From Arcticibacter pallidicorallinus (GTDB lineage: Bacteria; Bacteroidota; Bacteroidia; Sphingobacteriales; Sphingobacteriaceae), in NCBI RefSeq assembly GCF_003002875.1, contig NZ_PVTH01000005.1, forward strand, positions 310,001 through 374,000: DNA of 64,000 bases. The letters run 5' to 3'. The notes under the pieces are model-generated. The model was not told the origin of the DNA. It made no database searches and was given only the letters and a program-made list of their open reading frames with translations. Shown here one piece after another: positions 1 through 64,000 of this stretch (positions are counted from its first letter, which is position 1; every line of letters begins with the position of its first letter). Position numbers and translations under genes: made by a program.

Positions 1-27
1 GTCTTCAGCTAATCCAATTACAGCCAT
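1..27 (-). CDS. Start of an unidentified gene running out of the window
   Basis: The minus strand has an ATG at 27 followed by open codons (MAVIGLAED) to the window edge. A perfect TAnnTTTG box lies 7 bases upstream, which supports a gene starting here and divergent from the DinB-fold gene. Only nine codons are visible, so no function can be given and the call may be wrong. Confidence 0.25.
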
Positions 28-34
28 AGTTTGT

Positions 35-42
35 CAAAGGTA
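35..42 (-). promoter_or_regulatory. Bacteroidetes-type -7 box for the left-edge minus gene
   Basis: The minus strand reads TACCTTTG, a perfect match to the TAnnTTTG element of Bacteroidetes promoters. No clear -33 TTG lies at the usual spacing. The box ends only 7 bases before the candidate ATG, so the transcript would be almost leaderless if both calls hold. Confidence 0.3.
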
Positions 43-177
43 GTACTTAGCGATTAATTCACCGAAACCCCGATTAGGGAGATAGTTCATATTTTTTTTA
101 TTGCTTGTATTTACTGCTGACAAACTGTTGTCACACCCCCAGTCTACCTTTACATCACAAACTTAAAACAACAAGTC

Positions 178-678
178 ATGAACACGACAGCACAAGAAAT
201 CACTCAAGAAACCAAGCAAGTAATCAGCCAGGATGAGCTACTTAATCATTGGCAAGGCCATCGTAACTTAACCCGCCGCGTGATCGAAGCGTTTCCGGAA
301 AAGGAATTTTTTGAATTCTCCATCGGAGGTATGCGGACATTTGCAGAGCTTACAGCTGAACTCCTTGCTATAGGCGCCCCTGGCATCAAAGGCATAGTCA
401 CTCAGGAGGTTCAGCCTTATCAGGAAGACAGTACGAAGGCTACTACAAAAGCGGAATATCTGGAGAAGTGGGATAAGGCTACTTCTGTTATTAATGACTA
501 CTGGAGTCAGTTAAGAGTAGAAGATTTCAGTAAGACGTTTAATCTGTTCGGGGAATATGAATTTCCGGTCATCCAGAATATCCTTTATTTCATAGACAAT
601 GAAGTTCATCATCGTGGGCAGGGTTATGTCTACCTAAGAGCATTAGGCGTCGAACCTCCCTTCTTCTGGGAAAGATAA
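178..678 (+). CDS. DinB-fold family protein (putative metal-dependent)
   Basis: A 166-residue soluble all-helical protein of the DinB/YfiT-like four-helix bundle superfamily. The recognisable signature is near the C terminus, where HHRGQGYVYLRALG (about residues 142-155) matches the last helix of the fold. The family usually binds a divalent metal through three histidines and includes thiol transferases and proteins of unknown role. Here the histidine expected a few residues before HHRGQ appears to be replaced (DNEVHH), and the first-helix histidine is not obvious, so metal binding may be altered. The start ATG follows an A-rich stretch. It is convergent with the WYL regulator and shares a terminator with it. 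Substrate unknown. Confidence 0.8.
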   Translation: MNTTAQEITQETKQVISQDELLNHWQGHRNLTRRVIEAFPEKEFFEFSIGGMRTFAELTAELLAIGAPGIKGIVTQEVQPYQEDSTKATTKAEYLEKWDKATSVINDYWSQLRVEDFSKTFNLFGEYEFPVIQNILYFIDNEVHHRGQGYVYLRALGVEPPFFWER

Positions 679-680
679 AT

Positions 681-721
681 ATTAACAGACCATCAGGAAC
701 TACCTCTGATGGTCTGTTAAT
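681..721. terminator. Perfect hairpin serving two convergent genes
   Basis: A perfect 16-bp inverted repeat (681-696 and 706-721, 9-base loop) sits between the two convergent genes, starting 3 bases after the DinB-fold stop codon. Its right arm lies inside the last codons of the WYL regulator gene (encoding ILTDHQ). It is AT-rich at the base, so it could act in both directions. Confidence 0.7.
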
Positions 722-1674
722 ATTTTAGTCTGCATCTTTTCCATCAAAGCCAGAACCCTTTCTTTGAGACTTTCAGGTTCAATGATTCTGGCGTGATCTC
801 CAAACGTTAAATACCAACGGGCAAACCCCTCGTCTATATTGCGACAGAGGAAAGTCATCTGAACAAAATCACCTTCCATTCGCTCCTCGACGAATCCATG
901 GTACTTTTTTTCAAAGTCCATATATTTCTTGATCTTCCGGTCTGCTTCAATCCTGACTCTTGTGGTAGGAACCTTCTCTCCATCATGTTTAAGATAGGCT
1001 TCCAAAGAGAGATGCTCCTTCGTGAAGGGATCATCTGTCGTCCAAATACTATGGATCCTGTCTGTTCTGAATTGCCTGTAATCGTCCCGAAGATGGCAGA
1101 ATGCGAAGACATACCAGTTGTCATGATCGTGAAATATCCCCACAGGCTCAATAATTCGCTGGGTGGCAGCCTCCGCCTCAAAGGCCCTGTAAAGAAGCTT
1201 CGTCTGCTTCTTCTCTGCAATACTTTTAAAGAGGACTGCGAGTGCATTAGGTGCGTTTTCATTAAAAAGCGCCGCTTTCGGCTGCATCATCACACTCGAC
1301 TCAATATTCGAGACCCAATCCTTATCGGAACTCCTCAACACCGCCTTAAGCTTGAACGCCGCTGATTCATAGTGCTTCGCCATCTCCTTGTCGCTGAACT
1401 TTTGCATCAGCTTCTCCGCTGCAATAAAGCTTGCAGCTTCCTCTCTGGTAAACATAACGGGTGGCAGACGATACCCTTCCATTAGAGAATAACCCACGCC
1501 GGCCTCACTATATATAGGCACCCCGGATGCTTCCAGCGTCCTGATATCACGATAGATCGTACGCAGGCTGACCTCAAAGCGCTCAGCCAGATCCTGCGCT
1601 TTTATGATTCTGCGTGATTGGAGCTGAATAAGGATTGCTATGATCCGATCAAAACGTTTCGGCGTCTCATCCAT
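700..1674 (-). CDS. WYL-domain HTH transcriptional regulator (YafY type)
   Basis: A 324-residue regulator with three parts: an N-terminal winged helix-turn-helix of the HTH_11/DeoR-like kind (about residues 9-62, including FEVSLRTIYRDIRTLEASG), a WYL ligand-sensing domain (about 145-215, with NWYVFAFC in place of the canonical WYL triplet) and a C-terminal WCX extension. This is the full domain set of the YafY/PafBC-like family, whose members sense small molecules or nucleic acid and mostly regulate nearby genes. The promoter region carries a palindrome overlapping a -7 box, consistent with autoregulation. Its 3' end overlaps the terminator hairpin shared with the convergent DinB-fold gene, a likely target. 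Ligand unknown. Confidence 0.88.
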   Translation of the reverse strand: MDETPKRFDRIIAILIQLQSRRIIKAQDLAERFEVSLRTIYRDIRTLEASGVPIYSEAGVGYSLMEGYRLPPVMFTREEAASFIAAEKLMQKFSDKEMAKHYESAAFKLKAVLRSSDKDWVSNIESSVMMQPKAALFNENAPNALAVLFKSIAEKKQTKLLYRAFEAEAATQRIIEPVGIFHDHDNWYVFAFCHLRDDYRQFRTDRIHSIWTTDDPFTKEHLSLEAYLKHDGEKVPTTRVRIEADRKIKKYMDFEKKYHGFVEERMEGDFVQMTFLCRNIDEGFARWYLTFGDHARIIEPESLKERVLALMEKMQTKILTDHQR

Positions 1675-1683
1675 CTTACAATT

Positions 1684-1709
1684 ATTTGATCAAATATATC
1701 GATTTGATC
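1684..1709 (-). promoter_or_regulatory. Candidate operator overlapping the -7 box of the WYL regulator
   Basis: ATTTGATCAAAT (1684-1695) is a perfect 12-bp palindrome, and its TTTGATC half recurs at 1703-1709, 18 bp away. On the minus strand TATATTTG (1691-1698) is a perfect TAnnTTTG -7 box overlapping the palindrome, 16 bases before the ATG at 1674. A protein bound here would block the promoter; autoregulation by the WYL protein is inferred. Confidence 0.5.
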
Positions 1710-1759
1710 TCTTGTAGCGCGTCTGGACGGCACAGATCAGCTACAACACATTATAATTG

Positions 1760-2143
1760 CTACGGACTAACCGTTTCCACATCACCATGCGCATCATCTC
1801 CGGCAGATTGATCTGTATCAGACTGATCATCACTCACTTCCTGCTCCGGGTCCTGACCTGCATCATCTTGCTGCTCGTTCCCTTGCTGTCTATCTTCCTG
1901 CTCATCATTAACTTGTTGCTCGCTGTCCTTGCCATCGGTATTATCAGATGCACCAGAGTTTTTATCATCCGGTCCTGATGCTTGATCCTTTTTATCCTGA
2001 CTTTCATGCTTGTTGGCATCCTCCAGTCCGCCGTTCTCCGTATCTGGAGTTACCGTTTCAATATCCGACTGCACATTATCAGATGGCTCCGGATGTTTGC
2101 CAGTAGTATGTTGCGCTTTCGCTTTTTCTTCATTATTTTCCAT
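1760..2143 (-). CDS. Acidic, low-complexity hypothetical protein
   Basis: A 127-residue product made almost wholly of Asp, Glu, Gln, Ser, Gly and Asn with hardly any hydrophobic residues, so it is predicted to be intrinsically disordered and highly acidic. It has no signal peptide, membrane segment or known motif. It lies upstream of the WYL regulator on the same strand with an 85-bp gap. Such disordered acidic proteins are common small accessory genes in Sphingobacteriaceae; some are stress related, but nothing in the sequence shows that here. The biased composition also leaves another frame open antisense (1757-1978), so the coding call is moderate. Confidence 0.55.
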   Translation of the reverse strand: MENNEEKAKAQHTTGKHPEPSDNVQSDIETVTPDTENGGLEDANKHESQDKKDQASGPDDKNSGASDNTDGKDSEQQVNDEQEDRQQGNEQQDDAGQDPEQEVSDDQSDTDQSAGDDAHGDVETVSP

Positions 2144-2404
2144 ACACTAATAAAGTCTCAAAAAGCAAGAAAAGTTTTATTTAAGCTACATTCTTCCCGT
2201 TCAAACCAACTTGAAACAGTATCACGCGGGCTCGCAATTACGCAACCTAACAGTACATATCACTGAAAGGATACTACATATGTTTCAAACGATATTCATC
2301 TGTATGAGATTAGCTTAGATAGACGTACTTTCGTTTAACACAATTAAAAACCACAAAACCGTAGTAACTGCGGTTTCCCACATGCAGGCACTATTCAGAA
2401 AGAT

Positions 2405-5140
2405 ATGAGAACTACATCATTCGACAAGCGAATCATCCTCTTGCTCTTAGCATCATTTTTCATCCTGTTCCATCTCTCGGCGCAGACGAAGTCCCCTCGA
2501 GATAAAATACTTATCAACGATGGCTGGCGATTTTTTAAATATACTACCTTGTCTGAGGCCGACAGTCTTAGATACGACGTCCGTCCTATGGTAAAGGACG
2601 AAAGAGACGATAAGCCTGCAGATTCCAGGCCGACAGAAGCGGTAAAACTTGAACGCGCGGGCGGCGTCTTGAAACCCTGGATCATGCCGACCGGAAACCC
2701 ATTTGTCAAAGACCCTAAAAAACGCCATATCAGACCTCCGGGTAACCCTGGTGCTGACTTTCCTTTTGTTCAAACCAACTTTGATGATAGCAAATGGGAA
2801 CAGGTCCAGCTCCCTCACGACTGGGCAATAAGAGGCCCCTTTCAGCAAGGCTGGAATAGTGAAGTCGGCGGAGGTATGGGAAGACTACCCAGCCATGGAG
2901 TGGCATGGTACAGGAAAGAGCTGGATATACCATCATCAGACGACGGAAAGTCCATTTATCTTGATGTCGACGGTGCTATGTCGTACGCTATGGTATGGAT
3001 AAACGGAAAACTCGCAGGCGGATGGCCATACGGTTATAATTCTTTTAGAGTAAACCTGACGCCTTACCTTGTCCCGGGAAGCTCAAACCAGCTAGCCATA
3101 AGGATCGACAATCCACCTAGCTCATCAAGATGGTATCCTGGAGGCGGATTGTACCGCAATGTCTGGCTAACAAAAACAAGTCCGGTACATGTCTCACATT
3201 GGGGAACATTCGTCAAGCCACGAGAAATATCTAAAAATTCAGCTGTAATAGACCTGGATGTTACGCTCGAAAACACTTACCGCTCGGTCGCCGATGTGGA
3301 AGTGAATACGAAAATTTACGCTTTAAATCTAAAAGGCGAAAGGGCTCCTCGTCCGGTCGCTAACTACAAACCTCTTAAGTTGAGCCTGGGCAGCGGACGA
3401 ACACTCACGACGTCGGGATCAGTGACCATTAACAATCCAAAGCTATGGGGACCTTTACCGGAGCAAAACCCAAACCGCTACGCTGCCGTGACTACCGTCT
3501 CCATGAACGGCAAAATAATCGACAGCTATGAGACCATTTTCGGCATCAGGGAGCTGCGTTTTGATGCCAAGAAGGGTGTCTTTGTAAACGGTCAGCGCAT
3601 TGAACTGAAAGGCGTCAACCAGCACCATGACCTTGGTTCCCTGGGTGCTGCTTTTAACAAACGTGCCGCTGAGCGTCAGCTCGAGCTGCTGCGGGAGATG
3701 GGATGTAATGCCATTCGGATGGCACACAATCCGCCTGCTCCGGAATTACTGGCGTTAACCGACAGTATGGGATTCCTCGTTGTTAATGAGATCTATGACG
3801 GATGGGAGCTGAAAAAAACACCGCTCGACTTTCATCTTATCTTCCCTGACTGGCATGAACAGGATCTTCGTGCTTTTATACGACGCGACCGGAACCACCC
3901 TTCCATTATCATGTGGAGTTTTGGCAACGAAGTGGGTGAACAGTACACAGGTGAGCAGGGTGCGGAATTAGCACGAAGGCTCAATACGATAGTGAAGGAA
4001 GAAGATATGAGTCGCCCAACCACTCTTTCCATGAATTACGCAAAAGCGCATATGCCGCTACCGGGAGTTGCAGACATAATAAGTTTGAATTATCAGGGCG
4101 AAGGCATTCGCAACGGTGCAGCATATGCCGGACTTAAAGGCATTAATACACAACCTGTCTTCCCCGAATTCCACTCTCAATATCCTGACAAGGTGATTGT
4201 CAGCAGTGAGAATGCCGCTACGCTCAGCAGTCGCGGGGAGTATATGTTCCCAATATTCAAAGGCAACAGCTCACCTGTTAGGGGAGGTCAGGGTGGCGAT
4301 TCTTTGAGATTGCAAGTTAGCGCTTATGAAATATATACCGTTGATTTTGGTGCATCACCCGATAAAGTATTCGCAACCATGGACAAACATCCCTTTGTAG
4401 CCGGAGGCTTTGTCTGGAGCGGCTGGGATTACCTCGGAGAGCCAAGCCCGTATTACCTGGCCCGAAGTTCCTACTTCGGCATTATTGATCTTGCCGGCTT
4501 CAAAAAAGACCGCTTCTACCTCTATCAGTCTCGTTGGAAGCCCGAAATGCCTATGGCTCATATTCTCCCACACTGGAACTGGCCCGACCGTGTTGGGTTA
4601 ACGACGCCGGTGCACGTATTCACATCCGGTGACGAGGCAGAGCTCTTCCTGAACGGGAAATCGCAAGGCAGAAAGAAGATGGCCCGGTATGAATACCGCT
4701 TTCGTTGGGATGAAGTGAGATATGCACCCGGAGAACTCAAGGTGGTTTCATATAAAGACGGCAAAAAATGGGCTGAGGAAACAATAAAAACTACCGGGGG
4801 AGCTTCGCAGCTCCAGCTATCTGCAGACAGGCAGAGCATCCTTTGTGATGGCTCAGACCTCTCATTTATCACCCTCCAGGTAACCGATAAAGCAGGCCTG
4901 ATGGTTCCGACAGCAAATGATAACATCCGGTTCTCCATTCAGGGGCCGGGAGAAATTGTTGCTACTGACAACGGCGACCCCGCAAACTTCGTGTCGTTCC
5001 TAAGCCACGAACGCAAAACATTTAACGGTTTGTGCCTCGTTATTGTACGCGGAAAGAAAGGGCAGCCGGGCCTTTTAACGATCACTGCTGAGTCTGATAC
5101 GCTGAAGGCTCATACGATTACTATCAATTCCAGACAATGA
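2405..5140 (+). CDS. Secreted glycoside hydrolase family 2 (beta-galactosidase type)
   Basis: A 911-residue GH2 enzyme with a signal peptide (hydrophobic core IILLLLASFFILFHLSA, cut near SAQ). The order is N-terminal jelly-roll sugar-binding domain, immunoglobulin-like domain, TIM barrel, then C-terminal beta domains. The acid/base is Glu509 in FGNEVGE and the likely nucleophile is Glu602 in SSENAA. Between the first strand and NFDDSKWEQVQLPHDW there is an insertion of about 75 residues rich in charge and proline, seen in a subset of Bacteroidetes GH2 enzymes. It would cleave a beta-linked galactoside or related sugar in the periplasm or outside the cell; exact substrate unknown. The stop codon overlaps the first possible start of the next frame (ATGA), but that gene more likely starts at 5206. 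Confidence 0.9.
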   Translation: MRTTSFDKRIILLLLASFFILFHLSAQTKSPRDKILINDGWRFFKYTTLSEADSLRYDVRPMVKDERDDKPADSRPTEAVKLERAGGVLKPWIMPTGNPFVKDPKKRHIRPPGNPGADFPFVQTNFDDSKWEQVQLPHDWAIRGPFQQGWNSEVGGGMGRLPSHGVAWYRKELDIPSSDDGKSIYLDVDGAMSYAMVWINGKLAGGWPYGYNSFRVNLTPYLVPGSSNQLAIRIDNPPSSSRWYPGGGLYRNVWLTKTSPVHVSHWGTFVKPREISKNSAVIDLDVTLENTYRSVADVEVNTKIYALNLKGERAPRPVANYKPLKLSLGSGRTLTTSGSVTINNPKLWGPLPEQNPNRYAAVTTVSMNGKIIDSYETIFGIRELRFDAKKGVFVNGQRIELKGVNQHHDLGSLGAAFNKRAAERQLELLREMGCNAIRMAHNPPAPELLALTDSMGFLVVNEIYDGWELKKTPLDFHLIFPDWHEQDLRAFIRRDRNHPSIIMWSFGNEVGEQYTGEQGAELARRLNTIVKEEDMSRPTTLSMNYAKAHMPLPGVADIISLNYQGEGIRNGAAYAGLKGINTQPVFPEFHSQYPDKVIVSSENAATLSSRGEYMFPIFKGNSSPVRGGQGGDSLRLQVSAYEIYTVDFGASPDKVFATMDKHPFVAGGFVWSGWDYLGEPSPYYLARSSYFGIIDLAGFKKDRFYLYQSRWKPEMPMAHILPHWNWPDRVGLTTPVHVFTSGDEAELFLNGKSQGRKKMARYEYRFRWDEVRYAPGELKVVSYKDGKKWAEETIKTTGGASQLQLSADRQSILCDGSDLSFITLQVTDKAGLMVPTANDNIRFSIQGPGEIVATDNGDPANFVSFLSHERKTFNGLCLVIVRGKKGQPGLLTITAESDTLKAHTITINSRQ

Positions 5141-5205
5141 TTGACTGCGCTAGGAAAGTCTGTAAAAAAAAAGTTATTTTAGCTGAACTAACCACATGTA
5201 AATCA

Positions 5206-5958
5206 ATGAGATTCTTATTCCTTATCGTTCTAACACTTTTGACATTCAACAGCTACTGCCAGAAAAACGTTTACACCTTCAATAACGGCACGTTCTTCTC
5301 TAAAGATCAAATAAATGCTTATTTATCTGCCGGAAACAAAGAACTGCCTCCTACGCATGAGCTATTACCGGTCATTTACCATAAAGCAATTATCAAGGAC
5401 TCAATTGTAAACTACCTCAGCTTTAATGTATCGAATAAAACATCCACCAAGCAGTCTTCATCATCCGAATTCATCTATAAGCAGGACTCGCTGTACTTAC
5501 TACTGAACCGGCCACTTCCTGCCTTTAAGTTGAATGATTTGAACGGAAAGGAAATATCCTCAGAGGACCTTTTGGGTAAGCCAACTCTTATCAACTTTTG
5601 GGCAATTAATTGTGCTCCTTGCATAGAAGAAATGCCGCAGTTAAGCCGACTCAAGGAAAGATATAAGGATAAGATGAACTTTATTTCGATCACACACGAT
5701 TCCAAAACAAGAAATAATTTGGTAAAGTTCCTTGAAGATAAGGACTTCAACTTTCAAGTCCTGGAGCTTGGCGAATTGTATGAAAAAGAACTTAAGATTG
5801 GAGCGATCCCTAAAAATCTCTTTCTTGACCGAAAGGGAGTATTAAGATATATTCAGAGCAACTACCCACTTCAGAGAAAGTCTGAAGTCATTGAAATTAT
5901 AGACATTGACGATAAAGACAACTACTTTACCAAAATCATTAATGAACTAATTAGGTAA
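5206..5958 (+). CDS. TlpA/ResA-like thioredoxin-fold protein, secreted
   Basis: A 250-residue protein starting at the ATG at 5206, chosen over an in-frame ATG at 5137 because a clean signal peptide follows at once (MRFLFLIVLTLLTFNSYC). The C-terminal half is a thioredoxin-like domain of the AhpC/TSA-TlpA kind: LPAFKLNDLNGKEI opens it and the redox motif is Cys136-Ala-Pro-Cys139 in NFWAINCAPC. The cis-proline region follows in GAIPKNLFLD. It should act as a periplasmic disulfide reductase or oxidase; its partner is not evident. The N-terminal 100 residues resemble the variable extension of Bacteroidetes TlpA proteins. The short spacing after the GH2 gene suggests co-transcription. Confidence 0.85.
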   Translation: MRFLFLIVLTLLTFNSYCQKNVYTFNNGTFFSKDQINAYLSAGNKELPPTHELLPVIYHKAIIKDSIVNYLSFNVSNKTSTKQSSSSEFIYKQDSLYLLLNRPLPAFKLNDLNGKEISSEDLLGKPTLINFWAINCAPCIEEMPQLSRLKERYKDKMNFISITHDSKTRNNLVKFLEDKDFNFQVLELGELYEKELKIGAIPKNLFLDRKGVLRYIQSNYPLQRKSEVIEIIDIDDKDNYFTKIINELIR

Positions 5959-6065
5959 TCTGAACAGGATAGAATCATCCACTTCATATTACTGTAAAAC
6001 CGCACAAACAGATCTGCTGTTCACATTGATCGAACACAGTATGATAAAAATCATAATATTTGTAT

Positions 6066-7016
6066 ATGCGTGATATAACCAGCAAGCAAATTACACTCCG
6101 GTCCGCAAGGGCAATATCAGTTATATTCTGTTCTGCAGATACGATCAGCCTTATTAAAAATGAGCAGTTACCTAAGGGTAACCTTTTTGATGTAGCCCGG
6201 GCAGCTGGATTTATTGGAGCGAAACTAACGCCTCAGTTGCTGCCACATTGCCATCCCGTAGGTATAGACGGTATGGATATACAGTTCAGCTTTCTCTCGG
6301 AAGAAACGCACGCTGAGTTTTTTGAAAAGTCGGCATTTGAAAAAAATGGTATCGTCATCCTCGGTGAAGCAAAGTCGATAGGCCGGACAGGCATTGAAAT
6401 GGAGATGCTTACAGCCGTTTCCGTGGCAGCCCTGGAAATTTACGACATGCTCAAGCCGGTGGACACCATGCTGGAAATAGGCCATATCAAGCTGTTAAAG
6501 AAGACCGGTGGCAAGAGTGACCGTAAGAAATATTTCTCCAGCTCACCTACTTGCGCCATACTGGTATGTTCAGATTCGACTGCCGAAGGTAAACGTGAGG
6601 ATAAAAGCGGCAAGCTCATCCGACAGATGCTGGAAGATATCAGCGCAAGCGTGGTCGATTATAAGATCGTCGCCGATCAGAAAGATCAGATTCAGGAACA
6701 GATAAAAAAGTGGGTAGCTGACGACGTACATTTCGTGTTTACGACTGGCGGCACGGGACTCGGTCCGCGCGACAACACCGTCGAAGCTGTTAGCGAGATG
6801 CTCGAACGTGATGCCGACGGTATCACGGAAGCGATTCGAAACTACGGACAGATGCGTACTCCCCTGGCAATGATGAGTCGCGCCGTTGCCGGTTCAATCG
6901 CACAAACCCTCGTGGTTACCCTCCCTGGCAGCAGTGCAGGAGCGAAAGAATCGATGGAAGCGATCTTGCCTGCCATTTTCCATGCCCGAAAGATGATGAA
7001 AGGCGGAGGACATTAG
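6066..7016 (+). CDS. moaCB: Bifunctional molybdenum cofactor protein MoaC/MoaB
   Basis: A fusion of two Moco enzymes. Residues about 1-155 are MoaC, which with MoaA turns GTP into cyclic pyranopterin monophosphate; the catalytic signatures are LLPHCHPVGID and TGIEMEMLTAVSVAALEIYD followed by the conserved MLKPVD. Residues about 160-316 are a MoaB/MogA domain that adenylylates molybdopterin, with the nucleotide-binding stretch FTTGGTGLGPRDNT. The fusion is known in Bacteroidetes and puts an early and a late step on one chain. The ATG at 6066 is preferred over a TTG at 6060. The gene starts a two-gene operon with moeA (2-base gap). Confidence 0.93.
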   Translation: MRDITSKQITLRSARAISVIFCSADTISLIKNEQLPKGNLFDVARAAGFIGAKLTPQLLPHCHPVGIDGMDIQFSFLSEETHAEFFEKSAFEKNGIVILGEAKSIGRTGIEMEMLTAVSVAALEIYDMLKPVDTMLEIGHIKLLKKTGGKSDRKKYFSSSPTCAILVCSDSTAEGKREDKSGKLIRQMLEDISASVVDYKIVADQKDQIQEQIKKWVADDVHFVFTTGGTGLGPRDNTVEAVSEMLERDADGITEAIRNYGQMRTPLAMMSRAVAGSIAQTLVVTLPGSSAGAKESMEAILPAIFHARKMMKGGGH

Positions 7017-7018
7017 GA

Positions 7019-8212
7019 ATGCAAAGTCTTGACAATGCCCTTAGCCTCATTTCGTCACTGGTAAAAGGTTTCGCCCATGAATTCGTAGCGCTGGAAGAGG
7101 CTGACGGCAGAATCCTGTCAAAGGATATCACCGCAGACCGGAATTACCCACCCTTCAACCGGGCAGCAATGGATGGCTACGCCATTATGCAAAGCGACTG
7201 GAAGAAAGGCATTCGAAAATATAAAGTTGCAGAAACTATTTTGGCCGGTCAGGCTTCGCAGACTCAGATTAGCTCAGGATATTGTTATAAGATCATGACG
7301 GGAGCAGCAACTCCTCCGGTAGCAGACGTCATTATCCGAAGAGAAGACGCAAATGAACTGGACCAGGAAGTTGAGCTGCGAGCAGATGATCTAAGGATCT
7401 ATCAAAACATTTCGAGAGAAGGCGAAGACACTAAAAAAGGTGATTTACTTGTGAAGGCTCCGGTACGCTGTAGTTCGCAGATAATCAGCCTGCTTGCCGC
7501 TACAGGAAACCATCTGGTGTCCGTTTATGCCTTACCCTCTGTCTCCGTAATTACCACAGGTGATGAGGTCGTCCCCCTTCCTGCTGAAGTGACAGCATTT
7601 CAGATACGCAACAGCAATCAATTCCTGCTGAAATCCTTACTAAAGAAGTGGCAAATCTCAGCCTGGTTCTCGCGTCATGTCGCCGATGAAATTAATTCTT
7701 TGACAGAAGCACTCTCCCAGGCCATCACATCTGATATAACGATTATAAATGGTGGTGTATCTGCGGGAGACGCAGACTATGTGCCGGCAATATTAAAAAG
7801 TCTGGGAGTAAGGGAAATCTTTCATAAGGTCGCCATTCGTCCCGGCAAGCCGTTATGGGTAGGACAAACGTCCGAGGGTAAAGTAGTCTTTGCTTTACCG
7901 GGAAATCCCCTCTCCTGCCTTACGACCTTCAGCATCTTCGTGGAGTCATTTCTCTTCAAAAGCATGGGTTTTGAAAGCAGGCCGTTGTACAAGCTGCCCA
8001 TACTTCAGGATCGCTCCAAAAAACACCCGCTAACAGAATTCTTTCCTGTAAGCCTTGATCCTAAAACCGGGGGCCTTCAGATTTTACCGTTTAATGGCTC
8101 GGGCGATATTACGGCAGGTCTCTTCGCGGATGGTCTCGCAGTGCAGCCAGATGATTGCCCATCGCTACTCAACGGAGATTTAGTCGCTTTCTATCCTTTT
8201 CGAAGCCTTTAA
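7019..8212 (+). CDS. moeA: Molybdopterin molybdotransferase MoeA
   Basis: A 397-residue MoeA, the enzyme that inserts molybdate into adenylylated molybdopterin to finish Moco. Length and domain order fit the family: the N-terminal MoeA domain with RAAMDGYAIM, the central MoaB/MogA-like domain with VITTGDEV and INGGVSAGDADYV, then RPGKPLWVG and ALPGNPLSC of the active site, and the C-terminal beta-barrel domain. It begins 2 bases after moaCB, so the two are probably translationally coupled. The product serves the nitrate reductase encoded just downstream. Confidence 0.94.
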   Translation: MQSLDNALSLISSLVKGFAHEFVALEEADGRILSKDITADRNYPPFNRAAMDGYAIMQSDWKKGIRKYKVAETILAGQASQTQISSGYCYKIMTGAATPPVADVIIRREDANELDQEVELRADDLRIYQNISREGEDTKKGDLLVKAPVRCSSQIISLLAATGNHLVSVYALPSVSVITTGDEVVPLPAEVTAFQIRNSNQFLLKSLLKKWQISAWFSRHVADEINSLTEALSQAITSDITIINGGVSAGDADYVPAILKSLGVREIFHKVAIRPGKPLWVGQTSEGKVVFALPGNPLSCLTTFSIFVESFLFKSMGFESRPLYKLPILQDRSKKHPLTEFFPVSLDPKTGGLQILPFNGSGDITAGLFADGLAVQPDDCPSLLNGDLVAFYPFRSL

Positions 8213-8872
8213 TACGCTCAAATTACCATTCGATGTTGTAGATCTATGGTTTTCAACCTTAATCTGGGATAGATACCAGAAAAACATCATTTCCAAACTT
8301 TCTTGAATCTAAATTTGGCCGTTGCTGAATTAAGCTCTCCTGCGACGAGAAGTGTTCAGCGTCCTTTATTCAATGCCCTCTCACCTTCGGACCAAAGTCG
8401 TACCAACGTCGTACCAGCTTCGATAAAAGCCAATCAAAATGCGAAGCGGATACGGCGCCGTACCGGACTAATCTTGTCTCTTTAGAAAGGTGATATAAAG
8501 TGATCAGTCGATTATTTAAGGCAGATTCGATTTTTCACTGATAGAATTACATCGATTTTATCAAATGCAGATTCTGTAGTTTCCAAAAAATAACCGCAAA
8601 AAACTAGTAACAACTTCAAAACAATCACTTAATTGCAGGAATGACGCTGCAAAATCTGCGAAAACATTAAATAAATCATATTATTTCATACCATAATTGA
8701 AAAAAACTTGGAAAATAGACGAAAAAACAAGGGATAAAATTATATTTCTCATATAAATTCAACTATTTATACTCTATAAACACATTTTTTTATGATAAAT
8801 AATATATTTACATAACAAACAAGAGAGACACAACAGAAAATGGCACATATATTAAAAAAAACATGATTCGAT
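8213..8872 (+). other. Long intergenic region upstream of the nitrate genes
   Basis: These 660 bases carry no convincing gene. The first part (about 8330-8470) is relatively GC-rich with short repeats and hairpins. The rest (about 8500-8870) is very AT-rich and should contain the narK operon promoter, but no perfect TAnnTTTG box with a -33 TTG could be assigned. No known nitrate or Moco riboswitch pattern was recognised by eye. Confidence 0.6.
8397..8464. repeat. CGTACC repeats, palindrome and hairpin cluster
   Basis: GTCGTACCA occurs at 8397-8405 and 8408-8416, exactly 11 bp apart, and CGTACC recurs at 8459-8464. TACGGCGCCGTA (8451-8462) is a perfect 12-bp palindrome, and GCTTCG/CGAAGC (8417-8422 and 8442-8447) can form a stem. 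Such a cluster could be a protein-binding array or a copy of a dispersed extragenic repeat. Confidence 0.5.
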
Positions 8873-10180
8873 ATGGCAGATAACCTAACACCTCTACAAC
8901 ATCTAAACATCTTCAAGACCCGGGGCGTTCAGATGAGAACTTTTCATATCACCTGGCTCACCTTTTTCTTTTGCTTCTTTGGTTGGTTTGGAGTAGCTCC
9001 TTTGATGCCTTTGATTAGAGAGCAATTGCATCTAAGTAAGGACCAGATCGGAAATATTATCATCGCTTCCGTTTCTGCCACGATCGTCGCCAGATTAATT
9101 ATTGGCAAGTTGTGCGATACCCTCGGCCCCCGCTTATCCTACACGATACTACTTGCGGTTGGCTCCATCCCGGTAATGTGTATTGGCCTGGCCAACAGTT
9201 ATGAAAGCTTTCTGATATTCAGATTTGTGATTGGGATTATCGGAGCGTCATTCGTCATCACTCAGTTCCACACATCCATGATGTTCGCGCCTAAAATCGT
9301 CGGAACGGCAAACGCTGTTACCGGAGGCTGGGGAAATCTTGGAGGCGGTGTTACGAACCTCGTTATGCCACTGATTGCTGCCGGCTTTGCAGGGCTGGGC
9401 TTTGTCAGTCAGGCCGACTCCTGGCGACTGGCTATGGTAGTTCCGGGCGTCATCTTATTAATCATGGCTTTTGTCTACTATAAATATACAAAGGATACTC
9501 CCGCCGGAAATTTCAAGGACATCGAACGAACGGCCGGAGTTAGCAAAAAAGGAACGTTTTTAATAGCACTGAAAGATTATCGTACATGGGTGCTCGCATT
9601 GGCTTACGCAGCGTGTTTCGGCATAGAAATAACAGTAGACAATGTAGCAGCTACGTACTTCACCGACAAGTTCGGCGCCTCCATGATTATGGCCGGGGCA
9701 ATGGCGGGCATATTCGGTGGCATGAACATCTTTGCGCGCGCGCTTGGCGGCTATGTAAGCGACAAGGTTGGCGAGAGTTATGGCTTAAGAGGAAAAGGTT
9801 TGTTACTTGGAGGTCTGCTACTGCTGGAAGGCATCGGAATAAGCCTTTTCGCTCAATCGCAAACGTTGGGAATGGCTATTCTGGCGATGCTGCTTTTTGC
9901 ATTATTTCTTAAAATGGCAAACGGCAGCACATACGGCATCGTGCCTTTTATAAATAAAGACGCTATCGGCACGGTCAGCGGAATAGTTGGCGCAGGTGGA
10001 AATCTTGGGGCAATGCTTGTTGGATTTCTTTTCAAGTCGGAGAGTCTTTCTTACGCAGACGCTTTTCATTATATCGGCATAGGTGTGGCCGTCATCGGAT
10101 TGCTGGTGTTCGTTACCAGGTTCAGAAACCCGCAAACAACAGCGCACGAAGTACCACATGTGAAGCTTCAGCAGGTTTAA
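8873..10180 (+). CDS. narK: Nitrate/nitrite transporter, NarK/NasA family (MFS)
   Basis: A 435-residue major facilitator protein with about twelve membrane segments. Family signatures are FGWFGVAPLMPLIREQL in the first helix region, the glycine-rich nitrate signature NAVTGGWGNLGGGVTN in helix 5, and its counterpart GTVSGIVGAGGNLGAM in the second half. These two glycine-rich stretches line the nitrate path in NarK-type carriers. It sits 14 bases before the nitrate reductase gene, so its role is nitrate uptake for assimilation, perhaps also nitrite exchange. The ATG lies at the end of an AT-rich leader. Confidence 0.93.
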   Translation: MADNLTPLQHLNIFKTRGVQMRTFHITWLTFFFCFFGWFGVAPLMPLIREQLHLSKDQIGNIIIASVSATIVARLIIGKLCDTLGPRLSYTILLAVGSIPVMCIGLANSYESFLIFRFVIGIIGASFVITQFHTSMMFAPKIVGTANAVTGGWGNLGGGVTNLVMPLIAAGFAGLGFVSQADSWRLAMVVPGVILLIMAFVYYKYTKDTPAGNFKDIERTAGVSKKGTFLIALKDYRTWVLALAYAACFGIEITVDNVAATYFTDKFGASMIMAGAMAGIFGGMNIFARALGGYVSDKVGESYGLRGKGLLLGGLLLLEGIGISLFAQSQTLGMAILAMLLFALFLKMANGSTYGIVPFINKDAIGTVSGIVGAGGNLGAMLVGFLFKSESLSYADAFHYIGIGVAVIGLLVFVTRFRNPQTTAHEVPHVKLQQV

Positions 10181-10194
10181 CCGTCAAAACAAAT

Positions 10195-13100
10195 ATGATG
10201 CAAAGTGAAAGAGGCAAAAGTTTTACCAGCACCTGCTGTTATTGCGGCGTGGGTTGCGGAGTAAAAGTTAGGGTTGAAGGAAATAATACCGTTTCTGTGG
10301 AAGGAGACAAAGAACATCCCGTCAACAAAGGCATGCTGTGCAGCAAGGGAATGAACCTGCAATACACGGTCAACGACAAGAGTGATCGCCTCCTTCATCC
10401 TCAAATGAGGTATAACAAAAATATGCCCCTGCAGAGGGTGAGCTGGGATGCTGCGCTGACCCGAACTGCAGCGGTTTTTAGTACCCTTATTGAAAAATAT
10501 GGACCTGACTCGGTCGCTTTTTATGCCTCCGGGCAGTGCCTCACAGAAGAATACTACGTCATCAATAAGCTCATAAAGGGATTTATTGGCAGCAATAATA
10601 TAGACACCAACTCGCGGCTCTGTATGAGCAGTGCTGTGACCGCCTACAAAATGGCGCTTGGTGAAGACAGTGTCCCGATCTGCTACGATGATATCGAGCT
10701 ATCGGACTGCCTTTTCGTGACGGGCGCTAATCCGGCCTGGTGCCACCCCATATTATGGCGGCGTATTGAAGCGCACAAAGCAGCGAATCCTCATATTAAG
10801 ATTATCATCGTTGACCCCAGGGCAACTGACAGTTGTTCCATCGCAGATCTGCACCTTCAAATCAATCCGGGAACGGATGTTACGCTTAACTATGCGATTG
10901 GAAGGGTCCTGATTGAAAGCGACAATATTGATATGGATTTTATCCGTCAGCATTCCGAAGGTTTTGACAGGTACCGCGAGCTTGTATTTGAAAAAACACT
11001 TGCTGAATCGGCTGCAATATGCGGAGTTGCAGAGAGCGATATTCTTCTCACAGCCACGTACATCGCATCGGCGAAGGGCTTCCTAACCATGTGGACGATG
11101 GGCTTGAACCAGAGTGCTATTGGGGTAAATAAAAATCTCAGCCTCATTAACCTCAACCTGATTACAGGGCATATTGGCAAACCCGGCTCAGGGCCCTTTT
11201 CGCTGACGGGGCAGCCCAATGCCATGGGTGGCCGGGAGGTTGGCGGTCTGGCTAACTTGCTACCCGCACACCGGGATCTCAACAACGGAGGTCACCGCGC
11301 CGAAGTGCAGAAATTCTGGGGAGGAACCGCTATATCCGACAAAGCAGGTTTAACAGCGACGGAAATGTTTGAAGCACTGCACGACGGGCGCCTGAAAGCC
11401 ATCTGGATCATTTGCACCAACCCCTTAACCAGTCTTCCGAACGCGCGATTTGTGGAGCAAGCGCTGAAGAAAGCCAAATATGTGGTTGTTCAGGACATCA
11501 GTGATCAGACTGAAAGCCTCGCCTATGCCGACGTCATTCTGCCGGCGGCAGCCTGGACGGAGAAAGAAGGCACGATGACGAACTCCGAAAGAAGAATCAG
11601 TCATCTTCAAAAATTAGTGGATCCGCCCGGCGAAGCTTTGCCTGACGCAGAAATCATTTGTCGCTTCGCCAGTAAAATGGGGTTTAAGGGGTTCGACTAT
11701 GCGTGCATGGAAGACATTTACAAGGAGCATACCCGCCTCACAAAACAAACGAACCTGAACATCGACGGACTCAGCTATTCGCTGATAGACGAACATAAAA
11801 CGATTCAGTGGCCTTTCAACAAAAAGAGTAATACCGGTACTGCCCGCCTGTTCGGCAATAAGCTCTTCTATACGCCCTCCCGGAAAGCGATTATTCATAG
11901 TCCACCTGACCACTTAAGCAGCGAAATGCCCGACACGGAATACCCTTTGATCCTGACTACGGGCAGGGTTCGCGATCACTGGCACACGATGACCAAGACA
12001 GGCAAGGTAAGCAAGCTGAAGCAGCACACGAAAGACGCTTACCTGGAAATACATCCTGCGGATGCGCTGGAGCTTGGCATCGAAAACGGACAAGTAAGCG
12101 TCGTCAGATCCCGTCGCGGAGAAGTTCAGGTTAAAGCGCGAATATCAACAGCGATGAAGCGGGGTGTGGTATTCCTGCCCATGCACTGGGGTAAAATACT
12201 TGGGAATGATCTCAACCGGACGAATAATATCACCAGCACGCTGATAGACCCTATATCTAAGGAACCGGACTTCAAATATTGTGCGGTGCGCGTAGAAAAA
12301 TGGAGCAAAGCACCTCAACGAATTGTCATCATTGGTGCAGGTGCAGGCGCCTTTGGCTTTGTAAAATCGCATCGCCAGATAAACAAAAACGATCATATTA
12401 CCGTGTTCAGCAAGGAAGATTCTCCTTTCTATAACCGCGTAATGCTGCCTGACTACATCAGTGGCGAACAGCGCTGGGAACAGCTCGTAAAAATGACAGA
12501 CGAGGAAGAACCGGAGTACAATATCCGTTTGCTAAGAGGTGTTAGTGTGGAGTATATCAATCGGGAGGCCAAATACGTCACCGATTCCAGAGGAAATAAA
12601 ACCCCTTACGATGTACTGATTATGGCAACAGGGAGCCGTGCGACTCTGCCCCGGCATGTACCTTCATTGCCAGGCATCTTCAGCATGAGGAACCGAACTG
12701 ATGCCGATAGCTTTAAGAAATACCTGCCGGCAAAGGCTCATGTGGTCATCGTTGGCGGTGGACTTCTGGGTTTGGAAATGGCAGCGTCCCTGCGTGAAAT
12801 TGGTGTGGATATTACTATTGTGCAGCGTGTCTCCCGCTTCTTAAACAGACAACTCGATCCTCTGGGTAGTCAGCTTTTACACGAAGAGATTACTGAGCAG
12901 GGATGCGATATTTTTTATAATGACGAGGTGCAGGTCTACTATGGGCGGTCAAAACTAACCGGCATTGGATTAAAAAGTGGCAGAAAGATCAATTGCGATG
13001 CGATGATTATCGCCATTGGTACCACGCCGAACATCGAGCTGGCGAGAAGCTGCGGTCTGAACTGCAAACGCGGTGTCATTGTAAACGAGCGCCTGCAGAC

Positions 13101-13707
13101 CAGCGATCCGGATATTTTTGCGATTGGCGAGATCGCCGAGTTCAAGGGCATCCTCTACGGCATAACAGCTGCAGCAGAACAGCAGGCAGAAGTGGTATCC
13201 GGATATCTGAACGGTGATATAGGCAGCTTTTACAAGGGGAGCATATTCATGAATATTATCAAAATTCATGGTTTCGATCTATGCAGCATCGGTATGCCTG
13301 AGTGTCCGGATGACCCCCAATATGAAGAGATTGTATTCATCGACAAAGCGAAACGCTATTATAAAAAATGCATCGTTCATCAGGACCGGCTTGTCGGAAC
13401 GATTCTGATAGGTGATAAAAGCGAATTCCAGGAATTCAGAGAACTTATCGCCAATCAAACAGAACTCAGTGAAAAACGCCTGACGCTGTTACGGAGCGGC
13501 AAAACCTCGGAGCGTGTTCTCGGAAAACTGATATGCAGCTGCAACAACGTAGGCAGCGGTAACATCACCAAACAGATGGACGCGGGTTGCATCGATTTCG
13601 GAGAACTTTGCTCCCTTACGGGTGCGGGTATGGGTTGCGGATCCTGCAGACCTGAAGTAAAACGCATTCTTGAACAGCTGAGAACGGAAGAAACCATGGC
13701 CTCTTAA
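10195..13707 (+). CDS. Assimilatory nitrate reductase fused to an NAD(P)H-FAD oxidoreductase and BFD domain
   Basis: A 1170-residue single-chain enzyme. Residues 1 to about 700 form a Mo-bis-MGD catalytic subunit of the NasA/NapA type: an N-terminal [4Fe-4S] site in CCYCGVGCGV completed by MLCSKG, the Mo-ligand cysteine in SRLCMSSAV, and the C-terminal molydopterin dinucleotide domain (LILTTGRVRDHWHTMT). Residues about 703-1030 form a Rossmann flavoprotein like NasB or the N-terminal part of NirB, with VVIVGGGLLGLEMAASL binding NAD(P)H. Residues about 1115-1160 are a BFD-like [2Fe-2S] domain (ICSCNN and MGCGSC). Electrons would pass from NAD(P)H through FAD and the clusters to Mo. It is cytoplasmic, with no Tat signal. 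Co-transcribed with narK and the rubredoxin gene. Confidence 0.9.
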   Translation: MMQSERGKSFTSTCCYCGVGCGVKVRVEGNNTVSVEGDKEHPVNKGMLCSKGMNLQYTVNDKSDRLLHPQMRYNKNMPLQRVSWDAALTRTAAVFSTLIEKYGPDSVAFYASGQCLTEEYYVINKLIKGFIGSNNIDTNSRLCMSSAVTAYKMALGEDSVPICYDDIELSDCLFVTGANPAWCHPILWRRIEAHKAANPHIKIIIVDPRATDSCSIADLHLQINPGTDVTLNYAIGRVLIESDNIDMDFIRQHSEGFDRYRELVFEKTLAESAAICGVAESDILLTATYIASAKGFLTMWTMGLNQSAIGVNKNLSLINLNLITGHIGKPGSGPFSLTGQPNAMGGREVGGLANLLPAHRDLNNGGHRAEVQKFWGGTAISDKAGLTATEMFEALHDGRLKAIWIICTNPLTSLPNARFVEQALKKAKYVVVQDISDQTESLAYADVILPAAAWTEKEGTMTNSERRISHLQKLVDPPGEALPDAEIICRFASKMGFKGFDYACMEDIYKEHTRLTKQTNLNIDGLSYSLIDEHKTIQWPFNKKSNTGTARLFGNKLFYTPSRKAIIHSPPDHLSSEMPDTEYPLILTTGRVRDHWHTMTKTGKVSKLKQHTKDAYLEIHPADALELGIENGQVSVVRSRRGEVQVKARISTAMKRGVVFLPMHWGKILGNDLNRTNNITSTLIDPISKEPDFKYCAVRVEKWSKAPQRIVIIGAGAGAFGFVKSHRQINKNDHITVFSKEDSPFYNRVMLPDYISGEQRWEQLVKMTDEEEPEYNIRLLRGVSVEYINREAKYVTDSRGNKTPYDVLIMATGSRATLPRHVPSLPGIFSMRNRTDADSFKKYLPAKAHVVIVGGGLLGLEMAASLREIGVDITIVQRVSRFLNRQLDPLGSQLLHEEITEQGCDIFYNDEVQVYYGRSKLTGIGLKSGRKINCDAMIIAIGTTPNIELARSCGLNCKRGVIVNERLQTSDPDIFAIGEIAEFKGILYGITAAAEQQAEVVSGYLNGDIGSFYKGSIFMNIIKIHGFDLCSIGMPECPDDPQYEEIVFIDKAKRYYKKCIVHQDRLVGTILIGDKSEFQEFRELIANQTELSEKRLTLLRSGKTSERVLGKLICSCNNVGSGNITKQMDAGCIDFGELCSLTGAGMGCGSCRPEVKRILEQLRTEETMAS

Positions 13708-13717
13708 TATCGTATTT

Positions 13718-15184
13718 ATGAGCAGAGTAAACATCAAGATAAACCTCCCGGGGGGAATTGTATCGACCGGAGACCTTCAAAATATTCTTCGGGGAGCCGA
13801 ATCGGCTGGCGCCTCGTCTGTATCCTTCGGTAACAGACAACAGTTGTATTTTGAAATCAACAATGAACAGCTGGAAGACCTTGAACATCAATTCTTTGTA
13901 TCTGATACTATTTACGAGGTTAACGCCAACCATTACCCCAATATCATCAGCTCTTATGTCAGCGAAGATCTATTCGATAACACAGGCTGGCTCCGTGAAG
14001 GTGTTTATAAAGACATTCTGGATTCCTTTTCCTTCACACCTACGCTGAAGATCAACCTGGTAGACAGCAGCCAAACCTTCGTTCCTTTTTTTTCCGGCAA
14101 CCTTAACTTCATTTCATCTGATATCAGTAATTACTGGTACTTGTATGTGCGTTTTCCGAAAACTAATGTCATCTACTGCTGGTCTACTCTTATCTATTCG
14201 GAAGACATTTGCGCAATGAGCAAGCGGGTCGAAAGTACAATTCTGGATCACCCCCGAGCTTTTTATGACACAGAGGCTGCAGATGGTCATTTTCTGGAGC
14301 ACAAAGTTTCTCCACCTGCCGGTTCGATCAGACAGTTACCCTCTTCTTCGTTGCAACTCCCATCCTTCCAAATTCCCTGCTATGAAGGCTTCGGACGGTA
14401 TGGGGATAAGTATTGGCTGGGCATTTACAGGAGAACTGAACTTTTTTCGATCGCTTTTCTGAAAGATCTCTGCGCGATGTGTATTCAATGCAGAATTGGC
14501 CAGATCTACACTACCCCCTGGAGGACTATATTGATAAAAGGTATATCCACTGCAGATATTGAATCATGGAGAATTCTGCTTGTCAAACATGGAATCGGTA
14601 CAAGGCATGCAGCCACTGAGCTTAACTGGCAAACGGAAGATCTGTGCGAGTCTGGTCTCAGTTTAAAACTCGCTCTGGCAAAACAATTCGACCAGGAAGA
14701 CCTGTCGACCGGCGATCTCTGTTTCGCCATTAAGATGAATCCGAAAGCCGGGCTTTTTGGTTCGGTCATCATAAGAAAAGTGCAGAATTCTGATCCGGGA
14801 GAATCAAGGCAAGGCTTTGACATACTGCATACGGCCGACTTTAATCCAAATTCCAGGAAATTAGTTCGGTACAGCACGGATGTTCCTGAAGATGATTTAG
14901 CCACGGTATTGACTGAGCTCTGCCATTATTATGCTGATCAAAGTACTTCAACTATTCATCCAAAAGATATAGACTCAGAAAATCTGATTCATCAGGAGAC
15001 TTTGGACACCGTCTTGCAATGTAAACTCTGCTTGACGATTTATGACGGGAAGACCGGCTATAAAGCGGAAGGTGTGAAATCAGGTATCTTGTTCGAGGAT
15101 TTGCCGGAGGATTTTTGTTGTTCGCTTTGTGAGGCCGACATATCGGCCTTTATCGAGATAGAGCGGCATAAGTTGTACGCATAA
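13718..15184 (+). CDS. Rubredoxin domain fused to a degenerate nitrite/sulfite reductase fold
   Basis: A 488-residue protein following the nitrate reductase by 10 bases. The last 55 residues are a rubredoxin: CKLC, then YDGKTGY, FEDLPEDF, and CSLC give the four iron-binding cysteines. The rest resembles a siroheme reductase with two ferredoxin-like halves, one near residues 1-65 (ending SFGNRQQLYFEI) and one near 230-300 (IYTTPWRTILIKGI, the equivalent of the TPWQ motif). The siroheme/[4Fe-4S] ligands C-x5-C and C-x3-C are absent; only the first cysteine of the pair may survive in LCESGLSLKLA. It therefore looks like an electron carrier or scaffold rather than a nitrite reductase. Function is not established. 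Confidence 0.75.
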   Translation: MSRVNIKINLPGGIVSTGDLQNILRGAESAGASSVSFGNRQQLYFEINNEQLEDLEHQFFVSDTIYEVNANHYPNIISSYVSEDLFDNTGWLREGVYKDILDSFSFTPTLKINLVDSSQTFVPFFSGNLNFISSDISNYWYLYVRFPKTNVIYCWSTLIYSEDICAMSKRVESTILDHPRAFYDTEAADGHFLEHKVSPPAGSIRQLPSSSLQLPSFQIPCYEGFGRYGDKYWLGIYRRTELFSIAFLKDLCAMCIQCRIGQIYTTPWRTILIKGISTADIESWRILLVKHGIGTRHAATELNWQTEDLCESGLSLKLALAKQFDQEDLSTGDLCFAIKMNPKAGLFGSVIIRKVQNSDPGESRQGFDILHTADFNPNSRKLVRYSTDVPEDDLATVLTELCHYYADQSTSTIHPKDIDSENLIHQETLDTVLQCKLCLTIYDGKTGYKAEGVKSGILFEDLPEDFCCSLCEADISAFIEIERHKLYA

Positions 15185-15242
15185 TTACAACACTTTTGCT
15201 TTTTAAGCGTTACTTTAGATCGTTTCCTGGCAATCGAGAACA

Positions 15243-16202
15243 ATGACAGAGATCAAGGATAGTTTTAACAGAACCTTCAAGACACTTCGGGTAAGCTTGC
15301 TGAACACCTGTAACCTCGCTTGCGTGTACTGCTGTTTCGGTAATGAAGATAGTAAAGAAAATTATCGAAGCGGGAAGAACCAGGCGCTTCAGACTGATGA
15401 ATTGCTGAAGCTGATTGCAAAATTACATGAGCGCCTTGATTTGAGTGTTGTCCGACTTACAGGTGGAGAGCCACTGTTATATAAAGAGCTTCCTGAGCTC
15501 GTCAGAGGCATACGCAATCTGGGCATTAATAACCTGAAGCTGACTACAAACGGACTGCTTCTTGAAAAAATGGCTCCGGCACTGCAGGATGCCGGGATTA
15601 CTTCCATCAACGTTTCACTGGACGCCATCGACCCGGAAGTTTACCATCTGATGAGTCGCCGGCATGACCTCAGCCGAACGCTGAGAGGCATTGAAGCAGC
15701 ACAGCGACTGGGGATAGAGGTTAAAATCAACTCGGTTGTCATGAAAGGGTTGAACGATAGCCAGATCCTTCCCTTACTGAAGTACGCCTTCGAGAGAAGT
15801 ATCAGGATCAGATTCCTGGAAATCATGGCTATGGGCCACCTCCACGATACTGCCGATCAGCACTTTTTTTCGCAGGAAGAAATACTTGCCAGGATTGACA
15901 CAAATTACCCGGCCTTCCCTCTGCCTCGTAAACGTTCTTCTACTTCAAACTACTGGCAGACCCGGGACGGGAATATTTTCGGCATCGTAGCGAATGAGAG
16001 TGAGCCCTTTTGTTCAGATTGCAACCGCTTGCGTCTCGATGCTTATGGCAATATTTACGGCTGTCTGAGCAGCAATAATCCTATCAGTATTCTCGAGACT
16101 GAATCCCAGAATCTGGACAGCAGTCTCCGTGAGGCGCTTGCTCAAAAACAATCCATTAAATTTACAGGAAGCACACTTAGCATGCTACACATTGGGGGAT
16201 AG
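15243..16202 (+). CDS. moaA: GTP 3',8-cyclase MoaA
   Basis: A 319-residue radical SAM enzyme that starts Moco synthesis by converting GTP to 3',8-cyclo-GTP. The N-terminal SAM cluster is CNLACVYC. The second, C-terminal [4Fe-4S] cluster that binds GTP is CSDCNRLRLDAYGNIYGC. LTGGEPLLY follows the first cluster as expected, and the protein ends in the conserved Gly-Gly tail (LHIGG) needed for catalysis. It is slightly short at the N terminus compared with E. coli MoaA. It heads the moaA-moaD-moaE-mobA block downstream of the nitrate genes. Confidence 0.95.
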   Translation: MTEIKDSFNRTFKTLRVSLLNTCNLACVYCCFGNEDSKENYRSGKNQALQTDELLKLIAKLHERLDLSVVRLTGGEPLLYKELPELVRGIRNLGINNLKLTTNGLLLEKMAPALQDAGITSINVSLDAIDPEVYHLMSRRHDLSRTLRGIEAAQRLGIEVKINSVVMKGLNDSQILPLLKYAFERSIRIRFLEIMAMGHLHDTADQHFFSQEEILARIDTNYPAFPLPRKRSSTSNYWQTRDGNIFGIVANESEPFCSDCNRLRLDAYGNIYGCLSSNNPISILETESQNLDSSLREALAQKQSIKFTGSTLSMLHIGG

Positions 16203-16208
16203 TAACAC

Positions 16209-16442
16209 ATGAAAATAGAAGTCTTTGCCGCCTTGAAAAATTATTTCAGTAAGGAATTTGAAATAACAGAACAACTGGAAACGGTTGCTGATCTGAGGCA
16301 ACACCTGAAGAACATAAATCCATCATCTTCACAGCTCATTAATATGTGCCGTTTTGTAGTGCAGGAGGACCTGGTCACTGATGCTCACCCCCTGCTGTCC
16401 AACGATCATGTGGTTGTATTACCACCAAGCAGCGGAGGTTAG
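16209..16442 (+). CDS. moaD: Molybdopterin synthase sulfur carrier subunit MoaD
   Basis: A 77-residue ubiquitin-like protein ending in the diagnostic Gly-Gly (LPPSSGG), whose terminal glycine is thiocarboxylated to donate sulfur in molybdopterin synthase. It begins 6 bases after moaA and its stop codon lies 1 base before the moaE start, as expected for two subunits of one complex. The activating enzyme MoeB is not encoded in the window. Confidence 0.93.
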   Translation: MKIEVFAALKNYFSKEFEITEQLETVADLRQHLKNINPSSSQLINMCRFVVQEDLVTDAHPLLSNDHVVVLPPSSGG

Positions 16443-16443
16443 G

Positions 16444-16911
16444 ATGATCTATATAACAGAAGAACAGCTGGACCTGCCAGGATTGCTGGCTGCGTCTCAC
16501 CATCCTGGCGCAGGAGCGGTAGTTTTGTTCAGCGGCGAAGTGCGCGATAACAACGTAGGGAAGAAAGTGGATTACATCGAGTACGAATCATACGCTCCTA
16601 TGGCCTCCAAGATGATGAACCAGATTATGGAAGACGCCCGTCAGCGTTGGGACCTTCAGATTGCCGTTGCCCAGCACCGCATTGGTAAGGTGAAAATTTC
16701 AGAATCGGCGGTGGTCGTTATTACTGCCTCCGCGCACAGAAGCGAGGCTTATGCCAGCAACCGCTATATCATTGACCGTATAAAACATGAGGTTCCGATC
16801 TGGAAATGTGAGTATTTTGCAGATGGCACGAGCGTATGGGGAGGCAACTGCAATTGCCACACGGAAACGGGAGATCTGAACAAGCATATATACGAATCAG
16901 AGAACGGATGA
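16444..16911 (+). CDS. moaE: Molybdopterin synthase catalytic subunit MoaE
   Basis: A 155-residue MoaE, which with thiocarboxylated MoaD puts the two dithiolene sulfurs on cyclic pyranopterin monophosphate. Signatures are GAVVLFSGEVRDNN, LEYE-like IEYESYAPMA, HRIGKVKISE and the catalytic region HRSEAYASNRYIIDRIKHEVPIWK. The start at 16444 is chosen because it begins the family N terminus and avoids a long overlap with moaD. Its stop overlaps the mobA start. Confidence 0.94.
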   Translation: MIYITEEQLDLPGLLAASHHPGAGAVVLFSGEVRDNNVGKKVDYIEYESYAPMASKMMNQIMEDARQRWDLQIAVAQHRIGKVKISESAVVVITASAHRSEAYASNRYIIDRIKHEVPIWKCEYFADGTSVWGGNCNCHTETGDLNKHIYESENG

Positions 16912-17480
16912 TGCTGGGTGTAGTGCTCTGCGGAGGTGAAAGCAAGCGAATGGGGAGCGATAAAGGTTTGCTTCCAGCGGATGGTGAGTCTTGGGCGGAA
17001 CGAGCCGCCTCTAAGTTATCGAAGCTGAACATTCCGGTCGTGCTGTCGGTCAATGCGGCACAACTTGAGTCTTACGGTCCGGTTTTTGCCCCCTCTGAAC
17101 TGGTTGTTGATACGGTGGATGCAAGGGGACCGCTAAAGGGCTTACTTAGTGTTCACAAAGCTCATCCGGATAAAGATGTTCTGGTTCTTGCCTGCGACAT
17201 GCTTGATATTGACTTCAGTACGCTGCAAGTGTTGAAACAGGCTTACGAGACAACAGAAGGGGCTTTTGACTACTATGTTTATGAAAAGGATGAGTTTATC
17301 GAGCCACTCTGTGCGATCTACCCCGGGCGGACACTCCAGTCGCTGCACACGATACTTGTCTCGGGAGCTCTCCCATCCTTCTCCCTGCAGCGACTAATCC
17401 CCGGATCAAATTACAAAAGCATTGCGATACCAGATGATCAGAAATTCGCGAACTACAACGCGAACAATCCATTCGTCTGA
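16908..17480 (+). CDS. mobA: Molybdenum cofactor guanylyltransferase MobA
   Basis: A 190-residue nucleotidyltransferase that joins GMP to Mo-molybdopterin, giving the guanine dinucleotide form used by bis-MGD enzymes such as the nitrate reductase here. The N-terminal GTP-binding signature is LCGGESKRMGSDKG, followed by GPLKGLLS and the metal-binding VLACDMLDID. The start overlaps the moaE stop by four bases (a second ATG follows directly at 16911). The presence of mobA matches the bis-MGD requirement of the upstream reductase. It is the last gene of the island. Confidence 0.9.
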   Translation: MMLGVVLCGGESKRMGSDKGLLPADGESWAERAASKLSKLNIPVVLSVNAAQLESYGPVFAPSELVVDTVDARGPLKGLLSVHKAHPDKDVLVLACDMLDIDFSTLQVLKQAYETTEGAFDYYVYEKDEFIEPLCAIYPGRTLQSLHTILVSGALPSFSLQRLIPGSNYKSIAIPDDQKFANYNANNPFV

Positions 17481-17518
17481 GGATTGAAGGCAACTTCCAT
17501 TATTATCGAAAAACCAAC

Positions 17519-17526
17519 TATATTTG
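17519..17526 (+). promoter_or_regulatory. -7 box of the efp promoter
   Basis: TATATTTG matches the TAnnTTTG element perfectly and lies 25 bases before the efp ATG. No TTG lies at the usual distance upstream, so the -33 element is weak or absent. It marks efp as a separate transcription unit from mobA. Confidence 0.45.
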
Positions 17527-17551
17527 GCATCAAATCTTTACACTTATTTTA

Positions 17552-18112
17552 ATGGCAAAGGCATCTGAAGTAAAAACAGGAAATATCTTACGTTACAACG
17601 GCGAACTGGTAACGGTTGAAGAACATGTACACCGTACACCAGGAAAAGGCGGTGCCTTTTATCTCGGAAAATTTCGTAATATCAAAACAGGGAAAATTGT
17701 AGAAGCGCGTTTGGGTACTGATGAGCAGGTTGAGATCTGCCGCGTTGAGACAAACGACTACCAATACTTATATGACGAGGGCGACTATTTTGTAGTGATG
17801 GACAATGTAAGTTTCGACCAGTTTAATATTCCAAAAGCGTTATTCGGCCCATCTGCGAGATTCTTAAAAGAAGGCATGAACGTGGTTGTTTCCTTCGAAA
17901 GTGAAGAACCGATCATGGCGCAGGCTCCAAACTTCGTAGAGCTTGAGATTACGTATGCAGAGCCCGCTGTTAAAGGCGATACATCATCAGGCGCTCAGAA
18001 GTATGCAACTACAGAGAACGGCGTTGAAGTAAAAGTTCCATTATTTGTCAACCAGGGCGATAAGATCAAGGTAGACACCCGGACAGGTGACTATGTGGAA
18101 CGAGTAAAATAA
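17552..18112 (+). CDS. efp: Translation elongation factor P
   Basis: A 186-residue EF-P of normal length with its three beta-barrel domains. EF-P binds next to the P-site tRNA and relieves stalling at polyproline stretches. The tip loop that contacts the tRNA CCA end reads TPGKGGAF, with Lys32 at the position that is modified in some bacteria; no modification enzyme is visible nearby. The C-terminal OB domain ends in VDTRTGDYVERVK, matching the family signature. It has its own promoter and is followed by a strong terminator. Confidence 0.97.
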   Translation: MAKASEVKTGNILRYNGELVTVEEHVHRTPGKGGAFYLGKFRNIKTGKIVEARLGTDEQVEICRVETNDYQYLYDEGDYFVVMDNVSFDQFNIPKALFGPSARFLKEGMNVVVSFESEEPIMAQAPNFVELEITYAEPAVKGDTSSGAQKYATTENGVEVKVPLFVNQGDKIKVDTRTGDYVERVK

Positions 18113-18132
18113 TTCATTACCTTCGAAAATTT

Positions 18133-18164
18133 AAAGCGGCTTATTAATTTAAGCCGCTTTTTTT
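18133..18164 (+). terminator. Rho-independent terminator of efp
   Basis: An 11-bp perfect stem (18133-18143 and 18150-18160, AAAGCGGCTTA) with a 6-base loop is followed by a run of T to 18164, 21 bases after the efp stop. Confidence 0.9.
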
Positions 18165-18294
18165 ATGATCTTTTTTAGTTGCTTCCCACTTTTAATTACC
18201 AGCATTTTAATGCCTGCATTCGTCTTGTTATTTTTCTTTAGAAAACCTGTAATTTTCTTTAAGTACCTACGACTAACTGTTCAAAATCAATTAA

Positions 18295-18792
18295 ATGAAA
18301 GATGAATTTATCGTAATGATAAACGAACATCGGGGAATTCTCTACAAGATTTGCAATTTGTACTGCGATGATGAAGAGGATCGAAAAGATCTTTTTCAGG
18401 AAATGGTTCTACAACTCTGGAAATCGTATCCAGGCTTCCGGTCTCAGTCGTCAAAGTCCACATGGATGTACAGGATAGCGTTGAACACCTCGATCACCCG
18501 TTTACGAAAAGAAAAAAGGGAACCCAGCCGACGCAGTCTTATGGATGCAGATTTCGAGATCCCGGACTTTAACCCGGGGCCTGATCAGCACGAAGAACTC
18601 GCACTACTCAGGAATGCTATAGACCAGCTCAATGAGATTGAGAAAGCCCTCGTTATGCTGTATCTCGAAGAGAAAAGCTACGAAGAAATTTCGGACATCA
18701 CGGGCATCACAAAAACGAATGTTGGAGTCAAGCTGAACAGAATTAAACTTAAACTGGAAAAAATCATAAATAAGAATTGCCATGTTAGATGA
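18295..18792 (+). CDS. ECF-type RNA polymerase sigma factor
   Basis: A 165-residue sigma-70 family protein holding only regions 2 and 4. Region 2 includes DLFQEMVLQLWKSYPGFR and STWMYRIALNTSITRLR; region 4 is the helix-turn-helix around YEEISDITGITKTNVGVKLN. It directs RNA polymerase to a specific stress or envelope regulon, so far unknown. The next gene begins 11 bases before the sigma stop and encodes a membrane protein, an arrangement typical of sigma/anti-sigma pairs, although that partner lacks a known anti-sigma domain. Confidence 0.9.
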   Translation: MKDEFIVMINEHRGILYKICNLYCDDEEDRKDLFQEMVLQLWKSYPGFRSQSSKSTWMYRIALNTSITRLRKEKREPSRRSLMDADFEIPDFNPGPDQHEELALLRNAIDQLNEIEKALVMLYLEEKSYEEISDITGITKTNVGVKLNRIKLKLEKIINKNCHVR

Positions 18793-19429
18793 ACTTAAAA
18801 CCGCCTGGAAAACCTACGATAAAAAAATTGAACGCAGCCGTTTGTTAAGCGACCGGTTGATTGTAAGCATGATCAGGGAAAAGTCTCAGTCCCGTCTAAC
18901 CAGAGTTAAAAGAAACTACCTGATGGGGGTTGGCTATATGCTCTTCTGGTTTGTGCTTGGGTTGATCGTTATCTTCAGCAACCCCTTCGATTTTAAGCGG
19001 ACCACCGAATACCTGCCTATCGCTGTCTATTGCATTTGTGTGTTTGTACTTGGCGGGGCGATGTTAAAAACTACTTTTCAGCTTCGAAATGTAAAGGTCG
19101 CTGACTCCAATCTTCAGGAAGCGCTTTTAAGCATCACTGAAATTCTCAAAAAGTATAACAGGCCAGGCAAATTCCTGGGATTGACGCTAAAGATCTTATT
19201 GAGTACTGCTGTTCTGTTTCCTTTATCCTTCTTACAGCGAAAGATTGAAAATGAGGGCTTAACCAGAGGAATACTGGAAACATTGCTGGCTATGAGCATA
19301 TCAGGCGTTTTGATCATTATCGCTCACAAAGCCGGCGCATTCCGGGAGAAGAACAGTACTAAGTTTGATGAGTATCAACGTGAGTTGCAGGAGCTGAGAA
19401 CATTGTCAGAAGAATTAAACGAAGAATAG
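18782..19429 (+). CDS. Membrane protein paired with the ECF sigma factor
   Basis: A 215-residue protein with a basic, helical N-terminal cytoplasmic part (about residues 1-45) and about four membrane segments (near 48-68, 78-96, 130-146 and 164-184), then a charged C-terminal helix that could be a coiled coil. It overlaps the sigma gene by 11 bases, so the two are translationally coupled. The N-terminal cytoplasmic segment could bind the sigma factor, which would make it an anti-sigma or sensor protein. No zinc-binding anti-sigma motif is present; the role is inferred from position only. Confidence 0.75.
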   Translation: MLDELKTAWKTYDKKIERSRLLSDRLIVSMIREKSQSRLTRVKRNYLMGVGYMLFWFVLGLIVIFSNPFDFKRTTEYLPIAVYCICVFVLGGAMLKTTFQLRNVKVADSNLQEALLSITEILKKYNRPGKFLGLTLKILLSTAVLFPLSFLQRKIENEGLTRGILETLLAMSISGVLIIIAHKAGAFREKNSTKFDEYQRELQELRTLSEELNEE

Positions 19430-19464
19430 CTATATTGAAAGACAATCCTGAACTATATCAAAAG

Positions 19465-20391
19465 ATGGACAGACCAAGACGACTCTCCCCCGCTCTGCTA
19501 CTTTTATTGCTGTTATTACCTGCTCTCACGTTCTCTCAACGACTTGAACAGGATCATAAGCTTGAGAAAGCGCTGTCCAGGCTTGTGGATACGTTTAAAG
19601 GTTCCGTTGGGATCTACGTTATGAACCTGAGAACCGGAAAGTATGCTTCTCTGAATGGGGACAGCATCTTCCCCACCGCCAGCATCGTTAAGGTACCCAT
19701 TCTTGTCGGCCTGTTTGATCAGATTGAGCAAGGCAAATTGAGTTATCATCAGCCAATGATCTACCGGGATTCGATAAAATACGGGGGCTCAGGGATCATG
19801 CAGCATTTCAAGGACAGCTCGGCCACCGAAGTGAGTGTCCTGGCACATCTGATGATGTCTTACAGTGATAATACGACATCGCTCTGGAATCAGCAGCTTG
19901 CCGGAGGGGGCGAGCAGATCAACAAGCTGATGGACAAATACGGATTCCCCAATATCCGGGTAAATTCGAGAACAAAGGGCCGCGAAGAGATCTGGAAAAA
20001 GTATGGCTGGGGACAAAGTACGCCCCGTGAAATGGCTTCGTTGCTGGTCAAAATAAGGAACGGAGAAATAGTAAGCAAGGCTGCAAGTGATCGCATGTAC
20101 AGATTGATGACAAAAGGGTATTATGACGAGGACGCGCTTGCTCAGATACCTCCCTATGTGCAGGCTGCTGCTAAAAGCGGTGCCGTAGATGCGTCACGTT
20201 CTGAAGTGGTGCTGGTGAACGCACCCTCGGGTGAGTATGTGTTTTATGTGGGAACGAAAGACAATGCAGATCAAAGCTGGAGCAGGGACAATGAGGGACA
20301 GGTACTGATCCGCAAAGTTTCTGCCTGCCTGTGGAATTACTTTGAACCTCACAGCAAATGGAAAGCTCCTTTAAGTAGACCTGCTCATTAA
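19465..20391 (+). CDS. Class A beta-lactamase-fold serine hydrolase, secreted
   Basis: A 308-residue protein with a signal peptide (LSPALLLLLLLLPALTFSQ). The ATG at 19465 is preferred to the TTG at 19435. It has the class A landmarks: Ser73-x-x-Lys76 in ASIVKVP, Ser-Asp-Asn at about 134-136 in YSDNTTS, TPREMASLL of the following helix, and Lys-Ser-Gly in AAKSGAVD. The deacylating glutamate motif (ExxLN in the omega loop) is not visible, so it may be a peptidase or esterase or a weak lactamase rather than a true beta-lactamase. Its stop codon overlaps that of the convergent dinB gene. Confidence 0.82.
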   Translation: MDRPRRLSPALLLLLLLLPALTFSQRLEQDHKLEKALSRLVDTFKGSVGIYVMNLRTGKYASLNGDSIFPTASIVKVPILVGLFDQIEQGKLSYHQPMIYRDSIKYGGSGIMQHFKDSSATEVSVLAHLMMSYSDNTTSLWNQQLAGGGEQINKLMDKYGFPNIRVNSRTKGREEIWKKYGWGQSTPREMASLLVKIRNGEIVSKAASDRMYRLMTKGYYDEDALAQIPPYVQAAAKSGAVDASRSEVVLVNAPSGEYVFYVGTKDNADQSWSRDNEGQVLIRKVSACLWNYFEPHSKWKAPLSRPAH

Positions 20392-21500
20392 GGGAAGAGC
20401 CTCAGTTGTCCGCTTTGCTGCTGTTTTAAGGCCCTGGGGTTTTCAGCTTCGTTGAAGTTTGATATCGAAATTCCGAGCAAACGTACTTTTTCATCTTCGG
20501 ATATGGCCGATGACAAGAGTTTGCTGGCGACACTAAAGATGGTAGCTTGATCGGCTATTGGTGAAAAAAGTGACTGGCTCCGGGTAATCTGTCTGAAATC
20601 GCTGTATTTGACCTTCAACGTAACCGTACGTCCCTTTAAATTCTTGCGCTCAAGCCTGGAGTGAACAATCTCTGCAATCTTGTACAATTCAGCATCCATC
20701 TCATCGAGAGTCTTGAGATCCTGAGCAAATGTATCTTCGGCGGCGAGAGATTTTGTTTCTCTGTGTGGCTGAACGGCGCGCTCATCTTTCCCGCGAACGA
20801 TCTGATAGTAAAAACTACCGGTCTTACCGAAATGGCGGATAAGTTCTTGTTCGGAGAGCTTTTTCAAGTCTGCACCAGTATGGAGCCCTATACTCTTCAT
20901 TTTGGCTGCGGTAACCTTACCTACGCCGTGAAACTTTTCTACCGGAAGCTTCTCCATAAACACTTCGATGGACGAAGGTCCGATAAACTTCAACCCGTCG
21001 GGCTTGTTGATGTCAGACGCAATTTTGGCAACAAACTTATTTATAGAAACGCCTGCAGAGGCTGTGAGCTGCAATTCATCTTTGATGGCCTGCTTGATCT
21101 GCTGAGCTATCTCCAGCGCAGAACCAATGTTCAGCTTGTCCTCTGTAACATCCAGATAGGCCTCGTCCAGAGAGAGAGGCTCGATCAGGTCTGTATACCT
21201 CCGGAAAATTTCCCGGATTTTTCCGGACACCTCCTTATACACTTCAAACCTCGGCCGTACGAAGATGGCATGGGGACAAAGCTGTATCGCCTGCTTGCTC
21301 GACATAGCCGAGCGAACTCCAAACTTTCTGGCCTCATAACTTGCGGTGGCAACGACTCCTCCCCGCCCTTCAGGCGACCCTCCCACGACAAGTGCCTTTC
21401 CGCGCAGATCAGGATTGTCCCTTTGCTCTACAGAGGCATAAAAGGCATCCATGTCGATATGGATGATCTTGCGAACGGTAGGTGTCGAAACAGGATGCAT
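20388..21500 (-). CDS. dinB: DNA polymerase IV (Y family)
   Basis: A 370-residue translesion polymerase. The palm holds the metal-binding motifs DMDAFYASVEQ near the N terminus and SLDEAYLDVT about 95 residues later. The helix-hairpin-helix thumb (FHGVGKVTAAKMKSIG) and the little-finger domain follow, and the C terminus QLRLFP is a plausible beta-clamp binding motif, as expected for this family. The ATG at 21500 is chosen over an upstream TTG. It copies damaged DNA with low fidelity and is often damage induced; no LexA-type box is evident. It is convergent with the serine hydrolase, sharing the last bases. Confidence 0.94.
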   Translation of the reverse strand: MHPVSTPTVRKIIHIDMDAFYASVEQRDNPDLRGKALVVGGSPEGRGGVVATASYEARKFGVRSAMSSKQAIQLCPHAIFVRPRFEVYKEVSGKIREIFRRYTDLIEPLSLDEAYLDVTEDKLNIGSALEIAQQIKQAIKDELQLTASAGVSINKFVAKIASDINKPDGLKFIGPSSIEVFMEKLPVEKFHGVGKVTAAKMKSIGLHTGADLKKLSEQELIRHFGKTGSFYYQIVRGKDERAVQPHRETKSLAAEDTFAQDLKTLDEMDAELYKIAEIVHSRLERKNLKGRTVTLKVKYSDFRQITRSQSLFSPIADQATIFSVASKLLSSAISEDEKVRLLGISISNFNEAENPRALKQQQSGQLRLFP

Positions 21501-21663
21501 TATACAAAAATAGCACAAAGACAAGGTCCTGACTGATGTTACGTCAATAAAATCAGCAGAAAGCGTCTTCTATTATAAAAAAGATGTTACTTATGGTAAT
21601 ATATTGTCACAAACCTGCTCCGGCATTTTGTTGAAATTTGTATTAATATATCTTTGCGCCAGA

Positions 21664-22032
21664 ATGATCATCAAATTATTTCACTTCTTGTCGCTTTTTG
21701 CGTACCTGAATATCATTGTTTATGAGGCCGGAGTCAATCCGACTCTCGATAAGCAATATATTTTTGCGGGTGATTCAATAATTGAGTTTATCCTGGATGA
21801 CGTTATGGACATTCCCATGAAAAGCCATGGAAACGACATCGAAATTCCAAACGAGAAGTATCGGGTCTTTCAGTCGGTTAGCTTTATAGCGCCATTGATC
21901 TACTTTTTCAGCCTTATTTTTGTGTTTAGCAGTATCTGCCGAACTATAAAGATCAATCATCCGTTCTATCGAACCAAAAGCTTCTGCTTACCTGGATACT
22001 ATTCCTATCTATTCAGGTTAAAACCGTTTTAG
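21664..22032 (+). CDS. Hypothetical small membrane protein
   Basis: A 122-residue protein starting at the ATG at 21664, directly before a hydrophobic segment (IIKLFHFLSLFAYLNIIVYE). A second hydrophobic segment lies near residues 76-92 (FIAPLIYFFSLIFVFSS). The middle is polar with several acidic residues, which could face the periplasm. No family was recognised. It lies between the dinB promoter region and the efflux operon, on the efflux strand but about 180 bases upstream, so co-transcription is uncertain. Confidence 0.6.
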   Translation: MIIKLFHFLSLFAYLNIIVYEAGVNPTLDKQYIFAGDSIIEFILDDVMDIPMKSHGNDIEIPNEKYRVFQSVSFIAPLIYFFSLIFVFSSICRTIKINHPFYRTKSFCLPGYYSYLFRLKPF

Positions 22033-22214
22033 TCGTAAAATAAACCCTAACTGGTCATGGTACTGGCTCCGCACTATTCAGTGGTGAATGGAGTATTGCG
22101 TCATGACTCAGGAAAAGCTGTATCCTCTATCCGGCTTAAGTTATCCACTCTCACACTCAATAAAATTGATAACAGGGCGTATGACGCGCCTTAAAAAAAC
22201 CCCCTCAAGACATC

Positions 22215-23351
22215 ATGAAAGCAAACGCCTTAGCTTATTGCGCCTCTTTTATTGCCCTGGCATTCGGATCTTGCACCCAGACAAGTAAAAACGAATCGGC
22301 CAGCGACATGCCACGTAGTGTGCCGGTGGCCCATGTTACAGTACTCGACACCACTATTTACAACGAATACGTAGCCGATATACAGGCGGTCAAAAATGTT
22401 GAAGTACGCGCAAGACTGAGCGGCTTTTTGGAAAAAATATATGTAGAAGAAGGCTCAGAGGTAAAAGCCGGACAGGTACTGTTCAAAATTAACGACGAAG
22501 AATATAAGGCTGACCTCAGCAAGGCGGAAGCTGTGCTGAACAACGCAATTGCCGATGCAAAGACTGTAGAGCTGGAAAAACAGCGCACGCAGACACTTGT
22601 GAAGAATAACATCGTTTCCAAAACAGATCTCGAACTGGCTGGCGCGAAGCTAAAGGCAGCGCAGTCACGGGTTGCAGAAGCCAGATCAGTACTTCAATTC
22701 GCAAAATCCAGACTAGGCTATACCCTTGTAAGAGCACCTTTCAGCGGCCGGATCGACCGTATTCCCCTTAAAGCCGGAAGCTTGCTGGAAGAAGGATCCT
22801 TGCTGACCAGTGTATCAGACCTCAGTGCGGTAAACGTCTATTTTTCAATCTCGGAGAAGGAATATCTGGGAATAGCCGCCGACTCAGGTTACAAGCGTAA
22901 TGGTTTCAAAAAGACGGTTAAGCTAAGTCTTGCCAACGGTCAGGTCTACCCATATCCCGGAGAGGCTGCATTTGCCGAGAGCGAGTTTGCCAGCCAGACC
23001 GGTACTATTTCGCTTAAAGCCCGATTCGAAAATCCTAACCGGCTGCTGAAACACGGGGCTTCAGGTAAGATCAGCGTTCCGGTAGAAACCGGCGAGATAT
23101 TAGCGGTACATCAAAAATCCGTTTTTGAAATCCAGGACCGGACATATGTGTACATGGTAGATTCCAAGAATAGAGTAAAGATGACTCCCTTTTCTGCAGG
23201 GCAGCGCGTAGGTCACTATTACACCGTGAACTCGGGGTTAGCGAAAGGCGATAAGATCGTATTTGAAGGAACGCAAAGTCTCCGTGACGGAATACAGATC
23301 GATCCGAAGGCAATGGACGCAAAACCGGGTGCCCATCTGGCAAAAAACTAA
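22215..23351 (+). CDS. RND efflux periplasmic adaptor lipoprotein (AcrA/MexA family)
   Basis: A 378-residue membrane fusion protein. A lipobox places the acylated cysteine at residue 20 (ALAFGSC). Next comes the biotinyl-lipoyl half motif VRARLSGFLEKIYVEEGSEV, an alpha hairpin (about residues 90-150), the second lipoyl half (YTLVRAPFSGRIDRI), and the beta-barrel and membrane-proximal domains. It links the inner membrane pump to the outer membrane channel and is required for transport. It is the first gene of a two-gene operon with the pump-channel fusion, which begins 64 bases later. Confidence 0.92.
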   Translation: MKANALAYCASFIALAFGSCTQTSKNESASDMPRSVPVAHVTVLDTTIYNEYVADIQAVKNVEVRARLSGFLEKIYVEEGSEVKAGQVLFKINDEEYKADLSKAEAVLNNAIADAKTVELEKQRTQTLVKNNIVSKTDLELAGAKLKAAQSRVAEARSVLQFAKSRLGYTLVRAPFSGRIDRIPLKAGSLLEEGSLLTSVSDLSAVNVYFSISEKEYLGIAADSGYKRNGFKKTVKLSLANGQVYPYPGEAAFAESEFASQTGTISLKARFENPNRLLKHGASGKISVPVETGEILAVHQKSVFEIQDRTYVYMVDSKNRVKMTPFSAGQRVGHYYTVNSGLAKGDKIVFEGTQSLRDGIQIDPKAMDAKPGAHLAKN

Positions 23352-23415
23352 ATCTGAAACAAAGACATGTTTATTGTGCGGGTGCCACAGCCGCCCCGCC
23401 TAACTATGCGTAATT

Positions 23416-26400
23416 ATGTTTGAAAACTTCATAAAACGACCGGTGTTATCGCTGGTTATTTCTCTCTTTATAACGTTGCTCGGACTGTTGGCACTCTTCA
23501 CGTTGCCCGTCACCCAGTTCCCTGACATCGTTCCTCCGTCTGTGGTCGTTACGGCCAACTATACGGGTGCAAATGCCGAAGTAAGTACCAATGCTGTAGC
23601 CATTCCACTCGAGAGGGCAATCAATGGCGTAGCGGGGATGACCTACATGAACTCCGTATCCACTAATAATGGTACTACACTCATTCAGGTATTCTTCAAG
23701 GTAGGTACTGATCCGGACATTGCGGCGGTGAACGTGCAGAACAGGGTAACCACGGTCCTGGATGAGCTTCCCGAGGAAGTTATTAAGGCCGGGGTAACCA
23801 CCGAAAAAGAGGTGAACAGTATGCTGATGTACCTGAACATCTATAGTGACGACACCTCTGCAGATGAGCGCTTCATTTATAACTTCACCGATATCAACAT
23901 CTTAAAGGAGTTGAAGCGAATTGAAGGTGTGGGATTTGTTCAGATTATGGGACTGCGGGATTACGCGATGCGTGTCTGGCTGAAGCCCGACCGGATGGCC
24001 GCTTACGAGATATCCAGTGACGATGTTATTACCGCCCTCAGAAAACAAAACGTAGAAGCAGCTCCGGGACAGACGGGCATCGGTTCTGATAAGTCTGTGA
24101 ATATGCAGCAGTATGTGCTACGTTATCCGGGGAAATTCTCCAGTGACGAAGAGTATAGAAACATCCCTATCCGGGCGAATGCCGACGGATCAATTATCCG
24201 TATTCAGGATATTGCCGACGTAGAATTCGGTTCTCTGGATTACGAGATGGTTTCAAAAACAGATGGACGACCTTCGGCCTCGATCATGATGAAACAGCTT
24301 CCGGGATCCAATGCCCAGGAAGTAATTGAGAACGTCAAGAACAAGATGGCCGAGCTGAAGGAAGGCTCTTTCCCTCCGGGCATGAAATACACGATGGGAT
24401 ATGACGTATCGCGATTTCTGGACGCGTCTATTTCCAGTGTACTCGTAACCTTGCTCGAGGCGTTTATCCTCGTGTTCATTGTGGTATTTTTGTTCCTTCA
24501 GGATTTCCGTGCCACGCTTGTACCGGCACTCGCCGTTCCTGTATGTTTGATCGGAGCACTGTTCTTTATGCAGATGCTTGGGTTCTCTATTAACTTACTA
24601 ACCCTGTTTGCATTGGTTCTGGCGATCGGTATCGTTGTCGACAATGCGATAGTCGTCGTCGAGGCCGTCTATTCCAAGATGGAAGAAGAGCATCTTCAAC
24701 CGATGGAAGCTACTATCGCAGCTATGAAAGAAGTAGGTAAACCGGTTGTGGCGATAACCCTTGTTATGTCGGCTGTATTTATTCCTGTAGCCTTTCTGTC
24801 GGGACCTGTCGGCATCTTCTATAGGCAGTTCTCGCTGACGCTGGCCTCTGCGATTATCATTTCGGGTATTAACGCGCTTACGCTGACACCGGCATTATGT
24901 GCAATTATCTTGCGCTCTCCGCACGATAAACCCGCTTCAAAAGGATGGTTGGCGCGCTTCTTCACCCGGTTCAACATGGGCTATAACAGAATGTCGGGCG
25001 GTTACCACCGGTTACTGACCAGGATCGCAGGACGCAGGGTGTTGACCTTTGGATTGCTGATCGCTTTCTTCGTCGCCACCTGGGGAATGAGCAGCATCCT
25101 GCCATCCGGTTTCATCCCTACAGAGGATCAGGGAATGATCTATGTGAACGTAACTACGCCACCGGGAGCTACGGTTGACCGTACGGAAACAGTTCTGAAT
25201 GAAATCGACGCCATAAGCAGAAAGATGCAGTCTGTCGAGACGGTGTCTACTTTGGCCGGCTATAGTTTGGTGAACGAGGTTTCGGGAGCTTCATACGGTA
25301 TGGGTATGATCAACCTGGTAGGTTGGGGCGACAGGGAGCAGTCTGTCAATGATGTCATCGCCGAGTTGCGGAAGTCGACCGCACATATTATGGACGCGGA
25401 AATAGAGTTCTTCCCTCCTCCTACGGTACCTGGTTTCGGTAACTCTGCCGGGGTTGAGATGCGACTGCTCGACAAGACGGGGAACGACGACCTGAACAAG
25501 ACGTCAGAAGTACTGGAGAAGTTCATGGATGATCTGAGGGCGACACCAGAAGTCGGAAATGTTTTCAGCTCGTTTGACGTCAGCTTCCCCCAGTACCTTT
25601 TGAATGTGGACTACGATATGGCCGCGAAGAAGGGTATTTCTGTAGAGAACGCAATGAACACGCTGCAGACGCTGATGGGAAGTTTCTACGCGACCAACTT
25701 TATCCGGTACGGACAGATGTACAAGGTCATGGTTCAGGCCGGACCGAATTACAGGGAAAAGCCGGAAGATGTGCTGAAGCTGTTCATCAAGAATGAACAA
25801 GGGGAAATGCTTCCTTTCTCATCATTCATTACGATGGAGCGGGTTTACGGTCCGGAGCAGATTACCCGTTACAATATGTTCTCCTCAGCCATGCTGAATG
25901 GAGACGCTGCCGAAGGATATAGCAGCGGCGAGGTTATCGCGGCGGTTGAAAAGGTAGCAGAAACCCTTCCGCAGGGATACGAAATTGAGTGGTCGGGTAT
26001 GACGCGTGAACAGATTCTTTCGGGGAATCAGGCACTTTACATTTTCGCGCTGTGTTTATTGTTCGTTTATCTCATCCTGGCTGCACAATATGAGAGCTTC
26101 CTTCTGCCCTTGCCCGTATTGCTATGCTTGCCATCGGGTGTGTTTGGAGCATTCCTGTTCCTGAGCCTGTTCGGACTGGAGAACAATATTTATGCGCAGG
26201 TGGCACTCATCATGCTTATTGGGCTTCTCGGGAAGAATGCGATCCTGATTGTGGAGTATGCGATCATTAAGCAGCAACGCGGAATGAGCTATCTGGAAGC
26301 GGCTATCGAAGGATCTGTGGTTCGTCTGCGTCCCATCCTGATGACCTCATTTGCCTTCGCAGCAGGTTTAGTTCCACTTATGATCGCGACGGGGGCCGGC

Positions 26401-27972
26401 GCCCTCGGAAACAGGTCGATCGGTACTGCTGCAGTTGGGGGAATGGTGATTGGTACCATTGTGGGCGTAATAGTGATCCCTGGTTTGTACGTTCTTTTCT
26501 CCTCCTTTCAAAAAAGGAAAAAAGGAAAGAAATCGGTTAAACCGGAAGTTTTGGCGGTTGTGGCACTTGCCCTGTTCATTAGCGGCTGTTCTGCCAAGCG
26601 CGAGCTGCCTAAGCAAGAGCACAGGAATGTTCCAGCCAGCTTCGGTCAAAGCACAGACACGACCACTGTTGCCAATACAGAATGGAGAACATTCTTTAAT
26701 GATAAGCACCTGATAGCGCTGATTGATTCTGCACTGGCTAACAATACAGATATGCAGCAAGCTTTGCACAACATCGAAATGGCGAAGGCAACACTGCGGA
26801 TGAGAAAGTCGGCTGGTCTTCCGAACGTTGACCTGGCTGTTGAAGCCGGATTAAGACGTTACGGATTTTATACCATGGACGGTATCGGAAACTATGATAC
26901 TAACTTCTCCGAAAATCTAAAGGAGGACGAGCGTCTGCCCGATCCGCTTCCTGATTATTTCGTGGGAATCAGAACGTCATGGGAAATCGATCTCTGGGGT
27001 AAGTTAAAGAACAGGAAGAAGGCGGCATTAAACAGATTCCTAGCTTCTTATGAGGGCCGAAAATTGGTACAGACTGAGTTAATCAGCAATGTGGCCAGCA
27101 CCTATTATGAGCTGCTTACTTTAAATGAGGGACTCCAAATTCTGAGCAAAAACATTAAGCTGCAACAGAGAGGTCTTCAGATCATTGAGGTACAGAAAGA
27201 AGCAGGTATGGCCACAGAGTTAGGCGTGCAGCAGTTTAAGGCTGTACTGGCGAACTCCAGAACTAAAGAGCAGGAAGTACTACAGCAAATCAGCCTGTTG
27301 CAGAATCACCTGAACTTTCTGACAGGTCGATTTGATGCACCTTTAAACCTGGAAAAGGGTGGCCTTGATCAGTTTATCTCCCTGGAAGCTTTAAATAGCG
27401 GCACTCCTTTGCAAATGATCTCTTTGAGACCCGATATCCGCAGGGCGGGTCTTGAGCTGATTGCTTCCAATAAGGAGATCAAGGCGGCAAATGCCAGCTT
27501 CCTCCCGGCATTGGTACTGGCACCTTATGTAGGACTTCATTCGTTCAGTCTGGATAAGTTCTTTCAGGTAGACAAGTCCATTGCTTACGGCTTGCTTGGC
27601 GGCATCACCGCTCCGGTCTTTAATCAGCACCGCATCCGTTCCGAATATAATACTTACAAGGCAGCATACGGCGTTGCATTTCAGGATTATGAAAAGACCG
27701 TTCTGAAAGCATACAACGAGGTGCAGGATGCTTTGAAAACAAGGGAGTTCATCCATAAGAAGCGAGGATACATTTCTGACGAGGTGAAAGCGCTGTCTGC
27801 TTCGGTGTCTGCGGCCAACGACCTCTTCCTTGCAGGGAGGGTGACCTATCTGGACATCATCACTGCTCAAAGAGGAGTTCTGGATGCAGAACTGAACGAA
27901 GTCGAAGCGAAGAAACAACAAGCATTGAACCAGATTTCCTTATATAAGGCTTTAGGCGGAGGCTGGAAATAA
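23416..27972 (+). CDS. RND multidrug pump fused to an OprM-type outer membrane channel
   Basis: A single 1518-codon frame. Residues 1 to about 1037 are a complete HAE1 (AcrB-like) pump: twelve membrane helices, two large periplasmic loops, SGFIPTEDQGMIYVN, and the proton-relay helix GIVVDNAIVVVE, where the first Asp (409) is kept and the second is Asn410; the facing Lys is in GLLGKNAILIVE. Residues 1058-1518 are a complete NodT/OprM-family channel (WEIDLWGKLKN). At the junction a basic stretch leads into a hydrophobic run ending in a lipobox, FISGC with Cys1058. Either the channel is cut from the pump by signal peptidase II or both parts stay joined. Such fusions are known in some Bacteroidetes RND genes. 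A sequencing error is unlikely to be the cause, because one long frame covers both domains. Confidence 0.9.
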   Translation: MFENFIKRPVLSLVISLFITLLGLLALFTLPVTQFPDIVPPSVVVTANYTGANAEVSTNAVAIPLERAINGVAGMTYMNSVSTNNGTTLIQVFFKVGTDPDIAAVNVQNRVTTVLDELPEEVIKAGVTTEKEVNSMLMYLNIYSDDTSADERFIYNFTDINILKELKRIEGVGFVQIMGLRDYAMRVWLKPDRMAAYEISSDDVITALRKQNVEAAPGQTGIGSDKSVNMQQYVLRYPGKFSSDEEYRNIPIRANADGSIIRIQDIADVEFGSLDYEMVSKTDGRPSASIMMKQLPGSNAQEVIENVKNKMAELKEGSFPPGMKYTMGYDVSRFLDASISSVLVTLLEAFILVFIVVFLFLQDFRATLVPALAVPVCLIGALFFMQMLGFSINLLTLFALVLAIGIVVDNAIVVVEAVYSKMEEEHLQPMEATIAAMKEVGKPVVAITLVMSAVFIPVAFLSGPVGIFYRQFSLTLASAIIISGINALTLTPALCAIILRSPHDKPASKGWLARFFTRFNMGYNRMSGGYHRLLTRIAGRRVLTFGLLIAFFVATWGMSSILPSGFIPTEDQGMIYVNVTTPPGATVDRTETVLNEIDAISRKMQSVETVSTLAGYSLVNEVSGASYGMGMINLVGWGDREQSVNDVIAELRKSTAHIMDAEIEFFPPPTVPGFGNSAGVEMRLLDKTGNDDLNKTSEVLEKFMDDLRATPEVGNVFSSFDVSFPQYLLNVDYDMAAKKGISVENAMNTLQTLMGSFYATNFIRYGQMYKVMVQAGPNYREKPEDVLKLFIKNEQGEMLPFSSFITMERVYGPEQITRYNMFSSAMLNGDAAEGYSSGEVIAAVEKVAETLPQGYEIEWSGMTREQILSGNQALYIFALCLLFVYLILAAQYESFLLPLPVLLCLPSGVFGAFLFLSLFGLENNIYAQVALIMLIGLLGKNAILIVEYAIIKQQRGMSYLEAAIEGSVVRLRPILMTSFAFAAGLVPLMIATGAGALGNRSIGTAAVGGMVIGTIVGVIVIPGLYVLFSSFQKRKKGKKSVKPEVLAVVALALFISGCSAKRELPKQEHRNVPASFGQSTDTTTVANTEWRTFFNDKHLIALIDSALANNTDMQQALHNIEMAKATLRMRKSAGLPNVDLAVEAGLRRYGFYTMDGIGNYDTNFSENLKEDERLPDPLPDYFVGIRTSWEIDLWGKLKNRKKAALNRFLASYEGRKLVQTELISNVASTYYELLTLNEGLQILSKNIKLQQRGLQIIEVQKEAGMATELGVQQFKAVLANSRTKEQEVLQQISLLQNHLNFLTGRFDAPLNLEKGGLDQFISLEALNSGTPLQMISLRPDIRRAGLELIASNKEIKAANASFLPALVLAPYVGLHSFSLDKFFQVDKSIAYGLLGGITAPVFNQHRIRSEYNTYKAAYGVAFQDYEKTVLKAYNEVQDALKTREFIHKKRGYISDEVKALSASVSAANDLFLAGRVTYLDIITAQRGVLDAELNEVEAKKQQALNQISLYKALGGGWK

Positions 27973-27992
27973 TTTTTGTCTGCCAATATGAG

Positions 27993-28023
27993 AGGGGCTT
28001 CTGAAAGGAAGCTCCTTTTTTTT
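27993..28023 (+). terminator. Terminator of the efflux operon
   Basis: AGGGGCTTC and GAAGCTCCT form a 9-bp stem with one G-T pair and a 6-base loop, followed by nine T. It lies about 20 bases after the pump-channel stop. Confidence 0.85.
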
Positions 28024-28097
28024 GACGTATCTCCTGGTTAAAGGTGACCGGTGTCAATATTTACCCACAGCCTTGACCCTATCTTAGCAGAAACAAG

Positions 28098-28238
28098 ATG
28101 GTTATGGAAACGAAACAGAATTTTTCAGGGTTGTGTCTACTATACATCCTTTTAGGTATATGTATGATCGGCAATTTCTTCATGCGTCTATTTTCAGGTC
28201 AACAACGAACACATAAACATTCATTTGAAGGAATGTAA
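28098..28238 (+). CDS. Possible 46-residue membrane peptide
   Basis: An ATG at 28098 (alternative at 28104) opens a 46-codon frame with one hydrophobic segment, GLCLLYILLGICMIGNFF, flanked by a polar N terminus and a basic, His-rich C terminus. It occupies the 350-base gap between the efflux terminator and the MFS gene; the rest of that gap holds nothing recognised. No homologue is known to me, and the ribosome binding signal is weak. Confidence 0.35.
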   Translation: MVMETKQNFSGLCLLYILLGICMIGNFFMRLFSGQQRTHKHSFEGM

Positions 28239-28325
28239 AGGATGTTTGGCAGAAATTTCAATATGTGGTTCAAACTGGTATGAAATTAGCTTATGCTTGT
28301 CCTACATTCATGAGCGGATTTCAAA

Positions 28326-29804
28326 ATGGATCAAAATAGATTACTCACCTTCGTAGGAATTTTACTGGCCTTATTTTTAGGCGCGATTGATCAGACAATC
28401 GTTACAACCGCCCTGCCACGAATTGTTCAGGACTTACACGGCCTTGAACGCTACACTTGGGTGGCCTCCTCCTATCTTGTTGCATCGACAGTCCTCGTTC
28501 CGGTTTACGGCAAGCTGGCAGACATGTATAGCAGGAAGAAAATAGAGCTTATTTCTATAGGCATTTTTCTGACCGGCTCCTTCTTATGCGGCTTAGCCGG
28601 CGAATTCGGATCGCTACCGCTGCTGGGAGATGGGATGAGTCAGCTGATCATTTTCAGGGCGATACAGGGATTCGGTGGCGCCGGCCTCTTTTCTATGGCA
28701 TTTATCATCATTGCAGATCTTTTCCCTGCCTCTGTTCGCGGAAAATATCAGGGCTATGTAGGCGCTGTGTTTGGCCTGGCCAGTGTTCTGGGCCCCTGGA
28801 TAGGCGGTCTTCTTACAGATCATGGAGGATCTATCATTCCGGGAATTGCGGGTTGGCGCTGGGTTTTTTACGTGAACATTCCGTTTGGTGCGATAGCATT
28901 GTGGTTTATTGTAGCGAAAATGCCGCCACTTCTTCCAAAGGTACAGGTAAAGCAGAAACTCGACTATCTATCAGCCGTATTTTTGCTTCTGGGGTTGGTA
29001 CCACTCATGATTGGCCTGCAACTTGACAAAACAGTGCATCCGTGGACATCCACTATCAACCTGGCCTTATTTGGCGCAGCGGCTCTTTCACTGATCTTGT
29101 TTTACTTCCGTTCTCTCCGATCTGACAATCCGATTTTAAATCTGAAGCTTTTCTCCGACAAAGTGTTTAGTCGTGCCAACGCAGCGACTTTTATGATGGG
29201 CGCTTGTTTTATGGGAATCGTTGTATTTCTCCCCCTCTTCATGGTAAATGTTGTGGGTGTTTCGGCTACACGAGCCGGAGTAAGCATGGTCCCCTTATCT
29301 ATGGGAATGTTCGTTGGTTCCATTGTTTCCGGCCAGCTCGTTAGCAGGTTCGGTAATTACAAAGTATTTCTGCTGGGTGGGATAGCGATCTTACTTGTGG
29401 GTCTTTACCTTCTCTCTGGAATGACGACTTCCACTGGTTTTAATCATGTCTTGTTTTATACACTTATATGTGGTCTAGGCTTAGGGCCTACCACGCCGTT
29501 GTTTACGCTGGCGATTCAGAATTCTGTGCCGATCCAGAGTTTGGGACAGGCAACCAGTGCAAACCAGTTCTTCAGACAGATGGGAAGCGTCATTGGCATT
29601 GCGATAATGGGGTCGTTGATGAGTGCTACTCTTTCGGGAGTCGCACCGACGAGAATCCAGTTTGCAAATGCTATCACACACAACTATTCGCTCATCATAT
29701 TCATAGCCATCGCTGCATTTGCAATTACCCTGTTTGTTCCTCAGAAGCCTCTTAAAAAAACACATGGTTTTGTGCCGGCTCCTGTGGAACCGGACGCGTC
29801 CTGA
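28326..29804 (+). CDS. MFS drug exporter, DHA2/EmrB-QacA family (14 segments)
   Basis: A 492-residue transporter with about fourteen membrane helices. Signature stretches are LDxTIVNxALP-like AIDQTIVTTALPRI in helix 1, GKLADMYSRKK in the loop after helix 2, GAGLFSMAFIIIADLFP in helix 4 and the antiporter motif C region GAVFGLASVLGPWIGG in helix 5. These identify a proton-driven drug exporter, but substrate cannot be deduced. It stands alone, without an EmrA adaptor, which is usual for Gram-positive-like QacA members and common in Bacteroidetes. Confidence 0.92.
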   Translation: MDQNRLLTFVGILLALFLGAIDQTIVTTALPRIVQDLHGLERYTWVASSYLVASTVLVPVYGKLADMYSRKKIELISIGIFLTGSFLCGLAGEFGSLPLLGDGMSQLIIFRAIQGFGGAGLFSMAFIIIADLFPASVRGKYQGYVGAVFGLASVLGPWIGGLLTDHGGSIIPGIAGWRWVFYVNIPFGAIALWFIVAKMPPLLPKVQVKQKLDYLSAVFLLLGLVPLMIGLQLDKTVHPWTSTINLALFGAAALSLILFYFRSLRSDNPILNLKLFSDKVFSRANAATFMMGACFMGIVVFLPLFMVNVVGVSATRAGVSMVPLSMGMFVGSIVSGQLVSRFGNYKVFLLGGIAILLVGLYLLSGMTTSTGFNHVLFYTLICGLGLGPTTPLFTLAIQNSVPIQSLGQATSANQFFRQMGSVIGIAIMGSLMSATLSGVAPTRIQFANAITHNYSLIIFIAIAAFAITLFVPQKPLKKTHGFVPAPVEPDAS

Positions 29805-29904
29805 GATCTAAATACCCTGGTCTGTGCATGAGTTATTGAAAGATTAAGGGCTATGATTACAGGTGGAGCAAGATTGAATAATTTGAATTGTTGAATTAAT
29901 ATTT

Positions 29905-30900
29905 ATGGCGATTATATTTAAGGCATTACAGGCTGTTGAGGCTAACGGTAGATTTGATATGTCTGTCGTTACGAGGAGCACCAATGAATTAGCCGAGGGA
30001 GATGTGCTGATCAAAGTCCATTACTCCTCCTTGAATTACAAGGACGCCATGTCGGCGAGCGGAAATAAGTCTATCACTAAGTATTATCCGCATACTCCGG
30101 GAATAGATGTGGCGGGAATTATAGAGGAATCATCTGTCGCTGACTGGAAAGTTGGCGACGAAGTTATCGTAACGGGGTTTGATTTGGGAATGAACACCAG
30201 CGGTGGATTCGGCGGCTATGTCCGCGTTCCAGCCGCCTGGATAATCCGCCTTCCCGGAGGATTGAGCTTACGCGAAAGCATGATCTACGGCACGGCAGGG
30301 TTTACGGCGGCTCTTTCGGTTCAAGCGATCTTGAAACATGGGATAAAACCTGAGGACGGATTGGTCGCTGTTTCGGGTGCTACGGGCGGGGTCGGCTCTG
30401 TGGCCGTCAGTATATTAAACCGCCTTGGATACCAGGTTGCCGCAATCAGCAGTAAGGACTCCGCTCATGATTTTCTCTACAATATAGGAGCTTCGGAAAT
30501 CATCAGCCGGGCGGAGATGGAAGATACTTCAGGACGACCCATGCTAAAGAGTCGCTTCGCAGCCGCTGTGGACACTGTTGGGGGCACGGTTTTAACTACT
30601 ATTCTGAAGAGCTTATCTTACGGTGGTATTCTTAGTGCATGTGGGTTAGTAAACGGAACAGACCTGCCGCTTACTATCTTCCCTTTTATCATCAAGGGTA
30701 TTCACCTGGCCGGAATAGATTCTGTCAACCTGCCTATTGAGCATCGACCCCAGGTGTGGGAGTCGCTTGCCAATGATTGGAAACCTGCGGATTTGGCGCA
30801 GCTTGTTACTGAAGTCGGTCTACAAGAATTACCGCGGCACATTGAGCAGATCTTGAAGGGGCAAATGACTGGCCGGGTGTTAGTAAACGTATGGCAATGA
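29905..30900 (+). CDS. YhdH/YhfP family quinone oxidoreductase (acrylyl-CoA reductase type)
   Basis: A 331-residue zinc-free medium-chain dehydrogenase. The GroES-like N-terminal domain holds HYSSLNYKDAMSASGN and the family mark HTPGIDVAGII; the Rossmann domain binds NADPH at VSGATGGVGSVAVSIL. FPFIIKGIHLAGIDSVN near residue 265 is typical of the YhdH/AcuI branch, which reduces acryloyl-CoA or similar activated alkenes. No zinc ligand cysteines are present, as expected. It has no linked gene; the tRNA-Lys gene follows. Confidence 0.9.
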   Translation: MAIIFKALQAVEANGRFDMSVVTRSTNELAEGDVLIKVHYSSLNYKDAMSASGNKSITKYYPHTPGIDVAGIIEESSVADWKVGDEVIVTGFDLGMNTSGGFGGYVRVPAAWIIRLPGGLSLRESMIYGTAGFTAALSVQAILKHGIKPEDGLVAVSGATGGVGSVAVSILNRLGYQVAAISSKDSAHDFLYNIGASEIISRAEMEDTSGRPMLKSRFAAAVDTVGGTVLTTILKSLSYGGILSACGLVNGTDLPLTIFPFIIKGIHLAGIDSVNLPIEHRPQVWESLANDWKPADLAQLVTEVGLQELPRHIEQILKGQMTGRVLVNVWQ

Positions 30901-30957
30901 CACTGAGATTTTTTCTCACTAATAATCAAAGCCTTAAATGTAATTAATGAGAAAAGG

Positions 30958-30987
30958 TTGAATTTTTATCATCTTTTTCTACCTTTG
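30958..30987 (+). promoter_or_regulatory. Promoter of tRNA-Lys
   Basis: TTG at 30958-30960 and TACCTTTG at 30980-30987 are separated by 19 bases, a textbook Bacteroidetes -33/-7 promoter. The tRNA begins 20 bases downstream. Confidence 0.8.
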
Positions 30988-31006
30988 CACTCCCAACCAA
31001 GGGAAT

Positions 31007-31079
31007 GATTCCGTAGCTCAGCTGGTAGAGCATTACACTTTTAATGTAGTGGTCCTGGGTTCGAATCCCAGCGGGATCA
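31007..31079 (+). tRNA. tRNA-Lys (anticodon TTT)
   Basis: A 73-base cloverleaf. The acceptor stem pairs GATTCCG (31007-31013) with CGGGATC (31072-31078), the D arm contains AGCTCAGCTGGTAGAGC, the anticodon loop is CTTTTAA with anticodon TTT, and the T arm contains GGTTCGAATCC. The CCA end is not encoded. It has its own promoter and terminator. Confidence 0.97.
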
Positions 31080-31083
31080 CAAA

Positions 31084-31108
31084 AAGGCGCTCAAAAGGCG
31101 CCTTTTTT
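31084..31108 (+). terminator. Terminator of tRNA-Lys
   Basis: AAGGCGC and GCGCCTT form a 7-bp stem with a 7-base loop, followed by six T, starting 5 bases after the tRNA. Confidence 0.88.
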
Positions 31109-31134
31109 GCGTTAAATGCCTGTTCTAAGGTGTT

Positions 31135-32862
31135 TTAATATCCTAAAACTTCTTTTAAAAAATGATATCCATCAACGTTTGCTTCATTAGCCAGAACCAT
31201 ATGGCCATCATTGGGATATATCTTATACCTTTTTTCAGACCTAATTTTATTAAATGCGGCAAATCCAACATGAGAAGGGCAGTCATCGTCGAAAAGTGCA
31301 GATGCTAAGAAAACTTTTGCGGTTATCCATGGTGCCATATTCTTGACATCAACATAGCTAAGCGTACTATCTATCGTTTCCATTTTACATTGATATGCTT
31401 CAGAGAAAGAAAATTTTTCCCGTTGCCAAACTTCCCTCACCATGCCATGATGTGCTAAGTCGCTAAGAAAAGGACATAATGTGACGCATGCTTTAATCTT
31501 ATTGCCGGCAAGTGCCGCCGTTGCCAGTGAAAGACCGCCACCTTGGCTCCCTCCCATCACAGCAACCCGGGAAGAATCGGTTTTCGAAAAAGACCTCAGG
31601 ATATCCAGAGCCCTCAAGCAGTCCATATATGCACCCCGGTAGATATAAGTACGCGGATCATCAATTTTGTAGGCCGCTAGTCCTACCAGGCCGAATCCGG
31701 GATTAATCACTTTATTGCTTGGAGATTGTCCTCTTATCGCAACCGCAAACTCAATAACATCTTCCGTATTACTTCTGAAACTTCCAGATGTGTAAGCCTG
31801 TCCATATCCAGGCACATGCAGTATAGCCGGAAATCTTCCTTCTTTTTTAGGAACGAACATAAATCCGGTAATCCTTATATTCTCAAGAGAGGTAAATTCA
31901 ACCTTATATACATCTTTAGAAGGATTTCCCAAATCGGTCAATTTGGTCATCTCTGTCTGAAAGTCTATAGAGTCCATTTCAAGTTTCGTCTCATCCCACC
32001 AGGCCTTTAGATTCGGAGCTCCGTCATCACTGCACGATATTCTCTCTGGCTCAATTGCGATCCACATATCTGCTTGTTCGTAAAAAGGGCCATCAGTATA
32101 AACTATTATATGATAAAATCCAGGCTTAAACAATCGCCTTTTTAAGGAAACAGTAAACGACCTGTCTTCCTTTATCAATCCAAAATTACGAGTGGCTACA
32201 GTATCATGAAAGTCCGATATTACCGTCATCTTTAATTTATCCGGCATTCGGCCATTAGATTTATAAAGAACAGAAAAATCTAAATTGTCCTTGTCATAAT
32301 AAGTATTTGCCGGCATTGTAGTTTTTAAACTAATAGAACCTGACGAAGCAAAATTGGGATGTGTCAGCCTGAATGTATTTTTACAGATACCGCCTGTCCA
32401 TTTGACATTGGTTATTTTAAGCACAATCAAGTTTCTTTTATCAAACAACAATTGATTATCGGGGACGCTGATAACCGTCGGTCGGTTTTGAAACTGTAAG
32501 TTTTCAGCAATCTTTTTACCATTCAGATATATTTCAAGAACCTTGCATTGCAGGTTTACCGCTAATTGAAATGGCATCCCCATTTTGTCTCCCCGCGCTT
32601 TTGAAACTTCGAAATAAGTTGCCAGTACCAACTCCTTATCAGCGGCAGAAAAATATCCTTGTCTCTCCCAGCTTATTCCTAAATTTATGGACGGCCATTT
32701 ATGAATGTCGAAGTCGGCCTGAGATAGTTGCAAATTTGGCACCCTTGAAATCTTCCATACATAAGGGATCAGATTCGAACCTTTTAATGCAAATTCTCCA
32801 TCTGAGGCGAATACATAAGAACTTACCACTACTAATATCAAAGAAAGTAGAGACCGTTTCAT
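31135..32862 (-). CDS. Secreted CE7-type acetyl xylan esterase with N-terminal beta domain
   Basis: A 575-residue protein with a signal peptide (LLSLILVVVSSYVFA). Residues about 25-270 form beta-rich domains; residues about 285-575 are an alpha/beta hydrolase of the AXE1/CE7 family. CE7 marks are RGQ at 377-379, nucleophile Ser439 in GGSQGG, catalytic Asp near 525-527 in LFDDDCP and catalytic His554 in NDGHM. The family removes acetyl groups from xylan or xylo-oligosaccharides and also deacetylates cephalosporin C. The N-terminal half is longer than in the classic 320-residue enzymes. It fits with the GH115 and GH2 enzymes elsewhere in the window as part of hemicellulose use, but it stands alone here. 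Confidence 0.87.
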   Translation of the reverse strand: MKRSLLSLILVVVSSYVFASDGEFALKGSNLIPYVWKISRVPNLQLSQADFDIHKWPSINLGISWERQGYFSAADKELVLATYFEVSKARGDKMGMPFQLAVNLQCKVLEIYLNGKKIAENLQFQNRPTVISVPDNQLLFDKRNLIVLKITNVKWTGGICKNTFRLTHPNFASSGSISLKTTMPANTYYDKDNLDFSVLYKSNGRMPDKLKMTVISDFHDTVATRNFGLIKEDRSFTVSLKRRLFKPGFYHIIVYTDGPFYEQADMWIAIEPERISCSDDGAPNLKAWWDETKLEMDSIDFQTEMTKLTDLGNPSKDVYKVEFTSLENIRITGFMFVPKKEGRFPAILHVPGYGQAYTSGSFRSNTEDVIEFAVAIRGQSPSNKVINPGFGLVGLAAYKIDDPRTYIYRGAYMDCLRALDILRSFSKTDSSRVAVMGGSQGGGLSLATAALAGNKIKACVTLCPFLSDLAHHGMVREVWQREKFSFSEAYQCKMETIDSTLSYVDVKNMAPWITAKVFLASALFDDDCPSHVGFAAFNKIRSEKRYKIYPNDGHMVLANEANVDGYHFLKEVLGY

Positions 32863-33109
32863 AAATGAATTAGGAATTGCTATTGCGTTTTATACACAAT
32901 AAATATAGGTTAGAATATTAAATTATCTCAGATATTCCTTATCCTATCTTAATGAAGCGGATAAAGACGGTAGAAAAAGCCCTACAGACCTAAATTATTG
33001 TTTCATCACAACGTTGTGGGGATAACGCAAAAAAAATAGATGTATTACTTCCGAAAAAATATAGTTAAAAAGCTTCAGTATAGTTCTTTATAGTACATAT
33101 TTTGGCGAA

Positions 33110-33547
33110 ATGAAAAGCAAAACTAATCTGTCAGACATCCCAGAAATTCCAGACGAAGGCCCCTTTTACCATGGCACCAAAGCAGATTTGCAGATTGGTG
33201 ATCTACTAACCGCCGGATTTCAATCGAATTACAAACCGGAAATAACAATGAATCATATATACTTTACAGCGCTGGTTAATGGAGCGGGACTTGCAGCCGC
33301 CCTCGCCAAAGGTGAGGGCCGCGAACGTGTTTATATCGTTGAGCCAACTGGGAGCTTCGAAAATGACCCGAATGTCACGGACAAAAAATTTCCTGGCAAT
33401 CCAACATGTTCTTATCGCAGTCGAGCACCCTTGAAAATCGTTGGTGAAGTTTCTGATTGGGTGAGACAAAAACCGGAAGAGCTGGAACTATGGCGTCAAA
33501 AGTTGGCAATTCTTAAAGCAGATCCTAAAGCGGAGATTATCAATTAA
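33110..33547 (+). CDS. arr: Rifamycin ADP-ribosyltransferase Arr
   Basis: A 145-residue enzyme of the usual Arr length. It transfers ADP-ribose from NAD to the C23 hydroxyl of rifamycins and so gives rifampicin resistance. Conserved stretches are GPFYHGTKADLQIGDLL with the NAD-contacting His21, IYFTALVNGAGLAAALAKG, YIVEPTGSFENDPNVTDKK with the acidic catalytic region, and FPGNPTCSYRS. The gene is flanked by unrelated genes and carries no mobile element or cassette signature, so it is probably a chromosomal environmental arr rather than a recent acquisition. Regulation is not visible. Confidence 0.93.
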   Translation: MKSKTNLSDIPEIPDEGPFYHGTKADLQIGDLLTAGFQSNYKPEITMNHIYFTALVNGAGLAAALAKGEGRERVYIVEPTGSFENDPNVTDKKFPGNPTCSYRSRAPLKIVGEVSDWVRQKPEELELWRQKLAILKADPKAEIIN

Positions 33548-33642
33548 TTTTCACAGGTAGCACTTCGAAGGCTTTTTAATGGCTATTTCAATTACATAAT
33601 ATCTGAACTATTCTTACTAAAAAGGTATATTTATGTAAATGA

Positions 33643-33810
33643 AATTACTCGAATAAACTAGCTAACACCATCATAATTAAGGAAGACATATCCCGCAAAC
33701 CCCAATTTAACGAAAAGTACCTTCCATCAACGATCGCTGCGGCAGATGCTCTGAAACTGGTGGCTTCCGAAGATGATACAGTATGTTGCAGGGGCTTCAA
33801 GAGACAGTAA
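33643..33810 (+). pseudogene. Possible gene relic without a start codon
   Basis: In the 297-base gap between arr and the next gene, a 55-codon frame is open from a TGA at 33640 to a TAA at 33808. Its C-terminal part looks coding-like (YLPSTIAAADALKLVASE) but it has no start codon and other frames here are broken. It may be the remnant of a deleted gene. No family was recognised. Confidence 0.2.
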
Positions 33811-33844
33811 GTAACTAAGATGAATTCTAAAAATTGAACGAGCA

Positions 33845-34720
33845 ATGAGAGTAGTAATTGTTCTAGGTACTATGACAGCTGCAATACTTTTGAACTGCAA
33901 CACCTCTAAATATCAAACTATGACGACTCACACCTCCTTGACAAGCTCAAACGGCTATGCCTTGGTAAACGGACTGAAGATGTATTATGAGATTCATGGA
34001 GCGGGTGCTCCTCTTGTGTTAATTCACGGCGGTGGCTCAACCATCGAAACAACTTTCGGGCGAATAATTACTAAGCTCTCAGAGAATCATAAAGTCATTG
34101 CTGTCGAGATGCAGGCACATGGACATACATCAGATATTGACAGACCCTTGAGTTTTCAGCAAGATGCGGATGATATTGCAATGCTTTTAAAGACTTTAAA
34201 CATCAATAAGGCCAATGTTTTTGGCTTCAGTAACGGAGCAAGCACTACACTTCAATTCGCAATCCGGCATCCTCAAATGACCAACAAAATCATTGTGGGC
34301 TCTACGTTCTTTAAAAAATCCGGTGCTCCCGACTGGTTTTGGGACATGATGTCAAAACCTAGTTTTGAAGGTATGCCCCAGCCTTACAAAGACGCTTTTT
34401 TAAAAGTCAATCCAGACACCAGTGCCCTCTACAGGATGTATGAGAGAGATGTGGCAAGGATGCAGTCATTCCCCGATATTCCGGAACAGCAGATGAAATC
34501 GATTACGGCTCCCTCCTTCATAATAATAGGCGACAACGACGTTGTGAGAGTGGAGCATGCTGTTGAGATGCACAATTTAATCCCAAACTCAAGACTGGCC
34601 ATCATTCCGGGTGGGCACGGTGACTATATAGGTGAGCTCGCAACACAACAAGACAGCGCGATCATTACCGCGACTGTCTCGATGATCAACAAATTCTTAG
34701 ATGAACCAAAGGAAAATTGA
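33845..34720 (+). CDS. Alpha/beta hydrolase lipoprotein
   Basis: A 291-residue hydrolase with a likely lipobox at residues 15-18 (LLNC), so it should be anchored in the periplasm or outer membrane. The fold is complete: oxyanion motif LIHGGGS, nucleophile Ser129 in GFSNGA, the acid in IIGDNDVV and the histidine in PGGHGDY. The SNG elbow and the short cap region resemble haloperoxidase/esterase-like members, but the substrate is unknown. It is convergent with the GNAT/nitrilase gene, with 3 bases between their ends. Confidence 0.85.
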   Translation: MRVVIVLGTMTAAILLNCNTSKYQTMTTHTSLTSSNGYALVNGLKMYYEIHGAGAPLVLIHGGGSTIETTFGRIITKLSENHKVIAVEMQAHGHTSDIDRPLSFQQDADDIAMLLKTLNINKANVFGFSNGASTTLQFAIRHPQMTNKIIVGSTFFKKSGAPDWFWDMMSKPSFEGMPQPYKDAFLKVNPDTSALYRMYERDVARMQSFPDIPEQQMKSITAPSFIIIGDNDVVRVEHAVEMHNLIPNSRLAIIPGGHGDYIGELATQQDSAIITATVSMINKFLDEPKEN

Positions 34721-34723
34721 CCC

Positions 34724-36262
34724 TTACTTCTTAACGATCTTATAGATATCTAATCTCCTGTCTTTGAGATTCCTGACCGCACCAAAGCTGTGCAACTCCT
34801 TTAACAGATCGACATCCACATCAGCAATTAGTGTAGTTTCTGTGTTAGGAGTCGCCTCCGCCTTGATACCATTGCTTGGAAAAGAAAAGTCGGAGGGGGT
34901 AAAGACCGCAGATTGCGCATACTGAATATCCATGTTATGAACCTTCGGCAGGTTCCCCACGCTTCCCGCAATAGCTACGTAACATTCGTTCTCTATAGCA
35001 CGAGCTTGTGCACAGCACCGTACACGGGTGTAACCGTTCTGCGTATCCGTCATAAAGGGAACAAAAAGGATCTGCATGCCTTCTTCTGCCAGCAGCCGGG
35101 GCAACTCGGGGAACTCGACGTCATAACAGATAAGAATACCAATCTTACCGCAGTCCGTATCATAGGTGGTAATCGCATCTCCACCGACCATACCCCATGC
35201 ACTCTGTTCAGACGGCGTCAAATGGATCTTTCGGTACATTTCATAAGAACCATCGCGGCGACAAAGATATCCCACATTCTGCAGCACGCCGTTTTCCAGG
35301 TATGGCATGCTCCCGGTAATGATGTTGATGTTATAGCTGATCGCATACTCCATAAACTTATCCCTCAGCGGAATAGTAAAGTTGGAGATCTCACGCATGG
35401 CCTCTGCTCCTGTTAAATGATTATAAGCCGTCATCAAGGGTGCATTGAACAGCTCAGGGAACAAAATAAAATCGCTTTGATAGTCACTGACTACGTCGAC
35501 AAAAAACTCGATCTGCTCACATAGTGACTCCAGGCTGGGGAACGGTCTCATCTGCCATTGTACCAGGCCTAAGCGGATTATTGATTTTTTGGAATTGATA
35601 TGCGCAGCCTCCTCGTTATAATAAATGTTATTCCATTCTAAAAGCGATGCATATTCCAGTGACTGCGTATCGCCTGGCAGATAACCTTTCAATATTTTCC
35701 TGACGTGAAAATCGTTCGCCAACTGGAATGACAAAGTAGGATCATGAATTTCTTTCCCCTTCACTTTTTCAAGGTAAGCTTTGGGCGTTAATTGGTCTGC
35801 ATAATCTTTGTATTTCGGAATGCGTCCACCAGCTATTATCGCCCGGAGGTTATGCCTTTCGCATATTTCTTTTCGGGCGTCATAAAGTCTTCTCCCAATA
35901 CGCATTCCCCGGAACTCGGGATGCACAAAGAAGTCAATTCCATACAACACATCCCCTTTAGGATTATGAGTTGAGAACGAATAATTTCCGGTAATTTGAG
36001 TGTACGTATGGTTATCGCCGAATTGTTTATAGTTCACAATCAACGACAACGCACATCCCGCAATGGCTCCATTTACCAGAATGCATATCTGACCCTCAGG
36101 AAAGATCTCAACCAGCTTGTTAATGTGCGTTTCACCCCAGAAAGAGGCTCCTTCCCATTCGGCATAGGCTTCCATCATAGATGACTTCAGGCCCAGGTAA
36201 TCATCTTTTGTAAGTGTACGCAGTTCTATTTTGAGGTCTTCGCTCTTTATTTCTTTATCCAT
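34724..36262 (-). CDS. GNAT acetyltransferase fused to a nitrilase-family carbon-nitrogen hydrolase
   Basis: A 512-residue fusion. Residues about 10-175 are a GNAT domain; the acetyl-CoA pyrophosphate loop is FRGMRIGRRL at 117-126. Residues about 228-505 are a complete nitrilase superfamily domain with catalytic Glu270 (FPELF), Lys345 (YRKIHLTP) and Cys379 (ILICYDVEFP). The fusion is known from Bacteroidetes and some Proteobacteria, but its reaction is not established; the two halves could acylate an amine and hydrolyse an amide of the same molecule. It has no signal peptide, so it is cytoplasmic. No operon partner is visible. Confidence 0.9.
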   Translation of the reverse strand: MDKEIKSEDLKIELRTLTKDDYLGLKSSMMEAYAEWEGASFWGETHINKLVEIFPEGQICILVNGAIAGCALSLIVNYKQFGDNHTYTQITGNYSFSTHNPKGDVLYGIDFFVHPEFRGMRIGRRLYDARKEICERHNLRAIIAGGRIPKYKDYADQLTPKAYLEKVKGKEIHDPTLSFQLANDFHVRKILKGYLPGDTQSLEYASLLEWNNIYYNEEAAHINSKKSIIRLGLVQWQMRPFPSLESLCEQIEFFVDVVSDYQSDFILFPELFNAPLMTAYNHLTGAEAMREISNFTIPLRDKFMEYAISYNINIITGSMPYLENGVLQNVGYLCRRDGSYEMYRKIHLTPSEQSAWGMVGGDAITTYDTDCGKIGILICYDVEFPELPRLLAEEGMQILFVPFMTDTQNGYTRVRCCAQARAIENECYVAIAGSVGNLPKVHNMDIQYAQSAVFTPSDFSFPSNGIKAEATPNTETTLIADVDVDLLKELHSFGAVRNLKDRRLDIYKIVKK

Positions 36263-36435
36263 TTGCTTATTATTTCTTCTATCTTAATAACTAACCATTA
36301 TTAATTAGATTTGTGTAAAGATAGTTTTTATAGGAGGATGCTCGCCAAGGTAAACGATAATGAAATCTTTCTAAACCTTCTTCGGGGCGCTTGACAACGT
36401 GATATTAAACCTTTTTCATCAACTAACTAACCGAT

Positions 36436-37710
36436 ATGAATAGCAAAATACTTGCCTTAACCTTTACGATGACCTTTTCCCTACTGAACTGTTTTTCTCA
36501 GGATACAGCAGTTAAACGTCGACTGGCCAACCAATTTGTCAGGAATTATAACACCGATCAGGCGGACAGTCTGTATACGTTATTTTCTGAAGAGGTAAAA
36601 AAGAGCGTTCAGCGCCCAAATGTTCCTGCAATCATTAGCCAGTTGAAGGGTCAATTGGGAAAGTTGGTCAACACTGAATTCTTCAAATCAGATAAAGGTA
36701 TCACTACCTATATCGGCGTCTTCGAAAAGTCAGGTCCTGTATTGTATCTGAATTTCGATGGCAGTGACCATTTAGTCGGCTTCTTTATCAACGCTGATCA
36801 ACGTCAGAAGACGACATTAAAAGAGGGGGAACAGGAAGTAAACGTCAAGACAGCCACTTCGGCGCTGAAAGGAACCCTCTCCGTCCCCAGTACGTCGGAT
36901 AAGATGCCGGTTTTGTTATTAATCGCGGGATCCGGACCGACTGACAGAAACGGAAATTCCGCGTTGATTAACGGTAAACCCGATTATTTTCTGAAGATAA
37001 GTGATGAATTAAGATCAAAAAACATTGCTGTATTGCGGTATGACAAGCGGGGAATCGGCCAGAGCACAAATTCAAAGACCGAGGCTGAATCTACTTTTGA
37101 CGACATGGTTGCTGATGCGGCAGCAATAATCAGGTTCCTGAAGAGCGATGTCCGCTTCTCAAAAATTATTGTTGGTGGTCACAGTGAAGGATCTCTGATA
37201 GGCATCCTGGCCAGCCAGCAGGAGAATGTGGATGGCTTCATATCATTGGCAGGAGTAGGTGTTCCGGCCGATGTTGCTATGAAATTGCAGTTTAAAGAGG
37301 CGCTATCGCCAAACGACTATCGTATGGCCCTTTCCGTTTTAGACACCATTAAAGCAGGATTACCATTACAGCAAACGCTTAAGACAGGTTTCGAAGGCCT
37401 CTTTAGACCATCCGTCCAGCCTTACCTGCGTTCCTGGATGAAGCACGATCCTCGGGCTGAAATTTCAAAGCTTAAGGTTCCTGTACTGATCGTGCAGGGA
37501 ACTAACGATATTCAGGTAAGTATAGATGATGCAAAGCAATTAGGAAAAGCGCAGCCGAAGGCCAAACTTGTCACTATAGACGGAATGAGTCATATTTTAA
37601 AAGAGGCACCTTCCGACAGGCAGCTCAACGCTGCGACCTATAGCAATAATGACTTGGGACTGCACCCTAAGATTATTTCAACATTAACCAGCTTTATTCA
37701 AAGCATTTAG
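36436..37710 (+). CDS. Secreted alpha/beta hydrolase with N-terminal DUF3887 domain
   Basis: A 424-residue protein with a signal peptide (ILALTFTMTFSLLNCFS). Residues about 25-125 form a DUF3887-like domain of the NTF2 fold type, seen in many Bacteroidetes secreted hydrolases. The C-terminal alpha/beta hydrolase has LLIAGSGPTDRNGN as its oxyanion region, nucleophile in GGHSEGSLIG, acid in VQGTNDIQV and histidine in GMSHILKEA. It resembles the YqhD-like/BAAT-type esterases of the S9 branch. The substrate is unknown. It stands alone between divergent and convergent neighbours. Confidence 0.85.
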   Translation: MNSKILALTFTMTFSLLNCFSQDTAVKRRLANQFVRNYNTDQADSLYTLFSEEVKKSVQRPNVPAIISQLKGQLGKLVNTEFFKSDKGITTYIGVFEKSGPVLYLNFDGSDHLVGFFINADQRQKTTLKEGEQEVNVKTATSALKGTLSVPSTSDKMPVLLLIAGSGPTDRNGNSALINGKPDYFLKISDELRSKNIAVLRYDKRGIGQSTNSKTEAESTFDDMVADAAAIIRFLKSDVRFSKIIVGGHSEGSLIGILASQQENVDGFISLAGVGVPADVAMKLQFKEALSPNDYRMALSVLDTIKAGLPLQQTLKTGFEGLFRPSVQPYLRSWMKHDPRAEISKLKVPVLIVQGTNDIQVSIDDAKQLGKAQPKAKLVTIDGMSHILKEAPSDRQLNAATYSNNDLGLHPKIISTLTSFIQSI

Positions 37711-37835
37711 TCCAGCATCCACAACCGGCAACCTCCTCTACTTTTCTTCTCTGCAGCCGAGCAGTCTATCTTGGGTTTTTTGAGATCTGTCTTTCAATTT
37801 GATGTCTTTCTCGATTTTCACAGCCCCGTAATCAC

Positions 37836-38723
37836 CTAATTTTTAATCAGCAGCTTCCTGAAGGCGATGCTGTCACCGTTAAAAACATTAAAGTCAACGG
37901 CATGGTTGATCCCGTTAACCTTACCTCTATCAGAATGCTGCCAGAAATGCCACTCACTTGGCTTTCTCACCCGAAGCTCCTCCTTATGATAATGAGCTAG
38001 CCATAATACATGATCGTCGAAATGCCCTTGCAAATAGTCATGGTAGAAACTAAGTCCGGAGTATATTATGGGCTTTACTTTCGTCTTCGCCTGTATATGT
38101 TCGATGAAGGTTTTTAGTTCCTTACGCATTACCATCGGATCTTTTCCATCGAGCGTTTCTACATCTACCACAAGGGGCAGATCACCCCGCTCTACTCCAG
38201 CCGTCTGAAGGAAGAAACGGGCCTGCTGCTTTCCGCTTTTCTTCGGCCTGAAATAATGGTAAGCGCCGCATACAATTCCAGTCTTTGCGGCTTCACGCCA
38301 GTTCCTCTTAAAGTATGGATCTACTGTTAAGGTTCCTTCTGTTGCTTTAATGAAAGCAAAGGTAATGCATACATCCCCGTCCTTCATGTCCCTTACCTGA
38401 TGCCAGTCTATTTGTCCCTGCGCATAGGAGACATCAATGCCATGTATCGCATAGCTCTTCGGAATCTTTATTCCAAACTTAGAATAATGACGATATAATG
38501 GGTCTTCGCCTAGGTCTTTCATCCACTGCCAGGAGGAGGTAAACGTCTTTAAGACATAGCCGTAATAGAAGGGGGAAAGCATAATCAGAACGAGAGCAGC
38601 GATGACCAGCTTCACCGCAAGCGGCCATCTGGTTGTTTGTTTCTTTCTTCCTTTGGATCTGCGGCTTCCTTTCCCTTTCTGGACAGGGCGTTTCTTTGGC
38701 GATATATTTGATCTCGGTGGCAC
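37836..38723 (-). CDS. Membrane-anchored GH25 lysozyme
   Basis: A 295-residue protein: a short, strongly basic cytoplasmic tail (about residues 1-33), one membrane segment (about 34-56, WPLAVKLVIAALVLIMLSPF), then a GH25 muramidase domain from about residue 95. GH25 residues are visible in HGIDVSYAQGQIDW, AFIKATEG, and the catalytic Asp-x-Glu in PLVVDVETLD, with WQHSD near the end. It would cut peptidoglycan between MurNAc and GlcNAc from the periplasmic side. The start is a GTG; a perfect -7 box (38729-38736) sits only 5 bases upstream, so the transcript may be leaderless or the true start may differ. Confidence 0.88.
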   Translation of the reverse strand: MPPRSNISPKKRPVQKGKGSRRSKGRKKQTTRWPLAVKLVIAALVLIMLSPFYYGYVLKTFTSSWQWMKDLGEDPLYRHYSKFGIKIPKSYAIHGIDVSYAQGQIDWHQVRDMKDGDVCITFAFIKATEGTLTVDPYFKRNWREAAKTGIVCGAYHYFRPKKSGKQQARFFLQTAGVERGDLPLVVDVETLDGKDPMVMRKELKTFIEHIQAKTKVKPIIYSGLSFYHDYLQGHFDDHVLWLAHYHKEELRVRKPSEWHFWQHSDRGKVNGINHAVDFNVFNGDSIAFRKLLIKN

Positions 38724-38728
38724 GTCTG

Positions 38729-38736
38729 CAAATGTA
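38729..38736 (-). promoter_or_regulatory. -7 box upstream of the GH25 gene
   Basis: The minus strand reads TACATTTG, a perfect TAnnTTTG match, ending 5 bases before the GTG start. No -33 TTG was found at the normal spacing, so it may be fortuitous. Confidence 0.35.
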
Positions 38737-38824
38737 AAAAAGATGGCGACTACGAATTACCTAAACCAAAAAATAGCTTCCTGCTTTTCTATCACCCTCT
38801 TGCATATTTGATTTTATTTATTTT

Positions 38825-38841
38825 ACTTTGAATAACAAAGT
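38825..38841 (+). promoter_or_regulatory. Operator 1 of the creD locus
   Basis: ACTTTG-AATAA-CAAAGT is a perfect 6-bp inverted repeat with a 5-base spacer, followed by ACTTTA, and ends 6 bases before the membrane protein start. The same element lies upstream of creD. The left half carries TTTG of a -7-like box, so binding would block transcription. The winged-helix regulator in this operon is the likely ligand. Confidence 0.65.
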
Positions 38842-38847
38842 ACTTTA

Positions 38848-39468
38848 ATGAAAGAAGAAAGCGTCTATTCCGAACTGTCATCCATAAGGTCTCTAATGGA
38901 GCGGTCGTCCAAATTCATCTCCTTAAGTGGATTATCAGGTGTAATGGCGGGTGTCTATGCCTTGGCAGGGGCATTCTTCGCTCAAAGTCTTATTCAGCAA
39001 CAAGAAAAAAGCACCGGTGATGGAGGAGAGTATGCTATACATTCGAGCATTGTCCCCCAGCTTACGCTAATGGCCATAGCCGTTCTTCTGCTCTCGATTA
39101 CAACGTGTGTTATTCTCTCCCTACGCCAGTCCAGAAAAAAGGGCGAGGCAAGCTGGACTAAGGGCAGCCAAAGATTGCTTACGAGTATTTCCGTACCGCT
39201 TGTAACGGGTGGTATCTTCGTGGCAATCTTACTTTTGAGGGCGGAATTCTGGCTTATTATCCCTTCTTGTCTGATATTTTATGGGCTGGCCTTGGTATCG
39301 GGCAGTCATTATACGTTCTCAGATGTCAAATGGCTCGGTTTCTTGGAGATCGTGCTTGGCTTGAGCTGCGCCTTGTTCCCTGGATCTGGCTTGCTCTTTT
39401 GGGTCATAGGCTTTGGGGTTCTTCATATTCTTTATGGTTTCATTATGCACTTCAAATACAAACAGTGA
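38848..39468 (+). CDS. Polytopic membrane protein of the creD regulator operon
   Basis: A 206-residue protein with about six membrane segments (near residues 23-45, 68-92, 112-132, 133-152, 162-178 and 180-198) and short loops. No catalytic motif is seen. It overlaps the start of the regulator gene by four bases (GTGA), and its promoter region carries the same operator as creD. Homologues with this arrangement are common beside PF13601-type regulators in Bacteroidetes. Its role is unknown; it may be a membrane sensor or a target in envelope homeostasis. Confidence 0.8.
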   Translation: MKEESVYSELSSIRSLMERSSKFISLSGLSGVMAGVYALAGAFFAQSLIQQQEKSTGDGGEYAIHSSIVPQLTLMAIAVLLLSITTCVILSLRQSRKKGEASWTKGSQRLLTSISVPLVTGGIFVAILLLRAEFWLIIPSCLIFYGLALVSGSHYTFSDVKWLGFLEIVLGLSCALFPGSGLLFWVIGFGVLHILYGFIMHFKYKQ

Positions 39469-39767
39469 AGATATCTCTGGAACAATTTGATAAGGCCTTT
39501 GAAAACAGGTTAAGACTACAGATAATGAGTGTATTGGTAGCTAATGAAAGTTATGATTTCAATTCACTTAAAGAACTGCTGGGTGCTACCGACGGAAACC
39601 TGGCCTCTCATATCAAAGCCCTTGAAAAAGAAGGCTACATAACGGTGATGAAGAGCTTCGTAGGACGTAAGCCAAACACACAGTATGTTGTTTCAAAAAA
39701 CGGACGAGAAGCTTTTATCAAGCATCTTGAAGCCCTGGAAAATTTAATTAAAAATCAGAAGACCTAA
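39465..39767 (+). CDS. Winged-helix transcriptional regulator (HTH_34/ArsR-like)
   Basis: A 100-residue regulator that fills one winged helix-turn-helix. The recognition region is FNSLKELLGATDGNLASHIKAL and the wing follows in VMKSFVGRKPNTQYVVS, the pattern of the PF13601 (HTH_34) family. The start is the GTG at 39465 overlapping the previous stop; upstream in-frame codons lie inside the membrane protein gene and give no family match. It probably represses its own operon and creD through the two ACTTTG-N5-CAAAGT sites. Confidence 0.85.
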   Translation: MKISLEQFDKAFENRLRLQIMSVLVANESYDFNSLKELLGATDGNLASHIKALEKEGYITVMKSFVGRKPNTQYVVSKNGREAFIKHLEALENLIKNQKT

Positions 39768-39784
39768 TATTTTTTTATAGATAC

Positions 39785-39801
39785 ACTTTGAACTACAAAG
39801 T
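39785..39801 (+). promoter_or_regulatory. Operator 2, upstream of creD
   Basis: ACTTTG-AACTA-CAAAGT is a perfect inverted repeat with the same spacer length as operator 1; over 24 bases the two sites differ at only two positions. It ends 17 bases before the creD ATG. Confidence 0.65.
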
Positions 39802-39818
39802 ACTTTATTCTTATAACC

Positions 39819-41237
39819 ATGGAAAGTAATCACTTAAAACCAAGCGGAATCGTCAACTGGATCGGAGATTCGGTTCTTTTCAAACTCGCCATTATCGGAT
39901 TTCTCACCCTCCTGCTTCTCATTCCTTCAGAATGGATTCAGAGTCTGATCAGAGAGCGCCAAAATCGCCAGGAAGAAGTCCTTAAAGACATCTCAGATAA
40001 ATGGTCATCAAGTCAGCTATTGCAGGGGCCTGTTATGATTCTCCCCTACCGTATTACCAGACAGATCACCGATGCATCGGGAAAAATTTCTCGCGAAGAC
40101 GCAATAACAAACGTCTATATTCTCCCAGACAAGCTCAACATCAGCAGCCACATTGAGCCTGAAATCAGACATCGGGGTATATTCGACGCGGTAGTTTACA
40201 ACGCAAAGATGAGTGTATCCGGAAACTTCACTCCTCTTGAATTAGAAAAATCGGGTATCAGTCCCGAGAAGATACTATGGGATAAAGCTAAAGTCGTAAT
40301 CGGTTTAAGCGATCTCAAAGGACTGAAAAACAACCCAACTATTCAGCTCGACAATCGCCAGTACGCTGTTGAACCCGACTTTACTAGTCTTGACTTGTTC
40401 ACGAATAACCTGATCATTTTACCAGATCTGAGCAAAGAACGAAATACGGCTCTGGCTTTTAGCTTCAACCTCGACTTGCGGGGAAGCACAGAGCTTAATT
40501 TCTTACACCTCGGAAAGAGCACCGACGTGACTGTTAAAAGTTCATGGGCTGATCCTAGTTTCACGGGGCGTTACCTGCCTGAGGATCCCAAAATTGATCA
40601 GAGAGGCTTCAGCGCCCAGTGGAAAATTCCGTTTTTTAACCGGCCTTATCCTCAACAGTGGATAGCGGACAACACCAGTCTTCATACCAGCACTGAGCCT
40701 GAAGCAGTACATCCCCCAACAGAAAATGTTGATCAGGGGCGGAAATTGGAGGAAACCGTCTTCGGAGTTAAGTTTTTACTCCCGATTGATCAGTATCAAA
40801 AGACCATGCGAACAGCGAAATACTCATTCTTGATTATTCTCCTAACATTTTTATCATTATTCTTCACTGAACTTCTTTACAAGAAAAAGGTACATATCTT
40901 GCAGTATGTTTTAATAGGAGCTGCGATGACGATCTACTATACCTTATTACTGGCTTTCAGTGAAAGGATCGGATTTAATGGTGCTTATCTATTAGCGTCT
41001 GTATCGACGGTTCTACTAATAAGCACGTTTATCGCGATGCTCTTAAAAAGCAGAAAGCCGGTCTTGATCTTCGGAACAATCTTAACGACCTTTTACATTT
41101 TCATCTTCGTCATCATTCAATTACAAGACTATGCATTGATATTCGGAAGCGTCGGCTTATTCTTAACTGTTGCTGTTATGATGTTCCTATCAGCTAAAAT
41201 GGACTGGAACCGACAGCCCTTAACAGAAGAACAATAA
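39819..41237 (+). CDS. creD: CreD family inner membrane protein
   Basis: A 472-residue member of the CreD family (COG4452). It has one N-terminal membrane segment (about residues 23-40, LFKLAIIGFLTLLLLIPSEW), a large periplasmic beta-rich domain (about 60-325) and a cluster of five or six helices at the C terminus. QGPVMILPYRI and FGVKFLLPIDQYQKTMRTAKY are family signatures. CreD is linked to envelope integrity and, in enterobacteria, belongs to the CreBC regulon; its biochemical role is unknown. Here control by CreBC is replaced by a small winged-helix protein, as is usual in Bacteroidetes. Confidence 0.9.
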   Translation: MESNHLKPSGIVNWIGDSVLFKLAIIGFLTLLLLIPSEWIQSLIRERQNRQEEVLKDISDKWSSSQLLQGPVMILPYRITRQITDASGKISREDAITNVYILPDKLNISSHIEPEIRHRGIFDAVVYNAKMSVSGNFTPLELEKSGISPEKILWDKAKVVIGLSDLKGLKNNPTIQLDNRQYAVEPDFTSLDLFTNNLIILPDLSKERNTALAFSFNLDLRGSTELNFLHLGKSTDVTVKSSWADPSFTGRYLPEDPKIDQRGFSAQWKIPFFNRPYPQQWIADNTSLHTSTEPEAVHPPTENVDQGRKLEETVFGVKFLLPIDQYQKTMRTAKYSFLIILLTFLSLFFTELLYKKKVHILQYVLIGAAMTIYYTLLLAFSERIGFNGAYLLASVSTVLLISTFIAMLLKSRKPVLIFGTILTTFYIFIFVIIQLQDYALIFGSVGLFLTVAVMMFLSAKMDWNRQPLTEEQ

Positions 41238-41378
41238 ATCCACCAAAATAGCTAAGGAAGATTTCGAACAACTTCCTTAGCTTCCTGCAAGTCATGAGCT
41301 ATTAGCAGCTTAAAGACGTTATCTTGACCCGCTTTTAAAAAACTTATGGAATTTCTTCCATGGCGACATCTCTGAACT

Positions 41379-41678
41379 ATGAAGACAAACTTTTACATTA
41401 TTTTCTTTATAGTGTCTATTTGGTGTCCAAAGGAATTGTATTCCCAAAAAAGTCGGCTATCCGGTCTGGAGCATCCCCTCCCGCTTGAAATCAAACTTGA
41501 CTCCTTGCATAGGAAACAAGTCAAAGTAATGAAGACAGGAACTATACTTCCAATTTACCCTTCAAAAATGCCCGTATTACGAGTGTCGGGGAACTCGAGA
41601 ATTCTAATCGCCAAAATCGACTCCGTCTCGGCAAATCATTATAAAATGCCGGTTATGAAGATTGATATGCCAGACTAA
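41379..41678 (+). CDS. Small secreted hypothetical protein
   Basis: A 99-residue protein with a signal peptide (FYIIFFIVSIWCPKELYSQ). The mature part is basic, with no cysteine and two similar segments, VKVMKTGTILPIYPSKMPVL and HYKMPVMKIDMPD, that suggest short beta strands. No family was recognised. It has a small hairpin (GCAGGC/GCCTGC, 41694-41710) after its end, which also lies behind the convergent small peptide. Confidence 0.6.
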   Translation: MKTNFYIIFFIVSIWCPKELYSQKSRLSGLEHPLPLEIKLDSLHRKQVKVMKTGTILPIYPSKMPVLRVSGNSRILIAKIDSVSANHYKMPVMKIDMPD

Positions 41679-41713
41679 GTTTTTGATAGAGAAGCAGGCG
41701 GTTTGCCTGCACG

Positions 41714-41833
41714 CTAATTACATTGTCCGAGTAGCATGTAAATCACTACAAAAATGGCTATAGTTGATAAACATCCGCCACCTAATTTCTTGGCGCCATA
41801 CCCGGCGATTAATGTTTTGAAGAATCCATTCAT
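41714..41833 (-). CDS. 39-residue membrane peptide
   Basis: The minus strand encodes 39 residues from an ATG at 41833: a short amphipathic start (MNGFFKTLIAGYGAKKLGGG), one cysteine, then a single membrane segment (STIAIFVVIYMLLG) and QCN. The tight composition and AAAG-type purine stretch just upstream support a real gene, and peptides of this shape occur widely in Bacteroidetes. Its role is unknown. It is divergent from the SGNH hydrolase gene. Confidence 0.6.
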   Translation of the reverse strand: MNGFFKTLIAGYGAKKLGGGCLSTIAIFVVIYMLLGQCN

Positions 41834-41924
41834 GTCTTTCAGTTTTTTAGGTTAACATGAAATCACCTTCAAAGTTTGGTTGCTTGAACATGGAAAGCTA
41901 AATTCGTCTGAAAACCTAACGTTC

Positions 41925-42665
41925 ATGAGCATCAACAGAAGAAACTTTCTCAAAGCATCTGCAGTCCTTGGCTCTGCATCTTTTATCGGCTTAGAAGCAT
42001 CTGCAGAAAATAACTCCAAAGCACCGACCTGGCCCAAAGAAACAAAGGTCCTCTTTCAGGGCGATTCAATCACGGATGGTGGAAGAAGTAGAAACAAAGA
42101 CTGGAATCATGTTATGGGTCATGGTTACGCCTATATCGTGGCAAGCCGTTTAGGATATGAAAAACCAGACATGAACTATCATTTCTTCAACCGCGGAATT
42201 AGCGGAAATACTGTTCCTGACCTCATCACCAGATGGCAAACTGACACTGTGGACCTTTCGCCGGATATTCTGAGCATTCTGGTTGGTGTCAATGATACCA
42301 GTGCTGAGATTGAGGGCAAAGCCGGGTTTTCGGCCAGCTCTTATGCTACTGGCTTTAGAAAACTGCTCTCAGAAACGAAAAACAAACTTCCGCAAACCCG
42401 ACTAATCATAGGGGAACCCTTTATACTCCCTGTTGGAAAGATCAAAGCAAACTGGAATAAATGGAATGAAAAAATCTCCGAACGCCAGGAACTAGCTAAG
42501 AACCTTGCGAGGGAATTTGATGCAACTTTTATCCCTTTTCAAGCTCATTTTAATGATGCAGCCAAAAAAGCGCCTTCCGAATATTGGATATGGGATGGTG
42601 TCCACCCCATGCCAGCCGGTCACGAACTAATGGCGAGAAAATGGATGGAAGCAGCAATATTATAA
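41925..42665 (+). CDS. SGNH/GDSL hydrolase with Tat signal
   Basis: A 246-residue esterase. The ATG at 41925 is chosen because a twin-arginine signal follows (SINRRNFLKASAVLGSASF, cut near ASA), so it is exported folded. The SGNH blocks are clear: nucleophile Ser in FQGDSITDGG, Gly in NRGISGNTV, Asn in LVGVNDTS and the Asp-x-x-His pair in WDGVHPMPAGH. Members of this branch often act as acetylesterases on plant polysaccharides (rhamnogalacturonan or xylan), which suits the other carbohydrate enzymes nearby, but the substrate is inferred. Confidence 0.87.
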   Translation: MSINRRNFLKASAVLGSASFIGLEASAENNSKAPTWPKETKVLFQGDSITDGGRSRNKDWNHVMGHGYAYIVASRLGYEKPDMNYHFFNRGISGNTVPDLITRWQTDTVDLSPDILSILVGVNDTSAEIEGKAGFSASSYATGFRKLLSETKNKLPQTRLIIGEPFILPVGKIKANWNKWNEKISERQELAKNLAREFDATFIPFQAHFNDAAKKAPSEYWIWDGVHPMPAGHELMARKWMEAAIL

Positions 42666-42756
42666 TCTGACTCTCAGACACTTAGCGCCCACGCCTAAAC
42701 ATTTAACCTCCTATACCAGTTAATACGTTAGTGTTTAACATTTTAAGGTAAAGTAT

Positions 42757-43620
42757 ATGAAAACTCGAATATCCATTATAGCGGTACTGGTTATCTCAGT
42801 AGCGCTTCAAGGATGCGTAAGCAACAAAAAATATAATAGCTTGCAAAGCAGCTATAATAAGCTTGAAAGTGATACCCGGGAAGTCCGTCAAAAGTATTTG
42901 CTCACAGAAAGAAACCTGGCTGTCGCCGGGAATAGAGTAAAAAGCCTGGAGGAGCAATTGGCTTCTGAAAAAGCCAATCTCAGGTCCTTACAAGATGCGC
43001 TCAATAAGTGTTTAAATTCCAGCAACCAGGGTAATGTGAACATTTCCAAGCTCGTCGACGAGATTAACAGCTCTAACAAGTACATTCAGCAGCTGGTAAA
43101 TACCAAAAACAAGAGCGACTCTTTGAATCTGGTGCTAACGAACAATCTGACAAGATCATTAAGTCAGCAAGAGATGAAGGATGTAAATGTACAAGTACTG
43201 AAAGGTGTCGTTTATATATCACTATCCGACAATATGTTGTATAAGTCTGGAAGCTATGAGATATCCAGCACCGCTGGTGAAACACTCGGCAAAATTGCGA
43301 AGATTATCAAGGATTATAACAACTACGATGTATTGATTGAGGGTAACACCGATAACGTGCCCATCTCTCAGCCTAATATCCGCAACAACTGGGATCTTAG
43401 TGCGCTCAGAGCATCATCGGTTGTACAAGCCTTACAAAGAAATTACGGAGTTGACCCGAAACGTCTGACTGCAGGCGGTCGCGGAGAACACAACCCGATC
43501 GCTGACAATAATACCAATGAGGGTAAAGCCAAAAACAGACGTACCCAGATTATCATCACTCCTAAGCTGGATCAGTTTATGGAGCTGATAGGAAAAGCAC
43601 CTGATCAACAGGCTGACTAA
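42757..43620 (+). CDS. OmpA-family lipoprotein with coiled coil
   Basis: A 287-residue lipoprotein (lipobox ALQGC, Cys20). Residues about 25-130 form a long coiled coil with heptads, and residues about 150-270 are an OmpA-like peptidoglycan-binding domain: DVLIEGNTDNVPIS, NWDLSALRASSVVQAL and RGEHNPIADN ending in NRRTQIII. It would tether the outer membrane to peptidoglycan. The arrangement resembles MotB-like and Pal-like proteins of Bacteroidetes. It is monocistronic with a strong hairpin after it. Confidence 0.9.
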   Translation: MKTRISIIAVLVISVALQGCVSNKKYNSLQSSYNKLESDTREVRQKYLLTERNLAVAGNRVKSLEEQLASEKANLRSLQDALNKCLNSSNQGNVNISKLVDEINSSNKYIQQLVNTKNKSDSLNLVLTNNLTRSLSQQEMKDVNVQVLKGVVYISLSDNMLYKSGSYEISSTAGETLGKIAKIIKDYNNYDVLIEGNTDNVPISQPNIRNNWDLSALRASSVVQALQRNYGVDPKRLTAGGRGEHNPIADNNTNEGKAKNRRTQIIITPKLDQFMELIGKAPDQQAD

Positions 43621-43621
43621 C

Positions 43622-43659
43622 AGCTATTCCGGCGGAGACTCAACTCCGCCGGAATAGCT
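43622..43659 (+). terminator. Hairpin after the OmpA lipoprotein gene
   Basis: A perfect 15-bp stem (43622-43636 and 43645-43659, AGCTATTCCGGCGGA) with an 8-base loop begins one base after the stop codon. The T tract is poor (ATTCTATCC), so it may work as an RNA stabiliser as well as a terminator. Confidence 0.75.
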
Positions 43660-43712
43660 ATTCTATCCTGAGAAATTCGCATCCCAAACGGGCACAATAC
43701 TGCAGGAACGCA

Positions 43713-43744
43713 ATATACCCCCCATTTTATACGATATACCCCCC
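43713..43744 (+). repeat. Direct repeat ATATACCCCCC upstream of the GH2 gene
   Basis: The 11-mer ATATACCCCCC occurs at 43713-43723 and 43734-43744, exactly 21 bp apart, that is two helical turns, about 60 bases before the GH2 start. This spacing fits a tandem or dimeric activator such as a hybrid two-component or AraC-type protein. No cognate regulator gene is in the window. Confidence 0.55.
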
Positions 43745-43801
43745 TCGCTGATAAAGGTTTTGTTGGATATTTGTGTCACACTGTATAAACCAATTAAATC
43801 A

Positions 43802-46237
43802 ATGAAATTCCTTTGTCTCTTAGCGCTCTCTGTTTGTATCTCTTGCGTCGCTTCTGCTCAGGTTTCTTTTGGAAAGCCGGAAAAGATTGGCTCCGATTGG
43901 AAGTTCAGCCTTAAATCTTCGTCAGACGCGTCAAAGCCTGAATTTGACGACAGCAAATGGCAGTCGGTCAACATTCCTCACGACTGGTCGGTCAAATCAC
44001 AGCTTAGTCCCACTCTTGCCAGCGCTACCGGCTATTTGCCTGGTGGAATAGGCTGGTATCGGAAGTCCTTGCCTATACCGGCTTCCATGAAAAATCAGAA
44101 AGTATATCTGTACTTTGAAGGCGTTTATAACCGAAGCGAAGTCTTCATCAATGGTCAATCCGTAGGTAAGAGACCAAACGGTTATATCTCCTTCATGTAC
44201 GACGTCACACCCTACATCACCTATGGGAAGGAAAATACGATTGCCGTACGCGTAGACCACAGCCAGTCGGCAGACTCCAGGTGGTATACCGGATCGGGAA
44301 TTTATCGCGACGTATATCTCGTCTATGCCAACCCTACTCACATCGCTCAGTGGGGAGTTTTTGCTCACCCTGTAGTTAACAAACAGCAATCCTTGCTGAA
44401 TGTGGAGGTTGAGATTGACAATGAAGATCAGGCCGGTTCGTCTGTCACCGTTATCAATGAATTGTTCTCCCCGGAAGGCAGATCTGTCTCGAAAGAAAGC
44501 AACACCTTAAAATTGTCAGCTGTAAGCAAAGGAAAAATCAGCCATTCACTCAAGGTAAGCAACCCCCGCTTATGGAGTATCGATAATCCCAACCTTTACA
44601 CGTTAAAAACCACTGTCGCCAAAGGAGGAAAGGTTGTCGACCAAAGCACGACCAAAACCGGCTTCCGCACCTTCACTTTTGATCCGGACAAAGGATTTGC
44701 CCTGAATGATCAGTGGATGAAAATGAAAGGCGTCTGTTTACATCATGATGCGGGAGCACTCGGTTCTGCTGTACCACGCGAAGTATGGAAGAGAAGACTG
44801 GAAACACTAAAAGAACTCGGCGTGAATGCCATCAGAACAAGTCATAATCCACAGGCACCCGATCTTTATCAACTTTGTGACGAGCTGGGACTATTGGTGA
44901 TGAATGAGGCGTTTGACGAATGGAAATTTCCAAAACGCAAATGGCTTGAAGGCTGGAATGTTGGAACCCCCGGCTATCAGGGAACCTTTGACTTCTTTGA
45001 AGAATGGGGAGAAAGAGATTTGGCTGATATGGTAAAGCGCGACCGAAATCACATCTCCATATTCGCCTGGAGTATCGGAAATGAGGTCGACTACCCTAAT
45101 GACCCCTATTCGCACCCCATACTTGCGGGCACCAAAGCCAGTGGCTTCACCCAGGCCATGTACGGCGGATTTAAAAAGGATGCTCCGGATGCTATGGAAC
45201 TGGGAGTAATTGCCAAACGCCTTGCGGCGGTTGTAAAACAACATGATCGTTCACGTCCTGTTACAGCAGGTCTGGCAGGTGTAGCCATGTCCAATGAAAC
45301 AGAATACCCTGGAGCTCTGGATATTGCCGGGTATAACTATACCGAGGATCGCTATGACTCCGATCACAAGAAATACCCTAAGCGCGTGATATATGGCAGC
45401 GAAAACCGTCATGATCATGCAGCCTGGAAAGCTGTCAGAGACAAGGAGCATATATTCGGACAATTCTTATGGACAGGAATCGACTACCTGGGAGAATCAG
45501 GGTCCTGGCCGTCGCGTGGATTTTACTCCGGACTCCTTGATTTTGGAGGATTTATCAAACCAAGAGGATTTTTCCGTCAGTCTCTATGGTCAGAGAAACC
45601 AATGGTCTATGCAGGCACATACCCCGTCCCAACCAGCAAGAGACGTTCAAACGACGAACCCTCCATGGATGCCTGGCCAATCTGGAACTATCAGGATGGT
45701 CAGCAAATCCGCGTGGTTTGTTACACCAATGGCGCTAGCGCGAAACTTCTCCTAAACGGGAAAACCATCGGTGAGCAGAAACCATTTAACGATCAATACG
45801 GAATTATCTCCTGGGATATTCCGTATACTGCCGGCAAGCTGGAAGCAGTCGCACTCAACAAAAACAATGAGGAAATCGCCCGGTATGCTTTGACAACTTC
45901 AAAACAACCCTTTGCGCTTACAATCAAAGCCGGCGAAAAATCCATCAGTAAAGACCAGGGATTGGCTCAGATTTACGTTCAGGTGGTAGATGAAGACGGT
46001 GTTCCTGTACTGCTTTCAGATGATGAGGTAACCTGCGAAGTAGAAGGCCCTGCTACCCTTCTGGCCCTGGAAGCAAGTAATAACACAGACATGTCTGACT
46101 ATACAGATAATGCTCAGCGGGTGTATCACGGAAAGATTCTGAGCTATATTCAGGCTACAGGAAAAGCCGGACAGGTAAAAGTAAAGTTCTCATCACCCTG
46201 GCTGAAAGCGGTGGAAACTACCATCGAGGTTAAATAA
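43802..46237 (+). CDS. Secreted glycoside hydrolase family 2 (beta-galactosidase type)
   Basis: An 811-residue GH2 enzyme starting at the ATG at 43802, followed by a signal peptide (FLCLLALSVCISCVASAQ). The domain order is jelly roll, immunoglobulin-like, TIM barrel and a C-terminal DUF4982-like domain. Catalytic residues are acid/base Glu428 in SIGNEVDYP and nucleophile Glu534 in YGSENRHD. It lacks the charged N-terminal insertion of the GH2 at 2405, so the two are distinct subtypes, not a recent duplicate. The ATATACCCCCC repeat lies just upstream. The next gene starts 4 bases after the stop. Confidence 0.92.
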   Translation: MKFLCLLALSVCISCVASAQVSFGKPEKIGSDWKFSLKSSSDASKPEFDDSKWQSVNIPHDWSVKSQLSPTLASATGYLPGGIGWYRKSLPIPASMKNQKVYLYFEGVYNRSEVFINGQSVGKRPNGYISFMYDVTPYITYGKENTIAVRVDHSQSADSRWYTGSGIYRDVYLVYANPTHIAQWGVFAHPVVNKQQSLLNVEVEIDNEDQAGSSVTVINELFSPEGRSVSKESNTLKLSAVSKGKISHSLKVSNPRLWSIDNPNLYTLKTTVAKGGKVVDQSTTKTGFRTFTFDPDKGFALNDQWMKMKGVCLHHDAGALGSAVPREVWKRRLETLKELGVNAIRTSHNPQAPDLYQLCDELGLLVMNEAFDEWKFPKRKWLEGWNVGTPGYQGTFDFFEEWGERDLADMVKRDRNHISIFAWSIGNEVDYPNDPYSHPILAGTKASGFTQAMYGGFKKDAPDAMELGVIAKRLAAVVKQHDRSRPVTAGLAGVAMSNETEYPGALDIAGYNYTEDRYDSDHKKYPKRVIYGSENRHDHAAWKAVRDKEHIFGQFLWTGIDYLGESGSWPSRGFYSGLLDFGGFIKPRGFFRQSLWSEKPMVYAGTYPVPTSKRRSNDEPSMDAWPIWNYQDGQQIRVVCYTNGASAKLLLNGKTIGEQKPFNDQYGIISWDIPYTAGKLEAVALNKNNEEIARYALTTSKQPFALTIKAGEKSISKDQGLAQIYVQVVDEDGVPVLLSDDEVTCEVEGPATLLALEASNNTDMSDYTDNAQRVYHGKILSYIQATGKAGQVKVKFSSPWLKAVETTIEVK

Positions 46238-46241
46238 TTAA

Positions 46242-46853
46242 ATGAACAAGGATACACAGGCAACATTCAGGATCAGGAAAGCTGACGCCACAGACAGCCC
46301 CGCCATCGCCAATCTCATGATACTGGCGATGGCAGAGGTTGTAACAAGATTTACAGGAGCAGCCGATCCGTATTCAGAACTTCCGTTTCTCGAGCATTTC
46401 ATAGGTTCGGCAGAGAACCAATACAGCTATCAAAATACGCTGGTACTTGAAGATGCATCCGGAGTCTGCGGCTCCCTTACAGCATATGATGGCGCCAAAT
46501 TACAGGAACTCCGCCAGCCTATTTTGGATTACCTGAACGCGAGAGGATTGGCCACCGCAGACATCGAAAGTGAAACAGATGCCGGGGAGTTTTATATCGA
46601 CACCATCGGTGTTTCTCCCGAAAAGCAGGGATATGGAATAGGCACCCGCCTCTTAAAAGCAGGCATCAGAACCGGCGTAGCTCTTGGACATCGACGTATC
46701 GGCCTCCTGGTAAGCCCCGATAAACCTCGGGCAAAGGAATTTTACGAACGTATGGGTTTTAAAGAAGCAGGGATACGACAATTCCTGGGCATGGATTATT
46801 ATCATATGGTCTATGAAACCGATAAGGGAGCTGAAAAACAACAAACTGATTAG
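46242..46853 (+). CDS. GNAT family N-acetyltransferase
   Basis: A 203-residue acetyltransferase with the acetyl-CoA binding motif VSPEKQGYGIGTRLL and the C-terminal motif AKEFYERMGFKEAG. Its length and the central insertion with FYIDTIGV fit the broad GNAT superfamily. It lies 4 bases after the GH2 gene and may be co-transcribed, but nothing links its substrate to that enzyme. Confidence 0.87.
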   Translation: MNKDTQATFRIRKADATDSPAIANLMILAMAEVVTRFTGAADPYSELPFLEHFIGSAENQYSYQNTLVLEDASGVCGSLTAYDGAKLQELRQPILDYLNARGLATADIESETDAGEFYIDTIGVSPEKQGYGIGTRLLKAGIRTGVALGHRRIGLLVSPDKPRAKEFYERMGFKEAGIRQFLGMDYYHMVYETDKGAEKQQTD

Positions 46854-46933
46854 CATCCCGTATGTTATTACCCCTCAAGAGATGTTGAACCAACAAGTGT
46901 TTCGAAAGCATTCGAATAATAAAATCAACAAGG

Positions 46934-48388
46934 ATGGGGAAAGTCAAGATAAGCAACAACGAGCTTAAGGCTCTGGGAATTGAAGACACGCAATTATTAG
47001 CGGATTTCAGTCGCGAAGCTAACAGACTATTGAGACATCGCGCGATGTCGAAGGTACAGATCATCAACGATCTCGCCAAACTTGTCGCTGATCCGGAGCC
47101 ATTCCTGAGCTCCGACATTGGCAAACTCCGCGAGTTAGCTCAACGGGTTTCTCAAATTAAACACAGTGGAGGCTTCGAAATCAACGAATTCCAAGAGATT
47201 CCACTCCAAACAGAGCCTGTCCGTTATCCCATCTTTGGCGCCGAACATATAGAAGCTGGCGCCCTGACTCAAATGGAAACAGCGATGCAATTGCCGGTTT
47301 CCCTCGCCGGTGCGCTGATGCCTGATGCGCACCAGGGTTATGGCCTGCCCATCGGAGGGGTCCTCGCTACCAGCCCCAATACCATCATTCCTTTCGCCGT
47401 CGGTGTGGATATCGCCTGCAGAATGTGCCTGAGCGTATTCGACCTGCCATCGGCTACTGTCGACAGCGAAAAAGATATGCTGAAGAGCCTCCTTATGAAG
47501 CATACCGTTTTTGGAATGGGTGGCACCACGAAAACACATTTCGACAGCTCTCTTTTCGACAAGATCACCTGGAAAGAGACAAAGGTCATCCGCGACCTTA
47601 GAGACAAAGCATACAATCAGTTGGGCACCTCGGGTACCGGCAATCACTTTGTAGAGTGGGGAGAACTTCAGGTCAGATCAAACGACGTCCAGGGACTGCC
47701 GCCCGGCAATTACCTCGCGCTGCTATCCCACTCCGGATCCAGGGGTTTCGGTGGAAACATCGCAAACTATTATTCAAAAGTGGCAATGGATAAAACGAAG
47801 CTTCCTGCTCAGGCAAAGCACCTGGCCTGGCTGGATCTTGAAAAAGAAGAAGGCCAGGAATACTGGATCGCCATGAACCTTGCTGGCGAGTACGCCAGCG
47901 CAAACCACCACGAGATCCATAACAAAATATCCAAAGCCCTGAATCACGAACCACTGCTACGCATTGAAAATCATCATAACTTTGCCTGGAAAGAAAAACT
48001 CGATGATGGCACCGAGGTCATGGTTCACCGAAAGGGAGCAACACCTGCCGGGAAAGGAGTTTTTGGAATTATTCCGGGCAGCATGAGCACTTCAGGATTT
48101 GTGGTTCGTGGCAAAGGCAACGCCAGTTCTATCAACTCCGCGTCCCACGGTGCAGGCCGCCTTATGAGCCGCAACGCGGCCTTCAAAACGCTTGATAGGT
48201 CTATAATCGCACGCGAGCTTCATGATAAACGAATAACCCTGATAGGAAGCGATATAGATGAAGCACCTATGGCTTATAAAGACATCCATGCTATTATGGA
48301 AGCACAGAGTGATCTGGTAGAAATCATCGCGGAATTTCAGCCACGAATTGTACGGATGGCCGCACCAAAAGAAAGACCAGAAGATTAG
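46934..48388 (+). CDS. rtcB: RNA-splicing ligase RtcB
   Basis: A 484-residue RtcB, which joins RNA ends bearing 2',3'-cyclic phosphate or 3'-phosphate to 5'-OH using GTP and Mn2+. Family blocks are LMPDAHQGYGLPIGGV, the metal-binding cysteine in VGVDIACRMC, GTSGTGNHFVEW, the histidine in SHSGSRGFG, RIENHHNFAW and the guanylylated-histidine region near INSASHGAGRLMSR. The family acts in tRNA or rRNA repair in bacteria. No RtcA, RtcR or archease is nearby. It is convergent with the Gre-family gene, sharing a long hairpin. Confidence 0.94.
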   Translation: MGKVKISNNELKALGIEDTQLLADFSREANRLLRHRAMSKVQIINDLAKLVADPEPFLSSDIGKLRELAQRVSQIKHSGGFEINEFQEIPLQTEPVRYPIFGAEHIEAGALTQMETAMQLPVSLAGALMPDAHQGYGLPIGGVLATSPNTIIPFAVGVDIACRMCLSVFDLPSATVDSEKDMLKSLLMKHTVFGMGGTTKTHFDSSLFDKITWKETKVIRDLRDKAYNQLGTSGTGNHFVEWGELQVRSNDVQGLPPGNYLALLSHSGSRGFGGNIANYYSKVAMDKTKLPAQAKHLAWLDLEKEEGQEYWIAMNLAGEYASANHHEIHNKISKALNHEPLLRIENHHNFAWKEKLDDGTEVMVHRKGATPAGKGVFGIIPGSMSTSGFVVRGKGNASSINSASHGAGRLMSRNAAFKTLDRSIIARELHDKRITLIGSDIDEAPMAYKDIHAIMEAQSDLVEIIAEFQPRIVRMAAPKERPED

Positions 48389-48440
48389 ACTATACCGGCT
48401 CCCGATTAAAACCGAGCCAACGATCGGGGGCCGGTATAGT
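48389..48440. terminator. Bidirectional hairpin between rtcB and the Gre-family gene
   Basis: An 18-bp stem (48389-48406 and 48423-48440) with one G-T pair and a 16-base loop lies between the two convergent genes, one base after the rtcB stop and 9 bases from the end of the other gene. Confidence 0.8.
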
Positions 48441-48449
48441 TCAGCAATA

Positions 48450-48845
48450 CTATAAAGGAGCGACTTCAACGATCTGGTAGTTCCTGATTCCGTCTTCCAT
48501 CTCCCACTGCACCTGTGATCCGGCAGAATAACCAAGCATCGCTACAGCAATAGGCGACAGAATGGACATCGTGTTGTTTTTTCTTCTCGCCTTCTCAGGT
48601 CCAACCAGTTTATACGTTGTTTCAGCACCACTCTCCAGGTCTTTCACAGTAACCCGGGTATCCGCTGTCACAACGTCTGCTGGCAGATCCCGCCTCAATA
48701 CCTGCGTTGCACTCTTAAGCTCACGCTCCAATTTTGCTTCGTTAAACTTACTTAGCTTTCTTCTGCGGATCTGGTCCTTTAAAAGGTCATAAACGCCAGT
48801 AGATAGAATGATACCTTCCGTAGGTTGCATTGTTGTAGTTGTCAT
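48450..48845 (-). CDS. GreA/GreB family elongation factor (Rnk-like length)
   Basis: A 131-residue protein: a short N-terminal coiled-coil region (about residues 15-55) and a C-terminal FKBP-like domain (about 60-131) with the family signature LSPIAVAMLGYSAGSQVQW. True GreA/GreB are about 158 residues with a longer coiled coil carrying acidic tip residues that stimulate RNA cleavage. The shorter arm here resembles Rnk, so it may bind RNA polymerase without restoring cleavage. Confidence 0.87.
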   Translation of the reverse strand: MTTTTMQPTEGIILSTGVYDLLKDQIRRRKLSKFNEAKLERELKSATQVLRRDLPADVVTADTRVTVKDLESGAETTYKLVGPEKARRKNNTMSILSPIAVAMLGYSAGSQVQWEMEDGIRNYQIVEVAPL

Positions 48846-48908
48846 ATTTTAAATTTTAGGGGTGTAACAAAAGAATACCGTCCCGGAGACGGATAGTTTC
48901 AGCAAGGG

Positions 48909-49100
48909 CTAGTATAGCTGCTTGGGTCTGAAAAAGCTGTCGATTTTCCTGCTTGAAAGGCGGTACTTATACCAACCTTTTATAAATGCAGATAAGATGA
49001 TAAGCAGCAGAATCCAAAGAGGTTTCGCTACAAAAATAGCCACCAGCAGTATACACAGATCTGTAGCCACCGAGAGGCATATAATAAGCCTGGAAAGCAT
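48909..49100 (-). CDS. Small two-segment membrane protein
   Basis: A 63-residue protein with a long hydrophobic part (residues about 4-40, LIICLSVATDLCILLVAIF and LWILLLIILSAFI) that could cross the membrane twice, and a basic C-terminal tail (KGWYKYRLSSRK). No family was recognised. An antisense frame (48922-49305) is longer but lacks protein-like composition. Confidence 0.45.
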   Translation of the reverse strand: MLSRLIICLSVATDLCILLVAIFVAKPLWILLLIILSAFIKGWYKYRLSSRKIDSFFRPKQLY

Positions 49101-49433
49101 GTTGATTAAGATTAAATGTTTGAAAAATTTGCTTAGACTGACAGATTCCCCACACCTCAGGAGAGGCTGGGGCTTACTTAATGAAGTCCTTGCTACTTTT
49201 CAAAAACGAATCTCCGAGACGATACTGGGAAGAAAGAAAACGGCAAAATATAGCCATTGCAATCTGCAACTGTCTTGCAGATTGATCATTCAATGTCCTA
49301 TTTAGCCACTTGTTCGTATTCATCTAACCCCAAAGATACCTTTATTAAACCGACACTGCAAACAATCAATGTAACATTCCCGAAAGATGCTCTGGCATGG
49401 TTTTAGGTACATATAGTATATATCAGAAAGCAT
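49101..49433. other. Intergenic region, nothing recognised
   Basis: These 333 bases separate a minus-strand membrane peptide gene from the plus-strand proline-rich protein gene and should contain promoters for both. No TAnnTTTG box with a -33 element, hairpin or coding frame stands out. Confidence 0.5.
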
Positions 49434-49748
49434 ATGAAAACGAAAATTGTATTAACCGCCGCTACCTCCTTAGCTTTAGCCCTCGGCATCAGCGCTTCAG
49501 GCAACCACGTACATACAGACTACAGAAACAAAGACTTGATCCTTCAAGATACCGTTGACGATGAAAAAACAGATGCAGACAGCTTGCCCATACCCGCCCC
49601 AGGCGTCGCACCGGGAAAAGTTGATTCCACTCCTTTCCCTCAGGATACTCCACGACCCGTTGATCCCACTCCCAGCCCTAGGCCTGCTGACCCACCCGTA
49701 CCACAACCTGTAAAACCGCAATCCGCTAAAACAACACCGGCACCATAA
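49434..49748 (+). CDS. Secreted proline-rich hypothetical protein
   Basis: A 104-residue protein with a signal peptide (IVLTAATSLALALGISASG) and a mature part without clear secondary structure: an acidic stretch with Asp and Glu (VDDEKTDADS) then a proline-rich tail of Pro-Xaa repeats (DPTPSPRPADPPVPQPV). Such tails act as linkers or span the periplasm. No family was recognised. It is convergent with the fatty acid hydroxylase gene, with 10 bases between their ends. Confidence 0.6.
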   Translation: MKTKIVLTAATSLALALGISASGNHVHTDYRNKDLILQDTVDDEKTDADSLPIPAPGVAPGKVDSTPFPQDTPRPVDPTPSPRPADPPVPQPVKPQSAKTTPAP

Positions 49749-49758
49749 TAGCTGAGGT

Positions 49759-50523
49759 TTAGCCGAATCTCTGTTTCTGAAGGCGATCGTATTCCCTGAC
49801 ATATTCCGGATGCTCTGTGCCCATTACCCGGTCCCAAAATCTGAAGTATAAGCCATAATTCCCCTTGAACCGGCTATGGTGCATATTATGATGAGTAGAT
49901 GTATTGATCACTTCAAACAGCCAGGTCCTTCTGAATCCGCGCGGCATAATCTCGTATCCAAGATGACCATATACGTTAATAACAAAGCCGGAAAATACAA
50001 ACAGCGCGATCGCAAGCGGATGCATGGGTAATACAACAGCAAGCACAACCAATATTGCCCCTTCAGTGAAAGCCTCCAAAACGTGGAATGAGTACGAAGC
50101 CCAGGGAGAAGGATTTACTGACTTATGATGTATAAGGTGCGCATAACGAAAGATCTTCGGATGGTGCAAAAAGCGGTGCATCCAGTAGAAGTAAGTATCA
50201 TGAATAATAAGGCCGAGCGCAACGCTAACCGGGAGATACCAGGATCCAAAGCTCGACAAATCATTGTAAATGAGGGTGTATTGCTTTAAGTCAGTAAACA
50301 GCACCAGGAAGGCAACGCCGGACATAATCGCAGTACTTTGCATAGAATGCAAGATCTCCCGCCGGAAATCCTTGTCGCTAGCCTGCCGAGACTGAATCTT
50401 CGATCTGCTCAACTTTCGCTCCAGCAATTTATAAACTAGATAGAATGCGATACCCGCCACCAGAAAGTATCGAACTACCGAAACTGCGAATATGCTTATA
50501 AATATCTCAATGAAGTTTTCCAT
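49759..50523 (-). CDS. Sterol desaturase/fatty acid hydroxylase family membrane protein
   Basis: A 254-residue protein with about four membrane segments and the di-iron histidine boxes of the family: HDTYFYWMHRFLHH, HLIHHKS and STHHNMHH. Members hydroxylate or desaturate lipids using O2 and a di-iron centre in the membrane. The substrate is unknown; Bacteroidetes members often act on fatty acids or carotenoids. It is the third gene on the minus strand after the MerA-like reductase and the Crp-family regulator, which may control it. Confidence 0.88.
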   Translation of the reverse strand: MENFIEIFISIFAVSVVRYFLVAGIAFYLVYKLLERKLSRSKIQSRQASDKDFRREILHSMQSTAIMSGVAFLVLFTDLKQYTLIYNDLSSFGSWYLPVSVALGLIIHDTYFYWMHRFLHHPKIFRYAHLIHHKSVNPSPWASYSFHVLEAFTEGAILVVLAVVLPMHPLAIALFVFSGFVINVYGHLGYEIMPRGFRRTWLFEVINTSTHHNMHHSRFKGNYGLYFRFWDRVMGTEHPEYVREYDRLQKQRFG

Positions 50524-50579
50524 AATCTTGTGTAAAACACAAAATTATAGTCCAGAGAGCTGACACCAGTTAACAAACG

Positions 50580-51173
50580 TTAATAACGCTTCTTCGTTTC
50601 CGCGATCCGCTTCCTGATCCGGCTCAAAGAAACAGGAGTAATGCCCAGCCAGGTCGCTAAATGCTTATCATGGCATCGTTGAACAATATCACCTTTCTCC
50701 CGGATCAAACTCAGATAGCGCTCCTCAGGAGTCATCAGCACAAACGACTCTACCCGTTCCATCGCTTCAGCCAGCATACTGATCAGGAAAAAGTCTTTCG
50801 CTTTTGCAAACCGCGGATGTGTATTCAGATAGTCCATAAACTCGTCATAATTCGCTTCAAGGATGACAGAATCTTCCAAAGCCTGATAGGTAAACCTTGA
50901 AGGACGGTTGAAAAAAATGCTGTCATACGAGCTAAAAAACTGATCTTCCCAGCGCAGCAACATCGTAATCTCATCACCGTTCTCTTTCAGATAAACGGTT
51001 CTGATCAAACCCTTCTGTATATACGCCAGCTTCCTGGTTTGCGAGCCCTCCTGAATGTAGGCCTCTCCCTCCTTTACGGTTTTTTCCCGTGTTAAACTAA
51101 GTAAGCCGAACAGCTCAATGAGGTCTAATTCAAAGAAATCTTTATAATAGTTAATGGTTTTTTCGTCAAGCAT
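50580..51173 (-). CDS. Crp/Fnr family transcriptional regulator
   Basis: A 197-residue regulator starting at the ATG at 51173; a longer frame upstream lacks family similarity and overlaps the previous gene. Residues about 10-125 form a cyclic-nucleotide-binding beta barrel, without the PhyxGExxG phosphate-binding signature of true cAMP binders, so it may bind another ligand or none. The C-terminal helix-turn-helix is LATWLGITPVSLSRIRKRI. This short, Crp-like branch is expanded in Bacteroidetes. It lies between two enzymes on the same strand. Confidence 0.88.
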   Translation of the reverse strand: MLDEKTINYYKDFFELDLIELFGLLSLTREKTVKEGEAYIQEGSQTRKLAYIQKGLIRTVYLKENGDEITMLLRWEDQFFSSYDSIFFNRPSRFTYQALEDSVILEANYDEFMDYLNTHPRFAKAKDFFLISMLAEAMERVESFVLMTPEERYLSLIREKGDIVQRCHDKHLATWLGITPVSLSRIRKRIAETKKRY

Positions 51174-51204
51174 ACTCCAATTATTCCAGCAACGATCAGC
51201 TCGA

Positions 51205-52593
51205 TCAAGCTTGATCTCCGTCAAATTCCATGAATAAATTATTAAGCGATTCAGCATACAGCGGATGCGCAAACATCATGTTCCGGACTGCGCTGTAATC
51301 TATCTTTCCGAGCATAGCCATTTGGAGCACCGACATCACTTCCCCTCCTTCTTCCCCTAGGATTGCCACACCCAGTATCTGCTTCGTATCTGCGTCGACC
51401 ACGGCCTTCATCAATCCCCGCTCATCACCGGTTTCAATTGCCCTGGCTACGCGGGACATCGGTATACAGGCTACTTTAATGTTTAGCCCCTTCGCCCGAG
51501 CTTCCGCTTCTGTAAGTCCTACCCTCCCCAATTGAGGATCGATGAACATACAATAAGGCACCAAACGATCAGTAGTTTGCTTCTCAGCATGAAGCAGGTT
51601 CCGCAAAAGAATGAGATGATCATTATAAGCCACATGCGTAAACTCCGGTCCCCCTTTTACATCTCCGATCGCGTATATGCCTTCAGCTGAGGTCTCCAGA
51701 TATTCATTCACGACAAGATATCCCTGTTCGTCAGTAGCGACCCCTGCAGAAGCCAGATTCAGATCCCCGCTATTTGGAACCCTCCCGGCAGCAACAAGCA
51801 CATGACTACAGGACATACTTCGTTCTTCCTGTCCCACGGTAAACCAAACATTTGTCTCGTTTCCTTCGCGTTCCACAGCTTTCGTATCCGCACCACAGAT
51901 AATTTTTATTCCTTCCAACTCCAACAGCTTCCTAACTTCATTGCTTATGTCGATATCCTCTTGCTCCAAAATGCGATCTCCAAGATTCAGAATGGTAACC
52001 TCAGAGCCGAAGCGCCTGTACATCTGACCGAACTCCAAGGCAATATACCCTCCACCGATGATCAGAAGGTGGCGGGGTATTTCCTTCAACTCCATCAATG
52101 TAGTAGAAGTAAGATATCCACTGTTTTCCAGACCCCTGATGTTGGGCAAATCCTGTTTCGTGCCTGTGCTGATAATAACCTTCGAAGCAGTTATAAGGGA
52201 TGTGCCTCCTGAACGGAGCTTGGTTTCTATAACGTTCCGCTCTCTAAAAGCAGCCTGTCCCCATATTAAGTCCAGATTATCGGTTTCCTCCAGGCCTTCC
52301 TGAGCGCTGTTACGGAAAAGCTCCACCACATCCGATTTACGCTTGATGATAGCATGTATATCAATCTCTCTCAATTCCGCTTTTAGTCCCCATTCTTCCG
52401 CGCGTCCGATCGTATGAATCGCCTTAGCCGACGCAATCATGGTCTTTGTAGGAGTACAGCCCACATTCACACAAGTACCTCCTGCATAACTCTTTTCCAC
52501 CAGAGCCGTCTTCCACCCTGCCTTTGCCAGTTTTTTCGCCAGAGGAGTTCCGCCCTGACCAGAACCAATAATAATCGCGTCGTATATCTCCAT
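51205..52593 (-). CDS. MerA-like FAD-dependent pyridine nucleotide-disulfide oxidoreductase
   Basis: A 462-residue flavoenzyme of the glutathione reductase/mercuric reductase class. FAD binding is IIGSGQGGTPLAKKLA, the redox pair is Cys41 and Cys46 in GGTCVNVGCTPTKT, NAD(P)H binding is LIIGGGYIALEFGQMY, and the C-terminal dimer face holds the catalytic HPLYAESLNNLF. It lacks the C-terminal Cys pair and the N-terminal heavy-metal domain of true MerA and has no linked mer genes, so mercury reduction is unlikely. It may reduce a disulfide or quinone. Downstream on the same strand are the Crp regulator and the hydroxylase. Confidence 0.9.
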   Translation of the reverse strand: MEIYDAIIIGSGQGGTPLAKKLAKAGWKTALVEKSYAGGTCVNVGCTPTKTMIASAKAIHTIGRAEEWGLKAELREIDIHAIIKRKSDVVELFRNSAQEGLEETDNLDLIWGQAAFRERNVIETKLRSGGTSLITASKVIISTGTKQDLPNIRGLENSGYLTSTTLMELKEIPRHLLIIGGGYIALEFGQMYRRFGSEVTILNLGDRILEQEDIDISNEVRKLLELEGIKIICGADTKAVEREGNETNVWFTVGQEERSMSCSHVLVAAGRVPNSGDLNLASAGVATDEQGYLVVNEYLETSAEGIYAIGDVKGGPEFTHVAYNDHLILLRNLLHAEKQTTDRLVPYCMFIDPQLGRVGLTEAEARAKGLNIKVACIPMSRVARAIETGDERGLMKAVVDADTKQILGVAILGEEGGEVMSVLQMAMLGKIDYSAVRNMMFAHPLYAESLNNLFMEFDGDQA

Positions 52594-52749
52594 AAGTCCA
52601 AAATAAAGCAGATCCCAATAAAGCGGTCCGCACTAATTAAAACAAATGACTTCCGTTATGTTTGAAATATAGCCGTTACAGTTTTGCAAGCAACAGAGTT
52701 CTGAGGAATAAATCTTTAACTTGCTTCCATAAACAACCAATTGATCTCT

Positions 52750-55665
52750 ATGCTTGATTCATTACCGTTGCAAGCCAAACAGCTGTTCACGATATCCCTA
52801 CTTACCTTATTCAGTTTCCAGAACATTAACGCGCAGACATTTACCGTCTTCTCCGCAACTGAAAGTGCCACAATCGTTTACGACAATAAGGGTCCGGCAC
52901 TCGACTCCATCAGCGCCTGCCTTCTTCGAGATGACATAGGCAAGGTGTCCGGTATCCCTCCCAAAGTAGTAAGCGACCTTTCCAAAGCAACGGGACAGGT
53001 AATTGTTATCGGTAATGCAAGCTCCGATCTTATCAAAAAAATCGTTCCAGGACGCACAGCATGGAAGGATAGCCTATCCGGAAAATGGGAACGATACGGT
53101 TATAAGACATTGAAAAATCCTCTCGAAAACATCAAACAAGCCTTCATCATTGCCGGAAGCGACGCGAGAGGTACCGCCTATGGCGTCTTTAGTCTCTCGG
53201 AGCGCATCGGCGTATCCCCTTGGAACTGGTGGGCCGACGCTCCAGTGAAAAAACAAAAGGAAATCACGCTGGAAATAGCCGATTATACCTCAGCAAGTCC
53301 TTCTGTTAAGTACCGTGGTATCTTTCTAAACGACGAAGACTGGGGGCTTCAGCCATGGGCTGCCAAAACTTTCGAACCCGAGACAGGCGATATTGGTCCC
53401 CGTACCTATTCGAAGATATTCGAACTTCTCCTAAGGCTCAAAGCGAACCTGATCTGGCCGGCAATGCATCCGAGTACGAAAGCCTTCTACCATTATCCCG
53501 GAAATAAGGAGGTGGCCAAAGACTACTCCATTCTAGTCGGCTCTTCCCATGCTGAACCGATGCTGAGAAACAATGTAGACGAATGGAAAAAGGAAATGGG
53601 GGCTTTCAACTATATCACCAACAAAAATACAGTACACCAATATTGGGAAACACGCGTAAAAGAAAGCGCCAATCATGATGCCATCTATACGCTGGGCATG
53701 CGCGGTGTACATGACAGTGGTATGCAAGGTGTAGAAAGCATACAAGAAACTATACCCTTGCTTGAGGGAATTATCAAAGATCAACGAAACATGCTGGCCA
53801 GACAGGTCAATAAGGACGTCACAAAAATCCCTCAGGCATTCACCGCCTATAAAGAGGTTCTGGAAATTTACGACCATGGGCTTAAACTACCCGAAGATGT
53901 AATTGTTGTATGGCCAGATGACAATTACGGGTACATACACCGTTTAAATACCGAGTCTGAGAAAAGCCGACCGGGTGGTTCGGGCGTCTATTACCATACA
54001 TCCTATTGGGGAAGGCCACATGATTATTTATGGCTAAGCACAACGCATCCTGCGCTGATCCGCGAAGAAATGATGAAAGCTTATGAAAATAAGTCAGACC
54101 GCCTCTGGGTTCTCAACGTTGGCGATATAAAACCACAAGAATATGTCATTCAGATGTTTCTGGACATGGCTTATAAAGCTGCCCCTTTCAAACAACGCGA
54201 CTATGCAAGCTCGCACCACTACCAATGGATGGAAAGCATATTCGGCACTAAACAAGCCAAAGATATTTCCGATATCATGTGGAACTATTATGACCTAGCG
54301 TTTGAACGCAAACCAGAGTTCATGGGATGGAGCCGGACAGAGCCAACAACACAAACAGATTATTCGGATTATAACCACTTCTTTTATGGAGATCAGGCGC
54401 AAAAGCGCATCGATGCCTATTCTACACTGGAGTTGAAAGCAAGAATTCTGAAAGACAAAATTGACCCGTCAGCCGCAGATGCCTTCTATCAACTGGTATA
54501 CTACCCGGTTGTTGGAGCTTCTCAAATGAATAAAAAGTTCCTTTTCAGAGACAAAAGCTATTTATACGCAAAGCAAAATAGACTAAGTGCTAAAAGCTAT
54601 GCTGCAAGATCGCAGGAAGCTTATAACATCATTCAAAAAGAAACAAATTATTTCAACACTCAACTTAGCGGTGGAAAATGGAAATACATGATGTCTATGG
54701 AACCCAGAAGCCTGCCGGTATATCTCCAGCCCAAGTTACCGGCCATTTCTATCGACAGTTCTCAGGTTTGGAATCTCGCAGCCGAAGGTTACCAGTTGAA
54801 CGACACCGCTAAGAGCACTGCAACAACCAACAGACACTCGTTACCTCCGTTCAGCAAACTGAGTAAAAGCAAATATTTCGTTGATCTGTACATTAGTGCC
54901 GGAAAGGAGCTTCAGTGGGCAGCTACATCTTATCCAAAATGGATTAAGCTCTCTCAGTCCAAGGGCGTATTAAAACCCGAATCAGGTTTGGAAGAGTTGA
55001 GAATTTGGGTAGACATAGATTGGTCTAAACTCCGGAACAAGCGTTCGGCCGAGAGTGAAATCACGTTCAAGGCAGCTGGCAAGACACTCAAAGTGAACGT
55101 AGAGGCAGTCGATCATTCAGCCTCCCTGCCAAAAAACTATAAGGGCTTCATCGGAGATAAGGGCTACGTATCCATCCCGGCCAAAAGCTATTCTCGCAAA
55201 ACCGCAGTGAACGGTGCCTTCTGGGAAGACATACAGGCACCAGGACCTGCGGGTAGCTACCTGATGGCAATGCCTCTGATCAAAAAAGAAATAAGAATGG
55301 AAACCATCAGAACAACCTCTCCCGTTCTCGAATACGACTTCTTTACTTTCAGCGGAGCTGCTCCAACAGTCCAGATACACACGCTGCCTACGCATCCACT
55401 TAACAACGAATCCCGTATGCGCTATGCCATATCAATCGATGACGGCCCCTTACAAGTGCTCGACCATACCACCACAGGCCGAAGTGAAGAGTGGAAACAA
55501 AACGTCTTAAGAAACAGTGCGATAAGAAAACTCAAGTCCCAATTCCTCGAAAAGGGACATCATACATTAAGGATCTATATGATCGATCCTGCAGTCGTCT
55601 TACAACATATCAATATTGACATGGGAGGCTTACAAAGGTCATACGGTTGGATACCAGATACCTGA
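52750..55665 (+). CDS. Secreted glycoside hydrolase family 115 (alpha-glucuronidase type)
   Basis: A 971-residue protein starting at the ATG at 52750, with a hydrophobic signal region (LFTISLLTLFSFQNINAQ). Family features are FIIAGSDARGTAYGVFSLSE and SPWNWWADAPV near residues 135-175, KYRGIFLNDEDWGLQPWA, LKANLIWPAMHPST, and VVWPDDNYGYIHRL, all typical of GH115, which removes 4-O-methyl-glucuronic acid from the O2 of xylose in glucuronoxylan. The last 300 residues form the C-terminal beta domain seen in this family. It complements the CE7 esterase, both acting on xylan side groups. Confidence 0.92.
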   Translation: MLDSLPLQAKQLFTISLLTLFSFQNINAQTFTVFSATESATIVYDNKGPALDSISACLLRDDIGKVSGIPPKVVSDLSKATGQVIVIGNASSDLIKKIVPGRTAWKDSLSGKWERYGYKTLKNPLENIKQAFIIAGSDARGTAYGVFSLSERIGVSPWNWWADAPVKKQKEITLEIADYTSASPSVKYRGIFLNDEDWGLQPWAAKTFEPETGDIGPRTYSKIFELLLRLKANLIWPAMHPSTKAFYHYPGNKEVAKDYSILVGSSHAEPMLRNNVDEWKKEMGAFNYITNKNTVHQYWETRVKESANHDAIYTLGMRGVHDSGMQGVESIQETIPLLEGIIKDQRNMLARQVNKDVTKIPQAFTAYKEVLEIYDHGLKLPEDVIVVWPDDNYGYIHRLNTESEKSRPGGSGVYYHTSYWGRPHDYLWLSTTHPALIREEMMKAYENKSDRLWVLNVGDIKPQEYVIQMFLDMAYKAAPFKQRDYASSHHYQWMESIFGTKQAKDISDIMWNYYDLAFERKPEFMGWSRTEPTTQTDYSDYNHFFYGDQAQKRIDAYSTLELKARILKDKIDPSAADAFYQLVYYPVVGASQMNKKFLFRDKSYLYAKQNRLSAKSYAARSQEAYNIIQKETNYFNTQLSGGKWKYMMSMEPRSLPVYLQPKLPAISIDSSQVWNLAAEGYQLNDTAKSTATTNRHSLPPFSKLSKSKYFVDLYISAGKELQWAATSYPKWIKLSQSKGVLKPESGLEELRIWVDIDWSKLRNKRSAESEITFKAAGKTLKVNVEAVDHSASLPKNYKGFIGDKGYVSIPAKSYSRKTAVNGAFWEDIQAPGPAGSYLMAMPLIKKEIRMETIRTTSPVLEYDFFTFSGAAPTVQIHTLPTHPLNNESRMRYAISIDDGPLQVLDHTTTGRSEEWKQNVLRNSAIRKLKSQFLEKGHHTLRIYMIDPAVVLQHINIDMGGLQRSYGWIPDT

Positions 55666-55706
55666 AACAGAATGCGTTGCCAACTGTTCTGATGTAAAAC
55701 ATCACC

Positions 55707-55919
55707 ATGAAAACAACAATAGCAATTATACTAGCGACGCTATACTTGCTAGCTTTTATCGTCGCCATTAACATTCAGGCTTCAGAAAGTCTGGTGTACT
55801 TTCTGTTCGCATTCTCTCCCGTCATGTTAATCGGTCTTGCCCTCACGATCTTGAGGGACAGGGGCGAAAATTATCCCGAGATGAAGGAAGGGCAGGAATG
55901 GGGATATTTTCATAATTAG
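55707..55919 (+). CDS. Small two-segment membrane protein
   Basis: A 70-residue protein with two membrane segments (about residues 4-23 and 30-48) and an acidic C-terminal tail (MKEGQEWGYFHN). Start and spacing fit a real gene downstream of GH115, with a hairpin after it. No family was recognised; the length is typical of accessory membrane proteins in Bacteroidetes. Confidence 0.6.
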   Translation: MKTTIAIILATLYLLAFIVAINIQASESLVYFLFAFSPVMLIGLALTILRDRGENYPEMKEGQEWGYFHN

Positions 55920-55948
55920 TAGTACACGTAATCTCAGCTATAAACGAA

Positions 55949-55982
55949 GTAAGCCCCACTATCCGAAAACGGTGGGGCTTAC
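55949..55982. terminator. Bidirectional hairpin between the small membrane protein and the pectate lyase
   Basis: GTAAGCCCCAC and GTGGGGCTTAC (55949-55959 and 55972-55982) form a perfect 11-bp stem with a 12-base loop between two convergent genes. Confidence 0.8.
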
Positions 55983-56005
55983 AAACCTAATTGATCATAT
56001 CCGCT

Positions 56006-57547
56006 TTAGCTGATCGTATCGACGTTATTGCCGAGATTCCGGTAGTTAATCTTCTCCTGAGGATTCGTTCCATTTAAGTATTCTTCCACATTGGTGTAGC
56101 CGTCACCGTCGGCATCCATAGCACCGTCGTTCGGATTTTTGGGATCTAGCTTGTACTTTCTTTCCCACTCATCCGGCATGCCGTCTCCGTCTGTGTCTAC
56201 CGGCACCTGCCCAGGCTTGTATGATAACGTCGGATATCCGCCAACTTCCGATATTTCTTTGATAATACCGGTCTGAGTCATTGTTTTTCCGGTTCGCACC
56301 ATCTCAACAACACGTTTATCGACAGCATCGCGCTTTGGTAAAGTAGCACCTGCTTTCGCCAGCACAGACTCAAAAGCGACATCCGCTGTCTGATGTGGTG
56401 CCACGGGCCATCCTTCAAATGGCGTGTTAACCCGAGCAAGACGCTCAGGTCCGCGCATACCTGCCCAGTTGTTATGAGTTAGCTCTTTGTTATCGTGCAT
56501 AATATTGCCCGCAACATACCACTTTCCGGGACGATTAGCTGCTTTAGGGTACCAATCACCGTCCTTCCATGCACTTCCCGGAGAATACATACTGCGTTCT
56601 TCGATCCGCGCAAAAACCGCACGCATGTTCTCGTTTGTGGCAGGTCCCGGTCTGAAGTAATTATTGATCAGGTTAACCATAGACGTCTCATCTCCACCAT
56701 CTATGGAACGGTGACGCCAGTTAAAAATAACATTATATCGAAAATCAAACGGGCCAGACATCCCGATCGACGGATTCCTCGCTGTGTTGCTGGCGAAGAG
56801 ATTATGATGGAATGTCGAAGGATTCCCTCCCCAGGTACCACCAAACGCATGTCCTCTGGCATCCAGCGCTTCGCTGGATATAGTCCACTGAATGGTCACA
56901 TTTTCTGCGGGATCTTTTATCTGCGTCTTACCGTCCAAAGATGGCCTCATAGTCCGGTACAGTGATATGTTCTCATCCATACCCCAGCTTGTGGAGCAAT
57001 GATCGATAATGATATGGTGCTGCGGATTTCCTCCTATATTGTCATCACCTTGTCCACCTGTAGGAACGCCTCTGCGTACCCGAACATGGCGAACAATGAC
57101 ATTATGTGTATTGATGTTTAGTGTACCGGCGATACAGATACCGTCGCCTGGAGCAGACTGCCCGGCAATAGTGATGTATGGGTCGTTGATATTCAAGTCC
57201 GTAAGCGCTTTCACAGTCCCCGCCACCCGAAATACAACAATACGGGGTCCTTTCGCTTCCAGCGCTGCCCTCAGGCTTCCAGCTCCACTATCATTAAGAT
57301 TCGTAACAGCGAAAACTTTGCCTCCCCGCCCTCCGGCAGTAAACATTCCACCACCCCATGCTCCGGGAAACGCCGGAATGACGGCTTCTGGTAATCGCGG
57401 TGGATGTGGGGGTATTTGCCCTGCTTCCGGTTGTCCGGCGGCATTATCCCTACCCTGGGCATTTGCGTCTGGAGATGACATCACAAAGGCAAGCAAAAGC
57501 ATGCCACCTGAAATACTCCGATAAAATCTGTGTGCGTTTCGTTTCAT
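56006..57547 (-). CDS. Secreted pectate lyase-like polysaccharide lyase with Ca-binding repeats
   Basis: A 513-residue protein starting at the ATG at 57547, followed by a signal peptide (GGMLLLAFVMSSPDANAQ). The body is a right-handed beta helix of the PL1/pectate lyase type, opening with AFPGAWGGGMFTAGGRGGKV and VTNLNDSGAGSLRAAL, with IIDHCSTSWGMDENIS as the typical Asp-rich strand and WGGNPSTFHHNLFASN. The last 70 residues hold two calcium-binding repeats of the thrombospondin type 3 kind, DTDGDGMPDEWE and DADGDGYTNVEE. It would cut pectin-like polygalacturonate by beta elimination; substrate not proven. No SusC/SusD partner lies nearby. Confidence 0.88.
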   Translation of the reverse strand: MKRNAHRFYRSISGGMLLLAFVMSSPDANAQGRDNAAGQPEAGQIPPHPPRLPEAVIPAFPGAWGGGMFTAGGRGGKVFAVTNLNDSGAGSLRAALEAKGPRIVVFRVAGTVKALTDLNINDPYITIAGQSAPGDGICIAGTLNINTHNVIVRHVRVRRGVPTGGQGDDNIGGNPQHHIIIDHCSTSWGMDENISLYRTMRPSLDGKTQIKDPAENVTIQWTISSEALDARGHAFGGTWGGNPSTFHHNLFASNTARNPSIGMSGPFDFRYNVIFNWRHRSIDGGDETSMVNLINNYFRPGPATNENMRAVFARIEERSMYSPGSAWKDGDWYPKAANRPGKWYVAGNIMHDNKELTHNNWAGMRGPERLARVNTPFEGWPVAPHQTADVAFESVLAKAGATLPKRDAVDKRVVEMVRTGKTMTQTGIIKEISEVGGYPTLSYKPGQVPVDTDGDGMPDEWERKYKLDPKNPNDGAMDADGDGYTNVEEYLNGTNPQEKINYRNLGNNVDTIS

Positions 57548-57766
57548 TCTTAAGTTCTTATTTATCCTAATCAATCAATTAGCAAATGGTTATCTTTTGA
57601 AGATATTGATAAGACTTTAGCTGTGCTATAGAAAACCGCCGAATAGGGTAATAAGCCTTCTGAAAGTGGAAATATTCTAACTGAATGAATAACTTTATTT
57701 ACATTCAATACGATATCAGCTCACTGTTTCTAAGATCTATTTACGATTGTCTAATCAGAACTTAAT

Positions 57767-58129
57767 ATGGAATACAATGTAATTTCAGTGCGACCGTTTA
57801 TCGGCGCCAGAGATTTTGAACAGTCAAGGAATTTTTACCGTGACCTTGGTTTTACCGAAATAACCCTAACGCCAATGATGTCACTCTTTCAAAATAAAAA
57901 TGCAGGCTTTTATCTTCAGGACGCCTATGTAAAGGATTGGATAGACAATACGATGGTCTTTTTAGAGGTCGAAAATCTGGATCAGGTTTATCGCGACCTT
58001 CTTGGCCTGAATTTAGAAACGAAGTACCCGCAAGTAAGGTTGGTTCCCATCCGCGTTGAAAATTGGGGAAGGGAGTGTTTTTTGCATGACCCCTCCGGGA
58101 TTCTCTGGCATTTCGGGGAATTTAAGTAA
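57767..58129 (+). CDS. VOC family protein (glyoxalase/bleomycin resistance fold)
   Basis: A 120-residue protein with two beta-alpha-beta-beta-beta modules: FIGARDFEQSRNFYRDLGF in the first and the final FLHDPSGILWHFGEFK in the second. Members bind a metal or sequester a ligand. The signature resembles bleomycin-binding and dioxygenase-like VOC proteins, but no drug specificity can be deduced. It is convergent with the RHH gene. Confidence 0.83.
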   Translation: MEYNVISVRPFIGARDFEQSRNFYRDLGFTEITLTPMMSLFQNKNAGFYLQDAYVKDWIDNTMVFLEVENLDQVYRDLLGLNLETKYPQVRLVPIRVENWGRECFLHDPSGILWHFGEFK

Positions 58130-58163
58130 CCGTTTTGCGCCACTATTCACATCCTGGATGATA

Positions 58164-58334
58164 TTATCCGTCCGCTTTCTTTCTGCGAATGGCCTTCTTC
58201 CGCTCGTTAATAGCTTTGTTAAGCAAATATTCAATCTGACCGTTTATGCTTCTGAATTCGTCGTTTGCCCACTCCTCCAGCTCTTTCATCATGTCGGCGC
58301 TCACCCTAAGTACAAATGGTTTCTTTTCAGCCAT
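58164..58334 (-). CDS. Arc-type ribbon-helix-helix DNA-binding protein
   Basis: A 56-residue protein: the N-terminal strand KPFVLRVSADMMKELEEWAN and the helix pair FRSINGQIEYLLNKAINER form a ribbon-helix-helix fold close to Arc repressor, with a basic tail (RKKAIRRKKADG). It is the third gene of the SPFH operon, 2 bases after the middle gene. Arc-like proteins bind DNA as dimers with beta strands in the major groove, and the two GATATCAT sites upstream of the operon are well placed for tandem dimers. Confidence 0.85.
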   Translation of the reverse strand: MAEKKPFVLRVSADMMKELEEWANDEFRSINGQIEYLLNKAINERKKAIRRKKADG

Positions 58335-58336
58335 AA

Positions 58337-58843
58337 TTACGTTGCTGCTACTGCTGCCTGTTGTTTCAAATGGATTTCTAAAGCTAAAAAGGCAAGCAAA
58401 AGCAACCAGCGGTTTTGCTTAGCCTGGACGTTAAAAGTAATAACCGGCATCTTAAACGGGCGGCTTTTAATATGTAACAATTCAGTGCCATCTTCAGCTT
58501 CCCAGATGGTTTTGCTCCTCCATATAGAAGGCTTAACAAAGGTGGCGACAAAACCGTCATATGCTGTAAAAGTGATTTTTGTGCTCCGGAAGCTCCGGGA
58601 TGTAACAGCTATTGATTCACCTTCTATGGTTTTAATCTCAGAACCTTTGCCACCTTTTGCATTTACTATCCAGTCTGTGTCGGCAGTTTCGATCTTTACT
58701 TTAGGTCGCCATGATCCTTCATATCGCAGCAACCCGTAACTGTATTGCCCGTCGGTAAGCTCATATGTCGGCCGCCAGAACCCATTTCGTTTTACCGTTA
58801 ACTCATTTGTTAACAACGATCTTATTGTTGAATAGTTCCCCAC
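58337..58843 (-). CDS. Conserved beta-rich hypothetical protein of the SPFH operon
   Basis: A 168-residue protein starting at the GTG at 58843, 2 bases after the SPFH stop; a longer frame upstream would overlap that gene. Its many beta strands (NGFWRPTYELTDGQYSYGLL and similar) and a hydrophobic helix near the C terminus (RWLLLLAFLALEIHL) recall the tubby/LURP-one/scramblase barrel, in which a C-terminal hydrophobic helix runs through a closed beta barrel. That assignment is an inference from the pattern only. It lies between SPFH and the RHH gene. Confidence 0.75.
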   Translation of the reverse strand: MGNYSTIRSLLTNELTVKRNGFWRPTYELTDGQYSYGLLRYEGSWRPKVKIETADTDWIVNAKGGKGSEIKTIEGESIAVTSRSFRSTKITFTAYDGFVATFVKPSIWRSKTIWEAEDGTELLHIKSRPFKMPVITFNVQAKQNRWLLLLAFLALEIHLKQQAAVAAT

Positions 58844-58845
58844 GA

Positions 58846-59703
58846 CTAATGATATAAAGTACCCGTATTGACGACCGGAGATACCGCACGTTCGCCACAA
58901 AGCACCACTAACAAATTACTCACCATAGCAGCCTTTCGTTCTTCATCAAACTCGACGATATTTTTCTCGGAGAGGCGGGAAAGTGCCATCTCTACCATAC
59001 CTACAGCACCTTCTACAATTTGCTTCCGTGCAGCTATAATAGCAGACGCCTGCTGTCTCTGTAGCATGGCATTGGCAATCTCAGGCGCATAGGCCAGATG
59101 CGATATACGTCCTTCCAGCACCTCTATACCTGCACGATCAAGACGTTCGTTTAGCTCCTGTTCCAATAAATGGCTCACTTGTTCCGCACCACCGCGAAGG
59201 GTAATCGCCTCGGTTTCGTCCTCCAGATTGTCGTACGCAAAGCTGTTAGCCAAATGACGCACCGCAGCCTCACTTTGTATATTGACATACTGAACGTAAT
59301 TTTCCACCGAGAAAACAGCTTTCGCGGTATCTTTCACCTGCCAGACAATGACGGCAGCAATTTCAATCGGATTCCCCAATTTGTCGTTCACTTTTAATTG
59401 TTGCCCATTAAGATTATATGCTTTCAATGATATTTTTCTCTTAACCGTAAACGGATTCACCCAGAAAAAGCCGTCTTGTTTTACCGTTCCGGTGTATTTA
59501 CCAAACAAGGTAAGCACCTTCGATTCATTGGGATTAACAATGATCAATCCCGGCAAAATCAGCGTAACGCCGATTAGCAAAATCAGAACGCAGGCAGCCC
59601 CATACTGATTGATGCCCAGATATATAGCTGTAGCCAGAAGTAAAAGAAATAAGGTTAACGCGAGGTAACCTGAGGGAGGACTGGTAATCTTTTCGGTTTC
59701 CAT
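58846..59703 (-). CDS. SPFH/Band 7 (prohibitin-like) membrane protein
   Basis: A 285-residue member of the stomatin/prohibitin/flotillin/HflK superfamily. Two hydrophobic segments near residues 12-50 anchor it, then follows the Band 7 domain (about 50-220): [35 protein letters not shown] and the conserved [20 protein letters not shown], and a C-terminal helical part rich in Ala and Glu that may oligomerise. Such proteins form membrane rings and organise lipid domains or proteases. It leads an operon with the beta-barrel-like protein and the RHH regulator. Confidence 0.9.
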
Positions 59704-59716
59704 ACTTTTTGATTTA

Positions 59717-59741
59717 TAATGATATCATAAAGATATCATTA
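59717..59741. promoter_or_regulatory. Candidate operator of the SPFH operon
   Basis: TAATGATATC (59717-59726) and GATATCATTA (59732-59741) form a perfect inverted repeat with a 5-base spacer, and the core GATATCAT repeats directly at an 11-bp step, one helical turn. On the minus strand TATCTTTA (59728-59735), one base from the TAnnTTTG box, lies between the halves, so binding would cover the promoter. The SPFH ATG is 14 bases away. The RHH protein encoded by this operon is the likely ligand. Confidence 0.65.
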
Positions 59742-59906
59742 TATTTCCCTTAAAGAAAAGACTATGAGATTTTTATATTCCAGATAAGCTAATAAAATAG
59801 CAGCAGATGCTAACGACCTTAATACGATAGAGTGTGCACAAAAATTGCCGTATTCCAAACAGACCCGAACGCGTTACCAGAGAAAAGGCCTGTAGATCAT
59901 TTTTCT

Positions 59907-59914
59907 TAACTTTG
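59907..59914 (+). promoter_or_regulatory. -7 box of the PD40 lipoprotein gene
   Basis: TAACTTTG matches TAnnTTTG perfectly and lies 22 bases before the ATG at 59937. No clear -33 TTG is seen at the normal spacing. Confidence 0.5.
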
Positions 59915-59936
59915 CGGAACACCTTGAATTCAAACC

Positions 59937-60857
59937 ATGCGTCTATTAAAGCTTTCAATACCTTTTCTTTCCCTCCTGATCGCCTGTAACAACAATCAAC
60001 CGAGCAAAGACACCAGCACAGACAGTCTGAACTCCGCTTCTATAAGCAGTAAAAAATTTGCATTAGCGTATCGGGATGGCGATAATATTGTAGTCAGCAG
60101 TATCGACACCATGAAACAAGTATCTTTTGGTGGTGCAACGGATCCGGCAATATCTCCGGATGGTACAAAGCTCGCTTACACCATTAGTGATAGTGCCGGA
60201 AACCGCAACATTTGGGTGGCTGACCTCGAACATAAAACCCAGGCACAGTTGCCTGTTGACAATCATAACCATTACCAGGCCATGTGGTCGCCTAGTGGAA
60301 ACAAGATCGCCTTCAGCATTTTCGACAAAGGAAACCGCTGGAAAGTGGGTGTCATCAATACGGATCACTCCGGTTACCAGATATTAGAGAGCAAGTCAGC
60401 CATCGAACTTTACTCGCCCACCTGGAAGAATGAGCAGCAACTGATCGGACATGATTTAACAAATCTCTACACCTTAGATCTTTCCGGTAAGATAATTGAC
60501 ACCCAACTTTTAACAGAGTTAATCGGAAAAGACCTATCCCTTTCCAGCAGCAACCGTTTCTTCTATACCAAAGACGGTAAAAAACTTATTTTTAACGCCG
60601 GCAACACGGACATAGTGAAGAATTCAGTAGGTCCTAATGAGGCCATCTACGTATTAGATCTGGCAAGCAAAAAGACCTCCAGGATTTCTCCTGAAGGTTT
60701 GAATGTACCGTCCCTGTATGTTACGGCTGATGATCAGATATTCTATAGCGCTTCAAAAACCTCCGACTCTGTTTTTAAAATATATACCGCCGACTTAAAC
60801 GGCAATATCAAATTGCTGGTTGAAAAAGGGATGAGCCCTACAGGCGCTTCGAAATAA
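59937..60857 (+). CDS. PD40/TolB-like beta-propeller lipoprotein
   Basis: A 306-residue lipoprotein (lipobox LLIAC, Cys17) with WD40-like PD40 repeats: DPAISPDGTKLAYT, AMWSPSGNKIAFSI and others spaced about 45 residues apart, giving a beta propeller as in the C-terminal part of TolB. Such proteins bind ligands or partner proteins in the periplasm. The first residues after the lipid anchor are Ser/Thr-rich. It stands alone with its own -7 box. Confidence 0.83.
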   Translation: MRLLKLSIPFLSLLIACNNNQPSKDTSTDSLNSASISSKKFALAYRDGDNIVVSSIDTMKQVSFGGATDPAISPDGTKLAYTISDSAGNRNIWVADLEHKTQAQLPVDNHNHYQAMWSPSGNKIAFSIFDKGNRWKVGVINTDHSGYQILESKSAIELYSPTWKNEQQLIGHDLTNLYTLDLSGKIIDTQLLTELIGKDLSLSSSNRFFYTKDGKKLIFNAGNTDIVKNSVGPNEAIYVLDLASKKTSRISPEGLNVPSLYVTADDQIFYSASKTSDSVFKIYTADLNGNIKLLVEKGMSPTGASK

Positions 60858-60997
60858 TACATTGTGGTCCAACTTGTCAGGACGGTTGATAGCGTGCTTA
60901 ACAACTATTCAAACCCTGACTTTGCAAATAACAGGAATGGTTTATCATGAGCGCCTCCCTGATATTATGGAAAGTATAGTCGCTCAGAAGTTTCGGA

Positions 60998-63900
60998 ATG
61001 CAGAATAAAAACAACGGTCAGCTAAATATTATCCCGGATGGTCAGGGGACATACTTGCTTAAAGGAGTCGGGTTGCCCGATCTTCATGCAAGCAATATAT
61101 CCCGTCTATATAAAGGGTCTGAATCCGATCTGACCGACCACGTCCTTCCCTATCCGAAATACATCCTCGTTGACGAAGGCAGCTTCTCCTACCACCACGC
61201 TCCGGAAATCCATGTGGAGGTTTCACAAAACAAGGAAGGACTCTCCCTCAAATGCTCTTGCATGGCGTCATTGCTGGACTGTTGTTATCACCAGATACAG
61301 GCACTGTTAAGTTTGATAGATAGAACGGATTACAGAGTCTTTTTCGACATCGACTTGAGACATATTAAGCTACAAAGATTCGCTGAAGACTTTGGACTGG
61401 AGAAAGAGCAGGAACTGGAGCGCTTCTTCCACATGGAATTCAGCAACGGGAAACTTACTATAAAACCAACTTTGCAGAATCTGCTGCCAGTCAGCAGCAC
61501 TCACCTGCAGACTTATCAGACACTATTCAAGCACTTTACACCTGATATATCCGCAAAGCTAAATGAGTCGGCATCCATACAAAGAATAGCCGTTTTCAAG
61601 CGCCATAAATACTACGGGCATCTGCTTGTTGAATTACTCGAAGCCTCACTTACAAAGGAAGGTAAGGTAAAAAACCCCTTAAAACCGCTCAGTCCTCTCG
61701 AGATGATCTGGGAAACAAACCAAGCAGACGAAATAAAATTCTATTCTGCATTATCAAAGTTCCAGAACAATATCGACCCGGGAATCAGTCAAACGACCAT
61801 CCGCTGTTTGAAAGCTATCGTCAAAAACCCGCTGGAACTTCCGTTCTATCTTCATGACAGCGATATCTCTGAGAACGTCGGCAGTAGTTCCCTCTTACCT
61901 GTACGCATCAGCAAGCATACGGTAAAGGATATTTCGCTGACTATTCAGCAAAAGAACCAGTTCTATGAGCTCTCCGGCAGTCTTCTCATCGACGGCATTC
62001 CAAGAGATATCGTTACACTGACCATCAAACACTCCTGCTTTGTACTTTCAGAGGATGCATTATACCTCATCGAAGATCAAAATACGCTCGACATAATCAA
62101 TTTTCTCAAGAAGAGAGGTAATAACCCACTGATCCACCGCTCCAGATTCAGCGACTTCAGAAAATCCGTGCTCGAGAAGCAGGAGGAGCGTATCCCTATC
62201 GCCTATACCTTCATTCCAGAAGCTTCCGATAGACAGAAAGCAGAAGCCGGTTTCGATACTGAACTGGAAAAAATCATATTCTTGTCTGACTTCGGACAGC
62301 ACGTTATGGTTATCCCCGTAATCCGGTATGCTGAGGTCGAAATACCTGTACGCTCCCAAAAGCAGATCTTCGGCCAGGACAAAAAAGGAAATCCATTCCT
62401 GGTGCAGCGAAACCATGAAGCCGAATTACAGTTTATCTCTTTACTGATTAAACAACATCCCAGTTTAGAAGAGCAACTGGACAACGGCCTCCAGTATTTC
62501 GACATTCACAAACGGCACTTTCTAAACGAAGACTGGTTTCTCCCCGTGTTTGAGGAATGGCGAAGGCTGGGTATAACCATCCTCGGCTTCAACGAGATCA
62601 CCGGCAACACGCTGAACGCCCATACAATAAACGTTTCGGTAAAGGTGTTGAGTGGAATCAACTGGTTTAACTCCTTAATCAAAGTGAGTTTTGGTAAAAA
62701 GCAAGCCTCCCTGAAACATATCCACAAGGCCATCCGAAGTAAGACGAAGTATGTCCAGCTGGACGATGAAACACGGGGAATCCTGCCACAAGAATGGATA
62801 GAGAAATTCTCAGCTTACTTCAATGCCGGCGAAATCCTGGACCATGAAACTCTTCGCATTGCCAGAACCAATTTCGATACCGTTGCCGAACTCTATGAAG
62901 AGCCCTGGTTTAGCACGGATACCAAACGCGAGATCAATTATTTGCAGGAAAGGTTCGCTAACTTTTCCGGTATCTATCCGGTCGAGGTGCCCCAGGATAT
63001 TAAGACCGACTTACGTGAGTATCAAAAAAACGGTCTTAACTGGCTGAACTTTCTGGATGATCTCAATTTCGGAGGATGCCTGGCAGATGACATGGGCCTT
63101 GGTAAGACGATACAAATCATCGCCTTCATTCTGCTGCAGAAAGCTAAGACCGGGCGCAACACTAACCTGTTGGTCGTACCTACATCCGTACTTTTCAACT
63201 GGTCTGCGGAGGTGGAAAAGTTCGCGCCTTCACTGAGCTTACTTACGTTCTACGGACCCAACAGAAAAAAGGATTCGCGCGACTTTGACCAGTACGATAT
63301 TATCTTAACGTCCTATGGCACAATGGTATCCGACATAAGCACTTTAAAGAAGTTTTGCTTTAATTATGTATTCCTTGATGAGTCACAGAACATCAAGAAC
63401 CCGGGCTCACAGCGACATAAAGCTGCTACACAACTTCAGTCGCGAAACCGGGTGGCTATAACCGGTACACCCATTGAAAACAACACGTTTGATTTATACG
63501 GCCAGCTATCCTTCGCTTGTCCGGGTCTTCTCGGAAACAAGCAGTATTTTAAAGACATCTATTCCACCCCTATTGATAAATTCAAAGTCAGCAAGCGCGC
63601 CAATGAGCTGCGGGAAAGGATCAAACCATTTATCCTGAGGCGTACAAAAGAACAGGTGGCGGCAGAACTTCCGGAAAAAACGGAGATGGTCGTCTATTGT
63701 GAAATGAACGAAGAACAGCGAAAAGTATATGCTGCCTACGAGAAGGAGTTCAGGGAATTTATCTCTGCGCTGGACGAGCAGGAACTCCCCAAAAATTCCG
63801 TCCACATTCTGAAAGGGCTCACCATGCTGAGACAGATCTGCAACTCGCCCGAGTTACTGAAAGGTACCCGGGTAAAAGGCGACTCTTCCTGCAAAATCGA

Positions 63901-64000
63901 CGAATTACTGGAACAAATCGAGTCCAAAGCACCCGCACACAAGATTTTGGTATTCTCTCAGTTCGTCGGTATGCTCGACCTGATCAAAAGGGAACTGAAT
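60998..64000 (+). CDS. SNF2-family DEAD/DEAH helicase, cut by the window end
   Basis: An open frame from the ATG at 60998 to the last base (1001 codons, no stop), which is 3'-truncated. An N-terminal SWIM-like zinc finger has Cys86, Cys88, Cys96 and His98. A SNF2-associated region (about residues 110-660) precedes the helicase core: Walker A DDMGLGKT near 697-704, DESQ (794-797) as motif II, TGTP and ILRRTKEQ. The part missing at the 3' end would hold motifs V and VI. Such bacterial SNF2 proteins use ATP to move along DNA or displace bound proteins; targets are unknown. Confidence 0.92.
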   Translation, partial: MQNKNNGQLNIIPDGQGTYLLKGVGLPDLHASNISRLYKGSESDLTDHVLPYPKYILVDEGSFSYHHAPEIHVEVSQNKEGLSLKCSCMASLLDCCYHQIQALLSLIDRTDYRVFFDIDLRHIKLQRFAEDFGLEKEQELERFFHMEFSNGKLTIKPTLQNLLPVSSTHLQTYQTLFKHFTPDISAKLNESASIQRIAVFKRHKYYGHLLVELLEASLTKEGKVKNPLKPLSPLEMIWETNQADEIKFYSALSKFQNNIDPGISQTTIRCLKAIVKNPLELPFYLHDSDISENVGSSSLLPVRISKHTVKDISLTIQQKNQFYELSGSLLIDGIPRDIVTLTIKHSCFVLSEDALYLIEDQNTLDIINFLKKRGNNPLIHRSRFSDFRKSVLEKQEERIPIAYTFIPEASDRQKAEAGFDTELEKIIFLSDFGQHVMVIPVIRYAEVEIPVRSQKQIFGQDKKGNPFLVQRNHEAELQFISLLIKQHPSLEEQLDNGLQYFDIHKRHFLNEDWFLPVFEEWRRLGITILGFNEITGNTLNAHTINVSVKVLSGINWFNSLIKVSFGKKQASLKHIHKAIRSKTKYVQLDDETRGILPQEWIEKFSAYFNAGEILDHETLRIARTNFDTVAELYEEPWFSTDTKREINYLQERFANFSGIYPVEVPQDIKTDLREYQKNGLNWLNFLDDLNFGGCLADDMGLGKTIQIIAFILLQKAKTGRNTNLLVVPTSVLFNWSAEVEKFAPSLSLLTFYGPNRKKDSRDFDQYDIILTSYGTMVSDISTLKKFCFNYVFLDESQNIKNPGSQRHKAATQLQSRNRVAITGTPIENNTFDLYGQLSFACPGLLGNKQYFKDIYSTPIDKFKVSKRANELRERIKPFILRRTKEQVAAELPEKTEMVVYCEMNEEQRKVYAAYEKEFREFISALDEQELPKNSVHILKGLTMLRQICNSPELLKGTRVKGDSSCKIDELLEQIESKAPAHKILVFSQFVGMLDLIKRELN

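Follow-up and report, generated by a model that had tools for sequence, protein, structure and literature searches.

A predicted pseudo-siroheme reductase carrying a rubredoxin domain is encoded beside a nitrate reductase fusion in Bacteroidota

Background

Rubredoxin domains may be fused to another protein body. In the NorV/NorW system the body of NorV is flavodiiron, and its rubredoxin domain receives electrons from a NorW-type FAD protein. A different carrier is known from nitrate assimilation, where NasG is a Rieske-type ferredoxin. This small protein, encoded in the nas operon of Paracoccus denitrificans, has been proposed to carry electrons to both the nitrate and the nitrite reductase, and the flow of electrons to the two enzymes to prevent nitrite from accumulating (PMC4724949, PMC6618116). 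In the accessible text of the two papers NasG is a ferredoxin, and no pseudoenzyme body is described for it. Aquirufa has a nitrate assimilation operon in which one gene has been named as rubredoxin (PMC12528234), and a rubredoxin is found in the same table as nitrate genes in another Aquirufa paper (PMC10821818). The accessible text of either paper mentions neither a siroheme-reductase body nor a function for this gene; likewise, no description of either was found in a search of open-access full texts. In the accessible part of a further paper rubredoxin is mentioned under oxidative stress (PMC7500135).

The protein described here combines a rubredoxin with a body akin to siroheme nitrite and sulfite reductases, such as NirA, the sulfite reductase hemoprotein, and NirB, in which an FAD-BFD head is joined to the siroheme domain.

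The locus

The gene resides in a window of 64,000 nucleotides, the whole stretch of DNA analysed, which belongs to a genome of 4,116,409 bases in 23 contigs. A moaC-mog fusion, moeA, narK, a nitrate reductase fusion, the gene under study, moaA, moaE and mobA follow one another on the + strand (Table 1). Between the last base of the nitrate reductase ORF (13707) and the start of the next ORF (13718) there are just the 10 bases reported in the initial annotation. The FAD part of the fusion contains a Rubredoxin_C domain, and its C-terminus is a [2Fe-2S] BFD domain (Pfam, NCBIfam). The head of the fusion is similar to that of NirB, and its FAD module matches the NADH:flavorubredoxin reductase NorW (E 3.6e-50, below the family cut-off). 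FAD proteins of this kind reduce rubredoxin in NorVW.

Table 1. Features of the nitrate assimilation locus, in coordinates of the window
Feature	Position	Strand	Basis
MoaC-MoCF (Mog-like) fusion, single protein, molybdenum cofactor synthesis	6060..7016	+	PF01967 + PF00994
Presumed MoeA-like protein (molybdenum cofactor)	7019..8212	+	recognition of the translation
NarK-family nitrate/nitrite transporter	8873..10180	+	TIGR00886, 313.3 bits vs cut-off 311.7
Assimilatory nitrate reductase fusion, 1170 aa: NasA (Mo, [4Fe-4S]) + NirB/NorW-like FAD module + BFD [2Fe-2S]	10195..13707	+	Pfam, NCBIfam
Gene under study, 488 aa: predicted pseudo-siroheme reductase + C-terminal rubredoxin	13718..15184	+	ORF, ATG start
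First ferredoxin-like half domain, residues 6-56, including R40	13733..13885	+	PF03460; R40 in 132/133 relatives, one gap
Second ferredoxin-like half domain, which includes TPWR (roughly residues 231-296)	14408..14605	+	NirA-family HMM 231-296, E 0.0019, far below cut-off; secondary structure of the model
Conserved C252-x2-C255, in helix 245-257 of the second half domain	14471..14482	+	C252 in 131/133, C255 in 132/133
R296-H297...E301-L302-N303, where siroheme reductases have their first cluster loop	14603..14626	+	hhalign map, conservation
Rubredoxin domain, residues 433-478, Cys 435, 438, 468, 471	15014..15151	+	PF00301 E 2.5e-11; Foldseek rubredoxins TM 0.82-0.94 by target length
Presumed MoaA-like radical SAM protein (molybdenum cofactor)	15243..16202	+	recognition of the translation
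MoaE	16381..16911	+	PF02391 E 1.7e-36
Presumed MobA-like protein	16836..17480	+	recognition of the translation

Fold of the protein

The gene is no chance ORF, as 133 distinct relatives could be aligned (left from 162 ORF hits once those running off the end of a locus, and those duplicated in their last 200 residues, had been discarded). Besides the rubredoxin, the only Pfam domain found is NIR_SIR_ferr (E 4.6e-7, two stretches, the best at residues 6-56). Neither the catalytic NIR_SIR domain PF01077 nor a Rieske domain, the type present in NasG, was matched at E 1. The same holds for the family: in a scan of 24 aligned bodies at E 0.1, NIR_SIR_ferr was found in all, and PF01077 in none. The four NCBIfam matches are all below cut-off; two fall on the rubredoxin, and those of NirA and CobG on the second half domain.

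AlphaFold models were obtained with 21 sequences (pLDDT 84.6, pTM 0.70) and with 102 sequences (pLDDT 92.7, pTM 0.82; five models at 92.3-92.7). The predicted structure is mixed alpha/beta, with a linker of low confidence between body and rubredoxin (residues 414-428). When compared to the PDB with Foldseek, both models had siroheme nitrite/sulfite reductases (NirA, SiRHP, Fd-NiR) as their top 31 matches. The first model matches the siroheme reductases with TM 0.44-0.51 by query length and rmsd 13.9-16.9, the better one with E 2.8e-17 to 1.4e-13, TM 0.60-0.67 and rmsd 4.3-7.6; next in rank come rubredoxins, rubredoxin chimeras and the F420-dependent sulfite reductase. Alignments to NirA and sulfite reductase hemoproteins (1zj8, 2akj, 3b0m, 6c3m) extend over the whole body (447-504 columns), at 11-15 % identity. 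Profile-profile alignment with six NirA-type sequences also spans residues 1-433 (global E 9.8e-9; local E 1.1e-5, probability 82 %, 394 columns; single comparisons). The fold of the body was thus recognised by comparing structures and profiles, while a sequence search of the PDB with the body profile gave only repeated, weak stretches of RecA, each with E above 100, which were dismissed as chance matches.

The comparison with NirB and sulfite reductases suggested in the initial annotation therefore led to siroheme reductases, and not to an unrelated fold. The annotation had described the body as two ferredoxin-like half domains with a TPWR motif. Both the domains and the motif (TTPWR, residues 265-269; position 269 is mostly K in the family, K in 130 and R in 3 of 133 sequences) are present, and the fold extends to the entire siroheme-reductase body rather than to two halves alone. 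The CKLC and CSLC pairs of the C-terminal rubredoxin are indeed its four ligands.

A rubredoxin fused to another body, next to a NorW-like FAD module, brings to mind NorV, and a role in defence against nitric oxide or oxygen stress within a nitrate operon may be envisaged. According to the accessible text of one paper, NasC can make NO, and its expression in Bradyrhizobium goes together with that of an NO-detoxification system (PMC4724949). Such a role is nonetheless very improbable for a protein in which no Pfam domain other than those mentioned was detected. Its body differs from that of NorV in having a siroheme-reductase fold.

Loss of the siroheme-[4Fe-4S] ligands

Alignment with the NirA group, in which the exact placement of residues near gaps is uncertain, reveals two 11-residue gaps. 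One takes out the loop with the first cluster cysteine, and sets L302 at the position of the second; the other takes out the GCPHSC loop. Counting cysteines in residues 280-352, which is independent of the placing near gaps, none of 133 sequences has four (0 Cys in 25, 1 in 31, 2 in 64, 3 in 13), C310 (91/133) and C335 (85/133) being the commonest. The C-x5-C and C-x3-C ligands are indeed missing, as noticed in the initial annotation, and no relative has a full set of four cysteines in this region. Changes involve the anion site as well, if, as we assume, it is formed in siroheme reductases by NirA R187, K228 and the TTR Arg. R40 is found at the position of the TTR Arg and N75 at that of the RN Asn, but R187, which precedes the RN Asn, is replaced by P74, and K228, the Lys of PRK, by T109.

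Alignment and model concur in indicating that the body retains the overall NirA-type fold, while lacking both siroheme-[4Fe-4S]-binding loops. Judged by sequence, the protein is not a siroheme reductase, but a rubredoxin fused to a pseudo-siroheme reductase; the rubredoxin and the C252-x2-C255 pair are additions to the NirA scheme. One may argue that siroheme is still held without a [4Fe-4S] cluster, perhaps by H297, kept in 132 of the 133 relatives, and the siroheme-synthesis gene cobA resides in the Spirosoma cluster. This is scarcely credible: both cluster loops are missing, PF01077 is unmatched, and the siroheme requirement is accounted for by NirB, which every one of the 64 carriers in the family encodes.

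A derivation of the body from NirB has been set aside, as the profile match to NirB, which shares the siroheme-reductase half domain but keeps the cofactor domain, is weaker (local E 8e-4 over 141 columns) than that to the NirA group (1e-5 over 394 columns). This is a lean only, since no more than 6 NirA-type and 10 NirB sequences entered the comparison, and the 24-sequence alignment A2 matched NirA with a mere E 7.5e-5 (local, probability 62 %).

Association with the nitrate reductase

The gene has been identified in 64 of 201 genomes of the family, all of which host the nitrate reductase. The latter, sought by its Mo part (E 1e-100), was found in 66 genomes, in 65 of them at 61 % identity or more, with open frames of 916-1249 aa, and in G052 at only 36 % identity. 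Only one family genome, G132, has the nitrate reductase and lacks the gene; its contig, 3,188 bases long, terminates about 11 bases after the stop of the fusion, and does not include the place where the gene is expected. In a sample of 395 genomes of the phylum, the gene was found in 29 (E below 1e-100; 84 genomes matched, and the 55 matching at the rubredoxin end were dropped), the fusion in 33 (E below 1e-200, open frame of at least 1169 aa), both in 28. Conservation of the pair in Bacteroidota, which the initial annotation proposed to check, thus extends to 64/64 carriers in the family and 28/29 in the phylum, G322 being the sole carrier in which no fusion was found.

Of 110 places in 107 stretches, 106 have the fusion as immediate upstream neighbour on the same strand; with loci counted twice removed, the figure is 100 of 104. 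The distance is 60 bases or less at 76 of the 106 places, 61-300 at 22, and larger at 8. The exceptions are three paralogues lacking the rubredoxin, and L116, whose genome (taken to be G122) has the nitrate reductase on another contig. Being encoded with, and co-occurring with, an assimilatory nitrate reductase, the protein may be an electron carrier with a NasG-like role, although it is made of a rubredoxin and a pseudoenzyme body.

Other genes were found close by in some loci. The nitrate reductase and the gene under study are separated by a Nitr_red_assoc gene (PF09655) in three of 20 loci (L047:10904-11401, L048:8557-9063, L050:8793-9320). TauE/SafE-family exporter genes, possibly involved in nitrite or sulfite export, follow the gene in L036 (10765-11493) and L045 (10666-11388), and ORFs of about 240 aa occupy the same position in other loci.

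Replacement by the rubredoxin of redox centres lost in NasA was also considered, and ruled out. Cys 14, 17, 21 and 49 of the fusion, assigned by motif to the [4Fe-4S] cluster, and Cys143, presumably the Mo ligand, are kept in 94/94 fusions, and the BFD cysteines 1114, 1116, 1148 and 1151 in 93-94 of 94. The chain NAD(P)H-FAD-[2Fe-2S]-[4Fe-4S]-Mo consequently looks complete, and the rubredoxin is plausibly an extra centre.

Five of the 33 fusion genomes of the phylum sample (G413, G207, G249, G350, G374) lack the gene, and no ORF in the 17-18 kb around their fusions matches its profile. All five loci encode a siroheme-reductase-like ORF of 590-675 aa within a few kilobases of the fusion. The ORF of G413 matches tobacco nitrite reductase (E 1.1e-76), that of G207 has both Pfam domains, and those of G249, G350 and G374 were judged by similarity to the siroheme reductase of the source genome. 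An FAD/NAD flavoprotein (PF00667, PF00175) is encoded in the four loci scanned. The same type of nitrate reductase thus stands with either NirA or a pseudo-NirA plus rubredoxin, and probably works without the latter, at least with NirA nearby. NirA loci are in this respect a natural comparison for pseudo-NirA loci. In the NasA tree, 36 rows with the gene fall on one side of a branch of weak support (61/66), and 5 without the gene on one side (95/85). The very long outgroup branch makes the tree silent on gain versus loss of the gene. Residue differences between NasA of fusions with and without the gene were set aside as evidence, the latter being only four, all on one side of the tree.

NirB is found in 76 of the 201 family genomes (in G003 by a partial match), and in the source genome is encoded away from this locus. 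Its presence in all carriers suggests that the protein under study is probably not a nitrite reductase. Twelve genomes, G132 among them, have NirB and lack the gene, which hence follows NasA rather than NirB.

Conserved residues and possible roles

Rubredoxin ligands are highly conserved. All four cysteines are present in 129 of 133 relatives, and wherever the gene immediately follows a nitrate reductase (106 places) it encodes both CxxC pairs, at 104 with normal spacing. In the remaining two, L162/L172 and L140/L175 of genomes G385 and G581, both pairs are kept, but the loop between them is much shorter, and these copies may not strictly depend on the iron site. The four copies without the pairs, the three paralogues and one in G322, do not lie directly downstream of a nitrate reductase as far as the assemblies show. 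The copy of G322 (L142:63-1556) is at the start of a contig, and no nitrate reductase fusion was found in that genome. The paralogues are body-only second copies (L044:1239-2483, L046:17820-19064, L049:1462-2724). An alginate-export-like porin gene comes next in L044 and L049, and L046 shows the same gene order; in both L044 and L046 nirB is no more than about 10 kb away. In L044 a response regulator and a kinase with a PilJ domain are encoded between the paralogue and nirB.

The favoured reading is that the pseudo-NirA is a docking and electron-transfer subunit of the adjacent nitrate reductase, which we consider probable. The initial annotation had proposed that an enzyme fold was turned into an electron carrier, a docking module or a nitrite channel. 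Fold, ligand loss, rubredoxin tail and the tight link to the nitrate reductase agree with such a conversion; the data lean to a combination of carrier and docking module, because every copy beside a nitrate reductase has the rubredoxin pairs, and only copies elsewhere lack them. The siroheme-reductase-like body would dock on the nitrate reductase at its FAD/[2Fe-2S] head, a kind of module which in NirB is joined to a siroheme domain. The docked body would hold the rubredoxin so that electrons of the NorW-like FAD reach the molybdenum part through it. Alternatively, the rubredoxin may share electrons with the separate NirB nitrite reductase, as proposed for NasG in Paracoccus, or the body may allow the head to supply NirB too. 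Some data fit a docking carrier less well. The fusion keeps its own redox cysteines, and an extra carrier is not obviously needed; five fusion genomes do without the gene, and the rubredoxin loop is much shortened in two loci.

The body itself is a further difficulty, since its many invariant polar residues suggest that it does more than dock. R40, N75, K111, N113, R296, H297, E301 and N303 are each kept in 100 or more of the 102 sequences, a set which suggests a putative binding site. Hence, the vacated siroheme cavity could bind a ligand, as an example nitrite, to be channelled or sensed, or a different cofactor, the role of the rubredoxin being secondary. The three paralogues, which retain body and CxxC without rubredoxin, would suit a ligand-binding role, as would the vicinity of two of them to nirB, and of one also to the PilJ-domain kinase gene; the change of two basic residues into P74 and T109 would not, and we hold this role unlikely. 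A wider scenario, somewhat speculative and in our opinion rather doubtful, is that a siroheme nitrite reductase once located beside NasA became a dedicated nitrate reductase subunit, whose emptied, polar cavity binds nitrite or passes it between NasA and NirB, while rubredoxin and CxxC couple the electron supply of both enzymes. If so, toxic nitrite would be kept from building up.

The C252-x2-C255 pair, which had escaped the initial annotation, is kept also in the three rubredoxin-less paralogues, and one of the two residues is substituted in 3 of 102 sequences. This conserved CxxC in the body, and the location of the gene among molybdenum-cofactor genes, may hint at a factor assisting assembly or maturation of the nitrate reductase, by insertion of the molybdenum cofactor or of iron-sulfur clusters, and acting outside the working electron chain. 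NarJ/TorD chaperones have an all-helical fold. In contrast, the model is mixed alpha/beta, siroheme reductases and rubredoxins are its top matches, and no NarJ-type chaperone is found among the 50 best matches listed. Precedents exist in that, as stated in the accessible text of the respective papers, the accumulation of photosystem II depends on a rubredoxin (PMC3772215), and Paracoccus NasC needs the chaperone NarJ, encoded outside the nas cluster (PMC6618116). As five fusion loci dispense with the gene, we regard a maturation factor as possible, but not the likely solution.

Distribution

Relatives of the gene are encoded in 518 genome stretches. The best 80 of the 518 are all from Bacteroidota, as recognised from their names, the nearest named relative among them being from Arcticibacter (55 % identity). 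The search beyond Bacteroidota covered plasmids only, where 4 of 72,556 records match (organisms Hymenobacter, Spirosoma and Persicobacter). No relative was found in viral contigs with six peptide patterns. Copies in Spirosoma and Hymenobacter bear the NCBI product name 'rubredoxin', and the rubredoxin of the Aquirufa operon is plausibly the same gene. Given its frequency in Bacteroidota (64/201 genomes in the family, 29/395 in the phylum) under such a bare name, the nitrate assimilation route seems to include an unrecognised, nearly constant component. This looks like a metalloenzyme fold stripped of its cofactor loops, and retained as a partner protein.

Another molybdenum enzyme of the source genome, which shares 36 % identity with NasA, is encoded on contig C7 (L177:6591-8807). 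Beside it reside genes encoding a 4Fe-4S dicluster protein, a Rieske protein and a DUF6755 protein.
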